In this document: positions 1 through 53,928 of the stretch, one piece after another | Layout: every line of letters begins with the position of its first letter | Numbering within the stretch: the stretch's first letter is position 1 | NCBI GenBank assembly: GCA_003265895.1 | Contig: QFBS01000007.1 | Coordinates: 1-53,928, forward strand | DNA: 53,928 nt | Direction of reading: 5' to 3' | Origin: Candidatus Marinamargulisbacteria bacterium SCGC AG-410-N11 | GTDB taxonomy: Bacteria; Margulisbacteria; Marinamargulisbacteria; GCA-2716485; AG-410-N11 | Made by a program: the position numbers and the translations under genes | Notes under the pieces: model-generated | Databases searched by the model: none | Told to the model about the DNA's origin: nothing | The model's input: the letters and a program-made list of their open reading frames with translations, nothing else

Positions 1-1277
1 GGATTGCTATAATTGGAGGCTATAGAACTCCTTTTGCAAAAGCTGGAACGGCCTTAAAAGAATACTCAGCAGATGAGCTAGGTGTATTTATAATTAATCA
101 TATGTTTGATAAGGTAAATTTAAATAGAGATGAAGTAGATGAAGTTATATTTGGTAATGTCGCTCAACCTGCAAACGCAGCCAATATAGCTAGAGTAATT
201 GCTCTAAAGTCTGGGTTTAAGCATTCGATTCCGGCCTATACTGTTCATCGAAATTGTGCATCTGGAATGGAGTCAATTACGTCTGGGGCGATTAACATAA
301 AAGCTGGTTATTCAAATATTATTGTAGCTGGTGGGACAGAGTCAATGTCAAATATTCCTTTACTATACAATGACAAGATGAAGGCATTTTTTGAAAAAAG
401 TACAAAAAAACTTTCTCTTATTAAAAGATTAAAACATTTATCAACTTTTAGATTAAGCTTTTTAAAACCTGTAATAGGTGTAGTGGAAGGGTTAACCGAC
501 CCAACCTGTAATTTAATAATGGGAATGACTGCCGAAAACTTAGCAAAAGACTTTAACATAAACAGAACAGATCAAGATCGATTTGCTTTAAATAGTCATC
601 ATAAAGTTGCAAAAGCAATAGCTGAAAACAAGTATGATGATGAAATAGTACCTATACCATCAAAGTCTTTTTCTAATTTAATAAAAGAAGATGTGGGTCC
701 AAGACCAGATCAATCAATAGAGGCTCTTGCTAAATTAAAACCATTTTTTGATCGCAAAAATGGAACAGTAACAGTAGGTAACGCTTGTCCGCTAACAGAT
801 GGAGCTGCTTCAGTTATTTTAATGACAGAAGAAGAGGCTAAAAAACGAAACTTAGAGCCACTAGGTTATTTAAGAGAATTTGCTTATGCAGGATTAGATC
901 CCAGTAGAATGGGATTAGGTCCTGTATTTGCTACTTCAAAATTACTAGATAAAACTGGATTAACAGTTCAGGATATTGATTTAATGGAAATGAATGAAGC
1001 ATTTTCAGTTCAAATACTAGCTAATTTAGAAGCATTTAAATCTAAAGAATTTGCCAATAAATTTTTAAATAAAAAAGATCCTATAGGAGAGGTAAATCCA
1101 GAAATTGTTAATGTAAATGGAGGCGCTGTTGCCTTAGGACATCCAGTAGGAACTTCTGGAACAAGGATAATAATTACGTTGCTTAGAGAGTTGAAAAGAC
1201 AAAATAAAAAGCGTGGAATTGCATCATTATGTGTTGGAGGCGGCCAGGGAGGTGCCTGTTTATTGGAGGTAGATTAA
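1..1277 (+). CDS. fadI: acetyl-CoA acyltransferase (thiolase, FadI/trifunctional beta-subunit type), 5' partial
   Basis: This thiolase cleaves 3-ketoacyl-CoA with CoA in the last step of beta-oxidation. The reading frame is open from the first codon of the window (reads IAIIGGYRTPFAKAG), so the true start lies upstream. The visible 424 residues contain the nucleophile motif NCASGMES (Cys about residue 85), the catalytic His in GHPVGTSG (about 380) and the C-terminal acid/base Cys in CVGGGQGGACLLE. The insertion after the first third, ending GMTAENLA, is typical of the long-chain FadI/HADHB branch rather than short-chain AtoB enzymes. The stop is followed one base later by the fadJ start, so the two are co-transcribed and probably form the alpha/beta trifunctional complex. 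The family call is firm; chain-length preference is inferred. Confidence 0.93.
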   Translation, partial: IAIIGGYRTPFAKAGTALKEYSADELGVFIINHMFDKVNLNRDEVDEVIFGNVAQPANAANIARVIALKSGFKHSIPAYTVHRNCASGMESITSGAINIKAGYSNIIVAGGTESMSNIPLLYNDKMKAFFEKSTKKLSLIKRLKHLSTFRLSFLKPVIGVVEGLTDPTCNLIMGMTAENLAKDFNINRTDQDRFALNSHHKVAKAIAENKYDDEIVPIPSKSFSNLIKEDVGPRPDQSIEALAKLKPFFDRKNGTVTVGNACPLTDGAASVILMTEEEAKKRNLEPLGYLREFAYAGLDPSRMGLGPVFATSKLLDKTGLTVQDIDLMEMNEAFSVQILANLEAFKSKEFANKFLNKKDPIGEVNPEIVNVNGGAVALGHPVGTSGTRIIITLLRELKRQNKKRGIASLCVGGGQGGACLLEVD

Positions 1278-1278
1278 G

Positions 1279-3417
1279 ATGTCCAACTTTACTTACACAG
1301 AATCGGATAATATAGGTATAATAAATTTTGATCAAAAAAATGAAAAGGTTAATAAATTAACGTCAACATTATTGATTGAATTAAGCGAACAACTAGATCT
1401 TATTAAAAAAAGTAATACTATAAAAGTTCTATTATTTAAGAGTAGTAAACCTGGCATTTTTTTAGCGGGAGCAGACATACAAGAAATTAAAGGTTTAAAA
1501 GACAGGCCATCTGCATTAAAAATAGTAAAGGCAGGGCAACAATACATTAGTAAAATTAGTCAATTAAAAAATATTATTACTATTTCAGTTATTGAAGGGG
1601 CTTGTTTAGGTGGCGGACTAGAATTTGCTCTTGCTTGTGATTATCGAGTAGCATCAGAATCTAGTAAAGTGAAAATTGGATTGCCAGAAGTAAAGCTGGG
1701 TATTATTCCTGGTTTTGGAGGTACACAACGATTACCTCGCTTAATTGGATTACAGAAAAGTTTACCATTAATTTTATCAGGATCAATGGTTGATACGAAA
1801 AAAGCCTATAGACAAAAAATTATTGATGACTACTTCCCTGAAGGATTATTTGAAAACTATTTAGAATCTTTTATTAACAATATTCAACAAAAAGGCTTTC
1901 AAACAAAAATTAAAGAGAGGCGATCTCTTAAAGGAATACAGAATTGTCTTTTAGAGAAAACATCGATTGGTAGAAATTTAATTTTTTCTAAAGCAAAAAA
2001 AAGCATTATTTTTAAAACTAAAGGTCATTACCCGGCACCATTAAAAGCCTTAGAAACAATCAGAAAGTCATTTAATTTAAAACTAGAAGATGGGTTAAAA
2101 GTAGAAGCTAATGGTTTTTCGTCTTTAATAATGACAACAGAGTATAAGAATTTGATTCATTTGTTTTTTATAAATGAAGATTTAAAAAAACAAGTAAGTA
2201 TAACTAAGTCGTATCCTCCGATTAAGACTGCAGCTGTTATAGGGGCTGGGTTAATGGGTAGTGGAATAGCTTGGCTATTTGGATATCGAGGAATACGAGT
2301 AAAATTAAAAGATGTGAAGTGGGATTTTATTTTAAAGGGGTTGCGTTCTATTAATCAAATTTTAGATAAATTAAGAAAAAAACGTCGAATTAAATACCAA
2401 AAACAAATCGCTATTATGCAATCTATATCAGGAACTTTAGAAAGTTCTAGTTTGAAAAAAAGTAATATTATTATTGAAGCAATAATAGAAAACCTAGCGG
2501 TAAAGAAAAAGGTTTTTGAAGAATTAGAGGAGCATGTTTCAAAGGATACATTATTAGCGACTAATACATCGTCTCTATCAATAACAAAAATTGCAAAGGA
2601 CTTAAAAAATCCTGAACGATTTTTAGGGATTCATTTTTTTAGCCCTGTAAATATGATGCCTTTAGTAGAAATTATTCCTGGAGAAAAAACAAATCAAGAG
2701 TCAATAGAAAGAGCTGTTACTTTAATAAAAGATTTAAAAAAGGTTCCGGTAGTAGTTAAGAACTGTCCTGGTTTTTTAATTAATAGAATTTTTTTGCCAT
2801 ACATAAATGAAGCTTTATTTTGTTTGCAAGATGGCGGTGATATTGAACTTATTGATAACATGGTCGTAAAATTTGGAATGCCATTAGGGCCCTACTCATT
2901 AGCAGACGAAGTAGGTTTAGATATTGGATATCATGTATTAAAAGTATTAGAGGATGGATATGGTAGTAGAATGGCCTTATGTCCTTTATTTGTAAACATA
3001 TTTAATGATTTAAAATTAAAAGGTAAAAAAGACGGTAAAGGGTTTTATAAATATGAAAGTAAAGATAAAAAAATTAATTTAGAATTAAAAAACTATATTA
3101 AACAGAATCAAACATTACCAAATTCTAAAATTATTAAAGAAGATATTGTTGACAGAATGATGTTAATGATGGTCAATGAGGCGTCACGTTGTTTAGAAGA
3201 GAATATTGTGGAAAAGGCAGAGTATTTAGATATGGCTATGATTTTAGGTACTGGCTTTCCACCATTTAGAGGCGGCGTTTGTAAATATGCAGATAATTTA
3301 GGTATCCCAGTAGTAGTTAAAAAACTAAAGAACTTTGCTAAAAAATATGGAGAAAGATTTACGCCATCTTCATATTTAATTCAATTAGAAGAAAGTCAAA
3401 GCAGTTTTTATAAATAA
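1279..3417 (+). CDS. fadJ: 3-hydroxyacyl-CoA dehydrogenase / enoyl-CoA hydratase multifunctional protein (FadJ-like)
   Basis: This protein hydrates trans-2-enoyl-CoA and oxidises the 3-hydroxyacyl-CoA with NAD. The N-terminal crotonase domain (about 1-190) carries GACLGGGLEFALACDYR and LPEVKLGIIPGFGGTQRLPR, including the two expected catalytic Glu residues. A linker leads to the dehydrogenase Rossmann motif GAGLMGSGIAW (about 320), NTSSLSIT, and the catalytic His in GIHFFSPVNMMPLVEI (about 450), followed by the helical C-terminal dehydrogenase domains ending around the motif GTGFPPFRGG. The 712 residues match the usual FadJ/FadB length. It starts one base after the fadI stop and would form the alpha-subunit of the same complex. 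No active-site loss was seen. Confidence 0.94.
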   Translation: MSNFTYTESDNIGIINFDQKNEKVNKLTSTLLIELSEQLDLIKKSNTIKVLLFKSSKPGIFLAGADIQEIKGLKDRPSALKIVKAGQQYISKISQLKNIITISVIEGACLGGGLEFALACDYRVASESSKVKIGLPEVKLGIIPGFGGTQRLPRLIGLQKSLPLILSGSMVDTKKAYRQKIIDDYFPEGLFENYLESFINNIQQKGFQTKIKERRSLKGIQNCLLEKTSIGRNLIFSKAKKSIIFKTKGHYPAPLKALETIRKSFNLKLEDGLKVEANGFSSLIMTTEYKNLIHLFFINEDLKKQVSITKSYPPIKTAAVIGAGLMGSGIAWLFGYRGIRVKLKDVKWDFILKGLRSINQILDKLRKKRRIKYQKQIAIMQSISGTLESSSLKKSNIIIEAIIENLAVKKKVFEELEEHVSKDTLLATNTSSLSITKIAKDLKNPERFLGIHFFSPVNMMPLVEIIPGEKTNQESIERAVTLIKDLKKVPVVVKNCPGFLINRIFLPYINEALFCLQDGGDIELIDNMVVKFGMPLGPYSLADEVGLDIGYHVLKVLEDGYGSRMALCPLFVNIFNDLKLKGKKDGKGFYKYESKDKKINLELKNYIKQNQTLPNSKIIKEDIVDRMMLMMVNEASRCLEENIVEKAEYLDMAMILGTGFPPFRGGVCKYADNLGIPVVVKKLKNFAKKYGERFTPSSYLIQLEESQSSFYK

Positions 3418-3478
3418 AATGTTTCTTTATTTTTTTTTTGGGGAAGAAATTAAATAGAACAAAAATAAGGAGTATTGA

Positions 3479-5926
3479 ATGAACTTAAATTTTCTAGATT
3501 CGGATATAATCTTAAAATGGCATGATATTTATAATATGTACTTTCCATACGCTCAAGCTATAGTTATAGTAGCATTGACGTATTTTAATGTTCCATTTTT
3601 AATATGGAGTGTTTTTATTGGGTGGACAGCCCTAGTATTCTTATCACCTCAAGTTTTTATCATTACGTTAAGTGTATTAGTTCTATTAAATATTAAATTA
3701 ATTCGTAAAGTTTTAATTAGTAGCATTATAATGAAGACTATTATTTCTTTAAAAATATTACCTAAAATATCAGATACAGAAAAAGAGGCCATTAATGCAG
3801 GTACAGTTTGGTTAGATGGAGAAATTTTTACAGGAAAGCCAAATCTAAAAAAAATATTAGAGATTAAAGATTCTAAATTAAGTAAAGACGAACAAGAGTT
3901 TTTAGATGGCCCTGTTGAAGAGTTATGTGAAATGGTAAATGACTGGGATGTAAATCAGACAAGAGATTTTGAGCCTAAAGTATGGGATTTTATTAAGAAA
4001 AAGAAGTTTTTTGGTCTAATTATTCCAAAAGAGTATGGAGGTTTGGGTTTTTCAGCATTAGGAAATAGCTCCGTTATTGCCAAACTCAGTTCGAGATCAT
4101 CGGCATTAGCGATTACATGTATGGTCCCAAATTCATTAGGACCAGCTGAATTACTAATCCATTATGGTACACAAGAACAAAAAGAATATTATTTACCTAG
4201 ATTAGCAGTAGGGCAAGAAATTCCTTGCTTTGGGTTAACAGAACCAAATGCAGGATCTGATGCTGGGGCATTATCATCAAAAGGGGAGATTTTTAAAAAT
4301 AAAGAAGGAAAACTGTACATTAGATTATCAATTAATAAACGATGGATAACACTATCTGCAATATCTACAGTAATCGGTTTAGCCTTTCGTTTATATGACC
4401 CAAATAAATTATTAGGAGAAAAAATAGATTTAGGAATTACATGTGCATTAATACCCAGTAATACTCCAGGCATAGAACTTGGTAATCGGCATGATCCTTT
4501 AGGTGTTCCTTTTGTTAACTCTCCAGTGAGAGGCGAGAACGTAGAAATTCCATTATCGTATATTATTGGAGAAGAGTCAGGTATTGGTAACGGCTGGCGC
4601 ATGTTAATGGAATGTTTAGCAGCTGGACGAGGTATTAGTTTACCAGCTACTTGTACGGGAGGGGCAAAGTATCTTACTCGTGTAGTTTCAGCGTATGCTT
4701 CTGTCAGAAAACAGTTTGGGCTACCACTTGGTAAATTTGAAGGTGTTGAAGAACCAATTGCACGAATGGCTACAACATCGTATATATTAGAATCGGCAAG
4801 ACGTTTAACATGTACTGGGATCGATAAAGGCGCTAAACCTGCTGTACTAACGGCTATCGCAAAATATAATTTTACAGAAGAATTTAGAACGGTTGTTAAT
4901 GATGCTATGGATGTGGTGGCTGGTTCTGCAATTTCTTTAGGGCCAACCAACTTGGTTGCTGGCAGTTACTTCTCATCGCCAATTAGTATAACAGTCGAAG
5001 GCGCTAATATATTAACACGAACATTGATTATTTTTGGCCAAGGTGTATTAAGAGGACATCCTTATGTGTTAAAGCAAGTGCAGGCTATTGAAGAAAATAA
5101 CTACAAGAATTTTGATAGAGCAATTTGGGAGCATATTGCCCATGTAATATCAAATACATCACGATATATTGTTTTATCCTTAACAAAAGGATTAATTTTA
5201 TTTCCTTTATTACTTACGAAACATGGGAGATATAAACAGCGTATCATTTGGGGGTCTACAATCTTTGCTTGGTTAGCAGATATTGCATTATTTACATTAG
5301 GCGGTAATCTAAAAAGAAAAGAAAAGCTTACAGGTCGCTATGCAGATATCTTGTCTTGGCTATATATGGCTATTAGTGTTTTAAAGCGATACGAATCAGA
5401 AGGTTCTCTTAAAGAAGATCGCGTATTATTTCAGAATAGTATGGAAGTATGTTTTTATAATATTCAACAAGCATTAACTGGAATATTGACAAATTTAGGA
5501 TTTCCTTTCAAAATATTAAGTTTATTTCATCGATTAAATCCAATCGGATACCAACATGTAGATAAGGTAGGTAGTCAAATCGCAAGTTTAATTCAAAAAC
5601 CAGGTCAACAAAGAGATCGACTTACAGAAGGTGTTTTTCAAAGTAAAGACCTTAATGATCCTTATTGTGAACTAGAAGAAGCCTTTCAGTTGATTGATTT
5701 AAGTAATGAATCAGCTCGAAAAATAAAAGATGCAATTCGTAAACAAAAAATTTCGACAAAGAATCCATCTGAAATTATCAAAAAAGCAATTGAATCTAAC
5801 ATAATTACCGAAAAAGAGTCACAAATATTGATGAATGCGGAGGCATTAAGAAGAAAGGTGATTCAGGTTGATGAATTTACGCCAGATCAATATTTTAAAA
5901 AGAATAAAAATAAAAAAGTAAGTTAA
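3479..5926 (+). CDS. fadE: acyl-CoA dehydrogenase FadE
   Basis: This enzyme carries out the first, FAD-dependent step of beta-oxidation (acyl-CoA to trans-2-enoyl-CoA). At 815 residues it matches the large FadE type rather than the 380-residue ACAD type. Hydrophobic N-terminal segments (about 15-90) should anchor it to the inner membrane. The ACAD core has GLTEPNAGSDAG (about 251) and the FadE-specific stretch EGANILTRTLIIFGQG (about 507), where the active-site Glu of the family lies. The remaining 280 residues are the DUF1974-type C-terminal extension. A good Shine-Dalgarno site (aaggag) precedes the ATG. The gene follows fadJ after 61 bp; no electron-transfer flavoprotein genes are in view. 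Confidence 0.93.
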   Translation: MNLNFLDSDIILKWHDIYNMYFPYAQAIVIVALTYFNVPFLIWSVFIGWTALVFLSPQVFIITLSVLVLLNIKLIRKVLISSIIMKTIISLKILPKISDTEKEAINAGTVWLDGEIFTGKPNLKKILEIKDSKLSKDEQEFLDGPVEELCEMVNDWDVNQTRDFEPKVWDFIKKKKFFGLIIPKEYGGLGFSALGNSSVIAKLSSRSSALAITCMVPNSLGPAELLIHYGTQEQKEYYLPRLAVGQEIPCFGLTEPNAGSDAGALSSKGEIFKNKEGKLYIRLSINKRWITLSAISTVIGLAFRLYDPNKLLGEKIDLGITCALIPSNTPGIELGNRHDPLGVPFVNSPVRGENVEIPLSYIIGEESGIGNGWRMLMECLAAGRGISLPATCTGGAKYLTRVVSAYASVRKQFGLPLGKFEGVEEPIARMATTSYILESARRLTCTGIDKGAKPAVLTAIAKYNFTEEFRTVVNDAMDVVAGSAISLGPTNLVAGSYFSSPISITVEGANILTRTLIIFGQGVLRGHPYVLKQVQAIEENNYKNFDRAIWEHIAHVISNTSRYIVLSLTKGLILFPLLLTKHGRYKQRIIWGSTIFAWLADIALFTLGGNLKRKEKLTGRYADILSWLYMAISVLKRYESEGSLKEDRVLFQNSMEVCFYNIQQALTGILTNLGFPFKILSLFHRLNPIGYQHVDKVGSQIASLIQKPGQQRDRLTEGVFQSKDLNDPYCELEEAFQLIDLSNESARKIKDAIRKQKISTKNPSEIIKKAIESNIITEKESQILMNAEALRRKVIQVDEFTPDQYFKKNKNKKVS

Positions 5927-5942
5927 CGAAAGTAAATAATTA

Positions 5943-6224
5943 ATGATTCCAATTCAAGAAACATTATGGGTACCTATAATATGTATAGCTGTAATTTTAG
6001 TTGTTGTTAGTATAATTATTAAAAGAATTATAAAGCTAGTTTTGTTTATGGCTATTATAGTATCACTATTGATAACCCATAATATTATGATTAAAGATAA
6101 CAAACCTTTAACAGTAGATAATATCAATATATATTTTAAAAAAACGATATCGAATACGTTTTCGTTAATTACAAATTGGGTTCCTCAAGCATCGGTAAAT
6201 GATAAAGTTATTAATATAGAGTGA
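5943..6224 (+). CDS. small hydrophobic membrane protein, unknown function
   Basis: This 93-residue protein has one or two membrane-spanning segments in its first half (VPIICIAVILVVVSIII, then a second hydrophobic stretch LVLFMAIIVSLLI) and a polar tail. It was not recognised. It begins 16 bp after the fadE stop, with no strong Shine-Dalgarno site, and its stop overlaps the GTG of the next gene, so it is probably transcribed and translated with the fad genes. A link to FadE membrane anchoring is possible but only positional. Confidence 0.55.
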   Translation: MIPIQETLWVPIICIAVILVVVSIIIKRIIKLVLFMAIIVSLLITHNIMIKDNKPLTVDNINIYFKKTISNTFSLITNWVPQASVNDKVINIE

Positions 6225-6877
6225 TATCAAAATATAAGCATATTTCATTTAAAATAACAAAGAGATTTAAGAATAAATCACTAGAGCAGTTTTTAAAAGA
6301 GGTACCGATTGAAGTAGAGCTAAAAATAAGGCGTTATGTTGGGTGTTTATATTTATATAATCAAAACTTAATTCATTGGTATGTATTAAACAAAAATTTA
6401 AAATATTTAATAATAGAGCTAAACTATTTAAAAAAAACTAATCTAGAAAAACATATTAACTTAGTTGATATGTTTGGAATGACACCATTAATGTATACTT
6501 TAAAAACTAAGCAATCTAAAATGTTAAAATTATTAATAGATAATGGCGCAAATTTAAACCATAAAAAAGCAATAAGTAATCAATTAACGAGATATTTATA
6601 TGAATATTCTTTAGTGACAGGTGATTTAGTTTCTCTTAACCGGTGGTTTAAGCAAAGTAAGTCAATAAATAAATGGAAAATTTATAAAGAGTGTAATAAA
6701 GAGTTAGCCAGAATTTGTAAAAAACGATTACATTTAAGTCGAATACAAAGACGACCGATATTTATAGATGATCAAAAATTTGAAATAAATAGAGATATTT
6801 TAAAAATAATAAAAAAAAGACTTCAAATAGTAGATTTAATTATTTTTAAAATCAAATACAACATTTTTTGTTGGTGA
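6221..6877 (+). CDS. ankyrin-like repeat protein, unknown function
   Basis: This 218-residue, very basic protein contains one recognisable ankyrin unit at about residues 85-118: FGMTPLMYTLKTKQSKMLKL followed by LLIDNGANLNHK. This is the standard 'G.TPL..A......V..LL..GA..N' pattern. The rest has no clear family. GTG is chosen as start because it overlaps the preceding stop (GTGA) and the only later Met codons lie inside the ankyrin unit. The C-terminus ends in TGG TGA, the stop codon falling inside the opposite-strand tRNA-Lys gene. It is a weakly supported but plausible real gene: the frame is long and the repeat motif is clear. Confidence 0.6.
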   Translation: MISKYKHISFKITKRFKNKSLEQFLKEVPIEVELKIRRYVGCLYLYNQNLIHWYVLNKNLKYLIIELNYLKKTNLEKHINLVDMFGMTPLMYTLKTKQSKMLKLLIDNGANLNHKKAISNQLTRYLYEYSLVTGDLVSLNRWFKQSKSINKWKIYKECNKELARICKKRLHLSRIQRRPIFIDDQKFEINRDILKIIKKRLQIVDLIIFKIKYNIFCW

Positions 6878-6947
6878 TCCGGGTGGGGATCGAACCCACG
6901 ACCACTGGATTAAAAGTCAAGTGCTCTACCAACTGAGCTACCGGATC
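6872..6947 (-). tRNA. tRNA-Lys (anticodon TTT)
   Basis: Read on the minus strand, a perfect 7-bp acceptor stem (GATCCGG/CCGGATC) is followed by TA, the D-arm GCTC-AGTTGGTA-GAGC, the anticodon loop CTTTTAA (anticodon TTT), the T-arm GTGGG-TTCGATC-CCCAC, discriminator A and an encoded CCA. It is 76 nt long including CCA. Its last six bases, including the CCA, overlap the end of the convergent ankyrin-like gene. Confidence 0.97.
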
Positions 6948-7022
6948 ACTATGTAAAGAATTTTAGTAGAAATTTGAAAAAATTACAACAAAAAAAAATA
7001 AAACTCTATTTTTTTAATATAA

Positions 7023-7052
7023 TTTACAAAGTATATCAAAAAAAGATATAAT
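7023..7052 (+). promoter_or_regulatory. putative sigma-70 promoter of the symporter gene
   Basis: TTTACA (7023-7028), an 18-bp spacer and a consensus TATAAT (7047-7052) lie about 30 nt before the ATG. A Shine-Dalgarno-like aaagggg sits at 7067-7073. The -10 is perfect and the -35 has four or five matches; in DNA this A+T-rich such boxes arise by chance, hence moderate confidence. Confidence 0.45.
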
Positions 7053-7082
7053 AACTACTCATTCATAAAGGGGTAAAAAATC

Positions 7083-8360
7083 ATGAATTTTAAATTTAAA
7101 CTACATACACAAATTTTAGTTTCTATCGTATTAGGGTTTATAATTGGGATAATTTTAAGAGAAAAAGCTGCTTTCTTTGAACCCATAATTACAATCTTAT
7201 CCATATTTGGAAAAATTTTTATAAGATTATTAAAAATGATTATTATTCCGATTGTTTTTTCGTCTTTAGTAGTTGGAATAATTAATTTAGGTAATGTAAG
7301 AAACTTAGGTAAATTAGGCGTTCGAACATTTATCTATTATATGTCAACTACAATTATGGCTGTTTTAATTGGGATGGCATGCGTAAATTTAATACAACCT
7401 GGAGAAAATGCCAATTTAACAGATAATAATTTATCGAGCATTCAATCTGAACTAGTAAGTAGTTCTTCTGAAAAAGTAATGTCTATTAAGGAAAATGCTT
7501 CTAAGCAAAATCAAATTGAGAATTTAGTGAATTATGTTCCAGATAATATATTTAATTCTATAGTAGATGAAAATATGATTGGAATCATTATTTTTTCATT
7601 AATTTTTGGATGTGCTCTGTTAACAATCGGTCGAAATAAAGATCTTATGACAGGATTTGTAGAGGGCATTAATGACATTATGCTAAAAATTACCGATTGG
7701 ATAATGAAGATTGCTCCAATTGGTGTGTTTTGTTTGATTGCAGCTTTAATTACTCAAACAGGAATAGGTGCTTTTAAAAATCTAATATTTTATATTATTA
7801 CAGTATTAATTGGATTAGTAATTCATGTATTAATTACGTACACCAGTATATTAGTATTTTTAGCTAATTATTCTCCAATAATATTCATTAAAAAAATGTT
7901 CCCAGCACTAGCAACTGCTTTTTCAACAGATAGTAGTGTGGCGACGTTACCCGTAACAATGGATTGTTTGGAGAATAATGTTGGTGTATCTAAAAAGGTA
8001 ACTAATTTTGTAGCTCCACTTGGAGCAACTATGAATATGGATGGAACAGCGTTATATGAAGCTGTAGCGGCGATGTTTATAGCTCAAGCATATGGCGCAG
8101 ATTTAACAATGGTTGAACAGTTAATTATTTTCTTTACGGCAACCTTGGCATCTATAGGTGCAGCAGGAATTCCTAGTGCAGGTTTAGTAACCTTAGTTAT
8201 TGTACTAAGATCAGTTAATTTGCCACTAGATGCTATTGCGTATTTATTAGCAGTTGATCGAATTTTAGATATGTGCCGAACAACTGTAAATGTTTTAGGT
8301 GATGCGTGTGGTGCAATTTTATTATCGAAATTTGAAGGAGAGAAACTACAAATTGATTAA
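7083..8360 (+). CDS. gltP: dicarboxylate/glutamate:cation symporter (DAACS/SLC1 family)
   Basis: This inner-membrane transporter couples uptake of an acidic amino acid or dicarboxylate to Na+ or H+. The 425 residues are hydrophobic throughout and carry the family signatures: APLGATMNMDGTALYEAV (NMDGT loop), a re-entrant loop IGAAGIPSAGLVTLVIV, and the last-helix substrate motif LDMCRTTVNVLGDACGA. In that last motif the Asp, Arg, Thr, Asn and Asp that bind substrate and cation in GltPh (D394, R397, T398, N401, D405) are all present; the Arg argues for an acidic substrate. The gene stands alone after tRNA-Lys. Exact substrate (glutamate, aspartate or C4-dicarboxylate) and coupling ion are not decidable from the sequence. 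Confidence 0.92.
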   Translation: MNFKFKLHTQILVSIVLGFIIGIILREKAAFFEPIITILSIFGKIFIRLLKMIIIPIVFSSLVVGIINLGNVRNLGKLGVRTFIYYMSTTIMAVLIGMACVNLIQPGENANLTDNNLSSIQSELVSSSSEKVMSIKENASKQNQIENLVNYVPDNIFNSIVDENMIGIIIFSLIFGCALLTIGRNKDLMTGFVEGINDIMLKITDWIMKIAPIGVFCLIAALITQTGIGAFKNLIFYIITVLIGLVIHVLITYTSILVFLANYSPIIFIKKMFPALATAFSTDSSVATLPVTMDCLENNVGVSKKVTNFVAPLGATMNMDGTALYEAVAAMFIAQAYGADLTMVEQLIIFFTATLASIGAAGIPSAGLVTLVIVLRSVNLPLDAIAYLLAVDRILDMCRTTVNVLGDACGAILLSKFEGEKLQID

Positions 8361-8431
8361 TTTGTTTGATTCGGCATTAGTCATTTGATATTATAACGAT
8401 CATATTTAAAGAATTTAGAAAGGTGAAAAAA

Positions 8432-9538
8432 ATGGGAAATCAAAAAAGCGTATGGAATAAGAGTATTTTAATTCTATTTATTCTATTTACATTAGCTGGT
8501 TGCGGTAAAAATATGTTTGGAACAAAAGAGTTTACGTCTACCGATCCTAATGAACTATTAACAGAAGCTTCAACAGTAGAAGATTATAAAAAAGTTACAG
8601 AAATTACTACTCAACAGTTAAGATCATTAGAAACAGATTATAAAACACTAATAGAAGAGGTAAAAACAGACCCAGCAAAAAAAGACACAGTAGAATACAA
8701 ACAATACGAAGCGAAAAAGTCTGAAATTGCTGTCCAAATGGCAAAAGCGAAAATGGGAGAAATGGAAATAGATACGTTTGAATTAGCATCAAAAACGATG
8801 AGCTTAACTGAAAACTCAAATAAAGAAGATGCCTCTAATATTTTTACGGAGCTTTCATCCGTAGGTAATGAAAATGCAACGACAGCTAACTTAATTGAAA
8901 CTGCTAATTTAGCAGGATATTCAATTAATAATTATCAAGAGGGAATGAACTTTTTATCTGCAATTGTTAATAACCAATCGTTACAAAATCAAGTAGGTGT
9001 TACGATAAATATATACAATAAAATGTCAAATAACGAGCTTATTGCCGCAGGTACTCTATGTACAACAACGGTAACAAAGTTAGTAAATGCTTATATGATA
9101 GTAAATATAGATAGTGTAGAAGTTCGTGATAAGACAAAAGAGTTGCTAGATGAACTAATTGAATTTGCAGATGCTAAAGCAAAAGAAGATAATTATGACG
9201 TCAAACAACTATCAATTTATGAGATTGCTGAAAATGCTATTATAGCCTTTGAAATAACAGATAACTTTTCAAAAGATCAATTAGATCAGCTTAAAGAAGT
9301 TTATGTAGATATGAATAATTTAAAAAAGGTTACGGATGCATTAAAAACCTTAAAGCAGCAGGAAGCTGGTGAAGTCACTGTAACATTAACAGATAAAACA
9401 ACTAAGACTTTTAAATATAGTTGGCTAAACGAAGATGAATCGAGTACAGACGCTACTCCTGTTGTTAAACAAGATAATAAAAAATCAAGAATGACTGTGG
9501 AGATAGAGGCATTTCTAAAAGAAATTTTTACCAAATAA
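8432..9538 (+). CDS. putative lipoprotein, unknown function
   Basis: The protein is 368 residues with a lipoprotein signal: a basic start, the hydrophobic ILILFILFTLAGC, and a clear LAGC lipobox, so it should be lipidated at Cys 27. The mature part is rich in Thr, Glu, Lys and Asp, predicted mostly helical, and of no recognised family. The ATG at 8432 is preferred over an in-frame GTG nine bases upstream because the Shine-Dalgarno sequence agaaaggtg ends just before it; the GTG lies inside that sequence. The following barrel gene starts 22 bp later, suggesting a shared envelope function. Confidence 0.75.
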   Translation: MGNQKSVWNKSILILFILFTLAGCGKNMFGTKEFTSTDPNELLTEASTVEDYKKVTEITTQQLRSLETDYKTLIEEVKTDPAKKDTVEYKQYEAKKSEIAVQMAKAKMGEMEIDTFELASKTMSLTENSNKEDASNIFTELSSVGNENATTANLIETANLAGYSINNYQEGMNFLSAIVNNQSLQNQVGVTINIYNKMSNNELIAAGTLCTTTVTKLVNAYMIVNIDSVEVRDKTKELLDELIEFADAKAKEDNYDVKQLSIYEIAENAIIAFEITDNFSKDQLDQLKEVYVDMNNLKKVTDALKTLKQQEAGEVTVTLTDKTTKTFKYSWLNEDESSTDATPVVKQDNKKSRMTVEIEAFLKEIFTK

Positions 9539-9560
9539 TAATTAGGAAAGGAATTTGATC

Positions 9561-10787
9561 ATGAAAAAACTATGTTTAATTTTATTATTTTTAAGTCTAA
9601 TGTCATCAACAATATTTTCAGCAAATACGGATATTTACAATATTAGACAGAAAGCTATGGGGAATGTTGGCGTATCAATAAGACAGTCAGGCTCTAATTC
9701 ACTTTATGGAAACCCTGCAAATTTAGCCTATAGCAGCTTTTCTTTTGGACTACCTTTTCGATTTGCTTGGGAATCTGATCAAGCTTATGGCGACAATCAG
9801 GCTAAATTACAAGATTTAATGAATAGCTCATCATCGGTTAGTAACTCTAACTCAAATCGTGAACAGTGGATTAAGGATTTAGGGAAGTTAGTACCGATTG
9901 ACTCGGTTTTTAAAGCTTCAGTATATCCAATAGCTTCATTAACTATTGGTGGTTTTGGTTTTGGGATTGCAGGGACTACATTTTTTAATGCATCATTAAA
10001 AGATAAAATTACACCTACATTAACATTAAATAACCATACAGATATAAGATATGCTTTTGGGTATGGTCAGGAAATAGAATTATACGGACCTACTGCAATT
10101 GGAGCATCATTAGAATTTATTAATAGGAGAATGATGTATGATAAAAAGTTAGGTACAAATTATATTCAAGCAGGACCTTCTGAGTTATTAGATTTTATGA
10201 ATGATAAACCAGGAAAAAAAGAATTAGGAATCAATAGTTTATTTGGAATTAGTTTAAACTTAGGTGTATTAAAGCATATTAACGATACAAAGTATTTTAC
10301 TAATGCTAAATATGGACTTGCAATTAAAAATATAGGTACAAATTTAAAGGGTAATAATGAGGTAGTATCAGGCAATATTACTCGTGAGATTAATGTAAAT
10401 GAAAAAGTTGATGTAAATGCAACTATCGGAATAGCTATGGATTTAAATTTGTTTGAAGATAATAACGCTTTAAATAAGATTTTTAAGGATATAACCGTTG
10501 CTTCAGATCTTGAGTTTTTATCGGAAAAGAAATTATTTGCTCAAAAAATTCATCTTGGAATCGAAAAAAGATTTCGAGCAAATTTAGCTAATACAATCGT
10601 TTCTAATATTGCGTTAAGGGGTGGTATGAATGATGGTTTTTTTGTAGGTGGATTTGGATTTGATCTTAAACTATGGGCTTTTCCAGTATTTAATTTTAAT
10701 TTTGCAAAATATAGTGAAGAATATGGTAAAGAGCTGGGTTATAATACCAAGCACTTTACAGCAATGACTGTATCACTTTTTTGGTAG
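9561..10787 (+). CDS. outer-membrane beta-barrel protein, FadL/TraF/PorV-like
   Basis: The 408-residue protein has a signal peptide ending near STIFSA. Its N-terminal signature, KAMGNVGVSIRQSG then NSLYGNPANLA, resembles the 'A.G.AGVA....D....NPA.L' start of FadL, TraF-like and PorV-type outer-membrane barrels. The rest is Gly-rich amphipathic strand sequence, and the last residue is an aromatic (SLFW), as expected for BAM-inserted barrels. The ATG at 9561 is chosen over a TTG six bases upstream because of the Shine-Dalgarno aggaaagga at 9544. It follows a lipoprotein and overlaps yqeK. A long-chain fatty-acid import role would suit the fad genes 6 kb upstream, but that is inference. Confidence 0.72.
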   Translation: MKKLCLILLFLSLMSSTIFSANTDIYNIRQKAMGNVGVSIRQSGSNSLYGNPANLAYSSFSFGLPFRFAWESDQAYGDNQAKLQDLMNSSSSVSNSNSNREQWIKDLGKLVPIDSVFKASVYPIASLTIGGFGFGIAGTTFFNASLKDKITPTLTLNNHTDIRYAFGYGQEIELYGPTAIGASLEFINRRMMYDKKLGTNYIQAGPSELLDFMNDKPGKKELGINSLFGISLNLGVLKHINDTKYFTNAKYGLAIKNIGTNLKGNNEVVSGNITREINVNEKVDVNATIGIAMDLNLFEDNNALNKIFKDITVASDLEFLSEKKLFAQKIHLGIEKRFRANLANTIVSNIALRGGMNDGFFVGGFGFDLKLWAFPVFNFNFAKYSEEYGKELGYNTKHFTAMTVSLFW

Positions 10788-11335
10788 ATAGTACTCAATC
10801 AATACGATCATACCTTTCTAATGAAAGGTATGATCATACATTACGCGTATTAAAAATAGCAGAACAATTAGCCAACGTTTATCAATTTAAAAATATACAA
10901 GAACTAAATCAAGCATCCATGTTTCATGATATTGCAAAAAGAGAAACTCCTGATTCAATTAGACGATTTAATATATCGATATCAACAAAAGAGTTAAGTG
11001 ATTATAAAAAATTTTCAACGGTATGGCATGCTTTAATTGCTCCAAAATTAGTGAAGAAGCTATTTAATATTAAAAGCCAGCAAGTTATTAAAGCAATTAA
11101 ACACCACACTACGGGTAATGCAAATATGGGTTTATTGGAAAAAATTATTTTTATTGCCGACTTTATTGAACCGAATCGAACATTTAAAGAAGCTAAAGAG
11201 GCTCGAAAAATGGCATTTGAAAATCTAGACAAAACGATATTATTTATAACAAAGTCTACATTAAGGTTATTATTAAATAAAAATATTCCAGTTCACCCTT
11301 TTACAATCAATTGTTATAATTACTACTTAAACTAG
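10781..11335 (+). CDS. yqeK: HD-domain nucleotidase YqeK (symmetrical Ap4A hydrolase)
   Basis: YqeK proteins hydrolyse diadenosine tetraphosphate to ADP using a di-metal HD site. The 184 residues contain the expected ligands in order: the His of YDHTLRV, HD in ASMFHDIAKRE, the His of VWHAL, His-His in IKHHTTGN, and the Asp of IADFIEPNRTF. The spacing and the EPNR signature are characteristic of YqeK. The start is TTG, seven bases inside the end of the preceding barrel gene and without an obvious Shine-Dalgarno site, so translation is probably coupled. yqeK next to rsfS is a common arrangement in Firmicutes-like genomes; here an LCP gene lies between them and nadD is absent. Confidence 0.9.
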   Translation: MVDSTQSIRSYLSNERYDHTLRVLKIAEQLANVYQFKNIQELNQASMFHDIAKRETPDSIRRFNISISTKELSDYKKFSTVWHALIAPKLVKKLFNIKSQQVIKAIKHHTTGNANMGLLEKIIFIADFIEPNRTFKEAKEARKMAFENLDKTILFITKSTLRLLLNKNIPVHPFTINCYNYYLN

Positions 11336-11350
11336 ATTATAAATTGAATT

Positions 11351-12739
11351 ATGAAGAAATTAATTATATCGATATTTAAATTATTACTATCATTTGTAAA
11401 GTTTTGTATTTTTACTCGGCTTGGAAGATCAATAACAATTATTGTTTCAGCAAGTGCTGTATTATTTGTTGTGATAACATTAGCAATTTCTTTTTTTATT
11501 AGCAATATTATGCTAATTGATTATGTATTAAGATTTGTTCCAAACGAGAGATTAAGTGGTGTTAATATTTTAGCCTATGGTATTGATGCCACAAATAATG
11601 TAAAGCGAGCAGATACCATTTTAGTTATTCATATTGATAAAAATAAGGGGATTGGTGTTATTTCTATTCCTAGAGATACCAGACTTTATGTTCCTGGGAT
11701 CGGTTTAACTAAAGTTAATCATGCTTATGCTCATGGAAGCACAGATTTATTAATTCAATCTGTTTCAAAATTTTTAAATATTAATATTGATCATTTTGTT
11801 AAAATTGATATCAATGGTGTAGTAAAAATTATTGATAAAATTGGTGGCGTTGACGTAGATATAGAAAGTGATATGCAATATGAAGATAAGGCAGCAGGCT
11901 TAGTAATTGATTTAAAAAAAGGAAATCAAAGATTAAATGGTCAACAGGCCATAAACTTTTTAAGGTTTCGGTCTGATATAGATGGCGATATTGGCCGTAT
12001 TAAGCGACAACAAGAGTTTCTATCTCTAGTTTCCAATCAATTGTTTAAATCTGGAAATATGTTAGATTTACCATTTGTTGTTAACGATTTGCGTAGTTTT
12101 ATTGAGTCTGATATGAAGTCATCTGAAATATTAAATTTAGCTATTATGTTTAAAAATAAATTTTCATCTGGAAAAATTAAAAGGGGAACAATACCAGGAG
12201 CTGTAGCGATTATTAACGGGATTAGTTATTGGCGTCCTGATATAACTGAAATCGATAAACTCGTCGATGAAATGATTTTCGGATTTACTCGTGAAAAGCT
12301 GATCGAGTCAGAACGAGTTGTAACTCAAGATACAGAAGCTAGCCAACAGTCAAGACGAAAACTATCCGTAAAGGAAGTTACTCGAATTACTGAGCAGACA
12401 GATGTAAGAAAACTATATTTTAATAAACGATTATTTAAAATAGAAGTTTTAAATGGATTTGGTATTAAAGGTGCTGCAGGGAAAGCAGCCAATTTACTTG
12501 ATAAGTTAGGTTATAATATTAGTAAGTTCGGGAATGCCGGTACCTTTAGTTATGATGAAACTTTATTGATAGATTGGAAGTCGAATATTGATAAAGTAAT
12601 AAGTATTGCAACTAAACTTCAGATTGACCCATCAAAAATAATCGTTTATGATAAACCAAACAAAAGTATCGATATGACCTTAGTTTTAGGTAGAGACTGG
12701 GTAGATATCTCTACAAATCTTAATACTGAAAAGGAGTAA
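11351..12739 (+). CDS. LytR-CpsA-Psr (LCP) family transferase with LytR_C domain
   Basis: LCP enzymes transfer polyprenyl-phosphate-linked polymers to peptidoglycan or other acceptors outside the inner membrane. The 462-residue protein has one N-terminal transmembrane helix (about 25-52). The LCP catalytic domain (about 70-235) includes ADTILVIHID, ISIPRDTRLYVPG, KVNHAYAHG and LRFRSDIDGDIGRIKRQQ, holding the family's Arg/Asp substrate-binding residues. A C-terminal LytR_C domain (about 375-455) includes VLNGFGIKGAAGKAANLLDK. It sits between yqeK and rsfS in one direction with short gaps. In a diderm the acceptor polymer is unknown; the dTDP-sugar genes at 40.5-42.3 kb could supply substrates (inference). 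Confidence 0.9.
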   Translation: MKKLIISIFKLLLSFVKFCIFTRLGRSITIIVSASAVLFVVITLAISFFISNIMLIDYVLRFVPNERLSGVNILAYGIDATNNVKRADTILVIHIDKNKGIGVISIPRDTRLYVPGIGLTKVNHAYAHGSTDLLIQSVSKFLNINIDHFVKIDINGVVKIIDKIGGVDVDIESDMQYEDKAAGLVIDLKKGNQRLNGQQAINFLRFRSDIDGDIGRIKRQQEFLSLVSNQLFKSGNMLDLPFVVNDLRSFIESDMKSSEILNLAIMFKNKFSSGKIKRGTIPGAVAIINGISYWRPDITEIDKLVDEMIFGFTREKLIESERVVTQDTEASQQSRRKLSVKEVTRITEQTDVRKLYFNKRLFKIEVLNGFGIKGAAGKAANLLDKLGYNISKFGNAGTFSYDETLLIDWKSNIDKVISIATKLQIDPSKIIVYDKPNKSIDMTLVLGRDWVDISTNLNTEKE

Positions 12740-12748
12740 TTCATTACT

Positions 12749-13102
12749 TTGGAAGAAATTTTAAAAAAAGTTACCCAACTAGTTGATCAAAAAAAAGCTA
12801 ACGATATTACAGTATATAAATTTAAAGAAGAAAATATAATCGCAGATAGCGTATTAATCTTTAGCGCTCAAAATACGATACATTGTAAAGCATTGGTAGA
12901 AACGGTAGTGTCTTTTGTTGAAGATTATATAAAGCAAAACAAAAATAATGAAATATTTTGTAAAAAATCTGGTGAATACTCAAGTGGTTGGGTAATTTTA
13001 GATTTAAATGTTTTGATAATACATTGTATAATTGAATCAAATCGTAAGTTTTATAATGTTGATAAATATTTAGAAACAAAATCAACAGTATATCATTATT
13101 AA
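12749..13102 (+). CDS. rsfS: ribosomal silencing factor RsfS
   Basis: RsfS binds ribosomal protein L14 on the 50S subunit and blocks subunit joining under nutrient limitation. The 117-residue protein shows the family pattern: an N-terminal helix with KKANDITVYKF, a central strand DSVLIFSAQN, a helix with the residues ALVETVV, and the C-terminal core SGWVILDLNVLIIHC (family 'W.L.D.G.V..H.F'). The start is TTG, with aaggag 12 nt upstream overlapping the end of the LCP gene. The stop lies one base before tRNA-Ala. Confidence 0.9.
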   Translation: MEEILKKVTQLVDQKKANDITVYKFKEENIIADSVLIFSAQNTIHCKALVETVVSFVEDYIKQNKNNEIFCKKSGEYSSGWVILDLNVLIIHCIIESNRKFYNVDKYLETKSTVYHY

Positions 13103-13103
13103 A

Positions 13104-13179
<76 letters not shown>

Positions 13180-13203
13180 AAACAATTCAAAAAGGAGATA
13201 AAT

Positions 13204-15834
13204 ATGACAGTAACAGAAACTAGAGTAAAAAGCGTATACTTTTTTGGAGGTAATCAAACAGAAGGTAAAGCTAATATGAGAAATACTATTGGCGGGAAAG
13301 GTGCTAATTTAGCAGAAATGTCTTTATTAGAAATTCCTGTTCCTCCTGGCTTTACAATTGAAACAAAAGAATGTGCACGTTTTTATGAAAATAATAAATC
13401 AATCTCAGAAGAAACACGTCATCAAATAGATTTAAATATTCAAAAAGTTGAAGAAATGCAGGGGAAAAAATTTGGAGATAATGACAACCCCTTATTAATG
13501 TCAGTTAGATCTGGAGCTAGGGTATCGATGCCTGGAATGATGGATACTATTTTAAATTTAGGATTAAATGACGATGCAGTAGAAGGTCTTTCAAAACAAT
13601 CAAATTCTCCAAGGTTTGCTTGGGATAGTTACCGTCGTTTTATTCAAATGTTTTGTAATGTAGTTTTAGGAGTTTCTCATTCAGGGTTTGAAGATATTCT
13701 TGAAAACAAAAAACAAGAAAAAGGATATACTCTGGATACGGATCTAACAGTTGAGGATTTAAAAGACATAGTTAATCAATATAAGTCATTTGTAAGTAGT
13801 AAAGGAAAGTCATTTCCACAAGATCCAAAAGAGCAATTATTGATGTCAATTGGTGCTGTATTTCAATCCTGGGAAGCTGACCGAGCTAAAGTTTATAGAA
13901 GAATTAATGGAATTCCTCATCATTGGGGTACGGCTGTTAATGTACAAGCTATGGTATTTGGAAATTTAGGTGAGGACTCTGGTACAGGTGTAGCATTTAC
14001 TAGAAATCCATCAACTGGTGAAAACGTATTTTATGGTGAATATTTAGTTAATGCTCAAGGGGAAGATGTTGTTGCTGGAATTAGAACCCCAGAACCAATT
14101 AAAAAGTTAGATCAACAAATGCCTGCTATTTATAGTGAATTAGTCGATATTTATAAGAAATTAGAGAATCATTTCAAAGATATGCAGGACTTGGAATTTA
14201 CAATTGAAAATAAAAAGTTGTACATTCTTCAAACAAGAGTAGGAAAACGAACAGCCGCTTCCGCAATAAAAATTGCTGTAGATATGGTTGATGAAAATTT
14301 AATTGATAAAAGAGAGGCCGTTTTAAGAGTTAAACCAGATCAGATTAATCAATTACTTCATCCTACTATTGATAAAAGTTTTAAACCAAATGTGTTAGCA
14401 AAAGGACTGCCTGCATCTCCAGGAGCAGCAGTTGGTAAAATTGTCCTAACAGCGGATAAGGCTGAGGAAATGAAAGCTAAAAATGAGCAAGTTATTTTGG
14501 TAAGACAGGAAACATCGCCAGAAGATATTGGCGGAATGCATGCAGCAGAAGGGATCTTAACGGCTAAAGGTGGAATGACCAGTCATGCAGCCGTGGTTGC
14601 AAGAGGTATGGGGAAATGTTGTATAGCTGGTTGTTCAGATATCAATATTTTAAAAGGAAAAGTAGAGATAAATGGTGAAGAATTTAATGAAGGTGATTTT
14701 ATTACTCTTAATGGAACAAGTGGTGAAGTAATTAAAGGTCAAGCGCCTTTATCAAAACCTGAATTAACCGGAGATTATCAAAAAATAATGCAGTGGTCAG
14801 ATGAGTTTAGAAAAATAAACGTAAGAACTAATGCAGAAACAATTCAAGAAGTTAAAACAGCACTAGAATTTGGAGCAGAGGGTATCGGTTTATGTAGAAC
14901 AGAACATATGTTTTTTGATGAAACAAGAATCAAATTAGTTAGACAGATGATTTTATCTGAATCAACTCAAGATAGAGAGTCTGTTTTAGATAAGTTATTT
15001 ACACCTCAGAAAAATGATTTTAAAGAAATATTTCAAGCTATGGATGGTCTACCAATAACGATTCGTTTATTAGATCCACCACTTCATGAATTCTTACCTC
15101 ACGATAATGAATCTATCTCAGATATAGCTCAGACACAAGGTATTTCAGTTGAAAAAGTAAATAAGACAATTGAAAACTTAAAAGAGTTAAACCCAATGTT
15201 AGGTCATAGAGGTTGTAGACTCGGAATAACTTATCCTGAAATTTATAAAATGCAAGTAAAAGCAATCATAGAATCAGCTGTAGAAGTTCAAAAAGAAGGA
15301 AAAACAGTTTTACCTGAAATAATGGTACCCTTAATAAGTGGTGATAAGGAGTTTAAGAACATTAAAAAGTTGATTCAAGAAACAGCTCAAAATATTTTAA
15401 CTAAACATCAAATTAAATTGGAGTATCAAATCGGTACTATGATTGAAATTCCAAGAGCTGCATTATTAGCAGATAAAATAGCTGAAGAGGCTGAATTTTT
15501 TTCATTTGGAACAAATGATTTAACTCAAATGGTATATGGATTATCTAGAGATGATTCAGGTGCATTTCTTCCTGAATACGTTGAGAAAGAAGTTTTTCCA
15601 GAGGATCCATTTCAAGTATTAGATCAAGATGGCGTTGGAGAACTAATGAAAATAGCCTTTAATAAAGGTAAACAAACTAACCCAAATCTAAAAGTAGGAA
15701 TCTGTGGAGAGCATGGCGGCGAGCCTAGTTCTGTAGAATTTTGTGTTAAAATTGGATTTGATTATGTTTCTTGTTCGCCATTTAGAGTTCCTATTGCAAG
15801 ATTAGCAGCTGCACATCAAGCAATTAAAGGTTAA
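13204..15834 (+). CDS. ppdK: pyruvate, phosphate dikinase
   Basis: PPDK interconverts pyruvate + ATP + Pi with PEP + AMP + PPi, linking glycolysis to a pyrophosphate economy. The 876 residues match the family length. An N-terminal ATP-grasp domain holds GGKGANLAEM and SVRSGARVSMPGMMDT. The phosphohistidine domain has GGMTSHAAVVARGMGK with the catalytic His. The C-terminal TIM barrel has GLCRTEHMF, GTMIEIPRAAL, FSFGTNDLTQM and GICGEHGGEPSS with the catalytic Cys. The start at 13204 is set by aaaggagat and the family N-terminus (VKSVYFFGG); the frame stays open upstream only because it reads through tRNA-Ala. It is followed after 5 bp by dnaG, an order shared with many Firmicutes. Confidence 0.97.
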   Translation: MTVTETRVKSVYFFGGNQTEGKANMRNTIGGKGANLAEMSLLEIPVPPGFTIETKECARFYENNKSISEETRHQIDLNIQKVEEMQGKKFGDNDNPLLMSVRSGARVSMPGMMDTILNLGLNDDAVEGLSKQSNSPRFAWDSYRRFIQMFCNVVLGVSHSGFEDILENKKQEKGYTLDTDLTVEDLKDIVNQYKSFVSSKGKSFPQDPKEQLLMSIGAVFQSWEADRAKVYRRINGIPHHWGTAVNVQAMVFGNLGEDSGTGVAFTRNPSTGENVFYGEYLVNAQGEDVVAGIRTPEPIKKLDQQMPAIYSELVDIYKKLENHFKDMQDLEFTIENKKLYILQTRVGKRTAASAIKIAVDMVDENLIDKREAVLRVKPDQINQLLHPTIDKSFKPNVLAKGLPASPGAAVGKIVLTADKAEEMKAKNEQVILVRQETSPEDIGGMHAAEGILTAKGGMTSHAAVVARGMGKCCIAGCSDINILKGKVEINGEEFNEGDFITLNGTSGEVIKGQAPLSKPELTGDYQKIMQWSDEFRKINVRTNAETIQEVKTALEFGAEGIGLCRTEHMFFDETRIKLVRQMILSESTQDRESVLDKLFTPQKNDFKEIFQAMDGLPITIRLLDPPLHEFLPHDNESISDIAQTQGISVEKVNKTIENLKELNPMLGHRGCRLGITYPEIYKMQVKAIIESAVEVQKEGKTVLPEIMVPLISGDKEFKNIKKLIQETAQNILTKHQIKLEYQIGTMIEIPRAALLADKIAEEAEFFSFGTNDLTQMVYGLSRDDSGAFLPEYVEKEVFPEDPFQVLDQDGVGELMKIAFNKGKQTNPNLKVGICGEHGGEPSSVEFCVKIGFDYVSCSPFRVPIARLAAAHQAIKG

Positions 15835-15839
15835 TTGAT

Positions 15840-17576
15840 GTGGGGATTTCTCCTGAAAGTATAGCTCAAGTAAAGAATGCTGATATTATTTCGATAATAT
15901 CAGCATATGTGAGCTTAAGAAAAAGAGGGAGAAATTTTATTGGGTTATGTCCATTTCATTCTGAAAAAACGCCATCATTTACAGTAAGTCAAGAAAAAAA
16001 AATATGGCACTGTTTTGGATGTCATGAATCAGGTGATTTAATTTCTTTTATTCAAAAAGTTGATAATGTTATTTTTACTGATGCCATAAGAATTATTGCC
16101 GAAAAATCTGGAATCGATATTATTGAAGATCAAACTAAATATGTTTCGAAAGATAATATTTTAATTAAAAATTTACAGACAATATTAGAAAAAGCAAAAA
16201 GTACATATCAAGAAAATCTTTTAGTTAGCCAAATTTCGATAAATTATTTAAAAAAAATAAGAAATATAAATGACGACTCAATTAAGGCATTTGAATTGGG
16301 TTTTTCACCACAAAACATAAATCTATTAGCGGAATTAAAAAAAACTAATAGTCAGCATGATGATTTGATTAAATCTGGATTATTTTATGAAAGTCATCAA
16401 GGTCAGTTAAAAGACCGGTTTTCAGGGCGTTTAATTTTTCCTATTTTAGATTATAGAGGTAGAACTGTTGGATTTGGCGGAAGAGTAATAGATGATAGTA
16501 ATGCGCCTAAATATGTAAATAGTGAAGAAAATATTTTATTTAATAAAAGACAACTTTTATATGGTTTAAATATAGCTAAAAATAGTATTAAAAAACAAAA
16601 TAAAGCTTTTTTAATGGAAGGTTATTTAGATGTGATTGTAGCTCATCAATTTGGGTTTACAAATAGTATAGCTGTACTAGGAACAGCATTAACAGCAAAT
16701 CACCTGCAGTTGTTAAAAAGGTTTACGGATAACATTTATTTAGCATTTGATAGTGATGATGCAGGTAAAAAAGCATTAGAACGAAGTTATGATATTTTAA
16801 GAAAAAATAAATTTAATGCTTATGTTATTTCTTTATCAGAAAAGGATCCTGCAGACTTTTTAATTAAATATGGTGCAGATAAATTCAATCATTTAATTGA
16901 AAATGCTCAACCTATTTTTTGGTTTTACTATCAGCTATTAAAAGAAAGAACCCAGCTAGATAGTATTGAAAATAAATCTAATTTAATTGATCAAGTCCTT
17001 AAAATTCTTAAAGACGAAAATAATCAAATTATAGTTGAACATTATATTCATAAAATTTCGACTGATTTAAATATTAGCCCTGAATTAATATTAGCCAAAT
17101 TTTCAAAAACCTTATATAATAATAGCGTCAAGTTTGAGAAACCTAGTTTAGATAAAAAAAATAAACTAGAAAAAGCAGAAGAATTTATTATTTATAATAT
17201 GCTCATGGATTTAAAAGTTAGACAAGATGTTATTAATAAATTAAATGAAGAAAGTATATTTGTGGAATTTAATTCAGTTTTTAAATTATTAAAGAATACA
17301 AATAAAACCGGTACTGATCTTTTAGATGACATAAAAGATAAGGAACTGAAAAATAATTTAGGTAGAATAATTATTAATAATAATAATTCTATTACTGAAA
17401 ATGACATTCTTAATGAAATAAATAATAATATTAATGCAATAAGAATGGAAAAGGATAAACAAAAGATAGAAAGTATTAAGTTAAAACTAAAAACAATAGA
17501 AGAAAAGGGGAATGATGATGAGATAATCCTTCTATTAAAACAAATACAAACACTAAAAAAGAGGATAGGAGGCTGA
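15840..17576 (+). CDS. dnaG: DNA primase DnaG
   Basis: DnaG synthesises RNA primers at the replication fork. The 578-residue protein has the N-terminal CHC2-type zinc ribbon (Cys37, His40, Cys58, Cys61; [11 protein letters not shown] and [11 protein letters not shown]), the RNA-polymerase core ([20 protein letters not shown]), and the TOPRIM metal site (MEGYLDVI, then [13 protein letters not shown]). The C-terminal helicase-interaction part is poorly conserved. The start is GTG, with aaagg eight bases upstream; the ATG two bases earlier is out of frame. It abuts rpoD, the classical macromolecular-synthesis arrangement. Confidence 0.96.
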
Positions 17577-17577
17577 A

Positions 17578-18549
17578 ATGGTAAATATAGAAACCAAAGA
17601 AAAGATAGAAAAAACTGAAATTAATGAGATAGATAAGTTTATTAGATCAGATAATGTGGAAGAAGGAAAAAATGAATCTGCTTCAATAGATAATTTTGAA
17701 AAAATTCTAAGTCAAAAAACTGAAATAAGCTCTGAAGATTCAGTTAAAATGTATTTAAAAGAAATTGGAAAAATTAAACTTTTAAACAAGCATGAGGAAG
17801 CCGAAATTTCTAAGAGAATGGCAGCTGGTGATATTCAAGCTAAGGATATGCTAACAGTTTCCAACTTAAGATTAGTTGTAAGTATCGCCAAGAAGTATAC
17901 TGGGCGAGGTATATTATTTTTAGATTTAATTCAAGAAGGAAATATTGGTTTAATTCGAGCCGTTGAAAAATTTGACTATACTAAAGGATATAAATTTAGT
18001 ACATATGCTACTTGGTGGATTAGACAAGCAATTACTAGAGCAATAGCGGATCAGTCGAGAACAATAAGAATTCCGGTTCACATGGTTGAAACTATTAATA
18101 AATTACGTAAGATTACAAGACAATTAGTTCAAGATTTATCTCGCAAGCCAACAGAAGAAGAAATCGCTGAGAAAGCAGGTATTTCTGTATCAAAGGTTAA
18201 AGAAATTTTAAAAATATCTCAAATTCCTCTTTCATTAGAAATGCCAATAGGCGAAGAGGTTGGCTTTTTAGGAGATTTTTTAGAAGACACCACACAAGAA
18301 ATGCCAGAGAAATATATTGTTAGAGATTCTCTAAAACAGGCACTTGAAAATGTTCTTGGTGAGCTAACTGAAAGAGAAGGGCACGTTATCAGAATGAGAT
18401 TTGGAATGGAAGATGGCGTTCAAAAAACACTAGAGGAAGTGGGCATTTTATATAATGTAACCAGAGAACGAATTCGTCAAATCGAGTCTAAAGCTTTAGA
18501 AAAGTTAAGACATCCAAATCGTAGTAATAGATTAACAGACTTTCTCTAA
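17578..18549 (+). CDS. rpoD: primary RNA polymerase sigma factor (RpoD/SigA)
   Basis: At 323 residues this is a short primary sigma factor without region 1.1, as in SigA of many Gram-positives and cyanobacteria. Region 1.2 reads [12 protein letters not shown]. Region 2 carries [35 protein letters not shown] and the -10 recognition helix [17 protein letters not shown]. Region 3 and region 4 follow; region 4 is [15 protein letters not shown] and [20 protein letters not shown] for -35 recognition. The start has a strong Shine-Dalgarno (aggaggctgaa) that overlaps the dnaG stop. Confidence 0.97.
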
Positions 18550-18556
18550 TTTATAG

Positions 18557-18633
18557 GGGCCCATAGCTCAGTTGGTTAGAGCGTCCGGCTCATAACCGGC
18601 AGGTCCTAGGTTCGAGTCCTAGTGGGCCCACCA
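18557..18633 (+). tRNA. tRNA with CAT anticodon (elongator Met or Ile2)
   Basis: Acceptor GGGCCCA/TGGGCCC is fully paired (so not an initiator, which has an unpaired first position). The D-arm is GCTC-AGTTGGTTA-GAGC, anticodon loop CTCATAA, T-arm CTAGG-TTCGAGT-CCTAG, discriminator A, CCA encoded. Elongator tRNA-Met and the lysidine-modified tRNA-Ile share this anticodon; the sequence alone does not decide here. Confidence 0.95.
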
Positions 18634-18653
18634 TTTATTTAGATTGTTTTATA

Positions 18654-18683
18654 TTGACTAATAACTATTTCACATCTTATAAT
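18654..18683 (+). promoter_or_regulatory. sigma-70 promoter of rnpB
   Basis: TTGACT (18654-18659), an 18-bp spacer and consensus TATAAT (18678-18683) lie seven bases upstream of the first P1 base of RNase P RNA, exactly where transcription should start. Confidence 0.8.
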
Positions 18684-18689
18684 ACATTT

Positions 18690-19028
18690 TGTGGTAGGAC
18701 AAGCAATCGCTTTAAACATTAAAGAGGAAAGTCCGGACTCCATAGAGTATGATGCCTCTTAACGAGAGGGAAAAGAAATTTTACGGAAAGTGCCGCAGAA
18801 ACTAAACCGCCTAATTTAATTAGGTAAGGGTGAAAAAGTGAGGTAAGAGCTCACTAGGGTCGTTAGTAATAAAGATCTTGGGTAAACCCCATCAGGAGCA
18901 AGATTAAATAGGAAAAGAGAAGCTACTCGCTTCGTTATTATTTTCGGGTAAATCGCTTGAGATTAGTTGTGAAACTAATCCTAGATAAATGATTGCTAAT
19001 ACAGAATCCGGCTTATTATCCTACCACA
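18690..19028 (+). ncRNA. rnpB: RNase P RNA (bacterial type A)
   Basis: This is the catalytic RNA that matures tRNA 5' ends. The terminal P1 stem is a perfect pair of TGTGGTAGGA and TCCTACCACA at the two ends. Inside are the conserved core segments GAGGAAAGTCCGGACTCC (P4 5' part), GGTAAGGGTGAAAAAGTGAG, and ACAGAATCCGGCTTAT (P4 3' part). The overall length of 339 nt and the order of segments fit the ancestral type. A strong promoter starts it. No T-tract terminator is visible before the convergent tkt gene 26 bp downstream. Confidence 0.96.
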
Positions 19029-19054
19029 TGTTATAATTGTTCTAAAAAGTATCT

Positions 19055-21037
19055 TTATACAGTTACTTTTTCACTTTCTAATAACTTTTTAACGATGCTT
19101 TCTTTAGTAAATCCATAGTAATCAGCTAAATCTTTTCCTGGGGCACTTTTACCAAATGATTCTATTGTAAACGAAATTAAATTTTTACCAGTATATTTAT
19201 GCCATCCAAATGATGTTTGAGCTTCAATAACACAATACTTACTTATATCACCTTCTATAACTGAATTTTGATATTCTTGTGATTGTATATCAAATATTTC
19301 GAAAGATGGAATAGAAACAAGTCTTACAGATTTTCCGTAAGCTTCTAGGTTTTGAGTTACTTGATATGCTAAGTTAAGTTCGGATCCTGTTGTAAGAATA
19401 CAATAGTCTATGCTATCTTGTTTTTCTTTAGATACTATATAAGCACCTTTGCTAGATTTTTCAAATGAACTTCCCGGAACGATTGGTAATGACTGTCTAG
19501 ATAAAATTAACGCTGTTGGGCCATTTTCTGTTAATGCCGTATACCAAGCCGATTTCACCTCGTTACTATCGCCAGGTCTTATAACTCTAAGATTTGGAAT
19601 ACAACGTAGTGATGCTAAATGTTCAACGGGTTGATGAGTTGGTCCATCTTCACCTAGAAAAATACTATCATGTGTAAATTGATAAATTACTTTTAAATTC
19701 ATTAAACTAGCTAATCGAATTGCATTTCTCATATAATCTGAGAATGTTAAAAAGGTTCCAACAAATGGTAGTATCATTCCATGAAGGCTCAGTCCCGAAG
19801 CTATGGCAGCCATTGCAAATTCTCTAACGCCATATTTGATATTTCTTGGTAAATATGATTTTTTGGTAATAAAGTCATGATCTTTAATATAAGTAGAGTC
19901 TGAACAAGATAGGTCAGCAGATCCACCATAAATATTGGGTATAATATGTGGCAAGATTTGTATGATTTTATTGGAAGAAGCACGTGATGCCATTGGTTTA
20001 TCTAAAGATAATGTTAACAATTCATCTTTTAAATTATTAACGTTTATTGTTGTAAAATTATTCCACTCTTCAGCTTTCTCAGGGTTTTGAGATAACCATT
20101 CGTTGAATTTTAAATTCCATTGAGTTTCATTATTATTTTGATCATTTAATTTTAATTCAAAAAACTCTTTTACTTTAGGATCAATATAGAATGATTCTTT
20201 AGTACTAATCCCTAACTTTTCTTTTGTTAAACGAACTTCAGATTCACCCATTGCTTTTCCATGAACTTCAGAAGAACCTTCAAGATTTGGAGAACCAAAT
20301 CCTATTTTTGTTTTTGCAATAATAAGTAATGGCTTACTGGAGTTTTCAGAAAGAGAAGATTCAATATCTGTAAAAGAGTGACCATCTATTGTTTTTACAT
20401 TCCAACCATATGATTTAAATCTTTGTTCAACATCTTCACTAAAACATTCTTCTAAAGGCCCATCTAAACAAATATCATTACTATCGTAAATTAAAACAAC
20501 ATTGTTAAGATTTAAATGTCCTGCAAAGGAGCATGCTTCTGAACTAATACCTTCCATCATACAACCATCACCAGCTAGTATATAAACTTTAGATGTTAAT
20601 AAATTAGTTTTTTCTAAATTAAAGCGACTTTCAATTATTTTATTTCCTAAAGCCATTCCTATTCCGGTTGCAATTCCTTGACCTAGAGGTCCTGTTGTTG
20701 TTTCTATTCCAGGTATTTCATTATATTCAGGATGTCCTGCAGTTGGAGAGTGCAGTTGTCTAAATCTTTTTAAATCATCTAGAGAAATATCAAATCCAGC
20801 TAAGTGAAGGCATGAATATAGTAACATGGATCCATGTCCAGCTGATAGTATAAATCTATCTCGATTTAACCAGGATGGATTTTTTGGATTATGATTAAGA
20901 TGCTTTCCATATAGATATGCACCAATTTCTGCACAGCCTAAAGGTAGGCCAGGGTGTCCAGAATTAGCAGCTTCAATAGCATCCATTGATAGACCTCTTA
21001 TTGTATTTGCTATCTTTTGTAATTGTTTAAAATCCAT
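19055..21037 (-). CDS. tkt: transketolase
   Basis: Transketolase is the TDP-dependent two-carbon transferase of the pentose phosphate pathway. The 660 residues have the expected layout: a pyrimidine-contact N-terminus (SGHPGLPLGCAEIG), the TDP/metal motif GDGCMMEGISSEA...NDICLDG, the middle domain GVREFAMAAIASGLSLHG with the catalytic Glu, THDSIFLGEDGPTHQPVEH with the active-site His residues, and the C-terminal domain. The Shine-Dalgarno ggaga lies seven bases upstream of the ATG. It is divergent from the small Cys-rich gene and convergent with rnpB. Confidence 0.97.
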   Translation of the reverse strand: MDFKQLQKIANTIRGLSMDAIEAANSGHPGLPLGCAEIGAYLYGKHLNHNPKNPSWLNRDRFILSAGHGSMLLYSCLHLAGFDISLDDLKRFRQLHSPTAGHPEYNEIPGIETTTGPLGQGIATGIGMALGNKIIESRFNLEKTNLLTSKVYILAGDGCMMEGISSEACSFAGHLNLNNVVLIYDSNDICLDGPLEECFSEDVEQRFKSYGWNVKTIDGHSFTDIESSLSENSSKPLLIIAKTKIGFGSPNLEGSSEVHGKAMGESEVRLTKEKLGISTKESFYIDPKVKEFFELKLNDQNNNETQWNLKFNEWLSQNPEKAEEWNNFTTINVNNLKDELLTLSLDKPMASRASSNKIIQILPHIIPNIYGGSADLSCSDSTYIKDHDFITKKSYLPRNIKYGVREFAMAAIASGLSLHGMILPFVGTFLTFSDYMRNAIRLASLMNLKVIYQFTHDSIFLGEDGPTHQPVEHLASLRCIPNLRVIRPGDSNEVKSAWYTALTENGPTALILSRQSLPIVPGSSFEKSSKGAYIVSKEKQDSIDYCILTTGSELNLAYQVTQNLEAYGKSVRLVSIPSFEIFDIQSQEYQNSVIEGDISKYCVIEAQTSFGWHKYTGKNLISFTIESFGKSAPGKDLADYYGFTKESIVKKLLESEKVTV

Positions 21038-21133
21038 AATTTTCTCCTGATTAATTTATTAACAATACATATTGTAGCAGTATAATAAAATTTATTTAAT
21101 ATATTTCTTAGAAACAACATATTAATAAATTTA

Positions 21134-21149
21134 GTTACAAGATTGTAAC
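21134..21149. promoter_or_regulatory. perfect 7-2-7 palindrome, candidate operator
   Basis: GTTACAAGATTGTAAC is a perfect inverted repeat (GTTACAA, GA, TTGTAAC) in the 188-bp divergent gap between tkt and the Cys-rich small gene, about 75 bp before the latter's start. It is too short and lacks a T-run to be a terminator, so a dimeric-repressor site is the simplest reading. The regulator is unknown. Confidence 0.45.
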
Positions 21150-21225
21150 CTACAATTTACGATATCTTAATTAAAGAATAATGTAACAAAAAGCATAAGT
21201 ATTAATATAAAAAAGGAGATCAAAA

Positions 21226-21432
21226 ATGAGTTGTCAGTATTGTAAAGTAGACCCATGTTTAGATAATCTAGATTTTGTATTAATTAAGTTGTTAAACTGT
21301 TGCAGTTGTACATCTGCAATCGAAAATCGTTCTGGAAATGGCTATGAAATGTTTAAGGTATTAACCACATCTTATTCAAAAGAAGAAATATTTAAGGCTT
21401 TTGACTTTGCGTCAAATGTTATATTAAGATAA
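21226..21432 (+). CDS. small cysteine-rich protein, unknown function
   Basis: This 68-residue protein has seven Cys residues, clustered as CQYC near the start, a single Cys in VDPCLD, and LNCCSCTS in the middle; the C-terminal half is an ordinary helix with none. The paired C-x2-C and CC-x-C pattern suggests metal or Fe-S binding or a redox role, but no family was recognised. A strong Shine-Dalgarno (aaaaggagat) precedes the ATG and a perfect palindrome lies upstream, which supports a real, regulated gene. rsmE follows after 28 bp on the same strand. Confidence 0.7.
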   Translation: MSCQYCKVDPCLDNLDFVLIKLLNCCSCTSAIENRSGNGYEMFKVLTTSYSKEEIFKAFDFASNVILR

Positions 21433-21460
21433 TCCAATCATAAATAACAAGTTCTAAAAT

Positions 21461-22198
21461 ATGAGATATTTTTTTAAACAAAATCAATTTATAGATAACC
21501 AAATTATTTTAAATGAGTATGAGTATCATTATCTTTCCAGAGTTAAGCGTTTAAAAGCAGGAGATCCTTTTGAATTTGTTATCAAGCAAACTTTATTTAT
21601 TGCTGAAGTCTTATCATTTAAAACGAATTATTTAAAAGTCGAAATACTACGTTCAAATAAGGTCGATAATAATGAGATTGAATTAGTATTATTTCAATCT
21701 ATAATTAAAGAGCAAGCATTTTCAACTGTATTATCAACATGTACTCAACTTGGCGTAAGTAAATTTATTCCTGTGATAACCCATAGAAGTATTGTAAAAA
21801 TAAATCCTAATGATTTTGAAAAGAAACGAATTCGATGGGAAAAAATTCTTACACGATCAAGTTCTCAATCTTTTCAAGATATTGAGTCAAGCATGGGCAA
21901 TGTATTATCTATAAGTGACTTCCTAAAGACCTTTACTTTTAAAAATTTCGATATTCTAGTAGTACCTTGGGAAGAAGAGTTATCAAATTCATTACAAACT
22001 GTTTTAGATAAGTATAATAAAAATAATATTAAAAGAGTTGGCGTATTTATTGGCCCTGAAGGTGGCTTAACTAAGAATGAAATTGACCTCCTCAAAGAAA
22101 AAGAGTTTAAAAGTGTATCCTTAGGGAAGCATATTTTAAAATCGGAATCTGCTGGTTTTTATACATTAGCCCAAATTAAATATTTTTTAAATATATAG
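21461..22198 (+). CDS. rsmE: 16S rRNA (uracil-1498-N3)-methyltransferase RsmE
   Basis: This SPOUT-class enzyme methylates U1498 of 16S rRNA. The 245 residues open with a PUA-like domain (MRYFF, HYLSRVKRLKAGD) and continue with the knot fold: FQSIIKEQAFSTVLSTCTQL, RWEKILTRSSSQS, GVFIGPEGGLTKNEIDLL and SLGKHILKSESAGFYTLAQI. These contain the family's SAM-binding GPEGG and the 'LG..IL..E.A' trefoil motif. No strong Shine-Dalgarno is visible at the ATG. Confidence 0.94.
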   Translation: MRYFFKQNQFIDNQIILNEYEYHYLSRVKRLKAGDPFEFVIKQTLFIAEVLSFKTNYLKVEILRSNKVDNNEIELVLFQSIIKEQAFSTVLSTCTQLGVSKFIPVITHRSIVKINPNDFEKKRIRWEKILTRSSSQSFQDIESSMGNVLSISDFLKTFTFKNFDILVVPWEEELSNSLQTVLDKYNKNNIKRVGVFIGPEGGLTKNEIDLLKEKEFKSVSLGKHILKSESAGFYTLAQIKYFLNI

Positions 22199-22200
22199 AA

Positions 22201-23112
22201 TTAAGGTAAAAATCGTTTATACCAGTGTTTTAAAATAATCATCGCATTCCAAGGAATTAATGACAAAATTAAAAGGTACATAACTTCTCGAGGAAAGCAT
22301 TCCATAGCTATTACGATACCCAAAATATTATTCATGATCATATTTGAATTTGCCACTGCTAATTTTTCACCTTTTTTTAACCAAAATACAGAGAAATAAC
22401 TAACAATTTGAAAAATAAAAAGTGCTAAAAATAACATAGCTATTTTTCCTAAATGATCTTGTATATTCAATTTGATAAAGTCTGCTTGTCCGGCAATTAT
22501 AATCATGATCATGACAGATAATAAGGATATTATTATAAAGTTAAAATAATCTTGAAGGCTATGAATAATTCTAGGAAAGATAACTCTCTTCATTATTTTA
22601 GCAATAACAAAGGGAACAAATACAATAAATGAAATGGTTTTTATTAATCTTAAGTAATCGATACCCGCTTCATGATTAAATAAGAATAGAAATATCATCG
22701 GAATCGTTACTGCTGATAATAAATTGGTAACGATTATAATCGTTAGATTTAATGATGTTTTACCTTTCATCATATCCGTGAAAACAGCTGATGAAACACC
22801 GGCAGGTAATGCTGCTAAAAATACAAACCCCATTAATAGTTCAGAATCTAAAAATTTAAAAATAAAATAAGAAAAAAATGGTAATAAAATTAAATTGATG
22901 CAAGAAATATAAACAATTTGCGAAGGCTTTTTTATTTGAGAAAGAATTTCAATAATATCTACTTTTAAAAATAAAAGCCCCATAATAACTGTCAAAATAA
23001 TAATGACAAATCTTTCATAATCTATAATATACGAAGGAAATGCTAAACCTAAGGCTACAGCTATAATTATTAAAACCCAAAAATAACGATCAACATTCTT
23101 GATTAGAGACAT
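22201..23112 (-). CDS. SBF-like (bile acid:Na+ symporter family) membrane transporter
   Basis: The protein is about 303 residues with nine or ten predicted membrane helices. The motif LAALPAGVSSAVFTDMMKGK followed by SLNLTIIIVTNLLSAVTIP matches the conserved core of the BASS/SBF superfamily ('PGG..SN..T...KG...L....T....L...TP'). The C-terminal re-entrant partner is NSNMIMNNILGIVIAM. The ATG at 23112 is preferred to a GTG six bases upstream because gag spacing fits it. The substrate is not predictable: known family members move bile acids, pyruvate, pantothenate or other organic anions. It is convergent with rsmE at a 2-bp gap. Confidence 0.75.
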   Translation of the reverse strand: MSLIKNVDRYFWVLIIIAVALGLAFPSYIIDYERFVIIILTVIMGLLFLKVDIIEILSQIKKPSQIVYISCINLILLPFFSYFIFKFLDSELLMGFVFLAALPAGVSSAVFTDMMKGKTSLNLTIIIVTNLLSAVTIPMIFLFLFNHEAGIDYLRLIKTISFIVFVPFVIAKIMKRVIFPRIIHSLQDYFNFIIISLLSVMIMIIIAGQADFIKLNIQDHLGKIAMLFLALFIFQIVSYFSVFWLKKGEKLAVANSNMIMNNILGIVIAMECFPREVMYLLILSLIPWNAMIILKHWYKRFLP

Positions 23113-23280
23113 ATACACTCTTTTTATTTTATGTTATTTTACTTAATAAACTAATAAATCCAATTATACCTTAAAAATTAGCTAAGTGTAAAATGTAATA
23201 AAATATTATTAATTAATATAATATTGTATTAAAATAGTAAATATAATTAAAATTTAAATAAAAAGTCATAAAGAAAGTTT

Positions 23281-23769
23281 ATGTGTTCAGTGTTAAAACA
23301 ATATAAGTATTTAATATTACTTACAATCAGTTATCTAGTCCTACTAAATGGCATTATCATAGGTCAAGAAGATCCTTATGGAAGAGGGTATGCAGATCAA
23401 GAGTTTATTGATAATGCAGATCAATATGATGATACTGAGGGCGTAAGTACTCAACCAAATAAGTCTAATAATGAAAATTATAAAGAAGAAATAATTATTG
23501 AGAAAGTTAAGAAACCAAAAAAAATATCTAAAGATTTTAAAAAAAATATTAAAGTCAACCAAAAAAAAGTCGGGTTTACGTTTAATCAGATGTCCTCTTA
23601 TGTAAAAAAAGAGCCAGCTGAAAAAGAAGCTTTATCTTTTTCAACAAAAAAAGTAAAAAAAAGAAAGAAAAAGAAATTTATTGTACCTAAAAAAAGATCT
23701 TCAAAAGAAAAAAAGTCCCGTTTAAGTTTTAGTGAACTTGCTAAAAGAGCCGGGAAAAAATCTAAGTAG
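23281..23769 (+). CDS. Lys-rich exported or membrane-anchored protein, unknown function
   Basis: This 162-residue protein has an N-terminal hydrophobic segment (YLILLTISYLVLLNGIIIG) ending before QEDPYGRGYAD, so it is probably secreted or anchored. A short acidic stretch (about 30-55) is followed by a strongly basic C-terminal 100 residues with runs of Lys, including KKVKKRKKKKFIVPKK. It was not recognised; the basic tail could contact DNA, RNA or an anionic envelope polymer. The Shine-Dalgarno is weak (aagaaag). Its stop overlaps the convergent comM by eight bases. Confidence 0.6.
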   Translation: MCSVLKQYKYLILLTISYLVLLNGIIIGQEDPYGRGYADQEFIDNADQYDDTEGVSTQPNKSNNENYKEEIIIEKVKKPKKISKDFKKNIKVNQKKVGFTFNQMSSYVKKEPAEKEALSFSTKKVKKRKKKKFIVPKKRSSKEKKSRLSFSELAKRAGKKSK

Positions 23770-25261
23770 GTTTAAATTTTGTTTGCCTATAGTGTAAGGC
23801 TTCTAATATATGAGTTTCTTGAATGTTTTTACATTGATCTATATCGGCAATAGTCCTAGAAACTCGTAATATTTTGTCATAGGACCTTCCTGTAAGAATA
23901 CCATTATCTAGAGCTTTAATAAGTAAGGATTTTGATGGCTTAGATAGATTACAGAATTTATTTAGTGATAGACTAGTAAGTGCTGCGTTTTTTAATGAAG
24001 GACCATTTCGGTTGTGCTGAAATTTATTTCCTAAATCAATAATTTCTGTCATAGAAGCTGTACTTAAATGATTATTAGTATTTAATAAGACGTCTTCAGT
24101 TTTTAGTCTAGGAATATCTAAAATAATATCAATTCGATCTAGAATAGGGCCAGATAGTTTTTTCCAGTATTTATTTATATCTCTAGAATTACATTTGCAC
24201 TTTTCTTTAGAATCATTTAAGTAACCACAGGGACATGGATTCATAGTGCAGGCTAGTATAAAATTTGATGGAAATTGAATATTGTAAGAAGCCCGACTAA
24301 TAGTAATTAAATTATCTTCTAGTGGTTGCCTTAATACTTCAATAACCTGTTTAGAAAACTCAGGAAATTCATCTAAAAATAAAATTCCATTATTCGCTAA
24401 AGTGATTTCTCCAGGGCTTGGACTTCTACCACCTCCAACCATCCCAGCATAAGAAATAGAGTGATGGGGTGATCTAAAAGGACGAATAGGTGTAATATTG
24501 GATGTTTTAAATGGTTTTGAAATTGTTTCAATTTTAGCTTTTAAAATCGTTTGGTCCTCATCTAATATTGGCATAATTGTAGGTAAACGTTTGATAATCA
24601 TACTTTTTCCTGAACCTGGTGGGCCAACTAATAAAATATTATGAAAACCAGTGGCAACTATTGTCATCACTCGCTTTGCAACCGTTTGACCTTTAACTTC
24701 AGAATAATCTTGTTCAAATTTGGGTAATGAAAAGGATGTTTTTCTAATAGTAATCTGTTTAATAGATTCTATATTTTTAAACTGACTTAAATGTGTAAGA
24801 GGGAATATTTTAATATTATTAATTAATTTTGCTTGATCAATATTAGCCTCAGGTAAATAAATAGATTGGATATTATTTTTTTTTGCCATTTCACAAATAG
24901 CGATAATACCTTTTATTGGTTTTATAGATCCTGATAAGGATAGCTCTCCAACTAATAAGCTATTGTTAGGGAGTGTAATTTGGTTTGTCGCTTCTAAAAT
25001 TGCAGCGGCTATAGGAACATCTAAAAATGAACCTTCTTTTGGTAAGTCAGCAGGTGCTAAATTTATAGTATAAGATTTATTAGCATAGTTAAAACTAGAG
25101 TTTTTAATAGCGGCTTTAATACGACTAGAACTTTCTTTAATAATTGTATCAGGAAGACCTATGATTTTTTCACATGGTAAACCGGTAGATGCATAAACTT
25201 CGATGGTAATCTTGAGCGCATTTAATCCGTATAGAGAAGCACTGTATACTTTGGATATCAT
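23762..25261 (-). CDS. comM: YifB/ComM family Mg-chelatase-like AAA+ ATPase
   Basis: ComM is a hexameric helicase promoting branch migration during natural transformation. The 499-residue product has an N-terminal Lon-S16-like domain (MISKVYSASLYGL, GLPDTIIKES, LVGELSLSGSIKPIKG), the AAA+ domain with Walker A LLVGPPGSGKSM and Walker B GILFLDEFPEF, the family signature SISYAGMVGGGRSPSPGEI and ACTMNPCPCGY, and a C-terminal helical lid (LTGRSYDKILRVSRTIADI). The start at 25261 gives the standard N-terminus; an in-frame ATG 18 bases upstream has no better ribosome site. YifB is also found in organisms not known to be competent. Confidence 0.93.
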   Translation of the reverse strand: MISKVYSASLYGLNALKITIEVYASTGLPCEKIIGLPDTIIKESSSRIKAAIKNSSFNYANKSYTINLAPADLPKEGSFLDVPIAAAILEATNQITLPNNSLLVGELSLSGSIKPIKGIIAICEMAKKNNIQSIYLPEANIDQAKLINNIKIFPLTHLSQFKNIESIKQITIRKTSFSLPKFEQDYSEVKGQTVAKRVMTIVATGFHNILLVGPPGSGKSMIIKRLPTIMPILDEDQTILKAKIETISKPFKTSNITPIRPFRSPHHSISYAGMVGGGRSPSPGEITLANNGILFLDEFPEFSKQVIEVLRQPLEDNLITISRASYNIQFPSNFILACTMNPCPCGYLNDSKEKCKCNSRDINKYWKKLSGPILDRIDIILDIPRLKTEDVLLNTNNHLSTASMTEIIDLGNKFQHNRNGPSLKNAALTSLSLNKFCNLSKPSKSLLIKALDNGILTGRSYDKILRVSRTIADIDQCKNIQETHILEALHYRQTKFKPT

Positions 25262-25433
25262 AGATAAATAGTATAGCATGTTACGTTAGAAAATTGAAAT
25301 AAAAAGAAATATATTACGTTGCCGATCTTTAGATTTATTATATAATTTTTTTCTATGTATTTAACTATTAATATCATTAAAAGTTTTATATAATATTAAG
25401 GTATAAAATTTTAGTTTAATGGAGAGATTAATT

Positions 25434-26111
25434 ATGTTTAAAAAGGTATTAATTTTATGTCTATTACTAATCCTCCTTACAGGATGCGGAAAAAGAAAGT
25501 TAGAGTTAGTTAAATTAGAAACTATTGATAGTATCGCTATTGTCTCGATGCGGTTTAATAGAGAGTTAGTTTCAAAATATAAATCTAAGTTTTCAACAGC
25601 CCTTGAATATGAAGAAAGACAATTTTATACCGATTTTTCAAGAAAAGTTGAAAATGTAGTGAAAAATAATATTGATCTTAAATTTAAAGACATTAAAAAG
25701 TTTGAGAAATCAAAATACTATAAACGGTTAACTAAGAGAAGTGGGTTACATAGAACAGTTTATTATCCAAAGCCATATCGGAGTTTAAACTACAAAGATA
25801 CTAAACGACTATCTCAAATTGCAAGTGATTTAAATGTAGACGCCGTCGCTGTAATTGATTTTTATTACATTCCGTTTGCTTCTAAAATGCCATTTAAAAA
25901 AAAGTATAAGTTTAAGTTAGTATCAAAAATTATAGTTGTAAATCAATATGCAGAAACTGTAGCTAAATATCATATTTCATCACCAAAGTTGAGAGCAAGT
26001 AGAAGTCTAGAAATTGAAAAGACGGGATTTACAGCTGAAACAATGAATTTCTATACAGACTTGATGGAAGCATTTTATGCAAGATTAGAAGATGTTATAA
26101 CATTAAAATAG
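25434..26111 (+). CDS. putative lipoprotein, unknown function
   Basis: The 225-residue protein starts MFKKVLILCLLLILLTGC, a clean lipoprotein signal with lipobox LTGC at Cys 18. The mature region is mixed alpha/beta and basic, with a run DLNVDAVAVIDFYYIPF that reads like a strand in a CsgG/TolB-type or GNA1162-like fold, but the match is too weak to name. The ATG at 25434 is chosen because ggagag lies eight bases upstream; an ATG 15 bases earlier overlaps that site. The dUTPase gene follows after 18 bp. Confidence 0.72.
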   Translation: MFKKVLILCLLLILLTGCGKRKLELVKLETIDSIAIVSMRFNRELVSKYKSKFSTALEYEERQFYTDFSRKVENVVKNNIDLKFKDIKKFEKSKYYKRLTKRSGLHRTVYYPKPYRSLNYKDTKRLSQIASDLNVDAVAVIDFYYIPFASKMPFKKKYKFKLVSKIIVVNQYAETVAKYHISSPKLRASRSLEIEKTGFTAETMNFYTDLMEAFYARLEDVITLK

Positions 26112-26129
26112 AATTTAAGGAGAAAAAAC

Positions 26130-26531
26130 ATGTCTTTAGAAAAAATATTTTTACAACAAATTGAATTAAATAAAAAAATTGAACCAGAGTTATATGAAAA
26201 AATTAAAGATCCTGAAGTACGGCGAAAATGGTTCTTAAATTTTGAGCTAGCCCTAAAACAGGAGTCTGCGGAAGCTATTGATAGCTTGAATTGGAAATGG
26301 TGGAAAAAAGATGAAGAAGATTGGGATAATATAAAAATAGAGTTAGTAGATATGCTTCATTTTTGGGTATCAATGTGTACTGTTGCAGGTCTTTCTGCAG
26401 AAGAAGTTCAAGATTTATATTTTAAAAAAAATAAATTAAATCATAGCCGACAAGAGGAAGGTTATAAAGAAGGAACCTACAATAAATATAAAGATGGTGT
26501 AGAAGATAATAAGCGAGTTGTATTAAAATAA
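26130..26531 (+). CDS. dimeric all-alpha dUTPase (dUTPase_2 / MazG-like)
   Basis: The enzyme hydrolyses dUTP to dUMP and PPi, keeping uracil out of DNA and feeding dTMP synthesis. The 133 residues show the all-alpha family pattern: the metal-binding ExxE (Glu45, Glu48), SLNWKWWKK, the ExxD motif ELVDMLHF (Glu71, Asp74), KKNKLNHSRQEEGYKEGTY and a final EDN. This is the Campylobacter/phage type, unrelated to the trimeric Dut fold. A strong Shine-Dalgarno (aaggag) precedes the ATG. It lies between the lipoprotein and folD, and folD supports the same thymidylate supply. Confidence 0.87.
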   Translation: MSLEKIFLQQIELNKKIEPELYEKIKDPEVRRKWFLNFELALKQESAEAIDSLNWKWWKKDEEDWDNIKIELVDMLHFWVSMCTVAGLSAEEVQDLYFKKNKLNHSRQEEGYKEGTYNKYKDGVEDNKRVVLK

Positions 26532-26556
26532 TAGGGATTGTTAGGAAGGGCTATTG

Positions 26557-27453
26557 ATGCAGACTAAAGTAGAAAAAATATTAGATGGAAACTTTTTAAA
26601 AAAGCAAATTCTTAATGAGCTAAATAAAGAAGTTGATGATTTATATACCCAATTTAATAAAAGACCTGGATTAGCTGTAATTCTAGTAGGCCATAATGCG
26701 GCATCAAAAGTGTATGTTGGAAAAAAAAAGCAAGCATGTGAATTAGTTGGAATTAAGTCATATGAGTATTTACTCCCAGATAATATCGAAGAAGATGAGT
26801 TGATAGAGTTAATAAAATCGTTAAATAAAGATGATAAAATTAATGGTATTTTATTGCAATTACCGTTGCCCAGGCATTTAGAGGAGCAAAAGTTACTACA
26901 TTTAATAGATCCTAAAAAGGACGTAGATGGATTTCATCCCGAAAATGTTGGAAAGTTACTATTAGGATTAGATACCTTTAAGTCTTGTACTCCTTATGGA
27001 ATAGTTACTTTATTAGATTTTTTCAATATTGATACAGAAGGTAAACATGTTGTTATAGTCGGACGAAGTAATATAGTAGGAAAACCTTTAGCTGCAATGC
27101 TTGTTCAAAGATCAAACCCTGGAAACGCAACTGTAACAATTTGTCATTCAAAGTCTAAAAACTTATCAGAAATAACAAAACAAGCGGATATTTTAATTGC
27201 CGCAATAGGTCAGCCTAATTTTATTAAGCAAGATATGGTAAAGCCAGAGACTGTTATCATTGATGTTGGAATAAACCGAGTTGAAGATCCTTTGGAAAAG
27301 GGTAAATATAAGTTGGTGGGCGATGTAGATTTTAAAGATGTGTTTGACAAGTCATCTCAAATTACACCTGTACCTGGAGGAGTCGGAGCATTAACAATTG
27401 CAATGTTAATGAAAAATACCATTCAAGCATTTAAAGAATTAAATAAACTCTAA
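26557..27453 (+). CDS. folD: methylenetetrahydrofolate dehydrogenase / methenyl-THF cyclohydrolase FolD
   Basis: FolD interconverts 5,10-methylene-, methenyl- and 10-formyl-tetrahydrofolate using NADP. The 298 residues include the catalytic Lys/Tyr region SKVYVGKKKQACELVGI, GILLQLPLPRHL, PKKDVDGFHPENVGKL, the nucleotide-binding GRSNIVGKPLAAML and the signature TPVPGGVGALTIAML. The ATG at 26557 has taggaaggg six bases upstream; a TTG directly before it is discarded. It is convergent with the cyclophilin gene at a 4-bp gap. Confidence 0.96.
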   Translation: MQTKVEKILDGNFLKKQILNELNKEVDDLYTQFNKRPGLAVILVGHNAASKVYVGKKKQACELVGIKSYEYLLPDNIEEDELIELIKSLNKDDKINGILLQLPLPRHLEEQKLLHLIDPKKDVDGFHPENVGKLLLGLDTFKSCTPYGIVTLLDFFNIDTEGKHVVIVGRSNIVGKPLAAMLVQRSNPGNATVTICHSKSKNLSEITKQADILIAAIGQPNFIKQDMVKPETVIIDVGINRVEDPLEKGKYKLVGDVDFKDVFDKSSQITPVPGGVGALTIAMLMKNTIQAFKELNKL

Positions 27454-27457
27454 TCAA

Positions 27458-28075
27458 TTATTTAGTATAAGACTTTAATATAGTCATTCTAATAATTTTA
27501 ACAGGAATAATAGGTACATCACGAAGTGTCTCTTCTTTTTCTGTATTAATAGAAAAGAATCGTTTTTTTTCAGTATTAATCTTTTGAATTTTATCAACAA
27601 CATTCATTCCATTAATAATTTTACCAAAAGCAGTAAACCCTTTTTGAGAATGAATATTAAAATTTAAAAACGAATTGTTACTTAAATTAATATAAAATTG
27701 AGTAGATGCGCTATTATAATCGATTGTTTGAGAGAAACCGATTGTTCCTCGTTCATTTTGAAGCCCACGATTTGATTCATTCTTAATAGGAGATACATTA
27801 GGAACTGCTTTAAAGTTAGAATAAAAGCCTCCACCTTGAATAATAAAGCCATCAATAACTCTATGAATGATGGTATCATTATAAATGCCATGTTGAACTA
27901 AATTTAAAAAGTGTTGGCAAGTGCTAGGAACTTTTTCAGGATAAAGCTTAACGATAATATCACCTTTATTTGTAATAATTCTTACTAGAGGATTATCATC
28001 TACAGAAAAAATAGAAAAATTAAAAAAAAGTAAAAAAACTATAAAAAATAATAGGTTAACTTTTAGATAATTCAT
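27458..28075 (-). CDS. ppiA: exported cyclophilin-type peptidyl-prolyl cis-trans isomerase
   Basis: This enzyme catalyses proline isomerisation, here probably in the periplasm. The 205-residue product has a signal sequence (LLFFIVFLLFFNFSIFS) and then the cyclophilin core: KLYPEKVPSTCQHFLNLV, HRVIDGFIIQGGGF with the catalytic Arg, NERGTIGFSQ, the phenylalanine-containing STQFYINL and GFTAFGKIINGMNVVDKI. The ATG at 28075 lies inside the tpiA 3' end (20-nt overlap), so the two are translated from one message. The frame is open further upstream into tpiA, but those residues only extend the signal and are not used. Confidence 0.88.
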   Translation of the reverse strand: MNYLKVNLLFFIVFLLFFNFSIFSVDDNPLVRIITNKGDIIVKLYPEKVPSTCQHFLNLVQHGIYNDTIIHRVIDGFIIQGGGFYSNFKAVPNVSPIKNESNRGLQNERGTIGFSQTIDYNSASTQFYINLSNNSFLNFNIHSQKGFTAFGKIINGMNVVDKIQKINTEKKRFFSINTEKEETLRDVPIIPVKIIRMTILKSYTK

Positions 28076-28841
28076 AAACTTGGCTAGAAGATTTAATAAT
28101 AGACAAAAACGTATCGGATTTAAGTGATGAACCTCCAATTAATGCCCCATCTATATCCTCTTGTTTAATTAGATCTTCAATATTAGCAGGATTCACAGAG
28201 CCTCCATATAATATTTGAATGTGATCAGCCAGCTCATCAGATAACGTTTCTTTTAATAAATTTCTAATAAATGAATGGACTTCTTGACCTTGAAAAGGAG
28301 TTGCTACTTTTCCTGTCCCAATCGCCCAAACCGGTTCATAAGCAATAACAAGATTTTGAATATTAACAGTGTCTTTATTAATCGAATTAAATGCATTTGT
28401 TAATTGACGTTTGATTACATCAAATGTCTGATCAGATTCTCGGTCTGCAAGTGATTCTCCAACACATAAAATAGGTGATATATTAGTAGCTAGTAGTTTT
28501 GTAAGTTTTTTATTAATAAGCTGGTCAGATTCTTGGTGATATTGGCGCCTTTCTGAGTGACCGATTATACAGTATTTGCAATTTAGTTCTGATAACATAT
28601 CCGTAGATATTTCTCCTGTATAGGCACCGTTTGACTCAGTCGATACATCTTGTGACCCAATACAAATATTAGACCCTTGAGCAAGTCTAGATAAAGAATC
28701 TAAATGAGTATATGGTGGACAAACCAAAATCTCAACATTGTGAAAAGAGTTTATCTGATCTTTAATATCTATTAAAAATTGCTTGCCCTCTTGAACTGTT
28801 AAATTCATTTTCCAATTACCTGCAATTAAATATTTTCTCAT
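28056..28841 (-). CDS. tpiA: triosephosphate isomerase
   Basis: TpiA interconverts dihydroxyacetone phosphate and glyceraldehyde 3-phosphate. The 261-residue TIM barrel carries the substrate Asn/Lys (AGNWKMN), the electrophilic His (IIGHSERRQYH), the catalytic Glu (AYEPVWAIGTGK) and the phosphate-binding loops LYGGSVNPAN and GALIGGSSL. A consensus Shine-Dalgarno (ggaggt) precedes the ATG. It follows the membrane pyrophosphatase homologue by 18 bp and overlaps the cyclophilin gene. Confidence 0.97.
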   Translation of the reverse strand: MRKYLIAGNWKMNLTVQEGKQFLIDIKDQINSFHNVEILVCPPYTHLDSLSRLAQGSNICIGSQDVSTESNGAYTGEISTDMLSELNCKYCIIGHSERRQYHQESDQLINKKLTKLLATNISPILCVGESLADRESDQTFDVIKRQLTNAFNSINKDTVNIQNLVIAYEPVWAIGTGKVATPFQGQEVHSFIRNLLKETLSDELADHIQILYGGSVNPANIEDLIKQEDIDGALIGGSSLKSDTFLSIIKSSSQVYELSKS

Positions 28842-28859
28842 TAAAAACCTCCAAAAGTT

Positions 28860-30920
28860 TTAAGTTGTAAGTATCATAACTAAAAAAGATATAATAATAA
28901 CACTTTTAATAAAGATATTAATACTAGGACCAAGTAAGTCCTTAAATGTATTACCTATTCGAGAGGCTGTATCGATCGTCGTATAGTTATTGCTATTATA
29001 CCCTCCGAAATGCCCCTTCTCGATGTAAAGTTTAGCATTTCCTAAAACATCACCTAAGTTAGCCCAATAAAAGTTTTGATTAATCCCAGTCAGAAAAACA
29101 CCTAAAACAATTCCAATTAAAAATGTAGGGCCAAACATATAACCAATTATAATAGGAGGTAAGGACATTATTATACCTGGTATAATTAAAGCATCCATAC
29201 AAAATCGGGAATGTTGATCAGTTGCAAGGATAATATCAGGATGAGCTTTGTTTTCAATTAAAAAAGCAATTCCTTTAATTTGACGATAAACTTCTTGGCT
29301 AGTAAACAAGAATAGCTCATTAAGCTTTTTTAGTAAAAGACCTGAAAAAATACAAGGAATCATAATACCAATTATAAGACCACAGTACCATTTTAAATTC
29401 ATTAATATTAATATATTTGAATTGATATTAGCCATTAAAATAAGAGAGAAAAAAATACTAATAGTAGAAATAGAGGCAGCTCCTGCAGCAAAGCCATTAC
29501 CTAATGATATTGCGGTCTGACCTAAGTAATTTAATTGTTTTATGTTATGTAAAATAGTTGATTTACCATCAAGATTTTCATCTAAGGTTAATTCTGAAAC
29601 TTTATAAGTAACAGAAACAAATGAATTGAAAATTTGAAGAACCATTATAGTGGTACTAAGAGATAGCATTCCTAGCGATGCAATGGTGACTCCATAAAAT
29701 CCCCCAAAGTATAATGATGGGAGAATAATAAGTAATAAATAAATCAGATAAAAAGAATTACTTTTTAGACCAATTACAAAGCTATTTAAAACGGTAACGG
29801 GTACGCCATGTTCAATTTGACGAGCAAGTCTTTTAGTTGGTTTGTAATTATTAGATGTTAAATATTCCGATGTAAAGGCAATAAGAATCGCACCTAATAA
29901 ACCGAAAAGATAATAATAAAAGGGTTGGAATAAGGCGGTTTGTCCAAAAATATTGATAACGGTTTGACTCATATTTAAATATTCAAATGCTAAGTAAGTA
30001 GTAATTGAACTAATTAAAATAGCTAAGTAAAGACTTTCTAATAAAATATTTTGAGTTTTTCTAAACTTAATTCGGATTGTTGTATAGATATATACAATAA
30101 AACTAGTAAATAAACTAATTAATATAATATAGAGAGGAACATTAAAAAAAATAAGACTTTCTGATTGAGAGTAGCTAGAGTTATCAAAAAAACTAAATGA
30201 AAATAAAAAGCAAGAAATTAAAGAAAAAATAAACGATCCTAAAATATCAGAGTTAAATCCTACTATTCTACATATATAGTCACCAACTAAATCAAGCAAT
30301 AGTGCCGGGTTGCGTTTATCAAATGCACTTATATCAGATGTTTCCAAATGAGACTGAACAGAAAGTTGAGCTCCTGATTTAAATAAACCTCCTCCAATTC
30401 GTAAGAAAAAAGAAGATAAAATAATGCCCACCCCATATCCTATAATACTAGAAGCTCCAAAAATAAGATACGATAACAATAATCCAGTAATTGTAAGTCC
30501 AATAATAAAAAAAGATAAAGCGCTACTAATTTGATATTGGAATAAAACCGCTCTATATAAATAAGTATTACTTTTTTCTAAAATTTTGGGAATAAAAGAT
30601 GGCGCTAAATATAAAATAACAAAAGAAATAACACATATAAATAGTCCCCCCATAGAGAATGCACCAATTTGTTGCCATAAAAATGATTTTTTAAAAATAA
30701 TTGAAAAGAAGAAAAGAATAATAGTTGTATATAAAATAATTTGAATAATACTGGAAAAAACACGTTTACTAAATGTTATTAATCCTTCATTAATCAAGCT
30801 GCAAAACTTTATAGCATCTTTATTAAATGAAGAAACTTGATAACTTTTATAAAATAAAAAAATACCAGTAATAACCATTAAAAAAGATGATGTCAAAAGT
30901 ATATAAAAAATAGTAAGCAT
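28860..30920 (-). CDS. membrane pyrophosphatase (HppA) homologue with degenerate active site
   Basis: The 686-residue protein has about 15-16 membrane helices and the layout of PPi-energised Na+/H+ pumps. Family landmarks are still readable: GGGLF (176-180), RNPALLLDLVGD (203-214), GNGFAAGAAS, EVYRQIKGIAFLIENKAHPD, WANLGDVLGNAKLYIE and FKDLLGPS (659-666). The substrate-site residues are largely replaced. The canonical KAADVGADLVGKVE reads SGAQLSVQSHLETS (182-195), the third Asp of DNVGDNVGD is Arg218, the DNAGG motif is absent, AWDNAK reads VLGNAK, and the two Asp of GDTVGDPFKD are lost while Lys660 and Asp661 remain. It is therefore probably not a working pyrophosphatase. It sits between recO and tpiA. 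Confidence 0.85.
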   Translation of the reverse strand: MLTIFYILLTSSFLMVITGIFLFYKSYQVSSFNKDAIKFCSLINEGLITFSKRVFSSIIQIILYTTIILFFFSIIFKKSFLWQQIGAFSMGGLFICVISFVILYLAPSFIPKILEKSNTYLYRAVLFQYQISSALSFFIIGLTITGLLLSYLIFGASSIIGYGVGIILSSFFLRIGGGLFKSGAQLSVQSHLETSDISAFDKRNPALLLDLVGDYICRIVGFNSDILGSFIFSLISCFLFSFSFFDNSSYSQSESLIFFNVPLYIILISLFTSFIVYIYTTIRIKFRKTQNILLESLYLAILISSITTYLAFEYLNMSQTVINIFGQTALFQPFYYYLFGLLGAILIAFTSEYLTSNNYKPTKRLARQIEHGVPVTVLNSFVIGLKSNSFYLIYLLLIILPSLYFGGFYGVTIASLGMLSLSTTIMVLQIFNSFVSVTYKVSELTLDENLDGKSTILHNIKQLNYLGQTAISLGNGFAAGAASISTISIFFSLILMANINSNILILMNLKWYCGLIIGIMIPCIFSGLLLKKLNELFLFTSQEVYRQIKGIAFLIENKAHPDIILATDQHSRFCMDALIIPGIIMSLPPIIIGYMFGPTFLIGIVLGVFLTGINQNFYWANLGDVLGNAKLYIEKGHFGGYNSNNYTTIDTASRIGNTFKDLLGPSINIFIKSVIIISFLVMILTT

Positions 30921-30980
30921 AATGTTACTTTAACAATTAGGATAATTCATCGTCAAATTTAGATATTATGGGATTAAACA

Positions 30981-31535
30981 TTAAAAAACATATTCTTTAG
31001 TTATTTGGTGCATCGGCAACGGAATCTTTTTAGAACAATAATTTTCGAGTAAATTATGAAGGGTCTTGGCAGATATTGATGATGTCGGTGCTAAAATACC
31101 TTCATTATTAAGGATAGATTTTAGAAATTCATATTGAATAGTATTTGGACAGATATTTTTTTTATTAAGTCTAATTAAGGAATAAGATAGTAGATTAAAT
31201 AATTCGGGAGTAGGTTGTTTATAGTCTGTAATATTTTTTATAATATTAATAAAATAACTACTTAAACTAATTAGGTTGAAGTTTTGCTTTAAATAAGGGA
31301 AAGAATTTATTAATGACCATTCAGTTAGTAGCTGAAAGCTTTTTCCATTATAAATATTACATTGAATGATATTAGTTGGAACTAGACTCCCAATTAAACT
31401 AGATTTTTTTTTATAAACATTTTTAGCTAATAATGTAATTCTTCCTAAATTATGTGTCAATAATTCTAATCGTTGGTCTTTTTCAAAAAAGTTTTTTGAA
31501 GAAAATATGATTCCAGTTGTCTTAAGTAGTTTCAT
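30981..31535 (-). CDS. recO: DNA repair protein RecO (short form)
   Basis: RecO anneals DNA and loads RecA with RecF and RecR. The 184-residue protein begins with the family OB-fold (TTGIIFSSKNFFEKDQRLEL, LTHNLGRITLLAKN) and a helical C-terminal part. It is about 50 residues shorter than typical RecO, and the C-terminal zinc-finger Cys cluster is missing. The ATG overlaps the mgtE stop as ATGA. Identification rests on the N-terminal pattern; the C-terminal half is weakly conserved. Confidence 0.82.
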   Translation of the reverse strand: MKLLKTTGIIFSSKNFFEKDQRLELLTHNLGRITLLAKNVYKKKSSLIGSLVPTNIIQCNIYNGKSFQLLTEWSLINSFPYLKQNFNLISLSSYFINIIKNITDYKQPTPELFNLLSYSLIRLNKKNICPNTIQYEFLKSILNNEGILAPTSSISAKTLHNLLENYCSKKIPLPMHQITKEYVF

Positions 31536-32929
31536 AAAAAATAAAGTAATGAAAAAAAAGTAACCGAAAAATAAATAACTTGACCTAATAAATCAAGTGA
31601 AGTCGAAATTAAAGGCGCCGATGCAATAGCAGGGTCTATATTTATTTTTCTTAATAATATAGGAAGACTAGATCCGATTAAAGTAGCAATAATAATATTG
31701 GTTACTATTGAAATAAAAACGATAATCGAAAAAATAGTAGGCAGACCAGAAAAAAAATAATTAAATATAAATACTATAAAGCTAATAATGGATCCAATAA
31801 AAATACCGATACAAAATTCTCTTAAAATATAAAATAAACCTTTCTTATCTTTAATAAGGCCAGTGGATATGCCTCGAACAAAAATAGTAGCAGATTGATT
31901 TCCTACATTTCCTCCAAGTCCCATTATAATGGGTATAAAACTTAAACATAAAGATAACGGTAAAATATTGATAGATGGATGAATATTTGAATAATAATTA
32001 ATAATGAAACTAGCAAAAAGACCACCCGAAATGGTAAGTAATAACCAAGGAATACGGTAAAAAATAGAATAAAAAATAGATCCAGAAATTAATTTTTCTT
32101 CTTCAATTTCATAAGTTCCAGATAACTTTATAATATCTTCATTAGCTTCTTCAACTACAACATCAACAATATCATCAATAGTAATTAATCCGACGAGCGT
32201 GTTACTTTTATCAACTACTGGAATCGCTACAAAATCATATTTTTGAAATATTTTAGCAGCATCTTCTTGGTCTGTATCAATAGTTATTTTAACAGGAAAC
32301 GGTAAGCTAAACGTTTCAACCAAATCACTAGGTTTATTCATAAGTAAATTTCGTAAACTAATATAGCCTAATAACTTATTTTTATCAGAAACAATAAAAA
32401 TGTAAAAAGATATCTCTGAATCAGGAGGGTTTTGGCGTTTAATATGAGATAGAGCTTGTTTAATAGTAAGGTTTTCAGGAATGCATATGAACTCTGTTGT
32501 CATAATTGCACCTGCAGAATTTTCCTCGTATGATAATAAATGTTGAAGGTCTTCAGCTTCTTTATCTGGAAGAGCATCTAAAATTTCCTGGGCTTTATTA
32601 GCGTTAATTTCTTGAAGTTCTTCTATTAAATCGACGGCATCATCTGGTTCCATTTCTTCAATATAGTCAGCAGCTAGAGCTGTCCTAAGTTCAGAAATTA
32701 AAGAGACTTGTTCTTGTAATTGCATTTCTTCAAGCACATCTACTGCTAGTTCAGGTTTGAATTTACGAAAAAAAGTTAACCGTTGCTCAGTGTTTAGCTG
32801 TAAAAGAGCCTCAGAAATATCGGCATCATGAAATCGATTAAATAAACGAGAGTAATTTAATTTAGATTTACTATTAATAGCCTTTAATATTTTATTATAA
32901 AGTATAGAGTTTTTTTCTGAAGATTTCAT
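31532..32929 (-). CDS. mgtE: magnesium transporter MgtE
   Basis: MgtE is a dimeric Mg2+ channel gated by cytoplasmic Mg2+ sensing. The 465 residues show the full architecture: a helical N domain (EMEPDDAVDLIEELQ repeats), two CBS domains (LLGYISLRNLLMN; VAIPVVDKSNTLVGLITIDDIVDVV), a plug helix, and five membrane helices with GLGGNVGNQSATIFVRG and the pore Asp in TSLDLLGQV. No Shine-Dalgarno precedes the ATG; a TATAAT on the minus strand (32943-32948) would leave only a very short leader. It heads the mgtE-recO-pyrophosphatase homologue-tpiA-ppiA run. Confidence 0.95.
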   Translation of the reverse strand: MKSSEKNSILYNKILKAINSKSKLNYSRLFNRFHDADISEALLQLNTEQRLTFFRKFKPELAVDVLEEMQLQEQVSLISELRTALAADYIEEMEPDDAVDLIEELQEINANKAQEILDALPDKEAEDLQHLLSYEENSAGAIMTTEFICIPENLTIKQALSHIKRQNPPDSEISFYIFIVSDKNKLLGYISLRNLLMNKPSDLVETFSLPFPVKITIDTDQEDAAKIFQKYDFVAIPVVDKSNTLVGLITIDDIVDVVVEEANEDIIKLSGTYEIEEEKLISGSIFYSIFYRIPWLLLTISGGLFASFIINYYSNIHPSINILPLSLCLSFIPIIMGLGGNVGNQSATIFVRGISTGLIKDKKGLFYILREFCIGIFIGSIISFIVFIFNYFFSGLPTIFSIIVFISIVTNIIIATLIGSSLPILLRKINIDPAIASAPLISTSLDLLGQVIYFSVTFFSLLYFL

Positions 32930-33262
32930 AATATTGTATAAAATTATAACATTTATTTCTTATTTACTAAGAATCTTAATTAATCATCAGTTAAAAAGAA
33001 AATTTTAAAAATATGTTTAAATTGTATTTTTATAAGGTAGTCTATATATTTGAATACAATTAATTTGAAAAATTTATAGTTATATATAATGAAATATTTG
33101 ATCCCAAAATATTTGTTTGTTATTATAATCTATATTGTTAACATAGTAATATAAAAATAAAATAATTTAAAAAATATAAATGAATAGTCACTGAAAGGGG
33201 TGATAATGAAAATTATCTAATCAAAATAAATTTACATTCACAACTTTTACAAGGAGAAAATA
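32930..33262. other. 333-bp divergent intergenic region with long barrel-gene leader
   Basis: No gene is seen. The mgtE side has a minus-strand TATAAT close to its start codon. The barrel side has a plus-strand TATAAT at 33124-33129, which would give a leader of about 127 nt; its -35 is poor (TTGATC with a 20-bp spacer). The leader contains the GAAAGGGGTGATA element listed separately and a normal Shine-Dalgarno (aaggag) directly before the first barrel gene. Confidence 0.6.
33192..33205 (+). promoter_or_regulatory. conserved leader element (copy 1), extended Shine-Dalgarno-like
   Basis: TGAAAGGGGTGATA lies 58 nt before the start of the first barrel gene, upstream of its real ribosome site. 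The same 13-base core recurs in the leaders of two other barrel units. AAAGGGGTGAT equals the extended anti-Shine-Dalgarno complement AAAGGAGGTGAT with one A deleted. Confidence 0.6.
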
Positions 33263-33850
33263 ATGAAAAAAGCAATAGCTCTTATTAGTATTTTAGCAGC
33301 ACTTACAGTGCCAGTTTTAGCAAATACTAGCACAACAGGATTAGGGATTCACTTAGGACAATCATTTGGATATTCTCTAGATGAAAACGTTAAAAATTCA
33401 AATGCAAGATCATTTGATGTAACGTTTAATACTGCAGGTGGAACTACTTTTTATGTTCACAATGAATTTGGTGATTTTAATATTAGAGATGGTCAAGGCG
33501 GAAACGTAGTAGAGCACGTACAAGGTACTGAAACTGTACATGGTGTTGGTGTTTTAGCTAATGTTGCTAAAACAAATGTTAAATTGAACGTTTTAATTGG
33601 GTCTGCAACTACTGAAATAGCTGCTGGTCAAGGTGCTGCTAACATTGCAGGTGGTGCGGCATATTCTTCAACTAACCCAATTGCAGACTTAGGTGCTGGA
33701 TATCATGTTAACTTTGGTAATGCAAAATTAGCAATGGATATCGCTTACAGACATCATTTACTTAAAGATAATATTGATTTAAGAAATAATGAAAGATTAA
33801 ACAATAAAAGTGGAATTAGATTTTCAGCAACTGTAGGGTACGGTTTCTAA
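33263..33850 (+). CDS. small outer-membrane beta-barrel protein, paralogue 1
   Basis: The 195-residue protein has a signal peptide with cleavage after AALTVPVLA. The mature part is built of alternating Gly/aromatic strand sequence suited to an eight-stranded barrel, and it ends in GYGF with a terminal Phe recognised by the BAM machinery. It shares with its neighbours the blocks 'NPIADLGA', AYRHHLLK and NNKSGIRFSATVGYGF. No named family was recognised. It is the first gene of a two-gene unit ending in a terminator after paralogue 2. Ala, Val and Thr codons are mixed, unlike paralogues 2 and 3. Confidence 0.85.
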   Translation: MKKAIALISILAALTVPVLANTSTTGLGIHLGQSFGYSLDENVKNSNARSFDVTFNTAGGTTFYVHNEFGDFNIRDGQGGNVVEHVQGTETVHGVGVLANVAKTNVKLNVLIGSATTEIAAGQGAANIAGGAAYSSTNPIADLGAGYHVNFGNAKLAMDIAYRHHLLKDNIDLRNNERLNNKSGIRFSATVGYGF

Positions 33851-33874
33851 AATAATTTATAATATTTAAATAAG

Positions 33875-34479
33875 GGAGAAAATAAAATGAAAAAAAGTAT
33901 AGCATTAATCGCATTATTAGCAACGTTAGTAGCACCAGTAGTAGCAGCTACAGGAACAGGTATCGGAATAAATATCGGAACATCATATACATACAACTTA
34001 AAGTCTCAGTTTAAAAATGGACAAGCAACAAATATCGCATTAGAGTTTAATACAAGAGGCGGATCTACTTTCTACATTCAAAACGAGAATGGAACATGGA
34101 GAGGTGAATCTGGTAAATCAAATATTACAGGTTCTGAGAGTGTAACAGGATTAGGTGTTAGAGTACCAGTAGCTGACTCAGTAGGATTAGACGTGATGAT
34201 TGGAAACGCAACAACAAATTTCCAAGATGAAGCAGCAGTAGACAACGATAATTTCGGAACAGCAGCAACTGAAGAGTCATCAACAGATCCGATTGCAGAT
34301 TTAGGAGCATATGTAGAAAGAACATATGGAGATGTAAGTGTAGCAGGAACTGTATCATATAGACATCACATGTTAAGCAATGAGATTCAGTATGCTAAAC
34401 AAGGTGTTAATGGAAACACAGTATTAAACAACAAAAGTGGAGTTAGAGCAGGCGTAAGAATTTCTTACTCATTCTAATT
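33875..34479 (+). repeat. 605-bp direct repeat, copy A
   Basis: This segment, from the Shine-Dalgarno of paralogue 2 to two bases past its stop, is repeated at 34708-35312. By eye only two base differences were found, both synonymous (TTT/TTC and GTA/GTG). The flanking sequences on both sides are different. Confidence 0.93.
33887..34477 (+). CDS. small outer-membrane beta-barrel protein, paralogue 2 (identical to paralogue 3)
   Basis: The 196-residue protein has a signal peptide cleaved around APVVAA, strand-rich mature sequence with STDPIADLGAYVERTYG and SYRHHMLSNEI, and a C-terminal RISYSF ending in Phe. Its amino-acid sequence is identical to the product at 34720. Codon choice is distinctive: Ala is nearly always GCA, Val GTA, Thr ACA, and ATC is frequent, unlike the other barrels here. 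The start follows paralogue 1 by 36 bp with its own ggagaa site, and the unit ends in the hairpin at 34498. Confidence 0.87.
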   Translation: MKKSIALIALLATLVAPVVAATGTGIGINIGTSYTYNLKSQFKNGQATNIALEFNTRGGSTFYIQNENGTWRGESGKSNITGSESVTGLGVRVPVADSVGLDVMIGNATTNFQDEAAVDNDNFGTAATEESSTDPIADLGAYVERTYGDVSVAGTVSYRHHMLSNEIQYAKQGVNGNTVLNNKSGVRAGVRISYSF

Positions 34480-34497
34480 CTCTAAGCGTTGATCGTT

Positions 34498-34530
34498 AAA
34501 AAGCCGCACAAAATTGTGCGGCTTTTTTTT
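34498..34530 (+). terminator. Rho-independent terminator of barrel unit 1
   Basis: The stem AAGCCGCACAA/TTGTGCGGCTT with a two-base loop is followed by a run of nine or more T. It is G+C-rich in the stem against very A+T-rich surroundings, about 20 bp after the paralogue 2 stop. Confidence 0.92.
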
Positions 34531-34533
34531 TAT

Positions 34534-34563
34534 TTGATTATAGATATGTAAATTTGTTATGAT
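34534..34563 (+). promoter_or_regulatory. promoter of barrel unit 2
   Basis: TTGATT (34534-34539), an 18-bp spacer and TATGAT (34558-34563) begin directly after the T-run of the preceding terminator. The same boxes in the same place relative to a terminator occur before paralogue 4, which supports function. The predicted leader is about 150 nt. Confidence 0.65.
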
Positions 34564-34637
34564 GAAAAAAATTAAAATGTTTAATGCAATATATTTTGGG
34601 TATACTAAATTTAACCAAATATAAATTAATTAAAAAC

Positions 34638-34654
34638 TTTGAAAGGGGTGATAA
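34638..34654 (+). promoter_or_regulatory. conserved leader element (copy 2), extended Shine-Dalgarno-like
   Basis: TTTGAAAGGGGTGATAA in the leader of paralogue 3, about 66 nt before the start codon. The core matches copies 1 and 3 base for base while the flanking leader sequence differs. Confidence 0.6.
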
Positions 34655-34707
34655 TTTTAATTAAAAGTCAATAACTTAAAAAATCTATAAAATTATCAAA
34701 AACTTAA

Positions 34708-35312
34708 GGAGAAAATAAAATGAAAAAAAGTATAGCATTAATCGCATTATTAGCAACGTTAGTAGCACCAGTAGTAGCAGCTACAGGAACAGGTATCGGA
34801 ATAAATATCGGAACATCATATACATACAACTTAAAGTCTCAGTTTAAAAATGGACAAGCAACAAATATCGCATTAGAGTTCAATACAAGAGGCGGATCTA
34901 CTTTCTACATTCAAAACGAGAATGGAACATGGAGAGGTGAATCTGGTAAATCAAATATTACAGGTTCTGAGAGTGTAACAGGATTAGGTGTTAGAGTGCC
35001 AGTAGCTGACTCAGTAGGATTAGACGTGATGATTGGAAACGCAACAACAAATTTCCAAGATGAAGCAGCAGTAGACAACGATAATTTCGGAACAGCAGCA
35101 ACTGAAGAGTCATCAACAGATCCGATTGCAGATTTAGGAGCATATGTAGAAAGAACATATGGAGATGTAAGTGTAGCAGGAACTGTATCATATAGACATC
35201 ACATGTTAAGCAATGAGATTCAGTATGCTAAACAAGGTGTTAATGGAAACACAGTATTAAACAACAAAAGTGGAGTTAGAGCAGGCGTAAGAATTTCTTA
35301 CTCATTCTAATT
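34708..35312 (+). repeat. 605-bp direct repeat, copy B
   Basis: This is the second copy of the segment at 33875-34479, covering the ribosome site and the whole coding region of paralogue 3 but not the promoter, the distal leader or the terminator. Confidence 0.93.
34720..35310 (+). CDS. small outer-membrane beta-barrel protein, paralogue 3 (identical to paralogue 2)
   Basis: The 196-residue product is identical to that of 33887-34477, including the signal peptide and the terminal Phe. It forms a single-gene unit with its own promoter (TTGATT/TATGAT), long leader with the GAAAGGGGTGATA element, and terminator. The identical protein under a separate promoter suggests dose increase or independent control. 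The coding copy is nearly free of synonymous drift, so the duplication or a gene-conversion event is recent. Confidence 0.87.
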   Translation: MKKSIALIALLATLVAPVVAATGTGIGINIGTSYTYNLKSQFKNGQATNIALEFNTRGGSTFYIQNENGTWRGESGKSNITGSESVTGLGVRVPVADSVGLDVMIGNATTNFQDEAAVDNDNFGTAATEESSTDPIADLGAYVERTYGDVSVAGTVSYRHHMLSNEIQYAKQGVNGNTVLNNKSGVRAGVRISYSF

Positions 35313-35330
35313 TAATAAACCATAAATTAA

Positions 35331-35367
35331 AAAAACCACACACATTAATGCGTGTGGTTTTTTTTTA
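35331..35367 (+). terminator. Rho-independent terminator of barrel unit 2
   Basis: The stem AAACCACAC/GTGTGGTTT has a loop that contains CATTAATG, followed by a long T-run, about 20 bp after the paralogue 3 stop. The stem sequence differs from the unit 1 terminator, so it was not part of the duplicated segment. Confidence 0.9.
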
Positions 35368-35368
35368 T

Positions 35369-35397
35369 TTGATTACACATATTTTGTTTGATATGAT
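35369..35397 (+). promoter_or_regulatory. promoter of barrel unit 3
   Basis: TTGATT (35369-35374), a 17-bp spacer and TATGAT (35392-35397) directly follow the terminator T-run, the same arrangement as before unit 2. The predicted leader is about 130 nt. Confidence 0.65.
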
Positions 35398-35460
35398 TTA
35401 AGTATTAAATGAAAATTAACTCTTTAAATAAAGAGAAATATTTGAAAATTAGAATAAAAA

Positions 35461-35477
35461 TTTTGAAAGGGGTGATA
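35461..35477 (+). promoter_or_regulatory. conserved leader element (copy 3), extended Shine-Dalgarno-like
   Basis: TTTTGAAAGGGGTGATA lies 57 nt before the start of paralogue 4. Only this core, and not the neighbouring leader sequence, is conserved with copies 1 and 2. Confidence 0.6.
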
Positions 35478-35533
35478 TTTAAAAGTAAATATCTTTCTAT
35501 TTCTTAAAGAAAAAAAATCAAGGAGAATCGATA

Positions 35534-36112
35534 ATGAAAAAATCTTTAGCATTATTAAGTATATTATCCTGTCTAGCATTGCCAGTAGTAGCTAGTACAG
35601 GTATTGGTATTGGAATTGACTTAGCGAGCAATTACCAATATAACTTAGAAAAATCTTTCAAAAATTCAATGGCTAACTCTATATCTTTGAATTTTAAAAC
35701 TAACGGTGGAAATGTTTTCTATTTAAGAAACGAAACAGGTTCTTTTAGTGGTGAACACGGAAGAGCTGTAGCTACTGTTGATGAAGGTACTTTCGGATTA
35801 GGTGTTAGAGCTCCTATTTCTAAAAATATTGGTGTTAATGTTTTCTTAGGAAAAGCAAATACCAAGTTTACAAACGCTGCTAATAATGGAGACTCATTTG
35901 GTACTGCTGCATATTCAGAAACTAATCCTATAATTGACTTTGGTGCTTATGGTACAAAATCTTATGGTGATGTAAATGTAGGTCTAGATGTAACTTATAG
36001 ACATCATGCATTAAAAGAAGAAATTCAAAATACAAATGCTGGTGGACAAACAGAATTTATTAACAACAGACATGGTTTAAGAATTGGTCTTCGAGTAGGC
36101 TACGGATTCTAG
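35534..36112 (+). CDS. small outer-membrane beta-barrel protein, paralogue 4
   Basis: The 192-residue protein has a signal peptide cleaved near LPVVAS, strand-type mature sequence with TNPIIDFGAYGTKSYG and TYRHHALKEEI, and a C-terminal GLRVGYGF. It shares the family blocks with paralogues 1-3 at clearly diverged identity. Start follows aaggag. It is the first gene of a two-gene unit with its own promoter and leader element. Confidence 0.85.
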   Translation: MKKSLALLSILSCLALPVVASTGIGIGIDLASNYQYNLEKSFKNSMANSISLNFKTNGGNVFYLRNETGSFSGEHGRAVATVDEGTFGLGVRAPISKNIGVNVFLGKANTKFTNAANNGDSFGTAAYSETNPIIDFGAYGTKSYGDVNVGLDVTYRHHALKEEIQNTNAGGQTEFINNRHGLRIGLRVGYGF

Positions 36113-36153
36113 ATAATTGTTTAATTTAAAAATTAATTTTTAGGAGAGAAAAT

Positions 36154-36708
36154 ATGAAAAAAAGTATAGCTTTAATTGCAATTTTAGCTTGTCTTGTAAC
36201 ACCATTACTTGCAAGAACTGGTTATAGTATTCTATTGTCAGGTGCATACAATTATAATTTAACAACTGACATCGAAAATGGTAGCTCACAAGCTATCGGT
36301 GTACAGTTTTCTGCAAAAAATGGTATGAAACTATACATGCAAACAGAAATGGGAGCATTTAATTTACAAGATGGTGACACTCACCGATCAGGTAATGAAG
36401 TTGTTAATGGTGTAGGGTTAAGAATACCTTTAGGAAAACAATCTGGTTTAGGACTAAATGCTTTAATTGGAGCTACTCAGTTAACTACTAGAAATGCAGC
36501 AAACAATGCTGCTGATACAATTCAAACAGCTCCTTTAGCTGATCTAGGATTTTATCTTGAAAGAAAAGTATCTGACTTAACTATCAGTTTAGATGCTGGC
36601 GTTAGATTAACTAATCTAAGTCGAAGAATTAACAGTGATGCTGCTTTTAATAATATTAAAAACAAGCATGCTGTAAAAATTGCAGCTAGAGTTGCTTACG
36701 GTTTCTAA
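36154..36708 (+). CDS. small outer-membrane beta-barrel protein, paralogue 5
   Basis: The 184-residue protein has a signal peptide ending near TPLLAR and a C-terminal VAYGF. The family block is present in the form APLADLGFYLERK. The YRHH motif of paralogues 1-4 is replaced by VRLTNLSRRI, so this copy lacks the paired His. It follows paralogue 4 by 41 bp with its own taggaga ribosome site and is closed by the terminator at 36734. Confidence 0.82.
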   Translation: MKKSIALIAILACLVTPLLARTGYSILLSGAYNYNLTTDIENGSSQAIGVQFSAKNGMKLYMQTEMGAFNLQDGDTHRSGNEVVNGVGLRIPLGKQSGLGLNALIGATQLTTRNAANNAADTIQTAPLADLGFYLERKVSDLTISLDAGVRLTNLSRRINSDAAFNNIKNKHAVKIAARVAYGF

Positions 36709-36733
36709 ATATAATACAATTTAGAATTAATAC

Positions 36734-36768
36734 AAAAGGCTGTGCTTTATGCACAGCCTTTTTTTTTA
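36734..36768 (+). terminator. Rho-independent terminator of barrel unit 3
   Basis: The stem AAAGGCTGTGC/GCACAGCCTTT has a four-base loop and is followed by nine or more T, 25 bp after the paralogue 5 stop. Confidence 0.93.
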
Positions 36769-36829
36769 CTATAAAAAATTTATATTATCAGTTAAAATAT
36801 AATATATATTAAAATTTAAGGAAAAATTA

Positions 36830-37396
36830 ATGATTTTAAGAATTACTTGTTTATTTATATTTTTTATTATTAGTACTCAATCTATGGCAATTTCATTAAC
36901 TGGTGGACTACATTATGAATATTTATTAAAAAGTATAGAGAATAACTCTAAAGGTTATTTTATAAAATATAATCTTAAAAGAAATAATAAGCAAAGTTTA
37001 CATATATATACTGAGTATAATGTTAAGCAATTTTTTATTGACAGTACTAATATAAATACAAATTCATTATTCCTGGGAGCTGGAGTTACAACTAAGTTTA
37101 ATAATAACTGGGAATATACTTCAGTTTTCGGTATTTCTCATACACATCTTAATGGAGATTTTACTAATAATATAAGATCCAATGAAGAACAAATTACATC
37201 GCCTTTCATTCAATTAGGAGTAAATTACATTATACCAACTAAAACTAGAAGTAAGGCAAAGATTGGTGTTAATTTAAGAAGGCAGATCCAGTCTAAATCT
37301 ATTACAATTGATGATTCCACAAAAGTTGAACAATCAAGTTCTTATAAATTAAATGACGATACTAGCTTAATAATGCATGTATCTGCTGAATTCTAA
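36830..37396 (+). CDS. small outer-membrane beta-barrel protein, divergent paralogue 6
   Basis: The 188-residue protein has a signal peptide (LFIFFIISTQSMA), strand-like mature sequence and a C-terminal MHVSAEF with terminal Phe. It retains only the general frame of the cluster: a block SPFIQLGVNY in place of PIADLGAY and LRRQIQSKSI in place of the YRHH helix/strand. It has no leader element and no strong terminator after it, and lies 60 bp beyond the unit 3 terminator. Membership of the family is inferred from position, length and pattern. Confidence 0.72.
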   Translation: MILRITCLFIFFIISTQSMAISLTGGLHYEYLLKSIENNSKGYFIKYNLKRNNKQSLHIYTEYNVKQFFIDSTNINTNSLFLGAGVTTKFNNNWEYTSVFGISHTHLNGDFTNNIRSNEEQITSPFIQLGVNYIIPTKTRSKAKIGVNLRRQIQSKSITIDDSTKVEQSSSYKLNDDTSLIMHVSAEF

Positions 37397-37615
37397 AAAT
37401 TAAAATATTGATTTACATCATATAAAAATTTAAGGTACATATTCAAAACAATATATAATATTCTTGTTTGATAAACAAAGATTATACTTGTCCTATCCAG
37501 TAGACTATAATTTTAAATCTTTAAATATATTATAAAATAATATTATTACTAATTTAGTAGTTCAATTAAATACGTTATAATTATGTATCGATTTTAATAG
37601 GATACAGATATTATC

Positions 37616-39154
37616 TTATTCCCACTCTATTGTAGCAGGTGGTTTAGACGAAATATCAAATACTACACGATTAATATCTAAAACTTCATTAATAATTCGT
37701 GTTGATATTTCATTTAAAACATCATAAGGTAATTCCGCTACTTTTGCAGTCATCGCATCTTCAGATGTTACGGCTCTAATTGCAACAACGTGAGAGTAGG
37801 TTCTTTTGTCACCTTGTACACCAACAGATTTAATTGGTAATAATACCGCAAATGCTTGCCAAATACTTCGATATAAGCCACGCTTTTTAATTACATCTGT
37901 TACAATAGCATCAGCATCTTGCAGTACTCTAACACGGTCAGGGGTTACTTCTCCTATAATTCTAATAGCAAGGCCAGGTCCAGGAAATGGTTGTCTAAAA
38001 ATTAATTCTTCTGGAATATCTAATTCTAACCCAACTTTACGTACTTCATCTTTAAATAGTTTATTAAGTGGTTCTATAATCTTAAACTTTATGTCTTTAG
38101 GTAGCCCACCTACATTATGATGACTTTTTATAGTAGTAGCTGCTAATGAAACATCTTTATTTCCGGCTGATTCTATAACATCAGGATATAGTGTTCCTTG
38201 AGCCAAATATGGGTATTCACTATTTAATTCCTCTGCTTTTTCTTCAAAAACTCTGATAAACTCTTCTCCAATTTTTTTTCGTTTTTCTTCAGGGTCTGTA
38301 ACACCTTTAATTTTATCGAAGAATCGTTGTCTTGCATCGACATATATAAGATCTATTTTAAAAAACTTTGTAAATAGTTCTTTAATACGTTCACCTTCAT
38401 TTTTTCTCATAAAACCTTGATCTATAAACACGCAAGTTAAATTCTTTCCAATCGCTTTTTTGAGTAATGCTGCGACAGTAGTAGAATCTACACCTCCTGA
38501 CAAAGCACATAATACTCGACTATTATCTACTTCTCTTTGAATATTATTAAGAGATGAGTTAATAAAAGATTTTGGAGTCCATTCAGCCTTACATTTGCAT
38601 ATATTTAAAATAAAATTATTAATTAAATCTTTACCTTTATGTGTATGGGTAACCTCAGGATGAAATTGTATACCAAAGATCTTCTTTTCTTTATTACCCA
38701 TACTTGCAATAGGGCAATTTTCTGTATGACCTAATCGTTGAAAGCCTTCAGGCATTCTCACAACTTTATCGCCATGGCTCATCCATATTGACATTTCAAG
38801 CCATAAACCTTCGAACAAGTCAAAATTATTATCTATATAAAAGTTAGAATGGCCATATTCATGTTTGTCGCCCTTAATAACTTCTCCGCCTAGTTCTAAA
38901 GCAAGAAGTTGCATTCCATAGCAAATTCCAAGAATAGGAATATTTGAATCGTATATATTCTTATCACATCTTGGTGAGTTATTTTCAAATACTGAGGAAG
39001 GGCCACCAGATAATATAATTCCTTTATAATTTTTATCTTTAATATCACTTAAAGATGTTGTATGAGGTAATACTTCACAATAAACATTAGATTCTCTAAT
39101 ATTCTTAGCTATTAATTTTGTATATTGTGATCCAAAGTCTAGTATAGCTATCAT
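37616..39154 (-). CDS. guaA: GMP synthase (glutamine-hydrolysing)
   Basis: GuaA aminates XMP to GMP. The 512 residues comprise a class I glutamine amidotransferase domain (SGGPSSVFE, nucleophile Cys in LGICYGMQLLAL, His-Glu in IQFHPEVTHT), the ATP-pyrophosphatase P-loop CALSGGVDSTTVAALL, and the dimerisation domain (RQPFPGPGLAIRIIGEV) ending in KPPATIEWE. It follows guaB by 2 bp, so the two GMP-specific steps are one operon. Confidence 0.97.
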   Translation of the reverse strand: MIAILDFGSQYTKLIAKNIRESNVYCEVLPHTTSLSDIKDKNYKGIILSGGPSSVFENNSPRCDKNIYDSNIPILGICYGMQLLALELGGEVIKGDKHEYGHSNFYIDNNFDLFEGLWLEMSIWMSHGDKVVRMPEGFQRLGHTENCPIASMGNKEKKIFGIQFHPEVTHTHKGKDLINNFILNICKCKAEWTPKSFINSSLNNIQREVDNSRVLCALSGGVDSTTVAALLKKAIGKNLTCVFIDQGFMRKNEGERIKELFTKFFKIDLIYVDARQRFFDKIKGVTDPEEKRKKIGEEFIRVFEEKAEELNSEYPYLAQGTLYPDVIESAGNKDVSLAATTIKSHHNVGGLPKDIKFKIIEPLNKLFKDEVRKVGLELDIPEELIFRQPFPGPGLAIRIIGEVTPDRVRVLQDADAIVTDVIKKRGLYRSIWQAFAVLLPIKSVGVQGDKRTYSHVVAIRAVTSEDAMTAKVAELPYDVLNEISTRIINEVLDINRVVFDISSKPPATIEWE

Positions 39155-39156
39155 AT

Positions 39157-40317
39157 TTATTTATACATTCCTATATTTTGAGCTTTTTGAAAGATTTTTC
39201 CTTCAGTTAGAAGTGATGGCGCTACCATGACTTCAACATCATGCATTTGACGAATGTTTTTAACTCCTAAAGTTGCAAAACAAGTTTTAATAGCTCCTGC
39301 TAGATTTTGGGACCCATCGTCCGTATTTGATGGACCGACTAAAATTTCTTTTAAAGATCCAATAGTACCAACTTCAATTCTAGCACCTCTTGGAAGTACT
39401 GCATTTGGTGTAGCCATACCCCAATGAAAACCATTTCCAGGAGCTTCTGTACTTTTTGCTAATGGAGATCCTATCATAACAGCGTCAGCACCACATGCAA
39501 TAGCTTTACAGATATCTCCAGAGTTAACAATTCCACCATCAGCAATTAAAGGAATATATTCACCAGTTTCTTCTAAAAATTGATTTCTAGCAGCCGCTGT
39601 CTTAACCATAGCTGTCGCCATAGGAACTCCAATACCTAGTACCCCACGTGTTGTACATGCGGCACCTGGTCCGATACCTATAAAAATACCTTTTACACCG
39701 CATTTTAAAATATCGTAGGTAACATCATATGTTGTTGTATTTCCAACTAAAACAGGAAGATTACTTTTAGTGCAAAATGCTTCTAGATCTAGATATCGCT
39801 GATTATTATCTGTTTTAAAATTTGTAGAAATAACAGTAGATTGTATGATAAATATATCTGCGCCAGCTTTTTCCGCAATCGGTCCATATTTTTCAGCCAT
39901 TTGTGGCGTACAAGAAACTGCTACTGTTGTATTATATTTTTTAATTTCTTTGATCCTATCAATAATTAGAGACTCTTTAACAGAATTCTCTTGATAAATT
40001 GATTGCATTAAGGATACGTAGTTCTTTTTATCAATACTCGAAATTTTAGATAGTACCTCAGAAGGATTATCATATCTAGTTTGAACACCTTCTAGGTTTA
40101 GTACACCTAAGCCACCAAGTTCTCCTATCATACCTGCTGTTTGTGGACTTACAACCGAGTCCATACTAGACGCAATAATTGGTAGGTCTAATTTATGACC
40201 CGCTATTTCTGTTGATATATCTACCAAGTTATAATCTAAAGTTATATCTGATGGAACTAGTGCAATTTCATTTAAACCATACGATTTAGTGAATTGCTTT
40301 TCTATTGTTTTAGTCAA
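39157..40317 (-). CDS. guaB: IMP dehydrogenase, GuaB3 type without CBS domains
   Basis: IMP dehydrogenase oxidises IMP to XMP with NAD. At 386 residues it lacks the CBS (Bateman) insertion of standard GuaB and matches the GuaB3 pattern known from actinobacteria and cyanobacteria: an N-terminal EIALVPSDITLD, IIASSMDSVVSP, the catalytic Cys loop GIGPGAACTTRGVLGIGVPM, IADGGIVNSGDICKAIACGA, PRGARIEVGT and a C-terminal VEVMVAPSLLTEGK. The start is TTG, with aggaga seven bases upstream. Adjacency to guaA supports the XMP pathway; GuaB3 is often a second copy, so another guaB may exist elsewhere. Confidence 0.85.
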   Translation of the reverse strand: MTKTIEKQFTKSYGLNEIALVPSDITLDYNLVDISTEIAGHKLDLPIIASSMDSVVSPQTAGMIGELGGLGVLNLEGVQTRYDNPSEVLSKISSIDKKNYVSLMQSIYQENSVKESLIIDRIKEIKKYNTTVAVSCTPQMAEKYGPIAEKAGADIFIIQSTVISTNFKTDNNQRYLDLEAFCTKSNLPVLVGNTTTYDVTYDILKCGVKGIFIGIGPGAACTTRGVLGIGVPMATAMVKTAAARNQFLEETGEYIPLIADGGIVNSGDICKAIACGADAVMIGSPLAKSTEAPGNGFHWGMATPNAVLPRGARIEVGTIGSLKEILVGPSNTDDGSQNLAGAIKTCFATLGVKNIRQMHDVEVMVAPSLLTEGKIFQKAQNIGMYK

Positions 40318-40537
40318 TGTTATCTCCTAAAAATATATTTAAATTAAATAAAATAATAGCACAGGATTTTAACAAAATAGCTCTTTTATGTCAATGATTT
40401 ATAGCTATAATTAATTGTTTTTAGTATTCAAAATAAGTATTAAATGGATGTTTAATAGTTATTAAATTTAATTAAACGTTTTAGTTCCATATGTAAAGTC
40501 CAAAGTCTTGAATATACTAAATAATAACATTTTGCGG

Positions 40538-40543
40538 TATAAT
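40538..40543 (+). promoter_or_regulatory. -10 element placing rfbB on a leaderless transcript (candidate)
   Basis: A consensus TATAAT ends six bases before the rfbB ATG, so the expected start of transcription coincides with the A of the start codon. No Shine-Dalgarno sequence precedes the ATG. The -35 region is poor. Confidence 0.35.
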
Positions 40544-40549
40544 TGACTG

Positions 40550-41575
40550 ATGATTAAAAATAAAAAATACATTATTGTTACGGGTGGTTGTGGATTTATT
40601 GGTTCAAACTTTATTCATTTAATAAATGAATTAGAACCTGAAACAAAAATAATTAATATTGATTGTTTAACATATGCTGGAAATATCGATAATTTAAAAG
40701 GTATAAATGAACAAAACCATTTTTTTATTAAAGAAAACATTACAAATACAGAAGCTATATTAAATAAATTACCTGTTAAAGAGATTTCTGCTATTGTGCA
40801 TTTTGCAGCTGAGTCGCATGTTGATAGAAGTATACAGTCGAGCAATAATTTTATAATTAGTAATGTCGTTGGAACTCATAGTATGTTAAATTTAGCTAAA
40901 CATTTAAATATTAAAAAGTTTCTCCATATTTCTACTGATGAAGTATATGGATCATTAGGTTATGAAGGTGCTTTTACAGAAGATTCACCCATTAAACCTA
41001 ATAGTCCATATTCTGCAAGTAAAGCAAGTTCTGATTTATTAGCTTATTCATTTTATAAAACACATAAATTACCAGTAATTATTACAAGATGTTCAAATAA
41101 TTATGGTAAATTACAATATCCAGAAAAATTAATTCCTTTAACTATATTAAGAGCGATTGAGAATAAAGACATTCCTGTATATGGAAAAGGCGATAATATT
41201 AGAGATTGGATTCATGTTAAAGATCATTGTGAAGCTATTTTGCTTTTACTAAACAAGGGAAAAGAGGGTGAGGTATATAACATTGGGGGTAATAAAGAAG
41301 TAAAGAACATAGACATTGTTAAGATAATTTTAAATAAATTAAATAAGCCGGACTCATTAATTAAATTTGTTCAAGACAGAAAAGGACATGATTTTAGATA
41401 TGCTATTGATTTTTCTAAAATCAAAAAACAATTAAACTGGAGTCCTAAAGCTAACTTTGAAGATATGATAGATAAAACGATTAAATGGTATCAACAACAT
41501 CCCGAGTGGTGTGAAAATATTCTAAATAAAGATTATCAGGATTATATAAGTAAACAATATAGATCATCTATATAA
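40550..41575 (+). CDS. rfbB: dTDP-glucose 4,6-dehydratase
   Basis: The enzyme converts dTDP-glucose to dTDP-4-keto-6-deoxyglucose, the branch point for deoxysugars of surface polymers. The 341-residue extended short-chain dehydrogenase has the NAD motif TGGCGFIGSNF, HFAAESHVDRSI, STDEVYGSLG, the catalytic YSASKASSDLLAYSF (Tyr/Lys) and RCSNNYGKLQYPEKLIP. It is followed after 22 bp by the nucleotidyltransferase that would make its substrate. The rhamnose genes rfbC and rfbD are not here. A -10 box directly before the ATG suggests a leaderless message. Confidence 0.93.
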   Translation: MIKNKKYIIVTGGCGFIGSNFIHLINELEPETKIINIDCLTYAGNIDNLKGINEQNHFFIKENITNTEAILNKLPVKEISAIVHFAAESHVDRSIQSSNNFIISNVVGTHSMLNLAKHLNIKKFLHISTDEVYGSLGYEGAFTEDSPIKPNSPYSASKASSDLLAYSFYKTHKLPVIITRCSNNYGKLQYPEKLIPLTILRAIENKDIPVYGKGDNIRDWIHVKDHCEAILLLLNKGKEGEVYNIGGNKEVKNIDIVKIILNKLNKPDSLIKFVQDRKGHDFRYAIDFSKIKKQLNWSPKANFEDMIDKTIKWYQQHPEWCENILNKDYQDYISKQYRSSI

Positions 41576-41597
41576 GATAAGAGTAGGAGATTAACAT

Positions 41598-42323
41598 ATG
41601 AATAAGGGTGTTATTTTAGCAGGAGGTACAGGTCAACGGTTATATCCTTTAACAAAAGTAACGAATAAACATTTATTACCAGTTGGAGATATTCCAATGA
41701 TATATCATCCTATTAAAAAGCTGGTAGAAGCAGGTATTAATAATATTTTAATCATTACTGGGTTAGAACATATGGGAGACGTTGTTAGATTATTAGGATC
41801 TGGAAAAGAGTTTGAATGTAGTTTTACATATAAAGTTCAAGATGAAGCAGGTGGTATTGCTCAAGCTTTAAATTTAGCTAAGGAATTTTGTAATAAAGAG
41901 AAATTTATTGTAATTTTAGGAGATAATATTTTTGAAGATAGTTTAACCGAATTTATTAAAAAATTTGAAGAACAAGATCACGGCGCTAGATTAATGTTGA
42001 AGAAGGTTCATGATCCAAGTAGATATGGAGTCCCTACATTTAACGGTGATAAAATTATTGAAATTATTGAAAAGCCAAAAATTCCTAAAACAAATTATGC
42101 AGTAACAGGTATTTATGGATTTGATCAAGATGTTTTTGAGTATATTAAGAAGTGTAAGCCATCTAACAGAGGTGAACTAGAAATTTCAGATGTAAATACA
42201 TTTTATGCCGAGTCAGGAAATTGTGAATATGAGATATTTAATGGCTGGTGGACGGACGCTGGGACTTTAGATTCTTTGCAGGTTGCACAAAAGCTATTGC
42301 AAAAAAACAAAAATATATTATAG
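41598..42323 (+). CDS. rfbA: glucose-1-phosphate thymidylyltransferase (short RmlA-like)
   Basis: The enzyme forms dTDP-glucose from glucose 1-phosphate and dTTP. The 241 residues begin KGVILAGGTGQRLYPLT with the nucleotide-binding GGTGQR, then KHLLPVGDIPMIYHPI, VILGDNIFEDSL with the metal-binding Asp, EKPKIPKTNYAVTGIYGFD, and RGELEISDVN and WTDAGTLDSL. It lacks about 50 C-terminal residues of the classical RmlA, as in a short subfamily often found beside rfbB. A Shine-Dalgarno (aggag) precedes the ATG. Confidence 0.87.
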   Translation: MNKGVILAGGTGQRLYPLTKVTNKHLLPVGDIPMIYHPIKKLVEAGINNILIITGLEHMGDVVRLLGSGKEFECSFTYKVQDEAGGIAQALNLAKEFCNKEKFIVILGDNIFEDSLTEFIKKFEEQDHGARLMLKKVHDPSRYGVPTFNGDKIIEIIEKPKIPKTNYAVTGIYGFDQDVFEYIKKCKPSNRGELEISDVNTFYAESGNCEYEIFNGWWTDAGTLDSLQVAQKLLQKNKNIL

Positions 42324-42338
42324 AATATAGAAATCTGC

Positions 42339-42415
42339 GCGCCTGTAGTTCAGCTGGATAGAACGTCAGACTTCGGATCTGGATGTCGGGGGTTCGAATC
42401 CTCCCGGGCGTGCCA
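42339..42415 (+). tRNA. tRNA-Arg (anticodon TCG)
   Basis: Acceptor GCGCCTG/CGGGCGT (two G.U pairs), D-arm GTTC-AGCTGGATA-GAAC, anticodon loop CTTCGGA (TCG), T-arm GGGGG-TTCGAAT-CCTCC, discriminator G and encoded CCA give a complete 77-nt cloverleaf. It lies 15 bp after rfbA. Confidence 0.96.
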
Positions 42416-42416
42416 T

Positions 42417-42443
42417 ATACTAATATATGATATATATTAGTAT
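42417..42443. repeat. perfect inverted repeat after tRNA-Arg
   Basis: Twelve-base arms ATACTAATATAT and ATATATTAGTAT with a three-base loop GAT form a perfect, A+T-rich hairpin one base past the tRNA CCA. There is no T-run after it on the plus strand. A TATAAT follows at 42441-42446, so it may instead mark a regulated promoter of the next gene. Confidence 0.6.
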
Positions 42444-42524
42444 AATAGGATGCATTTTAGTTTAACTCTTTAAATATTAGGGTAATAAGTAGTATTAAGA
42501 CCATATTATTTTAGGAGAGAATAA

Positions 42525-42926
42525 ATGCCTATTAAAAAATACTTTCATCCTGTGTTTAAACCAAAGAAAGAAAATGACTTTTCAAATTGGGAACAAGTTA
42601 AGCTAATTATTAAAAAAGATAATATATCGGATGCAAAAAAAATTGAAAAATTAATTTCAATATCTAAAAAATTAAATGAGACAAACAAATTATTATTAGC
42701 GGAACTTTTATATTCATTTGCATTAAAAAAGAATCTTAACAAAAAAATAAAGGAAAAGGCAGCAACATTATCCTTTGAAATATTTAAAAAATACTTATTA
42801 AGTAAAAATCATTTCGATTTTGCATTGCAATTAAAAATGTTAATGAAAATAATTAAAAAAGATAAACATCATAAGTTGAATTTAGAACAAATAAAAACAA
42901 AAATAGACAAAGAAGAATCGCTTTAA
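42525..42926 (+). CDS. hypothetical Lys-rich helical protein
   Basis: This 133-residue protein was not recognised. It is strongly basic (many Lys), predicted almost entirely helical, with no signal peptide or membrane segment, and reads like a small alpha-solenoid (ISDAKKIEKLISISKKL, KLLLAELLYSFALKKNL, LSFEIFKKYLLSKNHFDFA). A good Shine-Dalgarno (aggagag) precedes the ATG, which supports translation. It stands alone between tRNA-Arg and the convergent helicase. Confidence 0.65.
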   Translation: MPIKKYFHPVFKPKKENDFSNWEQVKLIIKKDNISDAKKIEKLISISKKLNETNKLLLAELLYSFALKKNLNKKIKEKAATLSFEIFKKYLLSKNHFDFALQLKMLMKIIKKDKHHKLNLEQIKTKIDKEESL

Positions 42927-42972
42927 ATTTAAAGTAAAGATTAAAATAATGACAATTATTTTGATAGTTAGG

Positions 42973-44991
42973 TTAAAGATTGTATTTTATAGAAGTAGAT
43001 GGTTTTGTAGAATTACTTAATTGATCAAAGTTTAGTTTTGGATAAGTTTCAAAAGATGAATTTAATTCTAGTAATCCTGTTTGGTAATCTTCTTCAATAA
43101 AGGAAGTTTCCATTAAGTTGAGAGTTTTATCTTCCATTAAAAATCGACTATGTTGCGTAGTCATTGAGTTCGTAGATGATGAGAATGATTTCGTTTGTTG
43201 CGGTTTAAATATAAATAAATTTAATTTAGCTCGAGTAATTGCAACATATAACAACCTAAGTTCTTCCTGTTCTTTTTCATTATTATCAAAACTTTTGGAG
43301 CTAGGTAGATAACCATCGATAATTGATATAATAAAAACCGTATTCCATTCAAGACCTTTTGCAGAATGAATTGTTGTTAGTGTTAAAACAGAATTATCAT
43401 TGGGATTAGTGGATAAAGAGTCAATAGGATCGAGAGTTAGTTCTGTAATAAAATCTTCTAATAAAGTATAACGAGATGCAATTGTTTTGAGATTGTTTAA
43501 ATCCAAACTACGTTTTAAATAATCATCATATTTTTTTTCAAAATATGGTAAATTAAGGTCAAAAACTTTTTCAAATAACTCTGTTACAGAAGCGGGTGAC
43601 TTTATGCTGTTATTAAAAAAAGTAAATAATTTATTTAATTCGGAGAAGAACTTTTTAGATTTATATTTATTGAGTAATTGATTTATAGATTGGTTATTTA
43701 GATTAGGAATAATATTTAATAATTCAGAAACAGTCTTAGGTCCTACACCTTCTATAAGCATGAGTACTCGAGACCAACTTATAATATCTTTTGAGTTTGA
43801 GATTATTTTAAAATAAGCCATTATATCTTTAATATGTGAAGCTTCTATAAACTTACTTCCTCCAACTTTAATAAATGGAATATCCGACTTCTTTAATTCA
43901 ATTTCTAAATCATTAGAATGCCAACTGGATCTCATTAGAACGGCGATATCAGAAAGCGAAGTTCCTTGGATTAGTAGGTCTTGAATCTTTTGAACAATAA
44001 ATTTAGCTTGATCCCATTCATTTTTTGATTCTATATAGAATGGTTTTTGTGTAGATTTAAAATCGCTATAAAGAGATTTAGAAATTGCGGAAGAATGAAA
44101 CTTAATAACTTCATTAGACAGATCTAAAATAGGTTGAACACTTCGGTAGTTTTGTTCTAATTTAATAATAGTGGTATTTTTAAATTGTTCAGAAAAATTT
44201 AAAATATGACTGATATTAGCACCTCTGAAAGAGTAGATACTTTGACAGTCATCTCCTACGGCCATTATATTTTGTTCTTTAGTTAACAAATTACTCACAA
44301 TATCTGCCTGAATATTATTAGTATCTTGATATTCATCGATCATAACATAACGATAAGAATTTTGAACAAAATCTTGAACTTCTTTATGCGTTAATAATAA
44401 CTTAGAAAATGATAGTAAGTCATCGTAATCAAAAACTGAAAGTTCCATTTTTCTAATTTTATACTGATTAAAAATAGTAGTAATTAATTCAATAGCATTA
44501 ACAAATTGAGGATAATTATCTATTAGATAACTTTCTAACGAAGATTCTGTATTAAAACAGTGAGAAAGTAAATTAGAAAGTGTACTTTTATTTGGTAAAT
44601 CTATAGTTGAAGAAACATAGTCTTTACGAATTAAATTAATAAGATCTTCTGACTCAGATCGATCAAAAATTGAAAAGGAGTTTGAGTAATTAATTAAGTG
44701 ATGAAATCGTTTAATAAGACTATGACAAAAAGAATGAAAAGTACCTCCAGAAACATATTGACATTTAGGGTTACTAAGTTTGGATGCTCGAGTAAGAATT
44801 TCGTTAGCTGCTTTACGAGTGAAGGATAGTAGCAGGATACTATTAGGAGAAATACCATCATCAATAAGTCTTGCAACTCGGTATACTAATGTTTTTGTTT
44901 TACCAGACCCAGCTCCTGCAATAATAAGCGCAGGTCCGTTATTAAACATAACAGCCTTGAGTTGATTTGTATTGAGAGTACTAAAATCCAT
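42973..44991 (-). CDS. pcrA: UvrD/PcrA-type superfamily 1 DNA helicase
   Basis: This is a 3'-5' ATP-dependent DNA helicase for repair and replication-fork maintenance. The 672 residues have the Q motif (LNTNQLKAV), Walker A (IIAGAGSGKTKTLVYRV), motif Ib/II with MIDEYQDTNNIQADIV, motif III AVGDDCQSIYSFRGA, motif IV LEQNYRSVQPIL, motif V LTTIHSAKGLEWNTVFI and motif VI LRLLYVAITRAKLNLFI. It is about 50 residues shorter than PcrA and lacks much of the UvrD C-terminal tail. UvrD and PcrA cannot be told apart here; no Shine-Dalgarno was found before the ATG. Confidence 0.93.
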   Translation of the reverse strand: MDFSTLNTNQLKAVMFNNGPALIIAGAGSGKTKTLVYRVARLIDDGISPNSILLLSFTRKAANEILTRASKLSNPKCQYVSGGTFHSFCHSLIKRFHHLINYSNSFSIFDRSESEDLINLIRKDYVSSTIDLPNKSTLSNLLSHCFNTESSLESYLIDNYPQFVNAIELITTIFNQYKIRKMELSVFDYDDLLSFSKLLLTHKEVQDFVQNSYRYVMIDEYQDTNNIQADIVSNLLTKEQNIMAVGDDCQSIYSFRGANISHILNFSEQFKNTTIIKLEQNYRSVQPILDLSNEVIKFHSSAISKSLYSDFKSTQKPFYIESKNEWDQAKFIVQKIQDLLIQGTSLSDIAVLMRSSWHSNDLEIELKKSDIPFIKVGGSKFIEASHIKDIMAYFKIISNSKDIISWSRVLMLIEGVGPKTVSELLNIIPNLNNQSINQLLNKYKSKKFFSELNKLFTFFNNSIKSPASVTELFEKVFDLNLPYFEKKYDDYLKRSLDLNNLKTIASRYTLLEDFITELTLDPIDSLSTNPNDNSVLTLTTIHSAKGLEWNTVFIISIIDGYLPSSKSFDNNEKEQEELRLLYVAITRAKLNLFIFKPQQTKSFSSSTNSMTTQHSRFLMEDKTLNLMETSFIEEDYQTGLLELNSSFETYPKLNFDQLSNSTKPSTSIKYNL

Positions 44992-45198
44992 AAATAAATA
45001 TCTAACTTGTTATAAACTTAAAAAAATAATATAATACCTTAACTTAATATTAATAAAAAAATAAGAAATAATATATTAATATATTTCAATGTAACATTAT
45101 AATGATATTTTTCGATAATTATATAAATAAAGTTTTAAACTTCATATTAATACTTAATCAAAAAAGTATTAAATATTGTAAAAAAAGGAGAGGTTGAT

Positions 45199-48100
45199 AT
45201 GTTTTTAAAAAGGTTTTTTGTTTTTCTTTTAGTATTAACATTATTCTTTGTTAATAAGCTGTGTATATTGGGAGATGATTTAGTATTTAATTTAAAGCCA
45301 GACCCAGTAATGATAGGTCAAAAATTACATGTTTCTTTAATTTCTGATGTAGAGTTAAATGGCGTAGATATTGAAATATCAAATGGAAAGAAAATTAAGT
45401 TAAAGAAAGTAAATGATAAACTATTTAATTTTAACTACAAAATAGGTCTCAATGAAAAACCTGGAAATTATAACGTGTCAATTATTTTATCGACAACAGA
45501 TGGCCAAAAATTAAAACTACCTAATACATCTTTTCAAGTTATTAAAAAGCCAACATTAAGTAAGTCATCCAAAAGTGTAGAAGTTAATACAAAGAGTTTC
45601 TTTGATAATTCCAAAACGTCTAATTTAAACATAAAAATTGATGAACTTGAGCAAAATGTTGATAACTTGGAACAAGAAAAGCAAAATTTAAAAAAGAAAA
45701 TAAAAAATTTAAAAAATAATATCAATAATATGAAGAAAAAATTAGCTAACGAAGATTTAATTAAGCAAAAAGAGGAAGAGTTAAAAAGATTAGAGCAGCA
45801 GTTAAAGAAGCAGCAAGAAGAATTAGCAAAACAATTAGCAAATTTAAAAAATAAATTAAAAGATTTAAATGCAGAGAAAGAAAGAATTAAAAAGCAGTCG
45901 GAATTACTTTCTTCATTAGAGTCAAAGTTAAAAGATCAAAAGTCTAACTTAGATTTAAAATCTAAGGAACTTACTAAGAAGAGTTTTTTGGCAGAAGAAA
46001 AAGAAAACTACTTATATAATAAACAAACAATCTCAGAACAGAGAGAGAGTAACATTACAAAAAAAGAAAAGGCCTTAGTATTGTTAGAACAGGAAATTTC
46101 ATCAAAAAATAATGAGTTAGAAAGTATTAAGGCGAAACTAATAACACAACAAGGAAATTTAGAAAATTCAAAACAGCAAATCGAAAATGAAAAAAATGAA
46201 ATTAGTAAAGAGAAAATTTATTTAGAACAAGTATCGGAAGGTATCAAGAGTGAACAAAGTAAATTAGTAGAGCTAACCTTAGAGTTAAAAGAAAAGCAAG
46301 ACGAATTTGAACAAGTAAAAGTTGCAAATATGTTAGAAACGGAAAAGAAAGAATCCGCAATTTTAGAAAAACAAAATCAATTAGATGGACTACAAATATT
46401 AATGGCGAATGCTAGTGATAATTTAAAGAAATTAGAATTTGAACAACAAAATAAAAGTATTGAGTTAGAAGAGAGAGTCAAAAATTTTGAGATACAAAAA
46501 GTTAAGTTCGAAAAAAATATGAATACGATTTCAAAACAAAAACAATTAATTGTAAATTTAGAAAAAGAGTTACAAATTAAATATGATTTATTAAAGTCTC
46601 TAAATAGTTGGATTCAGAATCAAATAGGAGATTTGAAATTAGAGTATAAGAAAAATAATAAGCAAAACTCTGATTATTTAAATAAGTTTGATGAAAAATT
46701 TCAGCAACTAGAAGGGTTAACACGTTTAATAGAAAATAGAGCTCAAAACTTAGAGTCATATAACAAAGACCTTCAAAGCGAAACAATTTTAAAGGATTTT
46801 GAAATAGAGTCATTAAAAAGACCACATTATAGGTATGCTTTTTCACCATTTTTAGGAATGAGAGGGGTATCTAGCAGTTCTCAAAATGGAGCTGAGGGTG
46901 GGTTAAGATTAGTTACTTTTTATAATAAAATGTTTTCGTTTCAAGGAGGAGTCTCTTTATTTAGTACACAAAAAAAGGAGTCTAGTTTAATTAAGCAACA
47001 GGAACATATTTTATATAATATATCTACATTATATGATTTTAACCCAGGGGAAAAAGCACGCTTTTATTTATTAGGAGGGATAGAGGGTGCTTTAAATGGA
47101 AACCGAAAAAAAATTGGATTATGTTCTGGGGTTGGGTTTAAGTATTTTATCAACCCAAAAATAGTAACTCGATTTGAAATAAAGTATAGTAATGAATTAT
47201 CTGCTACGATTGGTTTTGAAAATCATATTTCGCCTATTTTTAATAAAATTAAGAATAAGCTTACACAAGAAAAAATTAAAACTATTTCAGAAGTAGATCA
47301 GTTTTCTTCAAGAAATTTAGAAGGTATAATATCAGTTCCAGAATCAGTTTTAATTTTTAAGAAGAATAATGTTAAGTTGCAAGATACATTACAACACTGG
47401 TCTTATTTAGATGTTCAGTCTGTCTTAAATTTAGGTTTAATGGATCCCAAAGTTATTGGCTCAGAAAGATTATTTGATATTAACTCGTCAATAAATAAGG
47501 CTGATTGTTCTAAAATATTAAGTCGTTTAGCCAATATTGAAGATTTATTAGTAGTGAAGCAGGTACCTATTTCAATTAGTTTTGTAGGTGAGAATAGTCA
47601 AAATAATTTAATATCAGTATTAATTCTTGATTCTGAAAACAATATTATTAAAACATTAGCTAAAAATGAAAGAGTTTTATCTAATAAGGTAAAGTATATA
47701 TGGAAATTAGATCAAAAGAGTTTAAATACAGGTAAATATAGAGTGGTACTTAATGTAAGCTCTAATTTATTAAAAGTTGATGAAAATAAAAAATATACGA
47801 TTAGTGAAAATAGTATTTTGAGTGAAGTTAAAACAATAGAGGTAAAAGAAGTAAATAAGCCATCTTTATCTTCTGTATTTTCAAATCCTGGGTTTTCTGA
47901 TATTCCAAAAGATTTTCCAGGTAGTGAATATATTTTTGAATCAGTTAAACTAGGTATTTTTCAAAAACCAATTATAAAGATTAATAAGAACGACTCGATA
48001 AGTTTTAATCCATATGAAGAAATGAAAAGAGTAGATTTTATGGTTTGTGTTACAAAAGTATTACTTCACTTTGGAGCTTCCTTAAAGCCGGTTAAAGTAG

Positions 48101-48309
48101 ATTTTACGCCATACAAAGATTGGAATACTATAAATAATGATAAAATGGCATATTTAACAACATATATAGTGGAGCTAGGGTATGGAGGAGATGATCAAAA
48201 ACGTTTAAGACCAAATGATTTAATAACACGAGCTGAAGTTGCTACCATTATAAATAGAGTGTTAAAGTGGAAAGATAATAAGCAGTTGATTTCTATTAGT
48301 CAGAATTAG
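45199..48309 (+). CDS. coiled-coil / beta-barrel / SLH-domain envelope protein
   Basis: The 1036-residue protein has a signal sequence (FFVFLLVLTLFFVNKL). An Ig-like N-terminal domain (about 28-118) is followed by a very long coiled coil rich in Lys, Glu and Gln (about 143-540). A strand-rich segment (about 541-685) starts YRYAFSPFLGMRG and contains FYLLGGIEGALNG and FKYFINPKIVTRFEI, like a small outer-membrane barrel. The end holds an SLH-like repeat (about 725-785, LQDTLQHWSYLDVQSVLNLG), a FlgD/FLN-like beta domain (about 788-880), and two further SLH repeats (from about 895 and 966: SDIPKDFPGSEYIFESVKLG; RLRPNDLITRAEVATIINRV). A strong Shine-Dalgarno precedes the ATG. It probably bridges envelope layers. 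Confidence 0.8.
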   Translation: MFLKRFFVFLLVLTLFFVNKLCILGDDLVFNLKPDPVMIGQKLHVSLISDVELNGVDIEISNGKKIKLKKVNDKLFNFNYKIGLNEKPGNYNVSIILSTTDGQKLKLPNTSFQVIKKPTLSKSSKSVEVNTKSFFDNSKTSNLNIKIDELEQNVDNLEQEKQNLKKKIKNLKNNINNMKKKLANEDLIKQKEEELKRLEQQLKKQQEELAKQLANLKNKLKDLNAEKERIKKQSELLSSLESKLKDQKSNLDLKSKELTKKSFLAEEKENYLYNKQTISEQRESNITKKEKALVLLEQEISSKNNELESIKAKLITQQGNLENSKQQIENEKNEISKEKIYLEQVSEGIKSEQSKLVELTLELKEKQDEFEQVKVANMLETEKKESAILEKQNQLDGLQILMANASDNLKKLEFEQQNKSIELEERVKNFEIQKVKFEKNMNTISKQKQLIVNLEKELQIKYDLLKSLNSWIQNQIGDLKLEYKKNNKQNSDYLNKFDEKFQQLEGLTRLIENRAQNLESYNKDLQSETILKDFEIESLKRPHYRYAFSPFLGMRGVSSSSQNGAEGGLRLVTFYNKMFSFQGGVSLFSTQKKESSLIKQQEHILYNISTLYDFNPGEKARFYLLGGIEGALNGNRKKIGLCSGVGFKYFINPKIVTRFEIKYSNELSATIGFENHISPIFNKIKNKLTQEKIKTISEVDQFSSRNLEGIISVPESVLIFKKNNVKLQDTLQHWSYLDVQSVLNLGLMDPKVIGSERLFDINSSINKADCSKILSRLANIEDLLVVKQVPISISFVGENSQNNLISVLILDSENNIIKTLAKNERVLSNKVKYIWKLDQKSLNTGKYRVVLNVSSNLLKVDENKKYTISENSILSEVKTIEVKEVNKPSLSSVFSNPGFSDIPKDFPGSEYIFESVKLGIFQKPIIKINKNDSISFNPYEEMKRVDFMVCVTKVLLHFGASLKPVKVDFTPYKDWNTINNDKMAYLTTYIVELGYGGDDQKRLRPNDLITRAEVATIINRVLKWKDNKQLISISQN

Positions 48310-49906
48310 CTAAAATATGATCAATAGAACTTTTAGAAATAAATTGTTTATAATGTTTAATTTCTGATTGATAGCGGATCAAAGACCAGTTTAATTCCTT
48401 TTGAAATAAGTTAGCAACTTGATTTAAGCATTGTATACCATTATTTTTTGAAAATGAAATTTGAGTTCGTCGTCGCAGAAAATCAGTGATCGTTTTACAA
48501 AACTCGTATCGAATTGAGTAGATCACTTCTCCACAATAATGATCCGTTCCAATTAATTTAGATTTGTAATCATTATTTTCTGAGAATACATTTAAAACAT
48601 TTCTATATTGACTACCATAGAAATGGATAATATGAGAATAAAGATTTTTATCGATATTAAATTGATCAGAATCTTTTTTGAAATTTAATTGAATATACTG
48701 ATTAATATTCTTAATGTATCCCCCATAAGAGTTTAGATTTTTAGACATCGGGATAAACGTATCATTTGGTCGAGCTACAGATATAATTTTTTTTGCCATT
48801 TCTTCAGTCATGCTTCTAAACGTTGTATATTTTCCACCAATAATTGAAAAGAGGTTGTGATTTTGAATAATAGAATGTTCGCGAGAGGAAGTTCCAATTT
48901 TTTTATTAGATACAAGTAAGGGTCTTAAACCAGCAAAAGTAAAAAAGATATCATGATATGTTAAATTAAGATTCGGAACGTAATAATTAACTTGTTTAAT
49001 TAAGTACAAGACTTCGTCTTTAGTTATATTAATAGAGTCCAAGTTATCATGATATAAAGTATCTGTTGTTCCGATTATTGAGTAGTTGTCCCATGGAATA
49101 ACAAAAAATATTCGATTATCATTTGTAGAAATAACAATAGACTCTTTAATTGGGATCGGTTTAGTTACCAAATGAATTCCTTTACTTAAATTTAAATAAT
49201 TAGGAAGTTTTTTATTGAAAAGCTTTAATAGTTTATCCGTCCATGGCCCTGTACAACTGGCATAGTATTTAGCCTTTATACAAAATTTTTTGCCTGAGAT
49301 ATTATCTAGACATGATAAATGAGAAATTTTAGAATTATTCGTATGTATTTTTATTACCTCACTATAAGATAATAGAGTCGCACCATATAGAGATGATTCT
49401 TGAGCAATTTCAATGCAGAGCTTAGCATCATTCATAATAGCATCATAATATTTAGCAACTCCGTTTAATTTAGATTGATTTAAACAAGTAGATAACTTAC
49501 CTAAAGTTTTAGATGTAAAAAAAGAATGGTTGGGTAACGTTTTTTGAAAACTTAACATGTCGTACAAGAGCATACCCATTTTAAGAATAAAGTTAGAGAG
49601 GATTCCTTTATAGACAGGAAATAAAAAAGGCATAGGTTTTACTAAGTGAGGAGCTGAATTGAGAAGTAAGTGTCGTTCTCTTAGCGCTTCAAATACTAAT
49701 TTAAAGTGAGCTTGTTTTAAATATCTTAATCCTCCATGAGCAAGCTTTGATGACAAGCTACTAGTTCCATAACCAAAATCATTTTTTTCTATCAGAATAA
49801 CCTTAAGGTTTCTTAAAGAAAGTTCTCTAGCCAAAGATACACCATTAATACCACCACCGATAATGGCAACATCATATTCTTGATTATATTGAGTAGAATC
49901 GTTCAT
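48296..49906 (-). CDS. glpD: aerobic-type glycerol-3-phosphate dehydrogenase GlpD
   Basis: GlpD oxidises glycerol 3-phosphate to dihydroxyacetone phosphate with FAD, passing electrons to quinone at the inner membrane. The 536 residues begin with the FAD motif DVAIIGGGINGVSLARELS and the family signature YGTSSLSSKLAHGGLRYLKQ, then SCTGPWTDKLL, WDNYSIIGTTDT, FAGLRPLL and SIIGGKYTTFRSMTEEMAK, followed by the C-terminal GlpD cap domain with the RYEFCKTITDFLRRRTQISF segment. It overlaps the end of the convergent SLH protein gene by 14 bp. The product feeds TpiA. Confidence 0.94.
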   Translation of the reverse strand: MNDSTQYNQEYDVAIIGGGINGVSLARELSLRNLKVILIEKNDFGYGTSSLSSKLAHGGLRYLKQAHFKLVFEALRERHLLLNSAPHLVKPMPFLFPVYKGILSNFILKMGMLLYDMLSFQKTLPNHSFFTSKTLGKLSTCLNQSKLNGVAKYYDAIMNDAKLCIEIAQESSLYGATLLSYSEVIKIHTNNSKISHLSCLDNISGKKFCIKAKYYASCTGPWTDKLLKLFNKKLPNYLNLSKGIHLVTKPIPIKESIVISTNDNRIFFVIPWDNYSIIGTTDTLYHDNLDSINITKDEVLYLIKQVNYYVPNLNLTYHDIFFTFAGLRPLLVSNKKIGTSSREHSIIQNHNLFSIIGGKYTTFRSMTEEMAKKIISVARPNDTFIPMSKNLNSYGGYIKNINQYIQLNFKKDSDQFNIDKNLYSHIIHFYGSQYRNVLNVFSENNDYKSKLIGTDHYCGEVIYSIRYEFCKTITDFLRRRTQISFSKNNGIQCLNQVANLFQKELNWSLIRYQSEIKHYKQFISKSSIDHILANSD

Positions 49907-50033
49907 ATTTTAATAGTACCTATTTATTTATAAAAATAAACAATTTTATGTTATATATACTTATATATTAAGTTATTAGTTATTTTAAAAAGTATGATAT
50001 AATTTATCCGAATAAAATTAAGGAGAAACATAA

Positions 50034-51380
50034 TTGTTTAAAAAATTATTAATTGCAAATAGAGGCGAAATTGCCGTTAGAATTATTCGCGCATGTAAGG
50101 AATTAGAAATTGGTTCAGTTGCTGTGTATTCTGAGGTTGATAAAAATTCATTGCATGTGAAATTAGCAGATGAGGCTGTCTGTATTGGACCTGCATCACC
50201 TAAAGAAAGTTATTTGAATATTCCTGCAATTATTGCTGCAGCTGAAATTACTGGTTCTGAAGCTATTCATCCAGGCTATGGCTTTTTATCGGAAAGTGCA
50301 GAGTTTAGTGAAATTTGTACTGCTAATAATATTGTTTTTATTGGAGCGACACCGAGTAATATAAGGCTGATGGGAAATAAAAGTCAGGCTAAAAAAACAA
50401 TGAAGAAATGTGGAGTGCCTATTATTGAAGGCTCTGATGGTGTAATAAAATCTAAAAAAGAATTAATTAATGTAGCAGAAAAAGTAGGATATCCTTTATT
50501 ACTAAAAGCATCTTCTGGGGGCGGTGGAAAAGGGATGCGTATTGTAAATAAAGAGTCAGAATTAGAATCAAATTATGAAATTGCTAAAAATGAAGCTAAA
50601 GCATGTTTTGGAGAGGGGAGTATTTACGTTGAAAAATTTATAGAAGATCCTCGACATATTGAAATACAAATATTAGCAGATAAAAAAGGCAATACGATTT
50701 ATTTAGGAGAAAGAGAGTGTTCGGTTCAAAGACGACATCAAAAATTAATTGAAGAAGCGCCTTCTCCAAATGTTACTGATCGATTAAGGAAAAAAATGGG
50801 TAAGATAACCGTTAAGGCGGTTAAAAGTATAAAGTATCAGGGTGCAGGAACAGTTGAGTTTTTAGTAGATAAAAAGTTAAATTTTTATTTTATGGAGATG
50901 AATACCCGTATTCAAGTAGAGCATCCGGTTACCGAGATGATTACAGGGATCGATTTAGTAAAACATCAAATTAATATCGCTTACGGAAATAAATTAAACA
51001 TAAAGCAAAATGATATTAAATTGTTTGGACATTCAATTGAATTTAGAATAAATGCAGAAGACTTTAAAAATGGATTTAAACCTTCTCCAGGAAATATATC
51101 TTTATTTTTACCTCCGGGAGGAAAAGGAATAAGGATTGATAGTTTTATTTATCCTGGGTTTGATGTTCCGATATATTATGATTCTTTATTAGGGAAATTA
51201 ATTATTTGGGGAATTGATCGTAAAGAAGCCTTGATGAGGGCAAGACGTGCATTAGATGAATTTATTTTAGATGGTGTTAAAACAACAATACCATTTCATA
51301 AATTAGTGTTAGATAATAAAAAATTTAAATCTGGTAATTATACAACCCATTTTGTAGAAGAAGAATTTAGTAGTTTATGA
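50034..51380 (+). CDS. accC: acetyl-CoA carboxylase biotin carboxylase subunit
   Basis: AccC carboxylates the biotin of AccB with ATP and bicarbonate, the committed step of fatty-acid synthesis. The 448 residues match E. coli AccC in length. The N-terminal LIANRGEIAVRIIRACKELE, the ATP-grasp Gly-rich loop LKASSGGGGKGMRIV, the EKFIEDPRHIEIQILAD strand, the catalytic region MEMNTRIQVEHPVTEMITG and the C-terminal FRINAEDF are all present. The start is TTG with aaggag eight bases upstream. It overlaps nusB by 4 bp; accB is not adjacent in this window. Confidence 0.96.
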   Translation: MFKKLLIANRGEIAVRIIRACKELEIGSVAVYSEVDKNSLHVKLADEAVCIGPASPKESYLNIPAIIAAAEITGSEAIHPGYGFLSESAEFSEICTANNIVFIGATPSNIRLMGNKSQAKKTMKKCGVPIIEGSDGVIKSKKELINVAEKVGYPLLLKASSGGGGKGMRIVNKESELESNYEIAKNEAKACFGEGSIYVEKFIEDPRHIEIQILADKKGNTIYLGERECSVQRRHQKLIEEAPSPNVTDRLRKKMGKITVKAVKSIKYQGAGTVEFLVDKKLNFYFMEMNTRIQVEHPVTEMITGIDLVKHQINIAYGNKLNIKQNDIKLFGHSIEFRINAEDFKNGFKPSPGNISLFLPPGGKGIRIDSFIYPGFDVPIYYDSLLGKLIIWGIDRKEALMRARRALDEFILDGVKTTIPFHKLVLDNKKFKSGNYTTHFVEEEFSSL

Positions 51381-51787
51381 GTAAACGAAGAACCGGTAGA
51401 AAGTTAGCAATGCAGTTATTATATCAGTTTGATATCAAACAAATAAATATATCTGAAATTATTAAAGATTTAAACGAAAATAGATCTTATGAAGTAGAAA
51501 CAAAGAGCTGGGCAACAGAACTAGCATCAGGAACGTTAAAGATGATTGATATATCAGATGGTATTATTTCAAAGTATTCAGAGTCCTGGGATATAAATCG
51601 GGTAAATAAAATAGATAAATCGATTCTAAGGTTAGCGTTATTTGAAATAACTAAAACTGAAACAGATAATAAAATAATTTTAAATGAATACTTAGAAATT
51701 GCAAAAAAATATTCTACTGAAGATTCTTATAAATTTATTAATGGCATATTAGGGGCATACGTTAATGATCAATGTTTACAGGGCTAA
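51377..51787 (+). CDS. nusB: transcription antitermination factor NusB
   Basis: NusB with S10 (NusE) supports rRNA antitermination. The 136-residue all-helical protein shows RRTGRKLAMQLLYQFDI, SESWDINRVNKIDKSILRLALFEI-type segments and NEYLEIAKKYSTEDSYKFINGILG. The ATG overlaps the accC stop as ATGA, and its 3' end overlaps ribE by 16 bp. The order accC-nusB recalls Bacillus-type genomes. Confidence 0.95.
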   Translation: MSKRRTGRKLAMQLLYQFDIKQINISEIIKDLNENRSYEVETKSWATELASGTLKMIDISDGIISKYSESWDINRVNKIDKSILRLALFEITKTETDNKIILNEYLEIAKKYSTEDSYKFINGILGAYVNDQCLQG

Positions 51788-52389
51788 TAGAGTTAACAGG
51801 TAATATTAATACTATACAGTCCAATAATAATGGATTGGATATATCAATTAAAGTTGACGCATCGTTTTTAGAAACAGTAAATATAGGCGATAGTATATCA
51901 GTTAATGGTATTTGTTCTACTGTAATTTCAAAAAATAATACAATTTTTTTTGTTAATTATTTAGAAGAAACACTTAAAAAGACAACGATTAGTGATATAA
52001 AATTAAACCATCAAGTAAATTTAGAAAAAAGTATCAGTATTCAAACACCAATAGGTGGTCATTTTGTAACAGGTCATGTTGATACAGTAGCCAAATTAAT
52101 AAATGTTGAAAAAGATGACCCTTGGAGAATCATATCTATTGAGTTAAATAAAGAGTTTAGACATTTAGTTGTAGAAAAAGGGTCCATTACATTAGATGGG
52201 ATAAGCTTAACTGTAGTTAATATAGAACAGGATTATTTTACTTGTCATTTAATTCCTCATACAATTGAAAAAACAACGTTTTTAAATCGAAGAAAAGGAG
52301 ACTTGTTAAATATAGAATTTGACATTTTAGGCAAGTATTTATATCGTTTTTATAAACTTGAAAATCAGAGGTCATTAAATGACGGTTAA
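51772..52389 (+). CDS. ribE: riboflavin synthase alpha subunit
   Basis: The enzyme dismutates 6,7-dimethyl-8-ribityllumazine to riboflavin. The 205 residues form the two-lobed lumazine-binding repeat: MFTGLIELTG, GDSISVNGICSTV, GGHFVTGHVDT in the first lobe and GSITLDGISLTV in the second. It lies inside overlapping genes on both sides (16 bp with nusB, 11 bp with ribBA), so translation is coupled. No FMN riboswitch was seen upstream. Confidence 0.95.
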   Translation: MFTGLIELTGNINTIQSNNNGLDISIKVDASFLETVNIGDSISVNGICSTVISKNNTIFFVNYLEETLKKTTISDIKLNHQVNLEKSISIQTPIGGHFVTGHVDTVAKLINVEKDDPWRIISIELNKEFRHLVVEKGSITLDGISLTVVNIEQDYFTCHLIPHTIEKTTFLNRRKGDLLNIEFDILGKYLYRFYKLENQRSLNDG

Positions 52390-53539
52390 AAAAGCAATAA
52401 ATGAAATTAAAAATGCAAGATTTTGTCTAATTATAGATGATGAGGAAGAAATAGAAAGTGGTTTATTAGTGACTTCTGCCCATTATTTTACACCTGAGAA
52501 AGTAAAAATAATGATTGATAAAGGGAATGTTAATTTAGTATTGCATCCAGAAAAAGTTAGTCAATTAGGGATACCAGTTAAAAATAGCTTATTTAATATT
52601 AAAAAAGAGATAGCATCCGTTAGCTATTTGCAAAAGGATAAAACCTCTAAAGATGTTAATATAGCCAACGGTATTTTAGCGATTAGTAATGAGATTGATC
52701 CATTTGATTTTGAATTATCTGGAAATATTAATATTCACATTTGTAGACAAATGGGGGTTCTAAGAAAGTCTTCAAAGTTTGAAGCTGCTGTAGATTTAGT
52801 AAAGCTAGCTAATTTATCGTGTGCAGCGGTTGTAAAAAAGATTTCATTAAAGAAATTAGAAGTAAAACATAAAGCAATAAAAGACTATGCTAAGAGTAAT
52901 AACTATACAATAGTAAAATTACGAGATTTAATTAATTATAAACTTGAACGAGAGTCCTATATTACATTAATTGATCAGGGAGTCATTAAGACACAATTTG
53001 GTAAATTTAAAATGTTTGCCTTTAAAGATAAAGTTAACAATAAAATTCATATAGCTTTAGTTAAGGGAGAAATTAAACCTGAAAAAGATATTTTAGTAAG
53101 AGTACATTCTGAATGTTTAACTGGTGATGTATTTCATTCGTTAAGATGTGATTGTGGTAATCAGTTGAGCTTAGCGTTAAATCACGTTGCAGAAAATGGC
53201 TCTGGTATAGTTTTATATATGAGGCAAGAGGGTAGGGGGATTGGTTTACTTAATAAGTTAAAAGCCTATAAATTACAGGATAAAGGGTTGGATACTGTAG
53301 AAGCAAATCAAAAGTTAGGTTTTCAAGCTGATTTAAGAGAGTATGGTGTAGGCGCGCAGATTTTAAGGTATTTAGGCGTGAAAAAAATATCGTTATTAAC
53401 AAATAATCCAAAAAAAATAATAGGTTTAAAAGGGTTTGGTTTAACGATTCATAAAAGAGTTGCTTTATATACTGATTCAAATAGTCATAATAGAAAGTAC
53501 CTTAAAACAAAAAAGAAAAAATTAGGACATATGCTTTGA
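52379..53539 (+). CDS. ribBA: RibBA-type fusion: GTP cyclohydrolase II with degenerate RibB domain
   Basis: The 386 residues follow the RibB-RibA fusion plan. The C-terminal GTP cyclohydrolase II half (about 190-386) looks active: VRVHSECLTGDVFHSLRCDC with the zinc Cys residues, MRQEGRGIGLLNKLKAY, and GFQADLREYGVGAQILRYLG with the following ISLLTNNPKK. The N-terminal half keeps the RibB outline, but the signature VDDEDRENEGDL is IDDEEEIESGLL (19-30), losing the Arg, two Glu and final Asp of the canonical metal/substrate site, and the later GHTEAAVDL reads SKFEAAVDL with the His replaced. So the dihydroxybutanone-phosphate synthase activity is probably lost. It is co-translated with ribE. Confidence 0.88.
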   Translation: MTVKKAINEIKNARFCLIIDDEEEIESGLLVTSAHYFTPEKVKIMIDKGNVNLVLHPEKVSQLGIPVKNSLFNIKKEIASVSYLQKDKTSKDVNIANGILAISNEIDPFDFELSGNINIHICRQMGVLRKSSKFEAAVDLVKLANLSCAAVVKKISLKKLEVKHKAIKDYAKSNNYTIVKLRDLINYKLERESYITLIDQGVIKTQFGKFKMFAFKDKVNNKIHIALVKGEIKPEKDILVRVHSECLTGDVFHSLRCDCGNQLSLALNHVAENGSGIVLYMRQEGRGIGLLNKLKAYKLQDKGLDTVEANQKLGFQADLREYGVGAQILRYLGVKKISLLTNNPKKIIGLKGFGLTIHKRVALYTDSNSHNRKYLKTKKKKLGHML

Positions 53540-53928
53540 TTAGTACTGTGTTCGAATTAATGCAATAAATAGTCCTAAAGAGTTAATTTTATATTGATTA
53601 AATGGAATGATTATGTCTTTATAAGTTTCATTTTCAGAAACTAGTTTTACATGGTGCTTACATAAAAAAAAACGTTTTAATGTAACATCATCATCAATTA
53701 ATATAGCAACGATTTGACCATCGTTAATTTGTTTATTTCTATCAATAATAACAATATCATTATGGAGAATTCCTGCATTAATCATACTATCACCTTTTAC
53801 TTTAAGTGCAAATCGACCATCTTTACTTTTTAATGCTGGAATATCGGAAATTGTATTAGAGAATTGAGTCTCAGCAAAAATAGGTAATCCAGCAGAAATA
53901 TTACCAAGAATAGGAATAGAGTTAATAT
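53540..53928 (-). CDS. lexA: LexA repressor, C-terminal peptidase domain (5' partial)
   Basis: The minus-strand frame is open to the window edge, so the N-terminal DNA-binding domain lies outside. The visible part contains the self-cleavage Ala-Gly in GNISAGLPIFAET, the catalytic Ser in LKVKGDSMINAGI and the catalytic Lys in VTLKRFFL, all in LexA order and spacing (an S24/UmuD-like peptidase; UmuD is less likely given the LexA-like IPILGNISAG). LexA would repress SOS genes. It is convergent with ribBA, with its stop directly after the ribBA stop. Confidence 0.9.
   Translation of the reverse strand, partial: INSIPILGNISAGLPIFAETQFSNTISDIPALKSKDGRFALKVKGDSMINAGILHNDIVIIDRNKQINDGQIVAILIDDDVTLKRFFLCKHHVKLVSENETYKDIIIPFNQYKINSLGLFIALIRTQY

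Follow-up and report, generated by a model that had tools for sequence, protein, structure and literature searches.

Why does a bacterium carry six genes for small secreted proteins in a row, and how would such genes be expressed? The question is raised by positions 33263-37396 of a 53,928-nt stretch of DNA (here called the window; contig 50 of a genome draft of 1,507,351 bp in 52 contigs, 56% complete), where six ORFs, named P1 to P6, lie on the + strand (Table 1). A previous examination of the DNA alone (the sequence-only reading) had proposed a local expansion of small outer-membrane beta-barrels with variable loops, resembling antigenic- or receptor-variation loci. On balance we lean towards a lineage-specific dosage array of abundant small outer-membrane barrels whose messages would carry ribosome-docking leaders.

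The six genes and their predicted fold

The six-gene family was recovered in full, with ORFs of 184-196 aa, all of them intact and each preceded by its own ribosome-binding site, three having a leader of their own. Identity to P2 is 45% for P1, 48% for P4 and 37% for P5, and by sequence comparison P1 to P5 are clear paralogues; the local expansion proposed previously holds for these neighbouring genes. P6 is only 19% identical to P2; since it ranks first of 1001 against a profile of P1-P5 (P6 plus 1000 shuffles of itself; E near 0.001) and its pairwise comparisons give shuffle z values of 3.5-5.6, it is likely a distant but significant member of the same family.

By eye, all six ORFs show both features that had been claimed for paralogues 1-4, a C-terminal Phe and a signal peptide which looks cleavable and has Ala at -1; the two features correspond to a C-terminal aromatic BAM signal and a Sec signal peptide. 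The YRHH motif is limited to P1-P4 and missing from P5 and P6, as the sequence-only reading had it. The 'PIADLGA' block attributed to paralogues 1-4 is exact in P1-P3 but reads PIIDFGA in P4, and its counterpart in P5 is PLADLGF; the 'paralogues 1-4' are homologous but amount to three distinct proteins, because P2 and P3 are 100% identical.

Structure prediction for eight-stranded barrels had been suggested as a check. AlphaFold models of P2 and P6 were made from the paralogue alignment, with shallow alignments and medium confidence (pLDDT 73 and 73.8, respectively), and both displayed eight strands. Foldseek comparison with the PDB returned OmpA-TM, NspA, Ail and OmpX for P2, and OmpA, Ail and OmpX as the best matches for P6, in both cases with probability 1.00 and 9-15% identity. 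Because these models and matches agree with the signal peptides and the C-terminal Phe, the claim that P1-P6 are small outer-membrane barrels is well supported at the level of the P2 and P6 models, the outer-membrane location itself being a presumed one. The likeness to OmpX, Ail, NspA and the OmpA transmembrane domain extends to the eight strands, the signal peptide, the terminal Phe and the short turns on one side with longer loops on the other; the array differs in its low identity to them, in lacking a sequence family match, and in consisting of six genes in tandem without a known ligand.

That no named family could be assigned was also borne out, as Pfam, NCBIfam, PHROGs and PDB sequences gave no match to P1-P6 above cut-off; the sole match to Pfam OMP_b-brl (PF13505) was that of P6 (16.8 bits, E 0.008), below the curated cut-off of 28.7 bits. 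No relative was found by scanning GTDB r220 and IMG/VR with the family alignment, nor by tblastn in phages and plasmids. An HMM search with the family, another check proposed previously, matched the window's own genome alone among 74 genomes of the phylum, in agreement with the outcome for sets of 27 and 56 genomes. Thus, as far as searched, P1-P6 would form an orphan family that is new although its fold is known, restricted to one lineage.

Table 1. Coordinates of the array genes, their candidate signals and the P2/P3 tract in the window.
Feature	Position	Strand	Description	Evidence or detail
Candidate promoter, unit 1	33098-33126	+	TTGATC-17-TATTAT	TG ahead of -10; consensus match only
Leader element GAAAGGGGTGATA, unit 1	33193-33205	+	remote SD-like	70 nt before ATG
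P1	33263-33850	+	195 aa secreted small barrel (predicted); unit 1, first gene	ORF; YRHH; C-terminal F
Near-identical tract	33875-34479	+	2 differences/605 bp	compared with 34708-35312
P2	33887-34477	+	196 aa small barrel (predicted); unit 1, second gene	ORF; eight-stranded model; Foldseek
Terminator of unit 1	34498-34527	+	13-pair stem	T run after
Candidate promoter, unit 2	34534-34563	+	TTGATT-18-TATGAT	
Leader element GAAAGGGGTGATA, unit 2	34641-34653	+		79 nt before ATG
Partner tract	34708-35312	+		pairs with 33875-34479
P3	34720-35310	+	protein identical to P2; unit 2, sole gene	ORF; two synonymous differences
Terminator of unit 2	35329-35364	+		strong terminator prediction
Candidate promoter, unit 3	35369-35397	+	TTGATT-17-TATGAT	
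Leader element GAAAGGGGTGATA, unit 3	35465-35477	+		69 nt before ATG
P4	35534-36112	+	192 aa small barrel (predicted); unit 3, first gene	ORF; 48% identity to P2
P5	36154-36708	+	184 aa small barrel (predicted) without YRHH; unit 3, second gene	ORF
Terminator of unit 3	36734-36762	+	12-pair stem	T run after
P6	36830-37396	+	188 aa divergent small barrel (predicted); solitary	ORF; profile rank; eight-stranded model

Transcription units, the identical pair and the mgtE-guaA slot

Three strong predicted terminators divide the array into P1+P2, P3, P4+P5 and P6, precisely the units described from the sequence, the divergent P6 standing alone after the third of them. Terminator-like sites numbered 10 against 1.1 expected; none was detected 3' of P6. 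Candidate promoters were located ahead of the three units, those of units 2 and 3 lying in an equivalent position after the preceding terminator; promoter-like sites showed no excess over shuffles, and the three promoters are put forward as candidates.

P2 and P3 share a 605 bp tract which runs from 12 bases before the ATG to 2 bases past the stop and diverges immediately on both sides. Because the ORFs differ by two synonymous bases and both flanks diverge, gene conversion would seem to keep the two genes identical. At fourfold sites of P2 the share of A-ending codons is 0.76; pooled, the other paralogues reach 0.39 (p 1e-8), and other genes of the window average 0.41. In view of this excess, the P2/P3 allele may have been imported, or separate codon selection may act on it. 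The identity would also be explained if the assembly of a short-read metagenome had produced an artefact, with one copy pasted twice, and near-identical repeats of 600 bp are indeed hard for short reads in an incomplete draft of 52 contigs; we give this explanation little credence, as the copies keep two differing positions, their flanks and terminators differ, and the whole array is bridged in one contig.

The array is located between mgtE and guaA. The corresponding interval of relatives, bounded by mgtE (or recO) and guaA, contains one secreted gene of 155-174 aa in divergent placement; this single barrel-like gene was matched once per genome in 14 genomes of the class, adjoins mgtE, recO or guaA in most, not all, of them, and reached sub-threshold OMP_b-brl matches in 2 of 13. 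One genome (G003) has no gene in the slot, only about 118 nt. The relatives' gene resembles those of the array in place, orientation and signal peptide and, in three cases, in an SD-like leader, but there are six copies here against one there, and P1-P6 display no detectable sequence homology to it: hhalign gave a probability of 5.7, no profile match exceeded shuffles, and homology was thus rejected as a candidate. Scattered z values of up to 4.8 were obtained between P5 and the relatives' gene. Because the slot is shared and the sequence tests show no link, the array may have arisen by expansion, with divergence past recognition, or may have replaced the other gene in that slot. The window also holds FadI/FadJ/FadE-like and glycerol-3-phosphate dehydrogenase genes, and the nearest named match of GuaA is that of a marine MAG, Actinomycetota NAT535 (70%). 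The class of small genomes and the fad genes suggest a marinamargulisbacterium as the probable source; if it were Candidatus Ruthmannia eludens or a near relative of it, P1-P6 would become candidate surface proteins of a placozoan symbiont that reportedly sheds membrane vesicles.

A remote SD-like element in the leaders

The leaders of units 1-3 are 130-150 nt long, and each contains the 13-mer GAAAGGGGTGATA, of which there are 3 exact copies in the 1,507,351 bases of the genome, all in these three leaders, with zero copies on the other strand; those inexact matches elsewhere in the genome that were read fell mostly within other genes. The genome's own 16S 3' region is GGATCACCTCCTTTCT, with which the 13-mer would pair through GAAAGG/GGTGAT with one bulged base at -17.9 kcal/mol, the strongest 16S-tail pairing among window 20-mers taken every 5 nt on both strands; the own SDs of the six array genes reach -5 to -9 kcal/mol. 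The strength of this pairing depends on the mature 16S end, because with a tail two bases shorter at its 3' end it falls to -14.2 kcal/mol and loses its first rank in the window. All three units carry the sequence feature of a STAB-SD leader, a strong SD-like sequence remote from the start codon.

Other elements were sought in the same leaders. No conserved upstream ORF was found in them: by eye, an MKII is possible in unit 1, and units 2 and 3 have no ATG there. A leader peptide was rejected, as only unit 1 has an ATG after the element and, in relatives L071 and L072, the ATG that overlaps GAAAGGAGG is frame-shifted between the two. Downstream of the 13-mer, GATAAT/ATTATC and GATATTTA/TAAATATC look by eye as though they could form a conserved hairpin, which is not claimed because its folding z is only -0.8 to -2.4. 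Rfam, searched at a lax E-value, gave sub-gathering matches only, none at the element.

In three relatives (L070, L071 and L072) the single barrel-like gene is preceded by the form GAAAGGAGG at a distance of 107-144 nt. When 234 kb of class DNA, a sample enriched for barrel loci, was surveyed for GAAAGGAGG, GAAAGGGGTG and AAAGGAGGTGA, these occurred only in the array leaders, in the leaders of the barrel-like gene of those three relatives and antisense to 16S. On pairing energy alone, 6 out of the 17 leaders of barrel or barrel-like genes contained a remote site of -16 kcal/mol or lower, compared with 2 among 124 other genes (Fisher p 3e-5). This value is optimistic because the six positive leaders represent three lineages; nor are the 17 leaders independent, one genome contributing three of them and one genus two. 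The strong remote element is absent from most of the 13 single-copy relatives.

Would the 13-mer act in RNA or in DNA? An operator could well be repeated exactly in the three promoter regions of a regulon, as the 13-mer is, and by eye TTGAAA and GATAAT within it resemble promoter hexamers; a DNA regulatory site, either an activator box or part of a promoter, nevertheless appears rather unlikely to us, since in all three units a promoter-like site in an equivalent position precedes the element by about 60-70 nt, both halves of the element are complementary to the 3' end of this genome's own 16S, and relatives have the GAAAGGAGG form in leaders of another gene family.

Taken as an RNA element, GAAAGGGGTGATA is remote from the start codon and not positioned for translation initiation; most likely it would dock the 30S subunit, and the docked subunit could protect the message or preload ribosomes. 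Two known leaders offer a comparison. The SD sequence in the leader of cry3A, the STAB-SD, protects the mRNA without starting translation and blocks RNase J1 (PMC4113751), elements of this type being known chiefly from Gram-positive bacteria (PMC4113751), and in ompA a strong SD stabilises the mRNA without a start codon (PMC7509114). As in the cry3A STAB-SD of Bacillus thuringiensis, the array leaders hold an SD-like sequence that is complementary to the 3' end of 16S and lies far upstream of the start codon, in no position for initiation (the cry3A message starts at -129; the distance is 69-79 nt in the array and 107-144 nt in relatives), and GAAAGGAGG, present in relatives' leaders, is itself a STAB-SD-type sequence. 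However, the array has GAAAGGGGTGAT, pairing over 12 positions with one bulge, and its element stands on genes for predicted outer-membrane proteins, in an order where RNase J was not found. The E. coli ompA leader is comparable in that it is long, belongs to an eight-stranded outer-membrane protein that is abundant, and is stabilised by a strong SD and not by translation (PMC7509114), but ompA employs its own SD plus a 5' hairpin whereas the array would employ a second, remote SD-like site.

RNase J (TIGR00649) had no match in the 56%-complete window genome or in six relatives of its order, and was above cut-off in G007, G008, G011 and G015, of which G011 and G015 carry GAAAGGAGG. Because the nuclease was not detected in the order, a stabiliser mechanism is unproven, and there the element would need either to serve as a standby site or to counter a different 5'-dependent nuclease. 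Through their ribosome-docking sequence, the leaders probably keep the array messages abundant. Possible but doubtful is the wider proposal that a remote SD-type docking leader marks the small barrel genes of the class and controls message life or translation without RNase J, having been kept or regained on two unrelated-looking families of the same slot.

What the array may be for

In the dosage array that we favour, each protein would be an eight-stranded barrel of the OmpX/OmpA type, Sec-secreted and BAM-folded, and three units, each with its own promoter, terminator and leader carrying the remote GAAAGGGGTGATA, would supply a high dosage of near-equivalent and presumably highly expressed barrels, gene conversion holding two of them identical. 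A structural or passive function can be inferred for such proteins.

The likeness to antigenic- or receptor-variation loci, that is, loop-variable surface proteins diversified under host or phage selection, was not supported. A local array of divergent surface barrels, with evidence of gene conversion and restricted to one lineage, is what would be expected of it; however, the loops described as variable are not hypervariable, their mean pairwise identity (0.32 in the outer loops) being scarcely lower than that of the strands (0.37), conversion has homogenised P2 and P3 instead of diversifying them, and all ORFs are intact with their own ribosome-binding sites, no silent partial cassettes having been seen, so we consider this reading unsupported and improbable. 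Substrate-uptake channels of the OmpW type, supplying a metabolism of fatty acids or glycerol whose genes lie nearby, would fit the fad-like and glycerol-3-phosphate dehydrogenase genes of the window and the presence of OmpW among the best TM-scores of P2 (8qxp, 0.59/0.64). Yet the nearest structures by E-value are OmpA, Ail, NspA and OmpX, there is neither a FadL-like hatch or plug domain nor an operon link to the fad genes, and channels of this kind seem unlikely to us.

That an uncultured lineage should have an orphan family with a well-known fold is ordinary; the leader is less ordinary, and it is the part of the locus most deserving of follow-up. The presence of an exact, locus-exclusive STAB-SD-like motif on predicted outer-membrane protein genes, together with GAAAGGAGG in relatives, suggests a general means of keeping such messages abundant.

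Proteins outside the barrel array

NCBIfam membrane pyrophosphatase models scored at most 275 bits on the homologue at 28860-30920, against cut-offs of at least 546, and inspection by eye showed no Asp-rich catalytic motifs in it; this protein is possibly a pseudoenzyme. Similar-looking homologues adjoin recO-mgtE in three relatives (G001, G003 and G005). The sub-threshold OMP_b-brl match of the 1036 aa protein lies at 562-666. Ankyrin-like repeats, frequent in proteins of host-associated bacteria, were recognized by eye in a protein of L024 (G000:C4).

Features in the window and in stretches of three relatives (L070-L072, local positions)
Feature	Position	Strand	Remark
Membrane pyrophosphatase homologue	28860-30920	-	NCBIfam matches far under cut-offs
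1036 aa protein	45199-48309	+	Sub-threshold OMP_b-brl and weak SMC-like matches
GAAAGGAGG	L070 2111	-	Leader of single-copy barrel-like gene
GAAAGGAGG	L071 1391	+	Leader of single-copy barrel-like gene
GAAAGGAGG	L072 2076	-	Leader of single-copy barrel-like gene

Codon usage of P2 and P3

In the genes of the identical barrel proteins P2 and P3 (33887-34477, 34720-35310) the fraction of fourfold codons ending in A was 0.76, exceeding all other genes of the window (mean 0.41, maximum 0.64).

The mgtE/recO-guaA interval

Across the class this interval, which spans 31532-39154 in the window and is empty in G003, is the conserved location of a small gene for a secreted barrel-like protein.

Follow-up and report, generated by a model that had tools for sequence, protein, structure and literature searches.

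How less-studied diderm bacteria fix the distance between their outer membrane and their wall is an open question, and a single gene of Candidatus Marinamargulisbacteria bacterium SCGC AG-410-N11 touches on it. The window, i.e., the whole stretch of DNA analysed here, comprises 53,928 nucleotides of contig QFBS01000007.1. It contains a frame that a first-pass annotation had described as a composite envelope protein, in which an Ig-like domain, a very long coiled coil, a barrel-like segment and SLH repeats are united in one chain. What such a chain might do between the layers of the envelope is addressed in this study.

Gene and domain organization

The frame, its domains and its neighbours, as obtained by computation, are as follows.

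42973-44991, strand opposite to the gene: UvrD-type helicase frame (named by eye)
45199-48309, plus strand: whole gene, one intact frame from ATG to stop, 1036 residues plus stop
45199-45276, plus strand: signal peptide, residues 1 to about 26, recognized from the sequence, with a presumed cleavage site
45277-45549, plus strand: Ig-like beta-sandwich, residues 27-117, seven strands in the model
45613-46818, plus strand: coiled coil, residues 139-540, based on a period of 3.50, model helices (137-180, 185-377 and 385-537) and length conservation
46825-47232, plus strand: predicted 8-stranded OmpA-type barrel, residues 543-678, based on Pfam OMP_b-brl, the structure model and structural matches
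47320-47358, plus strand: two short strands before SLH1, residues 708-712 and 716/718-720, packed into the FlgD-type domain by the model
47371-47556, plus strand: SLH repeat 1, residues 725-786, based on model, structural match and profile
47557-47856, plus strand: FlgD-type Ig domain between SLH1 and SLH2, residues 787-886, based on Pfam in relatives and a profile against the PDB
47890-48078, plus strand: SLH repeat 2, residues 898-960, based on model and structural match
48079-48282, plus strand: SLH repeat 3, residues 961-1028, based on alignment and structural match
48296-49906, strand opposite to the gene: GlpD-type frame (named by eye), overlapping the end of the gene by 14 bases

The gene stands alone between opposite-strand genes on both sides, and accC-, nusB-, ribE- and ribBA-type frames (names by eye) lie further downstream. 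In the genomes G005 and G006, a relative of the protein is directly followed by the same series, and therefore the window protein and these two relatives are orthologues by position too. Promoter-like sites were not in excess (19 versus 22.3 in shuffles), and a search for a terminator at the gene found none.

The domain order proposed in the first-pass annotation was borne out: Ig-like domain (27-117), coiled coil (139-540), barrel (544-677), SLH1, a beta domain, SLH2 and SLH3 follow each other in one chain. The predicted folds derive from two AlphaFold models of moderate confidence, each based on a 7-row alignment: a tail model of residues 521-1036 (mean pLDDT 74.2, pTM 0.50) and a whole-chain model (mean pLDDT 68.2, pTM 0.33). 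Single-sequence Pfam signals are weak, with both OMP_b-brl (E 1.2e-4; 22.8 bits versus a cut-off of 28.7) and SLH (E 0.017) below their curated cut-offs. The start with a signal peptide is the same in all five full-length relatives. In the whole-chain model, the Ig-like domain (27-116) aligns to an N-terminal domain of 5i0e (Z 10.9, rmsd 1.8 over 85 residues); significant sequence matches for this domain were found neither in Pfam nor in the PDB, a search of the PDB with the Ig profile included. NCBIfam matches of the protein to SMC and Rad50 and PDB matches to keratin and GCN4 were rejected as coiled-coil similarity.

A predicted OmpA-like barrel with two presumably periplasmic flanks

For residues 541-690, which had been proposed to be a barrel, structure prediction gives a closed OmpA-like barrel rather than a soluble beta-sandwich. 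The tail model contains eight long strands in a row at 544-675. In the whole-chain model, the barrel matches OprF (4rlc; Z 18.1, 119 aligned residues, 1.7 A) and OmpA (1qjp; Z 17.6), in the tail model both OprF and OmpA are matched with Z 14.2, and Foldseek recovers OmpA at E 1e-5. The best structural matches of the segment are transmembrane 8-stranded barrels, both natural and designed. Strand amphipathicity gave a mean difference of 2.67 for the barrel versus 2.18 for the soluble FlgD-type domain and thus does not separate the two. In the 8-stranded barrel of OmpA, both ends are periplasmic by the usual rule. Since the strand number is even, the same rule would place both flanks of the barrel, the stalk as well as the SLH part, in the periplasm. 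We infer membrane insertion and this topology for the 1036-residue protein.

An SLH domain split by a FlgD-type domain

The segment 725-785 had been read as an SLH repeat in the first-pass annotation, and this was confirmed by the model, by a structural match to Sap and by a profile. A profile of barrel and tail searched against the PDB retrieved the SLH domain of Sap (E 3.2e-9) and FlgD (E 6.4e-4). In the tail model, 174 of the 178 residues of Sap (3pyw) are matched (Z 18.2), from 725 to 1027 and across the insertion, which suggests that the repeats together make up a single SLH domain despite the FlgD-type domain after the first. Among the aligned members, Y995-G996-G997 and T1010-R1011-A1012-E1013 of SLH3 are invariant; the TRAE motif is found in SLH3 only and is degenerate in SLH1 and SLH2. 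Presumably, the SLH domain binds a wall polymer.

FlgD_ig is recognized by Pfam in 4 of 7 family members and has no match in the window protein itself. In the tail model, matches to macroglobulin-type domains cover residues ~704-887, and the two strands before SLH1 therefore seem to complete the FlgD-type domain. By way of these strands, the SLH and FlgD-type domains would seem to interlock in the model. The split SLH set had been regarded as unusual. The split itself was confirmed and is uncommon, but it is not unique: a FlgD-type profile, built from the seven proteins of this family, detected those seven and three more in which the domain is flanked by SLH on either side (two from G009 and one from G031), and it found the domain in none of 40 other SLH-bearing frames. 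Two of these three (in G009 and G031) carry the SLH-FlgD-SLH unit after a different barrel (barrel kind judged by eye, with a weak UPF0164 match in G031), and one (in G009) carries it without an evident barrel. The SLH survey drew 39 frames from the 94 SLH rows of the class and one from the barrel-tail profile search; in 25 of these 40, the listed SLH match falls into the final quarter of the frame. A further weak FlgD-type match (L041, G011:C40:82893-83093) lies inside an open frame of 10112 residues and thus in a giant protein; the tether occurs in this genus too.

A coiled-coil stalk of near-constant length

The coiled coil of about 400 residues noted at first sight proved to span 139-540, i.e., 402 residues. 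Over 138-540, the hydrophobic period is 3.50, with a power of 3.55 versus a shuffle mean of 1.01, and none of 300 shuffles was as high. The period is strongest at the ends of this region; taken alone, the inner sub-windows 260-400 and 330-470 fall short of significance (their level was reached by 43 and 107 of 300 shuffles, respectively). Proline is absent from 119 to 541.

Measured between aligned flanks, the stalk has 402 residues in the window protein, G005 and G006, 409 in G011 and G015, and 578 in G026. As G005 and G006 belong to one genus and G011 and G015 to another, these values represent four independent lineages (402, 402, 409 and 578), and in three of the four genera the length is constant to within one heptad. 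Compared with G005 and G006, the stalk of the window protein shows 23 and 20% identity, respectively, and not a single indel over 402 residues. The best ungapped offset is zero in all thirds of the stalk for G005, and in the first and last but not the middle third for G006. Indels occur at similar identity in the Ig linker, the barrel, SLH1, the FlgD-type domain and SLH2. We read a gapless stalk between segments that do carry indels as a sign of selection on stalk length and register. Against G011 and G015, gaps amount to 28 residues in and 21 out, a net difference of one heptad, with not every single gap being a multiple of seven.

It had also been suggested that the coiled coil reaches over tens of nanometres between layers. 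This may hold: as a continuous parallel rod, fully extended, the stalk would be about 60 nm long, but in the AlphaFold monomer 256-493 fold back as an antiparallel hairpin that is matched by Smc arms (Z 14.2-14.5). With this hairpin, the stalk would be shorter. Oligomerization of the stalk and its role as a spacer are presumed here.

Relatives and combination of modules

Matches to the whole protein were obtained in 11 of the 56 genomes searched, its own included, and in six of these the full architecture is present (its own, G005, G006, G011, G015 and G026). The five others with full architecture belong to the class and share 23-26% identity with the window protein. The barrel-tail profile matched in 12 of 27 class genomes, in seven over its whole length. 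A relative in G012 consists of a signal peptide, the barrel and SLH-FlgD-SLH-SLH, without Ig domain or coiled coil.

Across the phylum, the profile of the Ig domain matched in 20 of the 74 genomes, in nine of them strongly. In G031 and G023, Ig domain and coiled coil share a frame, whose end is overlapped by a second one that encodes a large barrel-like protein lacking a signal peptide. At the overlap lies a run of ten A in G031 (L021, near 8546) and of nine A in G023 (L023, reverse strand, near 1484), where the frame shifts by -1 in one case and by +1 in the other; these runs could reflect programmed slippage, phase variation or an assembly error. In G035 and G053, an Ig match and a large-barrel match occur in a single frame of 1046 and 1030 residues, respectively. 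Besides L113, seven more large-barrel proteins open with a signal peptide and apparently the same Ig domain, as judged by eye. When these seven were searched with the Ig profile, L117 alone (0.002) fell below 0.01, L123 (0.26), L124 (1.6) and L119 (5.9) were weak, and for three no match was listed. This set comprises plus-strand frames of at least 600 residues, with 4 of the 12 loci (L114, L118, L121 and L122) left out. The closest relative of the Ig domain without coiled coil (L125:1134-1991, minus strand, G062) is fused to an apparent M23-type wall peptidase (named by eye). From these combinations across the phylum, the Ig domain, alone or with the stalk, emerges as a module that precedes barrel-like proteins, and in this class it was joined to a small barrel with an SLH tail.

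Envelope of the class

The class is diderm. SLH was found in all 27 class genomes and Omp85 in 25. Matches of the type of CsaB, the maker of the pyruvylated polymer expected as an SLH ligand, occur in 22 of 27, in one of them above the curated cut-off. The genome of the window gave no match for either Omp85 or CsaB; it is 55.74% complete, so that an absence from it carries little weight. OmpA_C proteins are present in 22 of 27 class genomes, including this one, and the 1036-residue protein is therefore not the only possible tether.

Other candidate envelope proteins were noticed in the same genome. Six tandem frames of 184-196 residues at 33263-37396 of the window (plus strand) are probably a family of small outer-membrane proteins; frames 2-5 are 35-44% identical to the first and the sixth 14%, and this last one has a weak OMP_b-brl match (E 0.008). 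A small protein (L026:6901-7398, minus strand) carries a single SLH repeat along with a helical region and, at its C-terminus, a hydrophobic segment; it resembles a minimal Omp-alpha, and similar frames of ~130-190 residues occur in many class genomes. A 778-residue protein (L025:5993-8326, plus strand) combines an N-terminal PorV/UPF0164-like signature (by eye) with two C-terminal SLH repeats, and frames like it are common in the class.

Proposed function and alternative readings

Taken together, the protein is probably a tether between outer membrane and peptidoglycan that has two periplasmic arms, an SLH foot and an additional coiled-coil stalk. In this model, the protein would be exported by Sec and its 8-stranded barrel would enter the outer membrane. 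With its C-terminal arm, the three-repeat SLH domain with the built-in FlgD-type Ig domain, it would bind a wall polymer and tie the outer membrane to the peptidoglycan, a task that falls to OmpA_C in OmpA and to the N-terminal SLH in OmpM. The N-terminal arm, a coiled coil of near-constant length with an Ig-like tip, might oligomerize the molecule and might act as a spacer or reach a second partner, be it the wall, the inner membrane or another envelope protein.

Three other readings have to be weighed. If residues 543-678 were soluble, the protein would be a periplasmic scaffold of SLH and coiled coil that is not inserted in the outer membrane. The OMP_b-brl score below cut-off and the indifferent amphipathicity test would agree with this, but eight long consecutive strands, top structural matches that are transmembrane barrels, and the G012 relative, in which the barrel directly follows the signal peptide, make it very improbable. 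A surface fibre deserves somewhat more attention: coil and Ig tip, perhaps together with SLH, would be displayed outside with the barrel as a mere anchor, in the manner of autotransporters or S-layer proteins. Coiled coils and Ig-like domains are frequent in surface adhesins and SLH is the classic S-layer anchor, yet we consider this display unlikely, as an 8-stranded OmpA-type barrel of a single chain is too narrow for a passenger and has periplasmic ends by the usual rule, and as the relative of the Ig domain in G062 is joined to what appears (by eye) to be an M23-type peptidase, a periplasmic kind of enzyme.

The remaining reading concerns the stalk itself. It could form an intramolecular antiparallel hairpin of about 20 nm that returns the Ig domain to the vicinity of the outer membrane, and tethering would then be left to SLH alone. 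This is a serious if minority possibility: besides the Smc-like fold of 256-493 in the monomer, the model helices break at 181-184 and 378-384, and the large insertion of G026 lies near the second break. On the other hand, residues 378-384 contain neither proline nor glycine, one period of 3.50 runs over 138-540, a homo-oligomeric coil is out of reach of a monomer prediction, and for long helices a match at Z near 13 can reflect no more than a common arrangement.

Within the two-armed tether that we favour, a bolder idea can be put forward only tentatively, and it may well prove wrong: the barrel might separate an SLH foot that grips the wall from a length-measured coiled-coil ruler with an Ig tip, and the ruler would set the distance between the outer membrane and a second layer. 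Across three genera, this ruler measures 402 residues or 402 plus one heptad, at a stalk identity of a fifth to three tenths. As wall grip and spacer would lie on opposite sides of the barrel, the two functions would be physically separate, and each could be deleted or resized alone. A stalk of near-constant length predicts that the width of the periplasm tracks stalk length, including in the lineage whose stalk is 176 residues longer. The constancy of stalk length is the part most worth following.

Comparison with known tethers

In a search of the literature, mostly open and judged by titles, no description of the order Ig-coiled coil-barrel-SLH was found; the rarity assigned to it in the first-pass annotation is supported. 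A paper on Margulisbacteria/Marinamargulisbacteria, searched for S-layer, SLH and outer membrane, contained no mention of them. Like OmpA of Escherichia coli, the protein has a predicted 8-stranded barrel and, behind it, a presumed wall-binding domain at the C-terminus. Unlike OmpA, it carries SLH instead of OmpA_C (PF00691, absent from a Pfam scan at E up to 5) and an arm of Ig domain and coiled coil ahead of the barrel. With its three repeats predicted to form one three-pronged domain (Sap 3pyw, profile), the foot resembles other SLH domains, and its insertion qualifies as a FlgD-type Ig domain by Pfam in relatives and by the profile match to FlgD in the PDB.

With OmpM and SlpA (PMC10628300; PMC9388160), it shares an outer-membrane barrel, SLH, a coiled-coil stalk and the expected role as tether; OmpM has been argued in PMC10628300 to be perhaps an ancestral tether. 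It differs from these proteins in domain order, in having 8 strands versus a large porin-type barrel, and in having stalk and SLH as separate arms. An outer-membrane beta-barrel is predicted here too (OprF, Z 18.1), but SLH is not N-terminal, lying at 725-1028, C-terminal to the barrel, and the coil (139-540) precedes the barrel with SLH behind it instead of linking the two. With the barrel separating SLH from the coiled coil, the protein is not a member of the OmpM/SlpA group.

A closer parallel is offered by Deinococcus radiodurans, for which PMC9388160 describes two SlpA-like proteins in which SLH is N-terminal, a coiled coil takes the middle and the barrel is of the 8-stranded OmpA-like type; they are suggested there to connect the outer membrane with the inner envelope. 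The same three elements are combined in one chain here; by that account, the Deinococcus proteins differ in the positions of SLH and coil, whereas the window protein has an Ig-tipped coil in its N-terminal part and a FlgD-split SLH behind the barrel. Omp-alpha of Thermotoga likewise joins a long coiled-coil stalk to SLH, but has its SLH at the N-terminus, a terminal transmembrane helix and no barrel in the chain. The components of the proposed tether are thus known already, and it is their order that appears to be new.
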